From assembly GCA_026989395.1 (NCBI GenBank), contig JALSJK010000003.1, positions 1-34,743 of the forward strand: a DNA stretch of 34,743 bases, in the 5' to 3' direction. Position numbers and translations under genes: made by a program. The notes beneath the pieces are model-generated. The model worked only from the letters and a program-made list of their open reading frames with translations, searched no databases and was not told where the DNA came from. This stretch comes from Methylomonas sp. (GTDB lineage: Bacteria; Pseudomonadota; Gammaproteobacteria; Methylococcales; Methylomonadaceae). Position 1 is the first letter of the stretch, and each line of letters begins with the position of its first letter. Shown here in pieces: positions 1 through 34,743 of this stretch.

Positions 1-2
1 AC

Positions 3-86
3 AACCTCGATGAGCATCATGCTCCTTTGCGTGCATTGTTGAATGAAAAGTTTCAGATTATTGAGGGCAAAGCCGGGTATTCTTGA
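3..86 (+). CDS. C-terminal end of an unrecognised protein, cut by the left edge
   Basis: An open frame enters from the left edge and stops at TGA 84-86, giving 27 residues that begin NLDEHHAPLRALLNEK. The composition looks like an ordinary soluble protein tail (mixed charged and hydrophobic residues, no low complexity). No family could be recognised from so short a piece. If real, it converges on and overlaps by about 34 bases the minus-strand reading frame ending at 53. The call rests only on an uninterrupted frame at a window edge, so it could be chance. Confidence 0.3.
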   Translation, partial: NLDEHHAPLRALLNEKFQIIEGKAGYS

Positions 87-259
87 TCGTGGATAGTATA
101 GTATATAAACAAACTGCTTAATTCGCGTAAACGGGTTTTTTCCATCGTGTCGAGACCCCGTAATAATTGTATGTCTTCTGTACTTTCCATCCATAATTCA
201 TGTTTGATAGCATAACGCTTTAGCAGGTAATAGTAATAAAACCGTTTAATAAATAACAT
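53..259 (-). pseudogene. Probable remnant of the N-terminus of an MtfA-like (peptidase M90) protein
   Basis: This 68-residue frame does not make a complete known protein. Residues about 12-52 carry the pattern seen near the start of MtfA/M90 zinc peptidases: a basic LLKRY segment, a Trp at 23, then LLRGLD, an acidic-basic stretch and LRELSSLF. In the family this region is followed by a Glu-Lys segment and, much later, by the HExxH zinc site. Here the similarity stops at about residue 52 and the frame ends after YPALPSII. The other two frames in the remaining 52 bases do not continue the pattern either. MtfA proteins are about 250-270 residues, so only about a fifth is present. It begins 5 bases after the stop of the membrane protein gene at 265-642. 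The family assignment is by eye and could be wrong; it may be a small unrelated gene. Confidence 0.35.
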
Positions 260-264
260 GCGAA

Positions 265-642
265 TTAGTTGTTATTGTTATCACCGGGAGATATCAATAA
301 AATCATAAGAAAAATAATTAAAAGTAGCGGCCAGGAAAAGGGGGCTATAAAGAAAATGCTTAACAAAATAAAAGATAATATTCCGAAAAACATCATCATT
401 CCAGCGCCTAAAAAGGCAAGTATGATGAGAATTCCGGTAAAAAATAACACTGCCAGGATGGAGGGAATGACGGCAAGGCGGGCTAATGGATCGGCAACAG
501 ATTCGCCATTGATAACAATGCTGAATTGGCTAGTAGCTGGGTGAAAAAAATAAATCAGGGCGGCTATTAAAATCCCGGTGAGCAAAATTTTGATGATTAA
601 CTGAATATTACGGTTTTCATGTTGTGACACCTTAAACTCCAT
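265..642 (-). CDS. Small hypothetical inner-membrane protein
   Basis: A 125-residue protein with a short polar N-terminus, a membrane helix at about 15-33, a polar loop at about 34-57 (containing SQFSIVINGES), and then a nearly continuous hydrophobic stretch at 58-118 that could form two or three further helices. It ends in an Asn-rich tail (GDNNNN). No catalytic motif or family was recognised. No clear ribosome binding site precedes the ATG. It lies just upstream of the MtfA-like remnant, 5 bases away, so the two may once have been cotranscribed. The reverse frame at 269-544 is a shadow. Function unknown; the hydrophobic pattern and lack of stops make it likely to be a real gene. Confidence 0.6.
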   Translation of the reverse strand: MEFKVSQHENRNIQLIIKILLTGILIAALIYFFHPATSQFSIVINGESVADPLARLAVIPSILAVLFFTGILIILAFLGAGMMMFFGILSFILLSIFFIAPFSWPLLLIIFLMILLISPGDNNNN

Positions 643-962
643 GCATTTTGCATAAAAACGAAAGAAAGTGTCATCGTAACAGATTTTTTTTAATCCATTA
701 TTGAGACCTGAAACTGAGTTCTTCTGGAAAAAGTTTATTTGTGGGGTAATGGCAGGTGTGGAAAAGAAATGTTTTTCTCATCCACGAAATTGATTAGGAG
801 CGAGCACGGAATAAGTTGGACAACTGGCGAAGTATATGTAACTATTTTTACAACGCAGAAGACGGATAAAAAGACAAGTCAGTTGTCCAAGTTATTTCAT
901 GCTCATTCCGTAGTGATGCCAGCAAAAATTTAGTGTCAGAAATCAATACTGCATTGAGTATT
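643..962. other. Gene-free stretch holding repeat copy 1
   Basis: These 320 bases lie between two minus-strand genes. The middle (796-909) is copy 1 of a palindromic dispersed repeat, described separately. The right end has a weak AATACT/AGTATT inverted repeat at about 945-962, just after the lipoprotein stop, with no T-run on the relevant side. Nothing else is supported; an open frame at 739-933 is mostly repeat. Confidence 0.6.
796..909. repeat. Dispersed palindromic repeat, copy 1 (internally deleted)
   Basis: The left end reads AGGAGCGAGCACGGAATAAG and the right end is its imperfect reverse complement. The inner stem is AGTTGGACAACTG against CAGTTGTCCAAGTT, so the ends could fold into a stem of about 30 bp. 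The block ATTTTTACAACGCAGAAGAC and the following GGATAAAAAGA are shared with copy 2 at 16886-17043. This copy lacks about 44 bases of the left half of the inner palindrome present in copy 2. There is no coding content and no transposase, so it may be a MITE-like or REP-like element. No target duplication is evident at its ends. Confidence 0.8.
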
Positions 963-1604
963 TTAATAATTCATTAACCGTCTTTCGGTGATGGCTTCTT
1001 GGATATGTAAATAGTGCTCCAGCACCGGTTCTTGTTTTTCCTGATTGAAGGTCACTAATAAATTAATCATATCCAGCCACATTTCACTAACGCCCATAAT
1101 GTAGTAAGGCCAGGATTTTTGAATAATTTCATTCCAGTGCTCGTCACTGGTGTCTTCGATATTGGGTCGTTTTAAAACTGTCAAGTCTTCAGTTGTGTAT
1201 CTTTCTACAACGCCATTATCAAGTAAGTTAAATAACAATGGATTTTGACCAATTTCGCTGTAAACCTTCATCGCAACTTTAGGATTGGCATAAAAAATAA
1301 AGCTAAAAATGTGTCCCCATTTTCTTCCTGCTCGACGATGAAATCGCCATAGTTTAATTTGTTCCCGGTTTTGTAAAAGAACCGGCCTAATCACTTTGTC
1401 AGCGAGAAGTACGTCAATATACCAATGAGGTGATTCGTTCTCAGGCCAGTTAATGACAAAGCGGGCGTACCACCAGTTTTTGTTGGGCGATAAGGTTTCT
1501 GGTTGAGTGGATAATATTTGTTGCTGTTGACTAGTTGTATTGGAACAACTTAACAAAATTGTACAAACAGCAATGAGTGAAAAACAGTATTTTAAAAATT
1601 TCAT
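963..1604 (-). CDS. Hypothetical outer- or inner-membrane lipoprotein
   Basis: A 213-residue protein with a lipoprotein signal: positively charged start (MKFLKYCF), hydrophobic core, and lipobox LLSC with Cys20 as the acylation site. The next residues are Ser and Asn rather than Asp, so Lol-dependent transfer to the outer membrane is plausible. The mature part is rich in aromatic residues, including NWWYARFVINW at about 43-53 and PHWYIDVLLADKVIRPVLL, which suggests a compact beta-containing domain. The C-terminal third is helical (EMWLDMINLLV). No enzyme motif or known family was recognised. The gene stands alone on the minus strand, about 255 bases downstream of the coiled-coil gene that ends the cyd operon. 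No clear ribosome binding site precedes the ATG. Real gene, unknown function. Confidence 0.7.
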   Translation of the reverse strand: MKFLKYCFSLIAVCTILLSCSNTTSQQQQILSTQPETLSPNKNWWYARFVINWPENESPHWYIDVLLADKVIRPVLLQNREQIKLWRFHRRAGRKWGHIFSFIFYANPKVAMKVYSEIGQNPLLFNLLDNGVVERYTTEDLTVLKRPNIEDTSDEHWNEIIQKSWPYYIMGVSEMWLDMINLLVTFNQEKQEPVLEHYLHIQEAITERRLMNY

Positions 1605-1860
1605 TGACAGTTTTTTTATAAAATTGGCACCTAGATTATTAAGGATAGTTGATATTTTTCGTGCCAGGGTATTACTGTCTCAGTTTTCAGAAGGAAAACC
1701 AAGAGTATTTGAAACAGTCGGTAATGCAAGTTGAGGAAAAGTGATTTTTTAAGAAGGTTTAAGTCTTACTTGGTCTAGATGAATGTCGGGTTAAAGGGTT
1801 TGTGGCGAGGTAATTTCAAATTGTCGCAGTAGAATTCCTTGATTCGGAAGCCTCCTGGCC

Positions 1861-2424
1861 TTAATCGTCTTTACTTTGCGGTAATTTGATAAGTTCGAGC
1901 GTACGTTTCGGCAGTTGTGTTCCAGAATGACTTTGGTCTGCTGACTCAAGAGTGTCTTGATGCACAGTCGTCATCAATTCGATTAAACGGGTTTCATGTT
2001 GTAGCTTTTTTTCAATGTCCTGACACTGCCACATTTGTTTCAATATTTGTTTGGCATGGTGGTGTATGGTTAGCGAAACAGCATCTGGGAGGTGGGAATA
2101 ACTTTTCTGAATCAGGGTTTTTAGTTGATCGATAGAGTCCAGATATTGTTTGTAGTCCCGGATTTGCTGTTCACATTCGGCTTTAAACATTGTCAGGCTT
2201 GCTTCATGTTGTTGTTTTATTTTTGCAAGCTGGAAAGAAAACTCGGCTTTTTGTTTTTCTAGTTCTACTTGCAAACTTTGTTTTGCCCTCTCTTTGTGGC
2301 TTTTTAGAGCGTATATTTCCTGTTGGTTTTCTTGTTGCCAGCGCAGGTTCTCGGATTTTGCCGAATTGAACAGATTCATGAAAAATGAAGCTATTTTCGA
2401 GTTTGGCATGATTGAACTCATCAT
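1861..2424 (-). CDS. Coiled-coil hypothetical protein at the end of the cyd operon
   Basis: A 187-residue soluble protein. Residues about 25-105 are a long charged helix rich in Gln, Glu and Lys (for example QQENQQEIYALKSHKERAKQ) with heptad-like hydrophobic spacing, so a coiled coil is likely. The remainder (about 106-165) is also helical, with a His-rich patch (IHHHAK). There is no signal peptide and no recognised domain. Its ATG at 2422-2424 overlaps the stop of the preceding gene by one base (TGATG), which indicates translational coupling. It is therefore the last gene of the set that begins with cydP. The tandem ATG ATG leaves a one-codon doubt about the start. Function unknown; a structural or scaffolding partner of the upstream membrane protein is an inference from gene order only. 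Confidence 0.7.
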   Translation of the reverse strand: MMSSIMPNSKIASFFMNLFNSAKSENLRWQQENQQEIYALKSHKERAKQSLQVELEKQKAEFSFQLAKIKQQHEASLTMFKAECEQQIRDYKQYLDSIDQLKTLIQKSYSHLPDAVSLTIHHHAKQILKQMWQCQDIEKKLQHETRLIELMTTVHQDTLESADQSHSGTQLPKRTLELIKLPQSKDD

Positions 2425-2903
2425 CAGTTTTTGGAGTCGGCAAGGAGAAGTTCAGGATGTTGAGAGAAGTCAAGCAAGCTAAAATTGATTTTGAGTAGTC
2501 CATTCATATCAAGTTGAGCAACGCATTGCTTGATTGATTGCTGAATTTCTCTACGTTCTTCAGGCGAAAGATTTTTTCGATATAAATGAAGCTGCTTTTT
2601 AGTCGATTTTGCCAAAAATTGAATCTGGTTTTTTGTATTTCGGTTATGAAGAGCTTGTTGCCTGGAAATGGTTTTTCCCCAGATCAATTTGGTTTTTTTG
2701 TAATATGCTTTTTTTAAACGCGCTCTTTTTTTCCAATAATTCTGGAATTGTTTTCGAAGTCTAGCCGGGATCGAAAAAAACAGATAGACCGTTTCCACTA
2801 CATTATTAAAGCAATAACTCAGTAAGGCCGTTCCAGCCAGACTTATCAGGATGTAGGAAGCCAGCATAAAAAACAGGCCAAAGAGCAATGGCAATACAAT
2901 CAT
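2424..2903 (-). CDS. Basic membrane-anchored hypothetical protein in the cyd operon
   Basis: A 159-residue protein. Residues 1-30 are strongly hydrophobic (one long or two short membrane helices), and a second hydrophobic stretch runs at about 33-45. It is followed by a very basic segment (PARLRKQFQNYWKKRARLKK and on to about residue 80) expected to stay in the cytoplasm. Residues about 80-159 are soluble and mainly helical, with LSPEERREIQQSIKQCVAQL. No family was recognised. Its ATG directly follows the TAA of the CydX-GGDEF gene with no spacer, and its TGA overlaps the next start, so it sits in the middle of one cotranscribed set. The basic cytoplasmic tail could bind lipid head groups, nucleic acid or the acidic GGDEF module next door, but none of these is shown by the sequence. 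Confidence 0.7.
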   Translation of the reverse strand: MIVLPLLFGLFFMLASYILISLAGTALLSYCFNNVVETVYLFFSIPARLRKQFQNYWKKRARLKKAYYKKTKLIWGKTISRQQALHNRNTKNQIQFLAKSTKKQLHLYRKNLSPEERREIQQSIKQCVAQLDMNGLLKINFSLLDFSQHPELLLADSKN

Positions 2904-3533
2904 TTAACTAACCACTTCGTCATTTGCACAACAAAAACTGTTTTTTCCCTGTTTTTGGGCGTCCTTACAGGCTTTGTCAGTTTCTTTAAGCAAGGTTGTG
3001 ACTTGTTCCTGAATTGAGTCATCAATATTCTCGGCTATTAGCGTAGGGTATTCAGCAACACCAATACTGATAATTGAGTCACTGGTTGGAACATTCGTTT
3101 GCTCTACTGCATTTTTACAAATTCGTTCTGCAATAGTTTTAGCAATGCTTGCTGTCGCGCCTGGTAATATGACAGTAAAAGTTGCTGCATCATATCGAGC
3201 GATGAAATCGTGTGGTAATCGAATGTTTTGCTTGATGACTTCGGCGATAGCCATAACCATATTATTTACAAACTCATTATCCTCTTGTTGCGAAAGTGAT
3301 CGAAATGCATCCATACTGATAAACATCACCGAAAAGGGAATCTGACTGGCTTTGTATTCGTCAATATGGCTTTCAAGTTTTTCCAGAAATCTGACCCGGG
3401 TTGGTAATCGGGTTAATGGATCGAGGATAATGGATTCCTGATCCATGGCTTCTTGAGCTTCAAGCCATAAAACATTAATAATTCCAAAAGAAGAGGCGAG
3501 TAAGACTCCTAAAATCCAGGTAAAGTACCACAT
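2904..3533 (-). CDS. CydX cytochrome bd small subunit fused to a degenerate GGDEF domain
   Basis: A 209-residue fusion. Residues 1-25 (MWYFTWILGVLLASSFGI and on to WLEA) match the CydX/YbgT small subunit of bd oxidase, including the invariant MWYF.WILG start. CydX alone is about 37 residues. Residues 38-200 follow the GGDEF plan: DPLTRLPTR at 38-46, a helix, FISMDAF at 71-77, a signature strand at 113-124, ISIGVAEYP at 155-163, and a final helix with AQKQGKNSF. Catalytic residues are lost: GGDEF is replaced by DAATF (115-119), the first metal Asp is Ser73, the IND..GH..GD segment is SLSQQEDNEF, and the RxxD inhibitory site is out of register. Cyclase activity is therefore not expected. It lies 14 bases after cydB with an AAGGAG site. 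Oxidase membership is well supported; a sensing or docking role for the GGDEF part is inference. Confidence 0.88.
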   Translation of the reverse strand: MWYFTWILGVLLASSFGIINVLWLEAQEAMDQESIILDPLTRLPTRVRFLEKLESHIDEYKASQIPFSVMFISMDAFRSLSQQEDNEFVNNMVMAIAEVIKQNIRLPHDFIARYDAATFTVILPGATASIAKTIAERICKNAVEQTNVPTSDSIISIGVAEYPTLIAENIDDSIQEQVTTLLKETDKACKDAQKQGKNSFCCANDEVVS

Positions 3534-3547
3534 GGTTAATCTCCTTG

Positions 3548-4690
3548 TCAGTAGGCGGTATGAGTGTTTTCACGGATTTTCTTTACCGTGACCTTGCCGC
3601 GCAGTACCCGGTAAACCCAGCTGGTATACATGATGACAATAGGCAAAAAGACAACTGTTGACCAGAACAGAGCTTTTAAGGTCATGTAACTGGAGCTCGA
3701 GTCCCAAATAGTCAGGCTGCTGTTTGGTGCGCTGCTGGAGGGTAATATAAACGGATACATTGAAAGTCCGGCAGTCAAAATAACCCCGGTGACTGTCAAA
3801 CTGCTGGTAATAAAACCAAGACCAGGTTTGTCTAAGCGCGACAATAGAATAGTGAACAGTGTCATGACAATTGCCATTATGGGTACCATAAATAACCAGC
3901 CAAAATAGTTGTAATTATCCATCCATGCGCCAGTTTCGGTTTGAACTATTTTCCCTAAAGGATTTGGTGCAGCGTCAAGTTTTCCCATTGACACAATGCG
4001 ATATCCGTCAACCCCGTAAGCAACCCAGAGCCCAGCCAATAGAAACAGAACCAGAAAAATCAGACCTGACCAAAATATGGCTTTTTTGCAGCGTTCGGCA
4101 ATAACGCCCTCAGTTTTAAGTTGTAAGTAAATACCGCCTTGCATAATTAACATGGATAAACTGACGAGGCCGGCTAAAATTCCGAATGGGTTTAATAAGC
4201 CCCAGAAGCTTCCGGTGTAATAGGAGCGTAAATCAGTATCAAAATGGAACGGTACACCTTGTAATAAATTACCAAAAGCAATGCCAAAGACCAAGGCAGG
4301 AACCATACCGCCAATGAACAATCCCCAATCCCAGGCATTTCGCCATCGTGGATCCGGTAATTTGCTGCGATAATCAAAACCTACGGGTCTGAAAAACAGG
4401 GCAAACAAGATCAATAACAAGGCGAAATAAAACCCTGAAAAAGCGGTAGCGTATACTTGTGGCCAAGCCGCGAATAAAGCGCCGCCAGCAGTTACGAACC
4501 AGACCTGGTTGCCTTCCCAGGTGGGACCAACGACATTCAGCAGTACTCGGCGTTCCTCATCAGTCTTGCCGATGAAAGGTAACAAAGTACCGATCCCTAA
4601 ATCGAAGCCGTCCATTATGGCGAAGCCAATGAACAAGATTCCAATAAACAGCCACCAGATAACTTTTAAAGTTTCATAGTCCAAAGTCAT
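3548..4690 (-). CDS. cydB: Cytochrome bd ubiquinol oxidase subunit II
   Basis: At 380 residues it has the usual CydB length. It is a polytopic membrane protein with the typical opening ([20 protein letters not shown]), [20 protein letters not shown] at about 37-56, then [20 protein letters not shown] and the conserved FRPVGFDYR segment. With CydA it forms the quinol oxidase that reduces oxygen to water with high affinity and contributes to the proton-motive force. CydB carries no haem ligand in the bd-I type but completes the oxidase core. Its ATG overlaps the cydA stop (ATGA, 4 bases), so the two are translationally coupled. The C-terminus ends in a basic cytoplasmic tail ([20 protein letters not shown]). 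Nothing unusual was seen in the sequence. Confidence 0.97.
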
Positions 4691-6249
4691 GCTGAACCTC
4701 CAATTTTTTCAAAATAATAACGGCCAGTATGCAATGCACTTGGCCCCAGACGGGCATATTTGAACATCAAAAACATTTCTACGATAAACAGCAAGGTATA
4801 AAAGCCGATAAAGCCAGCCAAACTTAAATAAAGGTCGCCAGATGTTCGTGTGGAAACGCTTAAATGGGTAGGAAGAATTTCAGCAATAGACCACGGTTGG
4901 CGGCCATACTCAGCCACTATCCATCCCATTTCACAGGCAATCCAGGGTAAAGGGATTGCGTAAAGAGCTGCCCATAACAGCCATCGATATTGCATGACTT
5001 TTTGGGTTGAGCTGGCATAAAAAGCAATTCCAAAAATCAGAAGCATGGCAAATCCTGACGCAACCATAATTCTAAATGCCCAGAATAATGGCGCCACTTT
5101 GGGAACAGTGCTTTTTTTAGCGAGATGGATCTGCTCTTCTGTTGCATCTACAACATTGTCAGTATATTTTTTTAATAGTAAACCGTAGCCAAGGTCTTTT
5201 TTATAATGTTCAAATTGGGCTTTTGTCTTATCGTCTTGCTGTCCGGATTTTAATTTTTGTAGTAGGCCATAAGCAACCATGCCATCACGAATTCTTTGTT
5301 CATTTGCTTCCAGGATATCCTTGATTCCAACAATAGGGTGTTCGATAGAACGAGTGCCTATTAATCCTAGCAGCCAGGGAACCTTGATGGCATGCTCGGT
5401 AACCATTTTTTCCTGATCAGGCAATCCGAAAATAGTAAAGGCGGCGGGTGGTTCAACCGTTTCCCATTCTGCCTCAATTGCAGCCAATTTTACTTTTTGC
5501 ACTTCGCCAGCGGTATATCCACTTTCATCACCTAAAACAATAACTGACATCACTCCCGCAAAGCCAAAGGCGGCAGCAATGGCAAAAGAACGAATGGCAA
5601 ACGCCTGGTCACGTCTGTTCAATAAATAATAGGCGCTGATGCCAAGCACAAACATGGCGCCTGTACAATATCCGGCAGCAACGGTATGAACAAATTTCAC
5701 CTGGGCAACGGGGTTGAAAATAACTTCTGCAAAACTGGAAACTTCCATGCGCATGGTTTCGTAGTTAAATTCTGCGCCAATTGGGTTTTGCATCCAGCCA
5801 TTAGCAATCAGAATCATTAACGCGGACAAATTGCTGGCCAACGCTAATAACCAGGTACACACTAAGTGTTGTACTCGGGTTAATCGATCCCAGCCAAAAA
5901 AGAATAGGCCGATCAAAGTCGATTCCAGAAAGAAGGCGACCAGACCTTCAATGGCGAGGGGAACCCCGAAAATATCGCCAACATAATGGGAGTAATAGGC
6001 CCAGTTGGTGCCAAATTGGAATTCCAGTGTTAAGCCAGTAGTTACACCTAATGCAAAGTTAATCCCAAATAACTTTCCCCAAAAGCGAGTCATGTCTTTG
6101 TAGATTTGTTTGCCAGTCATCACGTATGAGGATTCCATAATCGCCAGGATAAAGGATAAACCTAGCGTTAATGGTACAAACAGAAAATGGTATAAGGCGG
6201 TAATTGCAAACTGCAAACGTGATAGATCAACGACTTCTTCAGAAATCAT
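4687..6249 (-). CDS. cydA: Cytochrome bd ubiquinol oxidase subunit I
   Basis: At 520 residues it is nearly the length of E. coli CydA and very similar throughout. His21 (in ALYHFLF) corresponds to the haem b595 ligand His19. His near residue 188 ([10 protein letters not shown]) matches the haem b558 ligand His186. The Met ligand falls in [11 protein letters not shown]. The long periplasmic quinol loop, including GDESGY and [11 protein letters not shown], is present, which places it in the long-loop bd-I class. The C-terminal [20 protein letters not shown] is also canonical. The start is supported by an AAGGAG site about 10 bases upstream and by the 4-base ATGA overlap with cydP. It catalyses quinol oxidation and oxygen reduction in the inner membrane. 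Confidence 0.98.
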
Positions 6250-6431
6250 GATAATGGCTCCTTGGGTTGAGTTGTTCCTAGAAAAACACGGTCAATATCT
6301 TCATTGGTCAGATTTTTGCTGACTGGATTATTAAAGAATGCGTACTTGAGGCTAACGATTAATATGAGTTTAATTATTAGCACAACTATGATTTCTTGTT
6401 TGAAAGCATCAATTTTAGTTAATAATTTCAT
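6246..6431 (-). CDS. cydP: Putative cytochrome bd small subunit CydP
   Basis: A 61-residue protein with one membrane helix (about residues 13-31, [20 protein letters not shown]) followed by FFNNP and a short polar tail. Single-helix proteins with this plan (E-I-x-hydrophobic-K-L, then FF.xP) are encoded just upstream of cydA in many Proteobacteria and are named CydP as a putative oxidase subunit. Here it overlaps cydA by 4 bases (ATGA), giving strong coupling. It is the first gene of the operon, with a 32-base perfect palindrome just upstream. No good ribosome binding site precedes its ATG. Position and topology are clear; the family name is from memory of the pattern and the role in the oxidase is not established. 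Confidence 0.72.
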
Positions 6432-6462
6432 ATTACTGATTCATGGAAGCTAAGGTTGTATT

Positions 6463-6494
6463 ATTAATATTTTAATATGTATTAAAATATTAAT
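6463..6494. promoter_or_regulatory. Perfect AT-only palindrome upstream of the cyd operon
   Basis: ATTAATATTTTAATA, two bases (TG), then its exact reverse complement: 15-base arms with no mismatch. It ends 32 bases before the cydP start and 23 bases after the spoIIM-like stop, so it sits where the cyd promoter or leader should be. It has no T-run and no G/C in the arms, so it is a poor terminator. It could be an operator for a dimeric regulator, a UP-element-like or bent site, or a weak hairpin. It does not match the FNR (TTGAT-N4-ATCAA) pattern. Confidence 0.5.
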
Positions 6495-6516
6495 TTACTA
6501 AGTTTTGGTTTATAGA

Positions 6517-7515
6517 CTATATACCTTGTAATGTAGGTTTATTTTTTAATGGCAGACCAAAAAGTAGAGTATACCAGAGGAATAGTCCACTGATAATGCC
6601 TACTAGTATACGCGTCATCAGACTAAATTGGTTATTTGGCGAGATAAAACCTTCTATTAACCCAGCCAAAATCAGAAAGGGAACTGCCGCCAGCATGACT
6701 TTTCCTGCATTAAGAGTAATTTGCTGGAAGGCTTGGAGTCTGTTGTTGTTTCCTGGTCGAATCAACGCTTCACCTAATCGCAAGCCCATTGCTCCTGCAA
6801 TGATGATGACACTCAGTTCGACTACGCCATGGCCGATAATAAACTTGAATAATCTGTCATCCAGATTATATTGGGCGGTAAAAGCAAACACGCCTCCTAG
6901 CATAAGCCCATTCATCGCAATGATGTATAGCGTGCCCAGGCCGTACAGAGCGCCAAGGGCAAATGCAAACAGACTAACGGTTATGTTGTTGGTGATAATG
7001 CCCAAGGAAACGACAGAAGAAGGCATAATATTAAGCAAGTCATCGGTCCATAATTTACCACTTTGGACATGGTTAATCATTTCCGGCGAAGCAAACAAAG
7101 TGACAAGATTCGGGAAGAAAGAAATCAAAAACCATCCAGCCAGGATTGAAAGTGTAAATATAACCAGAGTGGCGAGGATGGGTTTCAACATTTGCCGCAT
7201 TAACCGAGGAATTTCAATATTATAGAGATCCTTAATTTGCGATAGATAGTGTCTGGGTGGCTGATAAATGGCTTCATGACATTTTATAAAAAGGCTTTCA
7301 AGGTAGCGGGTTAGAGGATGGCCGGGCATATTTCGATGCGCTAGCGAAAGATCTGATTGAACTGAACGGAATCCAGCTAAAATTTCTCTTGCGGTTTCCA
7401 GTGCATCGTTGCAATCAGAAGGCCTTGTTGATAGGTTTTTTTCAAGATGTTGCCAGTTTTTTACACGAGAACTGAGCCAGTTTGATAATGCTTTTTTGGC
7501 ATGATCTTTTTTCAT
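6517..7515 (-). CDS. SpoIIM-like (stage II sporulation protein M family) membrane protein
   Basis: At 332 residues it has a soluble helical N-terminal third (about 1-105), including SDLSLAHRNMPGHPLTRYLE, and a membrane part from about residue 112. Typical family features are NNITVSLFAFALGALYGLGT followed by NGLMLGGVFAF, and the helix with GHGVVELSVIIIAGAMGLRLGEALI, which carries the family's His-Gly-x-x-Glu. The fold is shared with SpoIIM of sporulators but here is found in a non-sporulating lineage, where such genes usually pair with RDD genes. Its ATG overlaps the end of the RDD gene by 4 bases (ATGA). The biochemical role is unknown. In many genomes this pair sits with MoxR/vWA genes; none is visible here. 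Confidence 0.85.
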   Translation of the reverse strand: MKKDHAKKALSNWLSSRVKNWQHLEKNLSTRPSDCNDALETAREILAGFRSVQSDLSLAHRNMPGHPLTRYLESLFIKCHEAIYQPPRHYLSQIKDLYNIEIPRLMRQMLKPILATLVIFTLSILAGWFLISFFPNLVTLFASPEMINHVQSGKLWTDDLLNIMPSSVVSLGIITNNITVSLFAFALGALYGLGTLYIIAMNGLMLGGVFAFTAQYNLDDRLFKFIIGHGVVELSVIIIAGAMGLRLGEALIRPGNNNRLQAFQQITLNAGKVMLAAVPFLILAGLIEGFISPNNQFSLMTRILVGIISGLFLWYTLLFGLPLKNKPTLQGI

Positions 7516-8279
7516 AATTCACCTGTTTTGGCAAGTTTTTCGAGCTGTTCCCATAGTTGTTTGCTCTGTTTAGTTATTTCTTGATTTTGGCTGGAAACTG
7601 TTTTACCAATTTTGTGTAGGAATTTTTCCCCGAGCCGAATCTGATCTTCAGTTTGCATTTGCGGCCATCTATTCAGTAAACCCAACAACAAAGACTGGTC
7701 TGCTGGATCAAGATTTGATTTAAGGGCCAGCTGACTGGCTTGTTGCAATTGTTTTTGGTCAATCTCCTGGCTGTAGACTAACATCAACCCTGCCGCCATA
7801 TCACCGATTCTGACTTGCTGGCGTGTTAAAGCAACAGCTGCAAGACCAACGATATAAAATGCAGGCAGGCTATCAAGCAGACGAAAAACATTACGAATCA
7901 ATAGAGAGCTGACGTCCGGGGTCAGGCCGTTGATGGTAACAATTTTTACTCCCGCCATTCGCTTGCCTGGTGTTCGCCCAGACATGATGATTTCAAGTAA
8001 GGGATGATAAAAAAAATAGATAATTCCTGCAGGTGCCAGCCATAGATAAAGCATCCCCGTAGATGCCTGATCAAAGGCATAACGCATGCCTTGGAATGAA
8101 AATAATGCAATACCACAACCCAATATCCAGGAAATAGCCAGCAGTAGACGGAAATGCCAGTCAATAATGAAGGCATGTGAGCGGGCGCCAATTCCGGCAA
8201 TTTCTATGGACATGCCAAATGCTTCAGGCGACTGTATTAGAATGTGATTGCTTGTGGCCAGGTCTTGTTTGTAATTCAC
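7512..8279 (-). CDS. RDD family membrane protein
   Basis: At 255 residues, the RDD domain covers about residues 20-170: GARSHAFIIDW near 31-41 (the R and D), three membrane helices, SGRTPGKRMAGVKIV at about 100-114, then LIRNVFRLLDSLPAFYIVG (the second R and D) and IGDMAAGLML. The C-terminal 85 residues are soluble and helical, with Gln and Lys repeats. The start codon is GTG at 8279; no strong ribosome binding site is visible and an internal ATG at residue 23 is a less likely alternative because the usual pre-domain segment lies upstream. It overlaps the SpoIIM-like gene by 4 bases and follows lnt by 51 bases. RDD proteins are a broad family with some members implicated in ion transport; the substrate here is unknown. 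Confidence 0.87.
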   Translation of the reverse strand: MNYKQDLATSNHILIQSPEAFGMSIEIAGIGARSHAFIIDWHFRLLLAISWILGCGIALFSFQGMRYAFDQASTGMLYLWLAPAGIIYFFYHPLLEIIMSGRTPGKRMAGVKIVTINGLTPDVSSLLIRNVFRLLDSLPAFYIVGLAAVALTRQQVRIGDMAAGLMLVYSQEIDQKQLQQASQLALKSNLDPADQSLLLGLLNRWPQMQTEDQIRLGEKFLHKIGKTVSSQNQEITKQSKQLWEQLEKLAKTGEL

Positions 8280-8330
8280 TGTTTCTGGTATTGCTTTGAT
8301 AACTGGTTTTTCTTTGAATATAGTACAATT

Positions 8331-9917
8331 TTATTGCCCCCGTTTAAGAATTATTGCTCTCATGTGGGATTTAATAACTCCCATAGCCAATAATCCGGTG
8401 AAACTGAGCCAGAGAAAAAATGGCACTAACCAAAACCACTGTTGATAAAAAGTTTTAGGCGGGTTTTTTAAAAACGGTATTTGATACAAACCACTCCACT
8501 CTTTATATAAAGGAGAGCGTTCCATTATTTCTCCTGATGCCAGTACTACGGTCGAAATTCCGGTATTTGTTGCTCTGATTAAGGGGCGGCGAAATTCGAC
8601 TGCTCTTGCCAAAGTCATATACATATGTTGATAAGGTTCTTGCCACTTTCCATACCAGGAGTCATTGGTGACATTGACGGTAAATTGTGAACCCAGGTCG
8701 GCTAATGATTTGGAAAAGTCCGGAAACAAACTCTCATAGCAGATTTGAGGGCCAATTTTAAACTCATTCAGATTTAACAGCATCGTTGGTCCAGGGCCAC
8801 GAGCAAATTGTCCAGTTGCAGGCAGCCAATCCCTGATTTGTGGAAATAGCAGTTCTCCAGGAATATATTCACCAAAAGCGAGTAATTTTGATTTGCTGTA
8901 ATGGGGTGATTTTAATTTACCATTTTCATCCAATACGAACAGAGAATTGGTGATTAACCGCGAAGCGCGATCAATACTGTACGCGCCAGTAATCAGCGCA
9001 AGTTGATGTTGTTTTAGAAAATTTGAAAGCGTTATGGCAGGAGCTGAAAACTGAAAATCCTGTCCTAATAAAAAGGGAAAGGCTGTTTCCGGCCAGACTG
9101 CAAAATCAATTTTTTTATCGTGATGATTTTTAATTCCCTGATTGGTGAGATTTAAGTAACGTTTAAAAATTTCATCACGATAACCCTGGCCTAATTCAGC
9201 GGCCATTTTTTCTTCATTAGCAATGCTGGCTTGGACCAAAAGGACGTTGACAAAAGAATCACTCGAAGGAAGACTGTTTTTCAAGCTATTTCCAGTAAGA
9301 TTGAGTACAACAAAAACCAGAATGACTGCCGAGGCATATATCTTGCCTTTCAGTCTATCACGATTTTTCCAAGCAAAATACAAAGGTAAATTGGCCAATA
9401 AGGTCAGTGCGCTTAAGCCACTGAAACCAATGATTTCAGCCAAATGATAAACAGGTAAATCAACTGCGAACCAGGAATAGCCAAAATTCCAATCAAATAA
9501 GGTCAATGAATAAAATTCACATAAAATTGTGACCAGTGCCATCAAGGCAAAAGATAGTTGCTCTGTAGCTTCAAGTCTTTTGTGAATAAAAAACCATAGG
9601 CATCCTGCAATGGGTACAAAAAGATGGGCGATAGCCGCAAACAAAATCATGCCAATAAAAGCAACTGGCCAGGGCAGATGGGCAAATTCATGCAGTAAAT
9701 AAGTAACCCAGTTAAAACCAATGATGGTGAACAGGAATGAAGTCAGCCAGCCACTGAGAAAAATGTGTTTATAGGATTGCTGTTGAGACCAGAAAATCCA
9801 TAATGGCACAAAACAAAATAATGACGCCCAGGGTGGAAAAGGTATGTAACTGGTTCCAATTAAAAATCCAGATAGAGTCGGTAATAGCCAGTTTTGTTGT
9901 TTTTTAAATAGTTCCAT
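8331..9917 (-). CDS. lnt: Apolipoprotein N-acyltransferase
   Basis: At 528 residues it has about seven N-terminal membrane helices (to about 205) and a nitrilase-like periplasmic domain from about 222 to 480. The triad is visible: Glu277 (FAVWPETAFPF), Lys344 (SKSKLLAFGEYIPGE) and Cys393 (GPQICYESLFPD). A last membrane helix follows at about 494-518. The enzyme adds the third acyl chain to the N-terminal Cys of lipoproteins in the inner membrane, the last step of lipoprotein maturation. This fits the several lipoproteins in the window. In many Gammaproteobacteria lnt follows ybeX; here it stands first of a minus-strand group and is divergent from the diguanylate cyclase gene, with about 90 bases between their start codons. 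Confidence 0.96.
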   Translation of the reverse strand: MELFKKQQNWLLPTLSGFLIGTSYIPFPPWASLFCFVPLWIFWSQQQSYKHIFLSGWLTSFLFTIIGFNWVTYLLHEFAHLPWPVAFIGMILFAAIAHLFVPIAGCLWFFIHKRLEATEQLSFALMALVTILCEFYSLTLFDWNFGYSWFAVDLPVYHLAEIIGFSGLSALTLLANLPLYFAWKNRDRLKGKIYASAVILVFVVLNLTGNSLKNSLPSSDSFVNVLLVQASIANEEKMAAELGQGYRDEIFKRYLNLTNQGIKNHHDKKIDFAVWPETAFPFLLGQDFQFSAPAITLSNFLKQHQLALITGAYSIDRASRLITNSLFVLDENGKLKSPHYSKSKLLAFGEYIPGELLFPQIRDWLPATGQFARGPGPTMLLNLNEFKIGPQICYESLFPDFSKSLADLGSQFTVNVTNDSWYGKWQEPYQHMYMTLARAVEFRRPLIRATNTGISTVVLASGEIMERSPLYKEWSGLYQIPFLKNPPKTFYQQWFWLVPFFLWLSFTGLLAMGVIKSHMRAIILKRGQ

Positions 9918-10006
9918 TTTGTTAAGGCCGAAGTAAAAAATTGAAATATAAGGGTTATGAACTATTCTTAATGTTTGAATTTGATCACAACCAGAGGAAA
10001 AAATTA

Positions 10007-11060
10007 ATGACCGGTTTCACATCTTTTTTGCCTTCTTATGATGCGAGTCCCGAGCAAAATGCACAATATCTTCGTCAAACCTTGCCTTTGATGATGAAAA
10101 ATAACATTTCCGCGGACCCTATAAATTACGCAATCTGGTATGAATATGTGTCTGGCAATAACGTCCAATTAAAAAAAGATCTGGATGAATTGTTGAGTTT
10201 AAATCAGCAGTTAACCACGGAACAAAGTGTTGAACTTTATAAAAAACATGTTTGTAATGCATCAATTGAATCGTTTGAAAAAATCAACAGGGAACTGCAA
10301 AAAATTCTGAATGATACTACTCAATCAGTGGGATTGGCCAGCGATAAAGTATCTAAGGCAGAAGCCAGTTTTAATCATTCAGCCAATGAACTAGAAAGTG
10401 CGAACAGTAATGATGACATAAAATCGGTTTTGAGTCAGGTGTTGGCAGAAACCAAATTATTGGCAGAAACCAGTCAAGTTCTCAAATCAAAACTGGATGA
10501 AGCCAATGAAGAAATGGATCAAATGCGTAAGGAGTTAACTCTGGTTCGTGAAGTGGCAGTAACTGATGCATTGACTGGATTATTAAATAGGCGCGCATTC
10601 GACGATATTCTGGCTGAGTTGCTTGAAAAGTCGTCGTCGGAACAGGGAGATTTCTGTTTGGCTATTTTGGATCTTGATCATTTTAAGAAAATTAATGATA
10701 CCTTTGGGCATTTAACTGGTGATAAGGTTCTGCGTTATACAGCGGGAATTATGAAGCAAAAAATTTCTGATAACCATTTTGCTGCTCGATACGGGGGGCG
10801 AGGAAATGGCCGTCATTATGCCAAATACGGATTTAAAAGATTCAGTTAAGGTGATTGAGAATATCAGGCAGACACTGGAGAAAAATCGTCTTAAACGCAA
10901 AGGGGATGGAGAATCAATTGGCAAGGTGACATTATCTGCTGGTGTTGCCAGTTTCAAACGCGGTGACACTGTCGATGCAGTAATTGAAAGAGCAGACCAA
11001 TCACTTTATCAAGCTAAAACCAATGGCAGGAATCAAGTAGTGGCCTCGTCTGCTGAGTAA
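10007..11060 (+). CDS. Diguanylate cyclase, reading frame broken in the GGEE motif
   Basis: Two frames make one protein of about 350 residues if one base is removed. The first frame (10007-10849) has an N-terminal helical region with PINYAIWYEYVSGNN, a coiled coil, and the GGDEF start DALTGLLNRRAF, LAILDLDHFKKINDTFGH and TGDKVL. It then reads ARYGGRGN and drifts. The second frame resumes exactly with GGEEMAVIMP, continues with the typical end (VTLSAGVASF, ADQSLYQAK, GRN) and stops at 11060. The shift falls in a run of six G at 10793-10798 where five would keep frame. All visible metal and substrate residues are canonical, and no RxxD inhibitory site is seen. The start is set by AGAGGA at 9993-9998 before ATG 10007; an upstream TTG at 9941 is less likely. 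It may be a base-calling error, a pseudogene or a phase-variable gene. Confidence 0.85.
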
Positions 11061-11167
11061 ATTGCATATCCCTGCTTACTAAGGGTTAAACCCGTCTTGC
11101 GGCCTGTATAAAACTTATACATACAGAGAGAGGGGGAATTCTAGCTTTTTACAAAATAAAAAAGCAT

Positions 11168-11243
11168 AAAAAAAAGCCGGTTTCACTAGGTGATACCGGC
11201 TATGGAATAATATGAAAAAAACTATCATCAATCCCTAACGATG
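11168..11243 (-). ncRNA. Candidate small RNA with own promoter and terminator
   Basis: Read on the minus strand, a promoter TTGACA (11277-11272), 16 bases, TAAACT (11255-11250) predicts a start near 11243. About 40 bases later an intrinsic terminator begins: AGCCGGT, an unpaired T-T or A-T step, TCAC/GTGA, then ACCGGCT (11176-11201), followed by eight T (11175-11168). The RNA would be about 76 bases: a 5' hairpin CATC/GATG with AGGGA in its loop, a U-rich single-stranded linker (TTTTTTTCATATTATT), and the terminator hairpin with U8 tail. This is the usual plan of an Hfq-binding small RNA. It contains no likely open frame. Promoter and terminator are seen in the sequence; transcription is inferred. 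Confidence 0.6.
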
Positions 11244-11249
11244 GTTAAT

Positions 11250-11277
11250 AGTTTAGCAGTATTTTTTTTGGTGTCAA
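11250..11277 (-). promoter_or_regulatory. Sigma70-type promoter for the candidate small RNA
   Basis: A perfect -35 TTGACA at 11277-11272 and -10 TAAACT at 11255-11250 (four of six consensus bases), with 16-base spacing, face the terminator at 11201-11168. No open frame follows, which argues for a noncoding transcript. Confidence 0.55.
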
Positions 11278-11396
11278 GAATTTTTACACTTTTTTTTGAA
11301 GAAAATATAAAGTGTCAAAAAAACGTTATTGTTACAAATATTTAAGCTTTTTCTTTTTTGAAAAAGGATGTCAAAAGATCTTCGACAAAACAGCTA

Positions 11397-12776
11397 TTAA
11401 ATATTTTTAATAATTAATTTCTGACCGGGTTGCAGAACGCTTTTCAGGCTGAGTTTGTTCCATAGCGCCAATTTTTTACTGCTAATGGCAAATTTACGTG
11501 AAATGTCCCAGAAAGTATCACCCTTTTTAACGATATAAAGACGACGTTTTTTCGCGATTCTTGTTTTTTTAGGTCGCCGCAATGGTTTTTTTAAATACTT
11601 ATTTGAGGTGGTGGGGATAAGCAAAAAACGGCCTGCATGAATAGTATTGCTGGCCATACGATTGACTTCACGGATGGATTTAACGGAAGTGCGGTATTTT
11701 TTAGCAATCAGGCTTAAATTTTCACCTGATCTTATTTTGTGGCGTTGCCATTGAATTCGTTGATTTTTGGGGAGTTTAGCCAGTTTTTGTTTAAACTTTT
11801 CAGCCTTATTAACCGGGATTAATAGTCTATGAGGCCCATTTGGGGCGGTATGCCAGCGATTGAAACCCGGGTTATATTTAAAAAACTCATCTAAAGACAT
11901 ATCAGCCAGTTTGGCTGCTTTGGCTAGAGACAGTTGTGAGCCAACGTCAACACTCACAAATGCGGGCTGGTTAGGAATATTGTGCAAGCTTATATTTAAA
12001 GCTTTTGCATCAGCAAAAATTTTGGCAATAGCCAGTAATCTTGGCACATAATTCATGGTCTCTTTGGGTAAGCGCAAAGACCAGTAATCAGTTGGCCTAT
12101 TTTTTCTTTTGTTTTTCCGGATAGCTCGATTGACCCGGCCTTTGCCGGCATTATAAGAAGCTAATGCTAATAACCAGTCACCTTTAAAACTGTTTGATAG
12201 TTGTTTTAAATATTGAGTAGCTGCTTCTGTCGAGGCAAAAACATCACGGCGGCCGTCGTACCACCAGTTTTGTTTTAATCCAAAATGACGACCAGTTGAA
12301 GGAATAAATTGCCATAATCCAGCCGCTTTTTTTCGGGAATATGCGTGTGGTCGAAAAGCACTTTCAATGGCCGGAAGTAAGGCAAGTTCTCCAGGGAGGC
12401 CTTTTGCTTCAATTTTTTCGAGAATATTATAAAGGTAGGGTTCTGCGCGTTTTTGAATTCGTTCAAGATATTCGGGGTGTTTCAGGTACCACTGATATTC
12501 ACGATTTATCCTTTTATTGTTTATATCCGAAATTTTATAAAGGGAAATCATTCGGTCCCAAATTGTCTTAGGTTGGGATGGTTTTTCCTCAGGTGTTGAA
12601 AAAACAGGTTGAATGGATTCAGCTTTCCGGTTGATAATGACCAATTCAATTGGTTTTGCTTTAACAACCGGGGTTTTGGGAGGAAGTCTTTGGATGCTGG
12701 GAGCATGTTTTGCACATCCAGCAGTAAGCAATAAAAAGATTATTAATACAGCTTTGAAGGCAATTTTATGGATCAT
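11397..12776 (-). CDS. mltD: Membrane-bound lytic murein transglycosylase D
   Basis: A 459-residue lipoprotein: signal with lipobox LTAGC (Cys21), then an SLT domain at about 115-225. The catalytic Glu is Glu138 in LLPAIESAF; AAGLWQFIPSTGRHFGL and the later ALASYNAGKGRVNRA are the classic SLT motifs. Two LysM repeats follow at about 346-390 (HKIRSGENLSLIAKKY) and 415-459 (YIVKKGDTFWDISRKF), which bind peptidoglycan. The enzyme cleaves the glycan strand of murein, forming 1,6-anhydro ends, in the periplasm at the outer membrane. It is divergent from the YafS-like methyltransferase gene. In E. coli, gloB lies between mltD and yafS; here it is missing. The tail is very basic between the LysM repeats (KKPLRRPKKTRIAKKRR). 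Confidence 0.95.
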   Translation of the reverse strand: MIHKIAFKAVLIIFLLLTAGCAKHAPSIQRLPPKTPVVKAKPIELVIINRKAESIQPVFSTPEEKPSQPKTIWDRMISLYKISDINNKRINREYQWYLKHPEYLERIQKRAEPYLYNILEKIEAKGLPGELALLPAIESAFRPHAYSRKKAAGLWQFIPSTGRHFGLKQNWWYDGRRDVFASTEAATQYLKQLSNSFKGDWLLALASYNAGKGRVNRAIRKNKRKNRPTDYWSLRLPKETMNYVPRLLAIAKIFADAKALNISLHNIPNQPAFVSVDVGSQLSLAKAAKLADMSLDEFFKYNPGFNRWHTAPNGPHRLLIPVNKAEKFKQKLAKLPKNQRIQWQRHKIRSGENLSLIAKKYRTSVKSIREVNRMASNTIHAGRFLLIPTTSNKYLKKPLRRPKKTRIAKKRRLYIVKKGDTFWDISRKFAISSKKLALWNKLSLKSVLQPGQKLIIKNI

Positions 12777-12863
12777 CCTGAAATGTTAATTGAAGCTTAA
12801 TTAAGGTGGAATTATAGATGGTTTTGGTTAGGAATACGAATATTGATAGGAACTGGTTGGCAA

Positions 12864-13580
12864 ATGAAGAGAAAATTTTTGTTTGAATGGTTCCAAACGC
12901 CAAAAGGGCTTGTGCTTAGGCAGCAAGAAACTGATTATCTGCGCCGTAATATTACGGTCAGTTGCAAACAGGCAATCTTGCAAATTGGTGCGCTTGGCTG
13001 GGAGCAAGATTTTATTGACTGCTCCTTCTATACAAGATTTGTTATTGCTGATAACAAGGCCAGAGGTTGTGAGCAGAGCGCCAAGATTCAATCAACAGCG
13101 AATTTGATGCCGATTAAAACTGAATCGATTGATATGGTGATTTTGCCACATATTTTAGAGTTTGAGCGCGATCAGCATCATGTATTGCGAGAGGTTGAGC
13201 GAGTATTAAAACCGGAAGGAAAACTGATTATGATTAGTTTTAACCCCTGGCGAGTCTTTACTTATTGGCAATATTTAAAAAATAGAGAAAAGCATGATCC
13301 ATGGCTTGGGGTTTTTATTCGCCGGGCGAAAATTATTGATTGGTTGAAATTACTTAATTTTGAGATAGAAACTGTCGTGGGCTTTAATTTCGATATTAAT
13401 AAACCAGAACCGCACCTTATAGAAAGTTTGAGGAAAAAAAACGCCTTGTTTGCTGCCGCTTACGCAGTTAAGGCGGTCAAAAGGCGTTATAATTTAATTC
13501 CATTGGAGCCAGTCAGAACTCGAAAATTCAGGTTGGTATCTGTGGGTGTTTTGGAACCATCAAATCGCAGCAAAATATGA
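12864..13580 (+). CDS. YafS-like SAM-dependent methyltransferase
   Basis: At 238 residues from ATG 12864, it is a class I methyltransferase of the Methyltransf_11 type. The N-terminal glycine motif is weak ([13 protein letters not shown]) but [42 protein letters not shown], seen in pieces, is the standard motif 4-5 region (only the order is quoted here). The typical YafS-family start with a FEWFQTPKG segment is present. Its stop overlaps the rnhA start by 4 bases (ATGA). The order mltD - methyltransferase - rnhA matches the E. coli yafS neighbourhood, which is the main reason for the name. AGGA lies 11 bases upstream of the ATG; an upstream TTG at 12843 is less likely. The substrate of YafS-like enzymes is not known. 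Confidence 0.82.
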
Positions 13581-14011
13581 CAAGACCTGTAATTATCTAT
13601 ACCGATGGCGCTTGTCGTGGAAATCCAGGCCCAGGCGGATGGGGTGCTGTTTTACGATACAAGGATAAAACCAAAGAGATGTTTGGTGGTGAGTTTGAAA
13701 CAACCAATAATCGAATGGAACTTATGGCGGCCATTATGGCGTTGGAAAGTTTATCCAGGCCCTGTCAGGTTGAATTAAGTACTGATTCAACCTATGTTTT
13801 GAAAGGAATCACGGAATGGATGAATAACTGGAAGGCCAGAGGCTGGAAGACCGCGAATAAAAAACCGGTTAAAAATGAAGATCTCTGGCGCAGACTGGAT
13901 GCTGCCATTGGGCAACATGATGTTCAATGGCAATGGGTAAAAGGTCACTCCGGCCATGAAGGTAATGATTTGGCAGATAGTTTAGCGAATAAGGGTATTG
14001 ATTCACTCTAA
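13577..14011 (+). CDS. rnhA: Ribonuclease HI
   Basis: A 144-residue enzyme with the four catalytic acids in E. coli numbering: Asp10 ([16 protein letters not shown]), Glu48 (NNRMELMAA), Asp70 (LSTDSTYV) and Asp134 (GNDLADSLA). His124 (VKGHSGH) and the basic substrate handle ([20 protein letters not shown]) are also present. It removes RNA from RNA-DNA hybrids, including R-loops and primers. It is translationally coupled to the methyltransferase by a 4-base overlap. In many Gammaproteobacteria dnaQ is adjacent; here the next gene is the convergent phosphoglucomutase and dnaQ is not in view. The sequence is complete and ordinary. Confidence 0.98.
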
Positions 14012-14186
14012 GGGCTGTCGGAATATGGATGACTCGGGTGCGGCAACTGGGAAATTGACTCTTTTTTTCAATTTTTCCTTTACGTAGCGCCACTATGCAC
14101 TCCGAAAATCTAAATTGCACCCAATCCCGCTTGCCTTGTTAATCAACCTCATAACCTTATTGTGGTGTCCTTATCCTGCTTTTAAT

Positions 14187-15836
<1,650 letters not shown>

Positions 15837-15910
15837 CTAGTGAATTATTCAAGATGATGTCACTATATCAAAAAGTATGATTAATGTTGATTTAAGATGA
15901 AAATATTACG

Positions 15911-16453
15911 ATGCGCACTTTAGTATTATTACTTGGAAACTTATTTTTTTGCCAAATTGTATCTGCTAGTGAAGGCGTTTGGTTACTGGTGGATACGCAA
16001 GCAATGAGCCTGGAAGTTAAACGAGGCAAAAAAACCATAGAAATTTTTGACAATATTTCAATAGGTCGAAATGGAGCAGGATTCAAGGAACACCGGGGTG
16101 ATGATGTTACTCCTTTGGGAACTTATAAAATTGGTTGGGTAAACAGAAAGAGTCCATATCATTTATTCTACGGATTTAATTATCCGACCATGGAAAATGC
16201 AAAAAAGGCATTGGCGGACGGGCTAATTAGCAGAACAACGTTTTCTTCGATAAAAAACGCGCATTTGCAAAATAAGCTGCCGCCGCAAAATACCCCTCTT
16301 GGTGGGCGTATCGGGATTCATGGAATCGGAAGGGGTAACAAGAAGGTTCATGAATCAATGAATTGGACGCATGGTTGTATAGCTTTGACGAATCATCAGA
16401 TTCAAAGATTGTCAAAATGGATAAACAAAGGGACGATGGTAAAAGTAAAATAA
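15911..16453 (+). CDS. L,D-transpeptidase (YkuD domain), periplasmic
   Basis: At 180 residues, with a signal peptide (about 1-20, cleavage near VSAS-EG) and one YkuD domain. The active-site motif is HGIGRGN at 137-143 followed by MNWTHGCIAL, with His137, His154 and Cys156 as the catalytic set. It lacks the LysM domain of ErfK/YbiS enzymes and is shorter. Such enzymes either make 3-3 crosslinks in peptidoglycan or join Lpp-type lipoproteins to it. The next gene, 90 bases downstream on the same strand, encodes an Lpp-like lipoprotein ending in Lys, so attachment of that protein is a reasonable guess. No strong ribosome binding site precedes ATG 15911, but no better in-frame start is available. 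Confidence 0.92.
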   Translation: MRTLVLLLGNLFFCQIVSASEGVWLLVDTQAMSLEVKRGKKTIEIFDNISIGRNGAGFKEHRGDDVTPLGTYKIGWVNRKSPYHLFYGFNYPTMENAKKALADGLISRTTFSSIKNAHLQNKLPPQNTPLGGRIGIHGIGRGNKKVHESMNWTHGCIALTNHQIQRLSKWINKGTMVKVK

Positions 16454-16543
16454 TACTGGAAAAGGGCATAAAAAAAGTGCAAAATTAGAGCTGGTTTTCA
16501 GAGCGTTAGGTTTTGTTTTTAATAAATTAAAGAAGGAAAAAAC

Positions 16544-16822
16544 ATGTATAAAGCAATTAAGATTTCTGCGATCGTTTTAACTGCAGGTCTGGCCGTAGGT
16601 TGTGCCAGTACCTCCGATATTGATGGCTTGCAATCACAGATCGATGGTTTGAGATCAGATCTTGATAAAACTTCAACCGCAGTTGCAAGTGCACAAAATG
16701 CAGCTCGTGAAGCTGCAGCCAGAGCTTCGGCTGCAGAAGCCGCTGCAGAGCGTGCGGCTGGGTTTGCTGAAGAAACCAATAGCAAGCTAGATAGATTGTT
16801 TAAAAAATCAATGATGAAATAA
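16544..16822 (+). CDS. Lpp/OprI-like alanine-zipper outer-membrane lipoprotein
   Basis: At 92 residues, with lipobox LAVGC (Cys20) followed by Ala-Ser, which favours outer-membrane sorting. The mature part starts with Lpp-like heptads (IDGLQSQIDGLRSDLDKT) and continues as an Ala-rich helix (AREAAARASAAEAAAERAAG) typical of OprI. It ends with MMK, so the last residue is Lys, the residue through which E. coli Lpp is joined to peptidoglycan. It likely forms a trimeric helical bundle tethering outer membrane to wall. AAGAAGGAAA gives a strong ribosome binding site. A strong intrinsic terminator follows at 16843-16881, so this is the end of its transcript. The partner enzyme may be the upstream L,D-transpeptidase. 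Confidence 0.9.
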   Translation: MYKAIKISAIVLTAGLAVGCASTSDIDGLQSQIDGLRSDLDKTSTAVASAQNAAREAAARASAAEAAAERAAGFAEETNSKLDRLFKKSMMK

Positions 16823-16842
16823 TCTGATTTTTTCTTAACTCA

Positions 16843-16881
16843 AAAAAAGCCCTGTAGTTGTTTTGGCTACAGGGCTTTTTT
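16843..16881 (+). terminator. Intrinsic terminator of the Lpp-like gene
   Basis: AAAGCCCTGTAG, a 9-base loop, CTACAGGGCTTTTTT: a perfect stem of 12 bp or more followed by a T-run. It begins 21 bases after the stop. The A-run on the 5' side could let it work in both directions. Confidence 0.92.
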
Positions 16882-16885
16882 GCTT

Positions 16886-17043
16886 AGGAACGAGCACGGA
16901 ATAAGTTTAACAACTGGTGCAGTCTTTTTATTCGTATTCAAGGCGTAGAAATAGGCGTATAGCCAGCTATTTAACTATTTTTACAACGCAGAAGACGGAT
17001 AAAAAGATAAGCCAGTTGTTAAAGTTATTTCATGTTTGTTCCT
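16886..17043. repeat. Dispersed palindromic repeat, copy 2 (full length)
   Basis: A 158-base near-complete palindrome centred on ATAGC-CA-GCTAT. The ends are AGGAACGAGCACGGAATAAG and its imperfect reverse complement. Inner arms include TCTTTTTATTCG against CGGATAAAAAGA. Compared with copy 1 (796-909), the stem bases GG/CC are changed to TA/TA on both sides (AGTTTAACAACTG against CAGTTGTTAAAGTT), so pairing is kept. It starts 5 bases after the Lpp terminator's T-run and ends 31 bases before the argH start codon. It has no coding content of its own. Confidence 0.85.
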
Positions 17044-17074
17044 CATACTTCGTTTTTTTGTTTACTTTCCCAAC

Positions 17075-18466
17075 ATGACTCAGGTTAATCAAGATAAACT
17101 TTCCAGTGCCCGTTTCAGCCAGGCTACCGATGCTTTTGTAGAGATATTTACTGCTTCAGTCGATTTTGATCAGCGTATGGCTCAGCAGGATATTCAGGGA
17201 TCAAAGGCCCATGCATCGATGTTACTTAAGATTGGTGTTTTAACAAGTCAAGAGCATGACGACATTTCCAAAGGTTTAGAAACAATAAGTCAGGAAATAA
17301 GTAACGGTACATTTGCATGGTCAATTAAACAGGAAGATGTTCATATGAACATCGAAGCCAGATTAACTGATCTGATTGGCACCGCAGGAAAAAAATTACA
17401 TACCGGGCGATCTCGCAATGATCAGGTAGCCACCGATATACGTCTTTATTTGCGCAGTGAAATTGATAACATCACCGGTTTAATTAGTCGTTTGCAAACA
17501 GCCTTGCTGGATGTGGCAGAACGAGAAGCTGAAACTATTATGCCGGGTTTTACGCATTTACAGGTAGCCCAGCCAGTGACTTTTGGGCATCATCTGATGG
17601 CTTGGTTTGAAATGCTGGTTCGAGACAAAGAACGGCTGCAAGATTGCCGTAAGAGGATCAATATCATGCCGCTGGGTGCAGCCGCTTTAGCTGGAACAAG
17701 TTATCCCATTGATCGTGATTATGTGGCAGAATTGTTGGAGTTTGACAGGCCATCCGCTAATTCGCTGGATTCAGTCAGTGATCGTGATTTTGCTATTGAA
17801 TTTGCCGCCGCCGGCAGCTTGATTATGATGCATTTATCCCGTTTTTCGGAGGAACTTGTACTTTGGTCCAGCGCGCAATTTGATTTTATTGAACTACCGG
17901 ATGCTTTTTGCACGGGTTCTTCCATCATGCCGCAAAAGAAAAATCCCGATGTGCCTGAGTTGGTTAGAGGCAAAACCGGTCGCGTCACAGGCCATTTGAT
18001 GTCATTACTGATGCTGATGAAAAGTCAGCCACTCGCATATAACAAGGATAATCAGGAAGATAAGGAACCTTTATTCGATACCGCCGATACGCTGATAAAT
18101 TCATTACGCGCTTTTGCCGATATGATTCCGCATATTCAATGTAAAAAAGACAATATGTATCAGGCTGCAAAACAAGGTTTTTCCACTGCCACTGATTTGG
18201 CGGACTATTTAGTAAGAAAGGGAATGGCCTTTCGTGATGCTCACGAAGTAGTGGGATTGGCGGTTCGTTTGGGTGTTGATACCAAGCGGGATTTGTCTGA
18301 ATTGACACTTGAAGAATTACAGCAGTTTTCAGATATCATTACCGAAGATGTTTATGATGTATTGGCATTGGAAGGTTCGGTTGCTTCCCGGAATCATCTG
18401 GGCGGTACAGCGCCAGAAAAAGTTAGGCAGGCTGTTCAATTTGCCAGAGAGCAATTAAAGAGATAG
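17075..18466 (+). CDS. argH: Argininosuccinate lyase
   Basis: At 463 residues from ATG 17075, it is of usual length. Family features are the early ARFSQATD segment, [39 protein letters not shown], and the fumarase/lyase signature [20 protein letters not shown] with the flexible catalytic Ser. The enzyme splits argininosuccinate to arginine and fumarate, the last step of arginine synthesis. A longer frame from TTG 17036 is rejected because it runs into the repeat and adds a non-family hydrophobic leader. No ribosome binding site is visible before the ATG, and only 31 bases separate it from the palindromic repeat, so its promoter is either inside or upstream of that repeat, or the leader is unusual. 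Confidence 0.97.
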
Positions 18467-18468
18467 AT

Positions 18469-19122
18469 TTGGAAGCTCCAGACTTGGGAGAGGAGGAAAG
18501 CCAACATTGCTCAGCTGACCCCGTAATCACCAGCATAGATTTGCTTCGGCACGGGGAAGTAAAAGGCGGCTTTTATTTTCGGGGTAAAACAGATGATCCT
18601 TTGACTTCAAAAGGTTGGCAGCAAATGCAACAAGCAACGGCTGACCAGAACTGGGATATTATTATTAGTTCCCCTTTATCCCGATGCCTTGATTTTGCAC
18701 ACTGGTTAAGTGACCAGAGAAAAATACCATGCAATCGAGTTTCAGGGTTTTCAGAAATTGATTTTGGCGATTGGGAAGCAAAAACAGCGGAGCAAATTGA
18801 ACGACTCAATCCTGGTTTGTTATCCCGGTTCTATGATGACCCTGAAAAGTTTGCTCCAGGAAATGGTGAGAGTTTTTCAGTATTTTCCAAACGGGTTGCT
18901 TATGCCTGGCAGCAAACCATCAATGAAAATAAAGGAAAAAATCTACTGGTTATTACCCATGCTGGTGTGATTCGTATGATTTTTTCCCGGATTCTTGGAA
19001 TATCGACAAAAAATAGTTTTCATATTCAAGTCGATCATGCCTGTTTAAGTCGTTTTCAGCATTTTTGGACTAATGATTACGATTATTGTCAGTTTTTAAT
19101 GCATATAAGTGGGCGATGGTAA
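18469..19122 (+). CDS. Histidine phosphatase family protein (CobC/PhoE-like)
   Basis: At 217 residues, the phosphatase core starts at about residue 20 with LLRHGEV (Arg27, His28, the phosphorylated His). Next come RGKTDDPLTSKGWQQM, SSPLSRCLDFA, FGDWEAKT, PGNGES with the probable acid Glu134, and VITHAGVIR with the second His at 164. The RGKTDDPLT and PGNGES segments are closest to alpha-ribazole phosphatase (CobC), but no other cobalamin gene is nearby, so the substrate is open. The only in-frame start that gives the full core is TTG 18469, two bases after the argH stop. A strong GAGGAGGAAA lies inside the coding part at 18489-18498 but no in-frame start follows it. Likely cotranscribed with argH. 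Confidence 0.85.
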   Translation: MEAPDLGEEESQHCSADPVITSIDLLRHGEVKGGFYFRGKTDDPLTSKGWQQMQQATADQNWDIIISSPLSRCLDFAHWLSDQRKIPCNRVSGFSEIDFGDWEAKTAEQIERLNPGLLSRFYDDPEKFAPGNGESFSVFSKRVAYAWQQTINENKGKNLLVITHAGVIRMIFSRILGISTKNSFHIQVDHACLSRFQHFWTNDYDYCQFLMHISGRW

Positions 19123-19310
19123 ATTTATAGTTTCAAAAAATGTCGTCTGAATAGCTACTTGGAAGGGTTCTCATAAATGACTGCCATGTTTGGGGCAGGA
19201 ATGTGTCGAATATCGTGCAATTGTGAACAATCCCTCAAGTCCATAGATTAAACGCTATACCCTTACGATAAGTCTGGCTTTTCCTCAATCTAGGTCTATG
19301 CTTGAAGCAA

Positions 19311-22145
19311 ATGACTGAAGCAATTAATCTTCCTGAAATACAACTGGGTTCCCCGGGTGAGGAAATCAGCCGAAAAGACTTACACGCAATAAGTCAGCGG
19401 TTCAAAAATCTGCATCTTTTTAAAATACAGCGGATTCAACAATTTTTACGTGTGCGGCAGCATGTTTTTCTTGATTTATTAGCGCTGATATTTCACCAGA
19501 ATCATCCCTTGTTGCCCGGGTTTATTTCATCGGACACACCATTCGGAATTCCTGATTTTACACCAGGCCGGGCGACACTTAAGGCGGCAACAATATATAC
19601 GCGCAGTTTCAGATATAAACGTCGTGCTGCAAAGAGTCATGCGATTGAAGGGCTGTATTTAATGGGCAGTGTCAGCAGCATTGCTTTTACCAAGAGCAGT
19701 GATATTGATATCTGGCTGTGTCATGATCCATCGCTCTCCAGCGAAGCTCTGAAAAAGCTACAGGATAAAGCGACAGCAGTTGAAACCTGGGCGGCTTCAA
19801 TAGGGCTGGAAGTGCATTTTTTTCTGATCAATAGCGAACAGTTTCGAAATGGTCAGGACACGCCGATTTCAACAGAAAGCAGTGGTAAAACCCAGCATTA
19901 TTTATTACTCGAGGAATTTTATCGGACTGCTATTTATGTCGCCGGAAAAATTCCGGCCTGGTGGTTAGTGCCGCCACATGAAGAACATAATTATCCCGAT
20001 TATGTTCAGCATTTGCTCAAAAAACGTTTTGTCACCGAACATGAAATCATTGATTTTGGCGGTCTTAATGCTGTGCCGGTTGAAGAGTTTGTCAGCGCAA
20101 CACTATGGCATATTTACAAGGCGATCTATTCACCGCATAAATCAATTTTAAAATTGATGTTAATGGAAAGCTATGTCAGTGAGTACCCTAACCCCAAGTG
20201 GTTAGCCCAGGAATTAAAGCAAGCCATATATTCGGGTCAATTTTTGATTGATGATCTTGATCCTTATTTGCTGATGTACCGTAAACTGGAATCCTATCTT
20301 CAAAAATCAGAAAACAACGAGAGAATCAATTTATTACGCAAATGTCTGTATTTAAAAATTATTGGGGAGAACGGTTCGTCTTCTGATTTGCAGACAAAAC
20401 AGCTTCGTGAAGTGTTCTTGCAGGATATTTCCCAACGATGGGAATGGCAGGAATTTGATATCAATGATCTTGGCCGTAGTGATTCCTGGGATTTTGCAAA
20501 TGCTTTGCAGGAACATCAAATAATTGTCAAGGAGTTAACCCAGTGTTATCGAATGAATATTGGGTTTGCAAAAAAACATTTAAAATCTGATTATGTTCAT
20601 GATCGGGATTCCAGGTTAATCGGGCGGAAGTTATTCGCATTTTTGGAAAAGAAACCGGATAAGGTTGAAATTATTTCTACTCGATCCATCATTCAAGCTG
20701 CGGAAGATGAATTAAGTATTATCGAAATTCCCCTTCAATCAGGCAGTATGGGGTGGGGTGTATTTTTGGGGAAATCCAGAGAAGAAAATCCGGTTTTTAG
20801 CAATGCAATGAAAACCAGCTGGAATCTTGTGGAAATCCTGTTGTGGATGGTGGTTAACGGTCTGTATCATAAAAAAATAAAGATTCGGGTTCAGGCTGTT
20901 TCCCTGCATTTAAATGCGACTGAAATTCATTTGACTTTAAACGAAATTCAGCAATTTCTGGATCGGTATCTGGATATTGAAAACAAGTCACTTGAAACGT
21001 ATAAACGTCGAAAAAAAGAAGTTGCCTCCTTATTGATAATAAATCTGGGGATATTATTACCTGAAGCAAGAGATGACGGTTCTGTGGTGATCAGCGAACG
21101 TTCTGATGCGTTGAGTTATGGCATGGCGCGGAAGAATTTTATTCAAACTCTGGATCGTATTTTAATCACCAGTTGGGGAGAAATATTTTTCAGTCAGGAC
21201 AAGGCTGCTGAAGGTTTATTTAACTGTTTTGTTGATACGATTAACAAGTCCAGGGAAGCAGGAACTGCGCCTCCGATGGAAATTGCCTGTTTTACTCAGC
21301 TAAGGGCAAAAAGTATTGTTTTAAGGATTAAAACAATTTACCACTCCTTACAGCACTTTTTTGGTAATGATGCCACGAATTCTGCTGGCCGTTATATATT
21401 GCCAGTTGGTCAGTCGTATTATCTGTTTCAAAAATTAAATGGAGCTATCAATTTTTTTAAAATCGATAGCGAGTCTCAAATTCTGGATGAGTTGGCTAAT
21501 GCACAGCAAGTATTTTCCTCGGTATTTTTTGATTCGACTGTATTGGAAAATACTCCCATTCCCTATTTATACACCTTGAATAAACCTAATGCCATTCAGG
21601 TTTTTACCAGAACGATAGCCGATGGGGTTGATCTTTATATTATCGATGAAAAAGGTTCTTTTTTCTTTCAACGTCACCAGCAAGCAACAGCCAGACAATT
21701 ATTTTCAGCCTATTCAGTTTTTTTGGAGACCATTGTCAATAAATATAATTTTGAAAATGATCTGAAAATTGAGTATTGGGAAGTACTTAGTAATTCAAAA
21801 GGTATATTGTCCAGTACCCGTGTTGCGGTTGAACAAGGTATCACCCAGGATTTCTTAAATATCCGAGTTTCAGCGATTGAAAATATCCAGAAAAAAATAA
21901 GTTATACTGTTTATTGTAATGAACTTGAGTTTAGTTCGGCTACATTTGGGAAATCAGTATTTAAAGCAGCGGGTGAGTATGTTATTCAACTAAGAAAGAG
22001 TAAAGAACAGTACCCGATTCATATCACTGATATTGATGTTCCTTGGCAGATTTTAGGTTTCGATTCTGCCGATGAATTTCAAACAATTCGGTTTTTGCAA
22101 TTCAAGGACAAAATAGAACGCCGAATAAATCTTGATTTTCTGTGA
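19311..22145 (+). CDS. cyaA: Class I adenylate cyclase
   Basis: At 944 residues from ATG 19311, longer than E. coli CyaA (848). The N-terminal cyclase domain covers about 1-540. The nucleotidyltransferase motif is LMGSVSSIAF followed by SSDIDIWLCHD, with Gly119-Ser120 and Asp131/Asp133 as the substrate and metal residues. Further class I segments are FYRTAIYVAGKIPAWWLVPP and LLKLMLMES-like KSILKLMLMESY. The C-terminal half is the regulatory region, more divergent and without a recognisable glucose-responsive His motif. It makes cAMP for Crp-type regulators; no crp gene is in the window. A TTG at 19302 would add three residues. The 188 bases upstream hold no obvious Crp site. Confidence 0.94.
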   Translation: MTEAINLPEIQLGSPGEEISRKDLHAISQRFKNLHLFKIQRIQQFLRVRQHVFLDLLALIFHQNHPLLPGFISSDTPFGIPDFTPGRATLKAATIYTRSFRYKRRAAKSHAIEGLYLMGSVSSIAFTKSSDIDIWLCHDPSLSSEALKKLQDKATAVETWAASIGLEVHFFLINSEQFRNGQDTPISTESSGKTQHYLLLEEFYRTAIYVAGKIPAWWLVPPHEEHNYPDYVQHLLKKRFVTEHEIIDFGGLNAVPVEEFVSATLWHIYKAIYSPHKSILKLMLMESYVSEYPNPKWLAQELKQAIYSGQFLIDDLDPYLLMYRKLESYLQKSENNERINLLRKCLYLKIIGENGSSSDLQTKQLREVFLQDISQRWEWQEFDINDLGRSDSWDFANALQEHQIIVKELTQCYRMNIGFAKKHLKSDYVHDRDSRLIGRKLFAFLEKKPDKVEIISTRSIIQAAEDELSIIEIPLQSGSMGWGVFLGKSREENPVFSNAMKTSWNLVEILLWMVVNGLYHKKIKIRVQAVSLHLNATEIHLTLNEIQQFLDRYLDIENKSLETYKRRKKEVASLLIINLGILLPEARDDGSVVISERSDALSYGMARKNFIQTLDRILITSWGEIFFSQDKAAEGLFNCFVDTINKSREAGTAPPMEIACFTQLRAKSIVLRIKTIYHSLQHFFGNDATNSAGRYILPVGQSYYLFQKLNGAINFFKIDSESQILDELANAQQVFSSVFFDSTVLENTPIPYLYTLNKPNAIQVFTRTIADGVDLYIIDEKGSFFFQRHQQATARQLFSAYSVFLETIVNKYNFENDLKIEYWEVLSNSKGILSSTRVAVEQGITQDFLNIRVSAIENIQKKISYTVYCNELEFSSATFGKSVFKAAGEYVIQLRKSKEQYPIHITDIDVPWQILGFDSADEFQTIRFLQFKDKIERRINLDFL

Positions 22146-22224
22146 ATATAGTCTATAAATAACAATTGATGATTTATTAGCCAATTGGCGAAGTCTAATT
22201 AATCCAAAAATAAGGAGGTTATCT

Positions 22225-22578
22225 ATGAATTCTCATAGATTGAAGCAGTTGAAGCTTCATTTAAAGCAATTACAAAATGATATTGCTGCAAAAAAGAATA
22301 TCAAAGAAATATTGCTTGTTGCAGATGTTCTTGATATCAACCATTTCGGCATAAAAGTAAAATTATCCGAACCTTTGCAAGCCAATCTTGATAACAAAAT
22401 AAAATTTCAACTTACCCTGCCGCAATCCGGTTCTATTCTGACACTCAGCGGTTTCTTAAATGACAGCCAAACCAATACCCATCATTCAGTTTCACTAAAA
22501 AGCAGGATTTCAATTGATGAAGCAGTTTACGATTGTCTGAAGTTATCAGATACCACATTATTGATAAAAACAGTGTGA
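22225..22578 (+). CDS. Small protein with a PilZ-like domain
   Basis: A 117-residue protein with no signal peptide. Residues about 28-95 read like a PilZ beta-barrel: ILLVADVLDINHFGIKVKLS in the place of the D-x-S-x-x-G strand, then EPLQANLDNKIKFQLTLP and LTLSGFLND. The RxxxR c-di-GMP-binding motif near the start of PilZ domains is not clear, and D-x-S-x-x-G is D-I-N-H-F-G. It may therefore be a non-binding or degenerate PilZ protein. AAGGAGG 6-12 bases upstream is a strong ribosome binding site. It follows cyaA by about 80 bases on the same strand, so cAMP and c-di-GMP circuits may be coupled, but that is an inference. The family call could be wrong. Confidence 0.55.
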   Translation: MNSHRLKQLKLHLKQLQNDIAAKKNIKEILLVADVLDINHFGIKVKLSEPLQANLDNKIKFQLTLPQSGSILTLSGFLNDSQTNTHHSVSLKSRISIDEAVYDCLKLSDTTLLIKTV

Positions 22579-22733
22579 TAAATTGCATCGATAATAGCTT
22601 TCTAGAGCAACTAAGGTTTTAGGGATGCCTTGACGTTTTCTTCTTGATTTCGTACGCCTTGTTTTTTAGCGAGGATACTTTGTGCATGACAAAAAAATTA
22701 AGAAATAAACCTTCTATTGCAGGGATGTGATAG

Positions 22734-22888
22734 GGAGCTACAGAGCACTACCATTAAGTTAAGAGCATTTACAATTTTGTAGGTTGGGTTAGCGGTAGCG
22801 TAACCCAACATTTTCTAGATTTTGTCGGGTTACTCTACCGCTAACCCAGCCTACACTTTGTCTTAACTTAATGGCAGTGGAGCTACAG
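22734..22888. mobile_element. MITE-like element with terminal inverted repeats and target duplication
   Basis: The outer ends are CACTACCATTAAGTTAAGA (22746-22764) and the near-exact reverse complement CTTAACTTAATGGCAGTG (22862-22879). Inside are two 32-base arms (22779-22810 and 22823-22854), GTAGGTTGGGTTAGCGGTAG and onward, which are reverse complements with a few mismatches. The flanks carry the direct repeat GGAGCTACAG at 22734-22743 and 22879-22888, best read as a 9-10 base target duplication. The element is about 136 bases and has no transposase. A parent transposase elsewhere in the genome would be needed. Confidence 0.82.
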
Positions 22889-23018
22889 GGGGTATTCGCG
22901 CGTGTTTAATATTTTCAATAACTGATCTATTTCCCAGCAGAATTTGTAATTTTTTGACGTGTACAGAGGTCAGCATGCATTGAAAAAAATTGATTTGTCC
23001 TAACATTCATTAACGACA

Positions 23019-23033
23019 GTAACAAATTGTTAC
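23019..23033. promoter_or_regulatory. Palindrome upstream of yfdX
   Basis: GTAACAA-A-TTGTTAC, a perfect 7-base inverted repeat about 34 bases before the yfdX start codon. Its position fits an operator in the promoter or leader. The regulator is not known; the acid-stress genes downstream suggest a stress regulator. Confidence 0.4.
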
Positions 23034-23067
23034 ATCAACACTTAATTAATGAAGAAGGAGAAAATCA

Positions 23068-23967
23068 ATGAAGAGTAAAATAATGACCACTTTACTAACT
23101 GCAGCTTTGTTAGCTGTTCCAGTTGTCTGGGCAGAACAAAAAGCCAGTCCTGATGCAGCCCATTCGAAAACTACCAAGCAAGCAATAAAGCAGGAACAAA
23201 AGAGTCAGAGTGATCTGCTAAAAGAAGTTAATGTTGGGGTTAGCCAAGGAGCTGCCAAGGTTATCAAGGCAATAAAATTATTGGACGAAAATAAAGACAA
23301 GGAGGCGCTGGCAGAATTACAAGCTGCAACTGGTAAATTTGATGTTGCATTGGCGGCAAATCCTGAATTAGCACTGGTTCCAGTTGATAGTTTTGTAAAA
23401 ATTAATGAATTGGTCACTACGCCTGAAAAATTGAAAGCGCAGCTAAAACTTGCCAAAAAAATGTTGGCAGACGGGAAAGTACAGGTTGCCAGAGAGTTAC
23501 TTGAAGCAATGCGGGATGAATTGCGCATCAGCATAGTGTATTTGCCAATGGGAACCTATCCGGATGCGATCAAGCTGGCAACTAAATATTTGCTTAAAGA
23601 AAAAAGAGATGATGCCAAGGCTATTCTCATCACAGCAATAAATACTTTGGTTACCGAGGACGAAATTATTCCTTTAGGACTAATTCGTTCCAAAAGTTTA
23701 GTTGATCAGGCGTCAAAGCTTGATAAAAAAACCGAGAAAAATACTGTTCAAGAGCTACTTAAATCAGCAAAAGAGCAATTGGAAATTGCTAAATTGTTAG
23801 GTTATACCGATGAAAATTCAAAAGCGTATGAAAACCTGAAAGATCAGATCGAAGTTTTGGAAAAGGAAATCAAAGGTAAAAATGCAGTTGAAAAATTATA
23901 TGAAAAAATAGCTAAGTCATTCAATGCCCTGATTAAGAAAGAAGGTGCTTCAAAAGCAGGAAAATAA
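23068..23967 (+). CDS. YfdX family periplasmic protein
   Basis: A 299-residue protein with a signal peptide (about 1-22, cleavage at VVWA-EQ). The mature protein is highly helical and Lys/Glu/Ala rich. The YfdX signature is seen at about 155-215: IVYLPMGTYPDAIKLATKYL, then AILITAINTLVTEDEIIPLG and LIRSK. E. coli YfdX belongs to the EvgA acid-resistance regulon and is thought to act in the periplasm. A longer C-terminal helical tail here (about 225-299) goes beyond the E. coli protein. AAGGAG precedes the ATG. The hdeD gene follows 79 bases downstream on the same strand, a common pairing, so a shared acid or membrane-stress role is likely. Confidence 0.9.
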   Translation: MKSKIMTTLLTAALLAVPVVWAEQKASPDAAHSKTTKQAIKQEQKSQSDLLKEVNVGVSQGAAKVIKAIKLLDENKDKEALAELQAATGKFDVALAANPELALVPVDSFVKINELVTTPEKLKAQLKLAKKMLADGKVQVARELLEAMRDELRISIVYLPMGTYPDAIKLATKYLLKEKRDDAKAILITAINTLVTEDEIIPLGLIRSKSLVDQASKLDKKTEKNTVQELLKSAKEQLEIAKLLGYTDENSKAYENLKDQIEVLEKEIKGKNAVEKLYEKIAKSFNALIKKEGASKAGK

Positions 23968-23978
23968 GCTGGATAAAT

Positions 23979-24017
23979 GATCACCGAAAGGTTCTTTTTA
24001 GAAACTTTTCGGTGATC
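23979..24017 (+). promoter_or_regulatory. Intercistronic hairpin between yfdX and hdeD
   Basis: GATCACCGAAAGGTTC, a short T-rich loop, and GAAACTTTTCGGTGATC form a stem of about 16 bp with one mismatch and one bulge. The bases after it (GAAATTATAATTT) are not a T-run, so full termination is doubtful. It may partly stop transcription or protect the upstream mRNA, giving more yfdX than hdeD product. Confidence 0.6.
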
Positions 24018-24046
24018 GAAATTATAATTTAATGGGGGAGAAAAAA

Positions 24047-24655
24047 ATGAATGAAGTGGCAGATCAGACAAATTACGTGGCTGAAGAGTTACCCAAAAAA
24101 TGGGGATGGCTTTTGGCGCTTGGCATATTGATGATCATTTTAGGGACAATTGGTTTATTTATGTCGGTTTGGGTGACATTAGCAACTGTTTTGGTTTTCG
24201 GTGGTTTTGCATTAGCGGGAGGGGTTTTTCAAATAATCCAGGCTTTTAAGGCAAAAGAAGAAAAATGGGCGGGGCGGTTACCGCAGCTGTTAATTGCCAT
24301 TATCTATATCTTAATGGGAATAATCATAATTTTTGATCCGGTTGCGGCAGGCTTAGGAATTACCTTGGCAATTGCAGCTTTGTTGGTCGCGATCGGTGTT
24401 ACCCGTATTGTTTATGCGTTTAAATGCAGAAAACAACAATGGAGATGGGTTTTGCCGTTAGTTTTTGGCATTATCGACCTGATTTTAGGTTTTATTATTA
24501 TCGTCAATTGGCCTATTTCTGGTCTCTGGGTAATAGGTTTATTTGTCTCAATCGAGATGATTATGAATGGGTGGTTTATGGCATTTTTAGCGTTTGTCGT
24601 AAAAGATATTGCTAAGCAAGTACAACGTGGTGAGAACTCTCAAAGCAACACCTGA
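24047..24655 (+). CDS. hdeD: HdeD family acid-resistance membrane protein
   Basis: At 202 residues from ATG 24047, with six predicted membrane helices in three pairs, the repeat pattern of HdeD/DUF308. Typical segments are WGWLLALGILMIILGTIGLF, GGVFQIIQAFK, and WVLPLVFGIIDLILGFIII. HdeD in E. coli is a membrane protein needed for acid resistance at high cell density. GGGGGAG directly upstream fits the ATG at 24047 better than the one at 24032, which has no ribosome binding site. It follows yfdX with a hairpin between them and is closed by a terminator at 24718-24751. Confidence 0.9.
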   Translation: MNEVADQTNYVAEELPKKWGWLLALGILMIILGTIGLFMSVWVTLATVLVFGGFALAGGVFQIIQAFKAKEEKWAGRLPQLLIAIIYILMGIIIIFDPVAAGLGITLAIAALLVAIGVTRIVYAFKCRKQQWRWVLPLVFGIIDLILGFIIIVNWPISGLWVIGLFVSIEMIMNGWFMAFLAFVVKDIAKQVQRGENSQSNT

Positions 24656-25093
24656 AGCATGAAATAAGAGGCTTGCTGTTTTTAACAGAAATCAGTGAGC
24701 CTTGTAATTTATGCCAGGGGATTTGCTATTCTGGATGAATCCCTTTTTTTTGATCATTTGTTTGAAGTTGTAAAAATAGGTGTATTAACCGAAATATTCC
24801 GCATTATTGTCCCATTTTCAGCTACTGTTAAAGTAACCCCTGTTAGCTTATAAACCTGATGGAGTAGAATCCGCGATGTTATAAAAACAGTGGTTTTGGT
24901 TATCCCTTTCTTGTTCAAGAATATTCCATTTTGTAGCGCATCATTTTTTACGAATGACATTAAAACGACCGGCAGCCTGTTTGTTGCTGCGTTTTTTTGC
25001 CCAAAAACTGACGCCTTTAAATAAAGTATTCTCTAACGTGAAAGGAATATTTAAAGACCTAGATGGGTTGAAGTGAATAAAGAATAGTTAATA
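24656..25093. other. Gene-free stretch after hdeD
   Basis: These 438 bases hold the hdeD terminator (24718-24751) and a second, weaker terminator-like hairpin at about 24972-24997 (GCAGC, 9 bases, GCTGC, then G and seven T). Between them is a 68-codon minus-strand frame without a ribosome binding site that I do not accept as a gene. The second hairpin has no visible gene to serve, so an unseen short transcript is possible. Confidence 0.5.
24718..24751 (+). terminator. Intrinsic terminator of yfdX-hdeD
   Basis: GGGATT, a 14-base loop region, AATCCC, then eight T. The stem is only 6 bp but G+C rich at its base and the T-run is perfect. It lies about 60 bases after the hdeD stop. Confidence 0.7.
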
Positions 25094-26575
25094 ATGCTTG
25101 AGAATAAGAATCTTTGGGTTATGTGGTTCCCGGCCACAGTTGGAGTGTTGATTTTTTTTAGAACCGCTTTATATCTATACTTTGTGATGAGTGGCGGGAA
25201 TTATATTCACCCGGATAGTGCGCTTTATTTGGAGCTGGCAGAGCACCTTATTGAAACGGGAGACTTTTTTTTACCTTCGTCGCAGCCGGATATTATTCAG
25301 CCGTTTGGAATTCCGTCTAGTCAAACGATGCGAATTTTGTTCTCTGATGTGCCTGCGGGTCCGGAAATATTTAGAACACCAGGGTATCCAGTATTTTTAG
25401 TGGTTCTGCATTGGCTAAACATTGATAATCCTTATAGCATCGTATTGATACAGGAAATTATTTATGGTGTAAGTATTTTTATTTTCTATCATTATGGTCA
25501 GCAATTATTAAATAAAAATATTATGAGAGCCGGAGTTATTTTTATGTTGATTAATTCTGGTGGTTTGGTGTGGCCAAAATTTTTAATCTCTGAAACCTTG
25601 TTCTTACCATTTTTAATAGCTGGTTTATTGTTTATCGGGCTATATCTCAGGCATTACCAAGTAAGATTTTTGATAATGGCTGGTGTTTTATTAGGTATAG
25701 GTGGATGGATAAGACCGGCAATACAGTATTTGCCCATTGTGGTGGCTTTGATCATTGTTCTGTTTCATTTTAAGAGCATGAAAAAATGGTTGCACGTTAC
25801 AGTTTTTCTTCTATTTTTTGTGTTAACTCTTTCGCCGTGGTTAATACGTAATTATTACCATTATGGGCAGATATTTATGTCTGGACAGGGAAGTAATCTC
25901 CTGGCTAATTATCATGTTCCAGCCGTTTGGCATTGGCCAAATGTGGATCAATTTGATAAATCTGGTCAGCAGCTGGTACAGCGGAAAATTAAAAAAATTG
26001 TTGTGCAAAAAGAGAATGAATCAGGCCGTTCAGTTGATGCCGTCGAGTTTTTTAAACTACAGCAAAACTGGGCTCTTAAGGAATTAAGTCATTATCCCGT
26101 TATTTATTTTAAGGCTTGGTTGGCAGGTGCTGCGAGGGTGATGTATGAGTCCTTTGTGAATGATTTTTACCAGTTGATGCGGTTTCCGGATCACCGGCTT
26201 CATTTTTTAGATGTATTGACTGGAAATTTTAAGGCCTATCATTCAATTAAGACGACCGGGATTATATCTGGTGTTGTTTATTATTTTTTACATCAGGACA
26301 GGTTTTATCTGTTTCATACAGTTTTTTCCATGACTGTAGCGATTTTTGCTATTTTTGGAGCTGTCAGTATCGTTTCGAAAAGGGATTGTTTTTTATGGCT
26401 GATAATGCTGACTAATTTCTATTTCATATTATTGCCAGGACCGATTGGTTATGGAAGGTATCGCTTTCCGATCGATGTTTTTTGGTTCATTCAGGCATGC
26501 TATGGATATATGTGGATTGTCGGTCTGGTTCAATCCGCACAACAAAAAAATATATGGAAGGCAGTTTCCGATTGA
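25094..26575 (+). CDS. GT-C family (GT39/ArnT-like) membrane glycosyltransferase
   Basis: A 493-residue polytopic protein with about ten or more helices. The first periplasmic loop has HPDSALYLELAE with Asp41 in the position of the catalytic acid of GT-C enzymes. Later in the loop is FRTPGYP (93-98). Other shared marks are GIGGWIRPAIQYLP, SPWLIRNYYHYG, SGQGSNLLANYHVPAVW, and GPIGYGRYRFPIDVFWFIQA near the C-terminus. GT-C enzymes take sugars from polyprenyl-phosphate donors on the periplasmic face. It is a clear paralog of the enzyme at 30069-31427. The acceptor (protein, lipid A or polysaccharide) is unknown. No strong ribosome binding site is visible before the ATG. Confidence 0.85.
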   Translation: MLENKNLWVMWFPATVGVLIFFRTALYLYFVMSGGNYIHPDSALYLELAEHLIETGDFFLPSSQPDIIQPFGIPSSQTMRILFSDVPAGPEIFRTPGYPVFLVVLHWLNIDNPYSIVLIQEIIYGVSIFIFYHYGQQLLNKNIMRAGVIFMLINSGGLVWPKFLISETLFLPFLIAGLLFIGLYLRHYQVRFLIMAGVLLGIGGWIRPAIQYLPIVVALIIVLFHFKSMKKWLHVTVFLLFFVLTLSPWLIRNYYHYGQIFMSGQGSNLLANYHVPAVWHWPNVDQFDKSGQQLVQRKIKKIVVQKENESGRSVDAVEFFKLQQNWALKELSHYPVIYFKAWLAGAARVMYESFVNDFYQLMRFPDHRLHFLDVLTGNFKAYHSIKTTGIISGVVYYFLHQDRFYLFHTVFSMTVAIFAIFGAVSIVSKRDCFLWLIMLTNFYFILLPGPIGYGRYRFPIDVFWFIQACYGYMWIVGLVQSAQQKNIWKAVSD

Positions 26576-26597
26576 TCCAGAAATTACCGGAAACTGC
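26561..26597. terminator. Hairpin between convergent genes (possible two-way terminator)
   Basis: GCAGTTTCC (overlapping the last codons of the glycosyltransferase gene) pairs exactly with GGAAACTGC 19 bases later. On the minus strand the stem is followed within six bases by ATATATTTTTTT, so it may end the radical SAM operon; on the plus strand the T-run is absent. Confidence 0.5.
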
Positions 26598-26633
26598 AGT
26601 ATTTGACTTGATGAGTGTTAAGGAAAACGCCTT

Positions 26634-27824
26634 CTAACTACTGCTTTCAGCTTTCGATGCAGTGATTTTACTGTTTGCTGACAAGGGATTGAAAATTTTA
26701 CTCTCCAATTTGTTAGTCAGAACCGCATTGACTTCTGCAATGCCACATGCGCAGGTACAGGTATTTTGCTTGTTTTTGACCAGCTGGCGCCATTTCTTGA
26801 TTTTTTCTCCGCGCCAGACGTCCATGAGTTTGTTGTCCCTCAGATTTTCAAACTTATCAACAAAAAAAGTACAGGGGAAGGTATCAAGAGCAGGATCGAC
26901 GACTAAGTAGTAATAACCCGCATAACATTTGAATTTCTCCCATGTTGCATCCTTATCAAATATAAAAGTCTCAAATTCACGGATAAAGGAGTTATCCATC
27001 CAATCGTATTTTTTATATAAATCATTAAAAACTTTACGATATTTGCTGCGATCTTTTTGTTCAAACTGGTAAACATCGGCTTCTTTGATGTGAAACAGAT
27101 TGAGTTTTTCCTTTACCTTAAATTTAGGTGCAGTTACGCCGTCATGAATGGGTTGAATGGCAATTTTATCAACAAGATGTTGAAATTTCTCAACATAGGT
27201 GTCGATGGATTCATAATTTTGTTTGGAAATAATCATCCGTAAAACAATTTCGGGCTTTTTGGTGCCAGATTGTTTTTGTGCTTCCCTGACGGCTTCAATG
27301 CCACGGAAAATTGAATCAGTGAGTTTGGGAATTTCCCTCGCAGTGTCATGAATTTCGGGTTTATCAGAGTCCAGGCTGATAATCAGGCTGTCAAGCCCCG
27401 AATCGACCAATCTTTTTGCTTTTTTTGCCAACAACGCACCATTGGTGTTGACGTTAACAAACATATTGTATTTTTTTGCTTCCTGGATGATTTCCGGTAA
27501 ATCCTTACGGAGTAAGGTTTCTCCACCGGTCAAGCTTAAATGCCAAGTGCCAGCTTCACCTAATTGTCTAACGATTGACATGGCTTCTTCATGGGTCATT
27601 TCCCGATCAAGCTGTTTATGTAATTCGTGGGTATCACAAAAAGAACATTTCGCATTACAGTTAAACAGTACATTCCAGCCGACAAAAGTTGGCCCTCGAC
27701 TGGGTTTTTTATCATAAAGATAAACCAGGGTGTTATCGATAAAGGTGAGTGCGCCGCGTGCAAGACCGGTATGATATTCTTTGACGAAAGCGTAAGCAGA
27801 TTTGAGGGTTTTCAATGTCTTCAT
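26634..27824 (-). CDS. Radical SAM/SPASM domain protein
   Basis: At 396 residues, the radical SAM cluster motif is CNAKCSFC with Cys56, Cys60 and Cys63. Barrel motifs follow: LSLTGGETLLRKDLP (the GGE) at 97-110, VNVNTNGALL, and LDSLIISLDSDKPEIHD. A SPASM-like C-terminus carries Cys300, Cys318 and a tight CTCAC group (Cys356, 358, 360), which could bind one or two auxiliary iron-sulfur clusters; the CxCxC spacing is not the usual SPASM spacing. A long insert at about 230-290 is Lys, Asp and aromatic rich. It lies 70 bases after the HAD phosphatase gene on the same strand, so it may modify a sugar, lipid carrier or peptide in the same pathway. The exact reaction cannot be told. Confidence 0.88.
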   Translation of the reverse strand: MKTLKTLKSAYAFVKEYHTGLARGALTFIDNTLVYLYDKKPSRGPTFVGWNVLFNCNAKCSFCDTHELHKQLDREMTHEEAMSIVRQLGEAGTWHLSLTGGETLLRKDLPEIIQEAKKYNMFVNVNTNGALLAKKAKRLVDSGLDSLIISLDSDKPEIHDTAREIPKLTDSIFRGIEAVREAQKQSGTKKPEIVLRMIISKQNYESIDTYVEKFQHLVDKIAIQPIHDGVTAPKFKVKEKLNLFHIKEADVYQFEQKDRSKYRKVFNDLYKKYDWMDNSFIREFETFIFDKDATWEKFKCYAGYYYLVVDPALDTFPCTFFVDKFENLRDNKLMDVWRGEKIKKWRQLVKNKQNTCTCACGIAEVNAVLTNKLESKIFNPLSANSKITASKAESSS

Positions 27825-27894
27825 TCAGGATGTCGTAAAAAAACAAAATAAAGTTGTGCTAAAGATACACTATTTCTGATAATAATGGTAGGGA

Positions 27895-28587
27895 TTAAGC
27901 ATTATTCATGCCCCAGTCGACAATAATGTATTTTTTGTTCAAGGCTATTTGCTGTAACTTTTTAGTTGGGTTGACGGCAATGGCTTTATCAACCCATTCA
28001 AGCAATGGCTGATCAGAATGATGATCTGTATAACCAATCCGAAATATATTATTTCTACTGGTATCTATTAATTCAACGAGTCGCTTTAATTTGTTGTGAC
28101 CGTAGCAATTATAGCCATCAATTTTACCAATAAGTTTTTTTTGTTCATTCCATTTCGAGCGGGTGCAGATAATCGTATCAAAACCTAATTGGTTGCCTAG
28201 TTTTTTAACATAAAAATCAAAACTGGCCGATGCCAGAACCAGTTGATGATTGGCTTCTCGATGTTGTTGTATTTTTTGTAGCGCTTTTTGACGAATCCCT
28301 TGATTATGTAATTTTGCCAAAAAGCGGTCTGTACAGTGATCAAGTTGCGATTGTGTCAAACCGCCGGCGATTGCGCCTAGAAAAGTTTCTTTTAGCCAGC
28401 TATTATCTTTTAGCCCTGTTTTATGTATGAATACGGCAAAAGGTAAAAATCCGCAGCGGAGTATCCGGTAGGGATGGCATTTTAAGACCGTCAGCAAAAA
28501 AGCAATGTAGGTATCTTTTTTGGTAATAGTGCTGTCAAGATCAAATATGGCAACAGTTTGCTGGCTGCTTGTTTCAATCTGTTTCAT
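27895..28587 (-). CDS. HAD-IB (SerB-like) phosphatase, probably in polyprenyl-pentose synthesis
   Basis: A 230-residue member of the HAD superfamily. Motif I is FDLDSTITKKDTY (nucleophile Asp16, acid Asp18), motif II is LASAS, motif III is the Lys in GHNKLKRL, and motif IV is YTDHHSDQPLLEW. The cap is a short helical segment after motif I, as in HAD subfamily IB. Its ATG overlaps the GtrA stop by 4 bases. In several bacteria HAD domains of this type are next to, or fused with, UbiA-type phosphoribosyl-polyprenyl synthases, and they are thought to remove the 5-phosphate from the sugar. That role fits here and is inferred from order; a direct substrate cannot be read from sequence. Confidence 0.85.
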   Translation of the reverse strand: MKQIETSSQQTVAIFDLDSTITKKDTYIAFLLTVLKCHPYRILRCGFLPFAVFIHKTGLKDNSWLKETFLGAIAGGLTQSQLDHCTDRFLAKLHNQGIRQKALQKIQQHREANHQLVLASASFDFYVKKLGNQLGFDTIICTRSKWNEQKKLIGKIDGYNCYGHNKLKRLVELIDTSRNNIFRIGYTDHHSDQPLLEWVDKAIAVNPTKKLQQIALNKKYIIVDWGMNNA

Positions 28588-28985
28588 TGACGAATAGGGT
28601 GTGATTTGAAAGTAAAGTGGTGGTTAATGAGAAAATTCAGTAAAAAAACGGTCCCCGTAGCAAAAATCTGGGAGTAAATGTAAGGCCATTTTTCCATAAC
28701 ATTTAAAAACCAGAACAGGCCGGTATTAATATTTAAGGTTAAAATAGTAACCAGCAGAAACCGAAACATAAAGCGTTTATGAGAACCGGTAGGCTTAAAT
28801 GTCCAGTAATACTGGATAAAGTAACTGAAAATTACGGCAAGGCAGAATCCAATGGCACTCGCCATGGTTGGATTAATTCCAAATTCCTCTATTAACAGAA
28901 TTAATGTTCCAAAAAGAATTACTGTTGCCAGGCCCCCCGAAATAAAATAGCGGATAAAGCTGGCAAGATAGCGCCTGACTCCCAT
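28584..28985 (-). CDS. GtrA family membrane protein
   Basis: A 133-residue protein with four membrane helices (about 10-29, 37-57, 72-92 and 100-122), typical of GtrA. The start has FIRYFISGGLATVILFGTLI, the classical Gly-Gly-x-Ala-T segment, and the third helix is preceded by FRFLLVTILTLNINTG. GtrA proteins are proposed to move polyprenyl-phosphate sugars across the inner membrane, or to assist in doing so. It overlaps the UbiA-type gene by one base (TGATG) and the HAD gene by four (ATGA). This is the same combination (UbiA-type plus GtrA) that serves decaprenyl-phosphate-arabinose in mycobacteria, although DprE1/DprE2 are not visible here. Confidence 0.88.
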   Translation of the reverse strand: MGVRRYLASFIRYFISGGLATVILFGTLILLIEEFGINPTMASAIGFCLAVIFSYFIQYYWTFKPTGSHKRFMFRFLLVTILTLNINTGLFWFLNVMEKWPYIYSQIFATGTVFLLNFLINHHFTFKSHPIRQ

Positions 28986-29902
28986 CAGAAAACGACCGGA
29001 TCAACCATGCTTTTCATCCATGGGATATCAATAAAAAACAAGGTGGTAACAACAATTGCCAGGAATATCACATAAGCAACAAATTTCGGTTCACGATAAA
29101 GTTTTTCCGGAGTTTGCGAGGCGGAATGTGGTTTCATGGCAATATAGGCATACCAGACGAATAACAGTGCAAATAGTGGAAAGCTGAGTAAAAATTCAAC
29201 CCGGTACTTAATCAAAAACACCCCCAGAAAAAAACCGGATGAAATCGCATAAAAAAACGATGACAGTAGCAGGCTTTGTTCTGTGTAGTAGATAAATGAT
29301 CGCCGGTACAGGCCGGCTTGTTCATGGTCATCAATATATCTGAATTCTGCGTAACGTTTCATGGCCATTAAGAAAGCACCTCCCATCCAGTATGCAAGTA
29401 GAATACTCGAAGGTGGAAAGCTGCCACTGACCAAAGCACTCCAGCCAAGTAATAAACGTAATGGGTTGTTGATGGATTCGCTCAGAACATCGAGATAAAC
29501 CTGATCTTTTGTTCGAAAGGGTTTGACATTGTATAAAACTCCCATCACCAAAAGTACAATGGAGAGCATAATAAACTCTTTATTTAAAAGTGATGCTAGA
29601 CCGAGTCCAATGGCAATAAGGATTGCATATTCAAGATAGACATATTTAGCTTTAATGTTACCAACCGCTGAGGGCCGGTGTTTTTTTATCGGGTGATGCT
29701 GATCAAAATCCTTATCCAGCCATTCGTTGATAACATAGTTGGCAGAGGCAATAAAACAGGTGCTCAATATTGCAATAATTGAGGGTACAATAGCTTCTAA
29801 TAAAGGTACATGGGCTAATATGATGGCCAGGGCAATCCCGGGCAGCATGAAAATATTTTTAAACCAATGGTCAATACGAGCAATATGGATATAGTCTTTC
29901 AC
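28985..29902 (-). CDS. UbiA-type prenyltransferase, resembling polyprenyl-phosphate phosphoribosyltransferase
   Basis: A 305-residue protein with about eight or nine helices. The first Asp-rich motif is NEWLDKDFDQHHP (N59, D63, D67) with KKHRP after it. The second is YLDVLSESINNPLRL (Asp138). The opening HWFKNIFMLPG matches the W-x-K-N segment found in decaprenyl-phosphate phosphoribosyl (DPPR) synthases rather than in the UbiA of ubiquinone synthesis. The reaction would join PRPP to polyprenyl phosphate on the inner membrane. The start is a GTG at 29902 without a clear ribosome binding site. It begins the minus-strand set UbiA-type, GtrA, HAD and perhaps the radical SAM gene, divergent from the second glycosyltransferase. 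Subfamily placement is by motif only. Confidence 0.85.
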   Translation of the reverse strand: MKDYIHIARIDHWFKNIFMLPGIALAIILAHVPLLEAIVPSIIAILSTCFIASANYVINEWLDKDFDQHHPIKKHRPSAVGNIKAKYVYLEYAILIAIGLGLASLLNKEFIMLSIVLLVMGVLYNVKPFRTKDQVYLDVLSESINNPLRLLLGWSALVSGSFPPSSILLAYWMGGAFLMAMKRYAEFRYIDDHEQAGLYRRSFIYYTEQSLLLSSFFYAISSGFFLGVFLIKYRVEFLLSFPLFALLFVWYAYIAMKPHSASQTPEKLYREPKFVAYVIFLAIVVTTLFFIDIPWMKSMVDPVVF

Positions 29903-30068
29903 TTGTTGATGGGTTGCTTGAAGATGAATAGATAAAACCCATACATTATACGGAGTTATTGATCGAATTTATAGCAGATTAAATTTTGTCGTGACTAATG
30001 GAAAGAAAAACGCCGTAATCAAGTGATTGCATGACAATGTTTGAGTCATGCTCTGTTAAAATAACCAA

Positions 30069-31427
30069 ATGTCAATTTCATCAATAATATGTAGAAATTT
30101 TGCTTGGGTAGTTGCAATTTTAATTCTGATTAGAATTGTTTTCTTTGTTTGTTTTGTGGTTTTTGATGGCCAATATTTAGAAGAAGATTCAGGGTATTAT
30201 ATCTGGCTCGCAGATATTTTGAGAGAGCATCACGTATTTTCTCAAACCGATCAGCCACCGTTTTCACCGCAACTTTTCCGGACACCTGGATATCCGACTT
30301 TTCTTGCTTTGTTGAAAGAACTCGGGATGGAAAGTCCATATTGGGCGGTACTATGGCAGGAGTTAATTTATGGTCTGTGTGTTTTTATTTTCTTTCACTA
30401 TGGAAAACCGCTTTTTGGTGGAAAAATCACCCGCTTAGGAGTGATTTTTTTATTGATAGAACCAGGGGGGCTGTCAACGCCAAAAATGATTTTGTCGGAA
30501 ACCTTGTTTTTGCCATTTTTCTTTTCCGGGATATTAGCAATTGGCCACTATTTGCGAACTCACAATGGGCGATTATTGTTTTTTTCTGGCGCAATGATGG
30601 GAGTAGGCGCGTGGATACGGCCGGCTATTTTATATTTTCCGGCGGTGGCTGCAATAACCCTGGTTGGCTTTGCTATAAAAGACAAAAAAAGATGGTTGCA
30701 TGCTGGTGTTTTGCTTTTTGCATTTATTTTGGTGATTTCGCCCTGGTTGCTGAGAAATTATCATTATTTTGGCAAGTTGGTCATGTCTGGGCAGCAAAGC
30801 AATATGTTGGCGAACTATCATGTGCCTATGGTTTGGGAATCGGCCAGGGGAATTCCATTCTGGACCGGGCATAAAAAAATCAAGGAACAAGTCAGGCTAG
30901 CAATAGACGAGCAGGCCAAAAAATTAGATCGAAAATTGAGTACCGCTGAGGAGCTGGATCTGGAACAAAAAATTGCTATTGATGAATTAAAAAAATATCC
31001 TTGGCATTATTTGAAGCAATGGTGCTTTGGAGTTTTAAAAACCATGAATGGAGCAAATTTATTCGGCGTCTATCATGCTTTCAGGCATCGCACTGACCGG
31101 CTGCATTTTTTTGAAATCGAGGCGACTGACTTCAAGGATAAAGTTTATATTTTTCTGATTAATCAGGATTATTTTTATATCGCAGAAGTTTTACTGAGAG
31201 TGATCATTGGTTTGTTTGCTTTGATTGGCGCACTTTGGATTGTTATAAAAAGAGATTGTTTTCTCTGGGTTATGATGTTGGCTAATTTTTATTTTATTTG
31301 TTCTCCTGGACCTATGGGATATGCCAGATTTCGTTTCCCAGTCGAAGTCTTTTGGTTTATCCAGGCTTATTATGGCTTGGCTTGGATGCAGTGTTTATTA
31401 CAAAAGCGGAAGCTGCAAAAAACATAG
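30069..31427 (+). CDS. Second GT-C family membrane glycosyltransferase, paralog of the first
   Basis: A 452-residue protein with the same layout as the gene at 25094-26575. The first loop has EEDSGYYIWLADIL with Asp40 as the likely catalytic acid, and FRTPGYP at 70-76. Shared with the paralog are GAWIRPAILYFP, SPWLLRNYHYFG, SGQQSNMLANYHVPMVW, RDCFLW, and GPMGYARFRFPVEVFWFIQA. The first loop is shorter by about 20 residues, so acceptor or donor choice may differ. It is divergent from the UbiA-type gene (166 bases between them), so both could share regulation. It stops one base before the guaB -10 element. The function is likely transfer of the same lipid-linked sugar, or one made with it; unproven. 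Confidence 0.85.
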   Translation: MSISSIICRNFAWVVAILILIRIVFFVCFVVFDGQYLEEDSGYYIWLADILREHHVFSQTDQPPFSPQLFRTPGYPTFLALLKELGMESPYWAVLWQELIYGLCVFIFFHYGKPLFGGKITRLGVIFLLIEPGGLSTPKMILSETLFLPFFFSGILAIGHYLRTHNGRLLFFSGAMMGVGAWIRPAILYFPAVAAITLVGFAIKDKKRWLHAGVLLFAFILVISPWLLRNYHYFGKLVMSGQQSNMLANYHVPMVWESARGIPFWTGHKKIKEQVRLAIDEQAKKLDRKLSTAEELDLEQKIAIDELKKYPWHYLKQWCFGVLKTMNGANLFGVYHAFRHRTDRLHFFEIEATDFKDKVYIFLINQDYFYIAEVLLRVIIGLFALIGALWIVIKRDCFLWVMMLANFYFICSPGPMGYARFRFPVEVFWFIQAYYGLAWMQCLLQKRKLQKT

Positions 31428-31433
31428 TATAAT
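31428..31433 (+). promoter_or_regulatory. Consensus -10 box before guaB
   Basis: TATAAT, a perfect -10, starts directly after the stop codon of the glycosyltransferase gene and 38 bases before the guaB ATG. A good -35 at the right distance is not seen (GCGGAA is the best 16 bases upstream), so it may need an activator. The start would fall in ACGGG, and the guaB leader would be about 27 bases. Confidence 0.45.
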
Positions 31434-31435
31434 AA

Positions 31436-32932
<1,497 letters not shown>

Positions 32933-32980
32933 GTTTGTCCGCCTAATTGTAATAATCATTTTTTAATTATTTTTGTTTCT

Positions 32981-34570
32981 ATGACATCTAGCCTGCCAGC
33001 TAATATTCATGCTGATAAGATTCTGATTCTCGATTTTGGATCGCAATATACTCAGTTGATAGCTCGACGAATTCGCGAAATTGGCGTGTATTGTGAAATT
33101 TACGCTTATGATTGTGATACTGAAGCGATAAAAACTTTTTTTCCGAAAGGAATTATTTTGTCTGGTGGACCCGAGACTGTTACCAGTGGCGACACGCCCA
33201 GAGCGCCAGAAATTGTTTTTCAATTAGGAATTCCAGTTTTAGGTATTTGTTATGGCATGCAAACCATGACTGAGCAGCTCGGCGGCAAAGTTGAATCATC
33301 CGATCATCGGGAGTTTGGCTATGCCCAGATCCGGGCGAGAGGTCATTCCAAACTATTGCTGGATATTGAGGACCATACCACCCCGGAAGGCTACGCCTTG
33401 CTGGATGTCTGGATGAGCCATGGCGACAGGCTGGTTGAATTACCAGAAGGTTTTAAACTAATTGCCAGTTCAGATGGCGCGCCTATCGCCGGTATTGCCG
33501 ATGAAACCAGAAAATTTTATGGCTTACAATTTCATCCGGAAGTAACGCATACCCGGCAGGGTGGGCGAATCCTGGAGCGCTTTGTTGTGGAAATCTGCGA
33601 ATGTGAAGCATTATGGACAGCGCATAACATTATTGAAGACAGTATCGTTGCGATAAAAAACAAGGTTGGCAATGACCACGTTATTCTGGGTTTGTCCGGA
33701 GGAGTTGATTCTTCTGTCGTAGCTGCTTTATTGCATAAAGCTATTGACAGCCAGTTAACTTGTGTTTTTGTGGATACCGGGTTGTTGCGTTTACACGAAG
33801 GTGACCAGGTGATGGCCACTTTTGCAGAACACATGGGTGTCAAAGTGATCCGGGTTGATGCAGAACAGCGTTACCTTGAAGCTTTAGCAGGTATTGAAGA
33901 TCCTGAGCAAAAACGCAAAATTATTGGAAATTTGTTTATCGAGATTTTTGATGAGCAAGCAGCAAAATTAACTGATGCCAAGTGGTTAGCGCAAGGGACA
34001 ATTTACCCGGATGTTATTGAATCGGCCGGGGCAAAAACTGGCAAGGCACATCTAATCAAATCACATCATAATGTTGGTGGGTTGCCAGAAAATATGAAAC
34101 TGAAACTGGTTGAACCGTTGCGGGAATTATTTAAGGATGAGGTCCGAAAAATTGGCCTGGAATTAGGTTTGCCCTATGAAATGGTATATCGTCATCCTTT
34201 CCCTGGGCCAGGGCTAGGCGTTAGAATTCTTGGCGAGGTTAAAAAACAGTATGCCGATTTGCTGCGTCAGGCAGATGCTATTTTTATTGACGAGTTATAT
34301 AGGCATCAACTCTACGAAAAGGTGAGTCAGGCTTTTACTGTTTTTCTACCTGTCAAATCTGTTGGTGTTATGGGTGATGGTCGCCGTTATGATTATGTCG
34401 TTGCCCTGCGAGCAGTGGAAACAATTGATTTCATGACTGCAAGATGGGCGCATTTACCTTATGATTTTCTGGATCTGGTTTCTCGCCGGATTATCAATGA
34501 GGTTTCAGGCATTTCCAGGGTTACCTATGACATTTCCGGTAAACCTCCTGCGACTATTGAGTGGGAATAA
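32981..34570 (+). CDS. guaA: GMP synthase (glutamine-hydrolysing)
   Basis: A 529-residue protein, close to E. coli GuaA at 525. The glutaminase domain carries Cys90 ([10 protein letters not shown]), His185 and Glu187 (QFHPEVTHT). The synthetase has the PP-loop LSGGVDSS at 238-245, and the C-terminal dimer domain ends in [12 protein letters not shown], as in E. coli. It uses glutamine and ATP to turn XMP into GMP. The start ATG is the only one that gives the [16 protein letters not shown] opening, yet it has no ribosome binding site in the T-rich 48-base gap after guaB; translation may depend on the upstream ribosome or a leaderless-like start. Otherwise ordinary. Confidence 0.98.
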
Positions 34571-34582
34571 ATTGGCAAAATC

Positions 34583-34743
34583 ATGAAAGATTTAGCGGAA
34601 ATTCAGCAGGCACTCAGGCAGTTTGCCTCAGAACGAGATTGGGACCAATTCCATTCGCCAAAAAACTTGGCAATGGCGCTTAGCGTCGAAGCTTCCGAAT
34701 TACTGGAGCATTTTCAATGGCTGACTGAAGTATACTTTTTACG
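34583..34743 (+). CDS. MazG-like nucleotide pyrophosphohydrolase, start only
   Basis: The first 53 codons run off the right edge. The sequence has DLAEIQQALRQFASERDWDQ, then FHSPKNLAMALSVEASELLE and HFQWLTE. This is the opening of the small MazG-like (RS21-C6/DCTPP type) family, with the first EAxELLE metal site. Members are about 100-120 residues and hydrolyse non-canonical or deoxynucleoside triphosphates such as dCTP. It starts 12 bases after the guaA stop, so it may be cotranscribed with guaBA, fitting a nucleotide-pool role. No strong ribosome binding site is visible. The last visible residues (VYFL) drift from the family. Confidence 0.85.
   Translation, partial: MKDLAEIQQALRQFASERDWDQFHSPKNLAMALSVEASELLEHFQWLTEVYFL

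Follow-up and report, generated by a model that had tools for sequence, protein, structure and literature searches.

We report that the gene directly 3' of cydB in a Methylomonas sp. encodes CydX, the small subunit of cytochrome bd, joined to a GGDEF domain that has lost the residues of a diguanylate cyclase, and that the same fusion is carried by other members of the Methylococcales. CydX is usually a single helix and is regarded mainly as holding the oxidase together. The fusion puts an often dimeric signalling fold on exactly the helix that makes the dimer contact in E. coli, in methane removers that often live at low oxygen. CydX-GGDEF is a known subunit in a new variant form with an unusual testable implication: it is a natural test of whether dimerisation sets cytochrome bd activity, and it might connect nucleotide signalling directly with respiration.

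To our knowledge there is no known example of a catalytically dead GGDEF domain in a respiratory oxidase. A literature search, thin in subscription journals and preprints, gave no description of a CydX-GGDEF fusion, and two papers on cytochrome bd evolution that were searched mention neither a fusion nor GGDEF; these proteins are probably present in the sequence databases under automatic names, without having drawn comment. Methylobacter genomes usually hold as many as two bd-type oxidases, which is interpreted as a low-oxygen adaptation, and in its passages on cytochrome bd the same paper lists CydAB(X) without comment on a fusion (PMC12810054).

The fusion gene and its operon

The window, i.e. 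the whole stretch of 34,743 nucleotides that was analysed (contig JALSJK010000003.1), includes the following features.

1861-2424 and 2424-2903, minus strand: two open reading frames of no known family, 3' of the fusion gene, with no Pfam match above cut-off
2904-3533, minus strand: cydX-GGDEF fusion gene, a single open reading frame of 209 aa
2940-3428, minus strand: degenerate GGDEF domain, residues 36-198
3177-3191, minus strand: DAATF, residues 115-119, in the place of GGDEF/GGEEF
3207-3221, minus strand: R105xxxD109, related to the RxxD inhibitory site but shifted
3315-3317, minus strand: codon of Ser73, in the place of the first metal-binding Asp
3435-3533, minus strand: CydX part, residues 1-33, transmembrane helix
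3541-3545, minus strand: ribosome-binding site AGGAG, 7 nt 5' of the fusion ATG, as read from the sequence
3548-4690, minus strand: cydB, cytochrome bd subunit II (TIGR00203, 500 bits)
4687-6249, minus strand: cydA, cytochrome bd subunit I, long Q-loop type (NF011677, 885 bits)
6246-6431, minus strand: cydP, putative small oxidase subunit (NF045611, 41.4 bits, cut-off 29.6), its end overlapping the cydA start

As read from the sequence, the fusion gene opens with ATG, has 209 codons and closes with TAA; its strand, which the preliminary description did not give, is minus. Residues 1-27 match the Pfam family YbgT_YccB (CydX, PF08173; E=3.5e-14, 53 bits against a cut-off of 26.2) and residues 37-198 the Pfam family GGDEF (PF00990; E=2.2e-22, 80 bits against a cut-off of 23.8), and the NCBIfam profiles place CydX at residues 1-30 (TIGR02106, 54.3 bits against a cut-off of 31.6) and GGDEF at residues 36-201 (TIGR00254, 66.6 bits, above cut-off). 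Both halves are thus well above chance, and these two-domain matches, together with 55 homologous fusions that could be aligned, bear out the earlier claims of a CydX-like N-terminus and of a real fusion. A chance resemblance to GGDEF is ruled out by the profile scores and by the structural matches described below.

Apart from its length the protein resembles CydX of cytochrome bd-I: residues 1-33 are a normal CydX with the MWYFxWILG motif, the curated cut-offs are passed, the gene lies directly 3' of cydB, and the cydA of the operon is of the type with a long Q-loop, which accompanies CydX. In contrast to the usual size of less than about 60 aa, and to the 37 aa of E. coli CydX, the fusion has 209 aa here and about 188-210 in relatives, with an added folded domain of 150-170 residues; a 2014 survey had given at most 44 aa for the variable CydX C-terminal region (PMC4325964). 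No second CydX was found elsewhere in the genome of the window (3.27 Mb, 182 contigs, 98% complete), in which CydA has one match.

The probability that an assembly or frameshift artefact joined cydX to a separate GGDEF gene is practically nil, given that dozens of independent assemblies share the reading frame, including single-contig genomes and Methylobacter tundripaludum SV96. A stop or frameshift after the CydX part, which the preliminary description had named as refuting the fusion, is absent, and its second concern, a fusion unique to one assembly, is answered by the relatives that carry it too. Nor is a separate GGDEF protein from an internal start favoured: the homologues have no majority-shared start codon at residues 24-43, ATG is common at codons 44 (23/55) and 49 (42/55), within the domain and past the D-x-L-T motif, and the window has no ATG at these two codons.

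The operon reads, on the minus strand, cydP, cydA, cydB and the fusion gene, and the open reading frame at 2424-2903 starts on the base next to the fusion stop codon, which suggests a single transcript. Among the fetched loci, relatives of this frame and of the one at 1861-2424 were seen in the same genus only (61% and 82% identity, respectively), and no conserved partner gene was found downstream of the fusion beyond the genus. Aligned with E. coli CydA, the CydA of the window keeps the equivalents of H19, E99, E107, H186, D239, Y243, R298 and M393.

Distribution and origin of the fusion

With a threshold of E≤1e-24 the fusion is present in 69 of 311 Methylococcales genomes, representing 15 of 50 genera and two families; CydA was found in 196 of the 311. 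The closest homologues are all fused, with 83% identity in the same genus, 50% in another family of the order and 35-44% in other genera. Among the matches listed, the named records with the fusion are Methylobacter tundripaludum SV96, Ca. Methylobacter oryzae, Methylobacter sp. KS41 and UBA2778, all of them Methylococcales. Conservation after cydB across related genomes, a check suggested by the preliminary description, was evident in that the fusion is the gene directly 3' of cydB in 25/25 operons inspected, and the same slot holds a short CydX of 32-53 residues in 22/22 non-fusion Methylococcales operons.

Fusions outside the Methylococcales were not seen in a class sample (369 genomes) or a phylum sample (398 genomes), a few of these genomes being from the order itself, although rare cases may exist beyond these samples; the matches in these samples were all ordinary GGDEF proteins with at most 85 bits, against about 230-309 for intact fusions. 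Viral contigs gave no match to the fusion, and the matches in plasmid records were all below 60% identity, the five listed starting at residue 3-7 with 29-33% identity. Two further loci deserve mention. One is a CydX-GGDEF fusion (L053, 81-650) on a contig of 3,007 bases that bears the label uncultured Epsilonproteobacteria and is probably misbinned, since the fusion sequence is like those of Methylococcales members such as L020 and L173. The other is a fusion gene split into several pieces (G298, C58, 56480-57462), which could reflect decay, a frameshift or sequencing error.

In a CydA tree of 60 sequences, 32/32 short-CydX operons fall on one side of a branch with a support of 98 and 24/24 fusion operons on the other, and four operons without a scored CydX group on the fusion side. 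One change of state is enough for this split, which is consistent with a single origin of the fusion; a single gain would be the simplest reading of this unrooted tree, not a proof. The presence of both oxidase lineages in one genus makes transfer or differential loss likely. In the Q-loop, CydA position 245 (E. coli numbering) is Asp in 21/24 fusion-lineage and 1/32 short-CydX sequences and Ala in the window; the Asp difference may be lineage history only.

A retained domain with a lost active site

Residue statistics were taken from the alignment of the 55 homologous fusions, with some counts based on 54 distinct fusions. The position of the first metal-binding Asp, Ser73 in the window, is Ser in 47/55, Asn in 8/55 and Asp in 0/55, and the position of the signature, DAATF in the window, has GG in 0/55; both substitutions had been read correctly from the single sequence. 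Hence, of the hallmarks of an active diguanylate cyclase, the fold is there and the GG(D/E)EF signature and the first metal Asp are not. The inhibitory site, previously described as out of register, is indeed shifted by one residue: the canonical RxxD is absent, and R105xxxD109, with its spacing one residue longer, is invariant in 55/55. The 'IND..GH..GD' segment, in contrast, is not gone as had been stated, since residues 81-90 (SQQEDNEFVN) align gap-free with the diagnostic residues substituted. The metal Asp is substituted in both deep branches, from which we infer that catalytic loss predates the divergence of the sampled fusions.

All 55 homologues share D38 and T41 (from the D-x-L-T motif) as well as F77, R105, D109 and G125, and the remaining cleft residues vary (DEQDF, GEQDF, DKQTI and others). 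The median pairwise dN/dS is 0.16 for the GGDEF domain and 0.02 for CydX (pairs with dS 0.15-1.0, which are non-independent; the CydX ratio is rough because the sequence is short), and by this measure of codon change the degenerate domain is under purifying selection. As selection has kept a GGDEF fold on CydX, the oxidase may have a built-in cytoplasmic control or docking module.

The same data bear on whether the domain is a passive relic, i.e. a GGDEF joined by chance that only lengthens the tail or aids CydX folding. Non-fusion relatives cope with a CydX of 32-53 residues, the C-terminal tail of E. coli CydX tolerates drastic changes (PMC4325964), and in one genome, G298, the gene is in pieces; however, a relic should decay, whereas this domain is retained in 15 genera with a dN/dS of about 0.16 and invariant fold positions, which makes a relic very improbable.

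The invariant R105 and D109 raise the question of a nucleotide sensor, in which c-di-GMP (or GTP or (p)ppGpp) would bind via R105xxxD109 or a remodelled cleft and adjust the oxidase directly. That the pair persists despite the loss of the catalytic residues speaks for such a site, as does CdgI, which binds c-di-GMP and whose GGDEF is degenerate while its I-site is intact (PMC5635695), and the more than 15 other GGDEF matches in the genome of the window indicate that the messenger is probably present. The R and the D are, however, also found in seven canonical comparison domains, and a structural role is conceivable for the Asp; the spacing is RxxxD instead of RxxD, and every member is without the metal and GTP residues, the remaining cleft residues being variable. 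An altered c-di-GMP site is possible, and we regard a sensor role as unlikely though by no means negligible.

Predicted structure

AlphaFold models the protein of the window as a continuous helix at residues 3-33 followed by the helices and strands of GGDEF in their usual order (mean pLDDT 81.6, unreliable at residues 197-209); the M. tundripaludum fusion gave a mean pLDDT of 79.1. With VIA-align the model has Z about 20 to the GGDEF domains of WspR, GcbC and DgcB, and for 5llw_A (Z 20.9, rmsd 4.4 over 188 residues) and WspR 3bre_B (Z 20.4, rmsd 3.2 over 194 residues) the match reaches over the stalk helix. The model and the residue counts above together uphold the proposed GGDEF fold and the loss of its active site.

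Helix-stalk diguanylate cyclases are the best matches by structure, and several of them align from residue 1; the CydX helix occupies in the model the place of their dimerising stalk. This alignment is partly trivial, as any helix would align; the telling part of the model is the same junction between domain and helix. The helix is broken at residues 34-37 in the models, ahead of the DPLT motif, which makes rigid coupling of the domain to the membrane helix uncertain.

The fusion thus shares with WspR, the bacteriophytochrome-linked 5llx, DgcB and PleD the order helix, D-x-L-T, GGDEF fold, but its stalk is an oxidase subunit, and the metal Asp and GG(D/E)EF are missing in 55/55. With FimX, LapD, CsrD and CdgI, dead GGDEF domains that bind, it has in common a GGDEF fold without cyclase residues; those are signalling proteins, often with an EAL domain, whereas the fusion domain is borne by an oxidase. 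Among the sequence-search matches, the ammonium transporter chains PDB 8qj3 and 8qpf also have a GGDEF-like region C-terminal of a membrane part, in a transporter rather than a respiratory enzyme; the literature search on GGDEF fused to an ammonium transporter returned nothing relevant.

A possible role at the oxidase dimer interface

In E. coli structures the CydX C-terminus is cytoplasmic (PMC6853902, PMC10470546) and Glu25 acts as a float (PMC6853902). The earlier placement of the domain on the cytoplasmic side is supported by this topology; in older work the C-terminus of CydX was assigned to the periplasm (PMC4325964). The premise that CydX merely stabilises the haems needs to be changed, since E. 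coli bd-I also homodimerises through CydX, by way of Met1-Trp2 and a leucine zipper (PMC13189123). In the bd-I dimer Trp2 touches CydA Asp239, the Q-loop is ordered in part and turnover is doubled; the authors put forward dimerisation as regulation of bd-I, its cellular role being a recent proposal (PMC13189123). Likewise, AppX makes the dimer contact of bd-II as a leucine-zipper dimer (PMC8585947). AppX, like the CydX part of the fusion, is a single helix, with which Leu11, Leu12 and Ser15 are shared (position 16 is Leu in most fusions and Phe in the clade of the window), but it has 30 aa and is wholly intramembrane (PMC8585947).

M1, W2, Y3, F4, W6, L8, L11, L12, L22, E25 and A26 are invariant in the 55 fusion homologues, and M1, W2, L8, L11, L12 and L22 are found in 54/54 distinct fusions, a pattern compatible with a zipper contact. 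Position 11 is G or S in 18/20 short Methylococcales CydX and Leu in all fusions; as Leu is also found there in 55/56 short CydX of other bacteria, the zipper is not special to the fusions. CydA D239 is kept in 24/24 fusion-operon CydA compared.

The retention of Met1, Trp2 and CydA Asp239 in every fusion compared leads us to propose that the domain acts on dimerisation: it would cap the CydX dimer interface and tune oxidase dimerisation and so activity, perhaps responding to a ligand or partner. We put this forward tentatively, its chance of being correct lying a little short of even. Specifically, the short cytoplasmic CydX tail would have been replaced, probably once, by a GGDEF domain in an ancestor of a Methylococcales cydAB lineage, and the domain would have lost its diguanylate cyclase residues, with the fold retained, before the sampled fusions diverged. 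The CydX of the fusion presumably inserts beside CydA in the E. coli manner, its C-terminus being cytoplasmic, and its helix may form the oxidase homodimer contact. The GGDEF-like domains of two CydX chains would then meet beneath the membrane, like diguanylate cyclases with a parallel dimeric helix before GGDEF, and the paired domains could reinforce or switch dimerisation of the oxidase; in E. coli bd-I, dimer formation orders the Q-loop and thereby doubles turnover. Some degenerate GGDEF domains homodimerise strongly, in favour of such a cap, but most isolated E. coli GGDEF domains form no homodimers (PMC5635695).

The main rivals are nucleotide sensing and partner docking, either of which could act jointly with dimer control. 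For docking, the domain would be a platform that recruits a cytoplasmic protein to the oxidase, such as an active diguanylate cyclase, a phosphodiesterase or a metabolic enzyme. Degenerate GGDEF domains of E. coli contact other GGDEF proteins specifically (PMC5635695), and R52, L53, E55, K56 and N59 in the first helix of the domain are conserved in at least 90% of the fusions; yet no conserved partner gene lies beside the fusion, the two abutting frames being confined to the genus among the fetched loci, and we consider docking distinctly unlikely. Since CydX and AppX are the dimer interfaces of bd-I and bd-II, we prefer control of dimerisation over a generic docking site as the hypothesis to start from. 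Stated more broadly, the oxidase may bear a cytoplasmic module in which a repurposed GGDEF senses a nucleotide or partner and sets dimerisation and activity directly, without transcription, a possibility if a somewhat doubtful one.

Finally, genes for a SpoIIM-family and an RDD-family membrane protein adjoin the cyd operon of the window (6517-8279, minus strand). In the fusion operon of G027 (L185, about 3516-7558) approximately 4 kb separates cydA from cydB, unlike in the other operons inspected.
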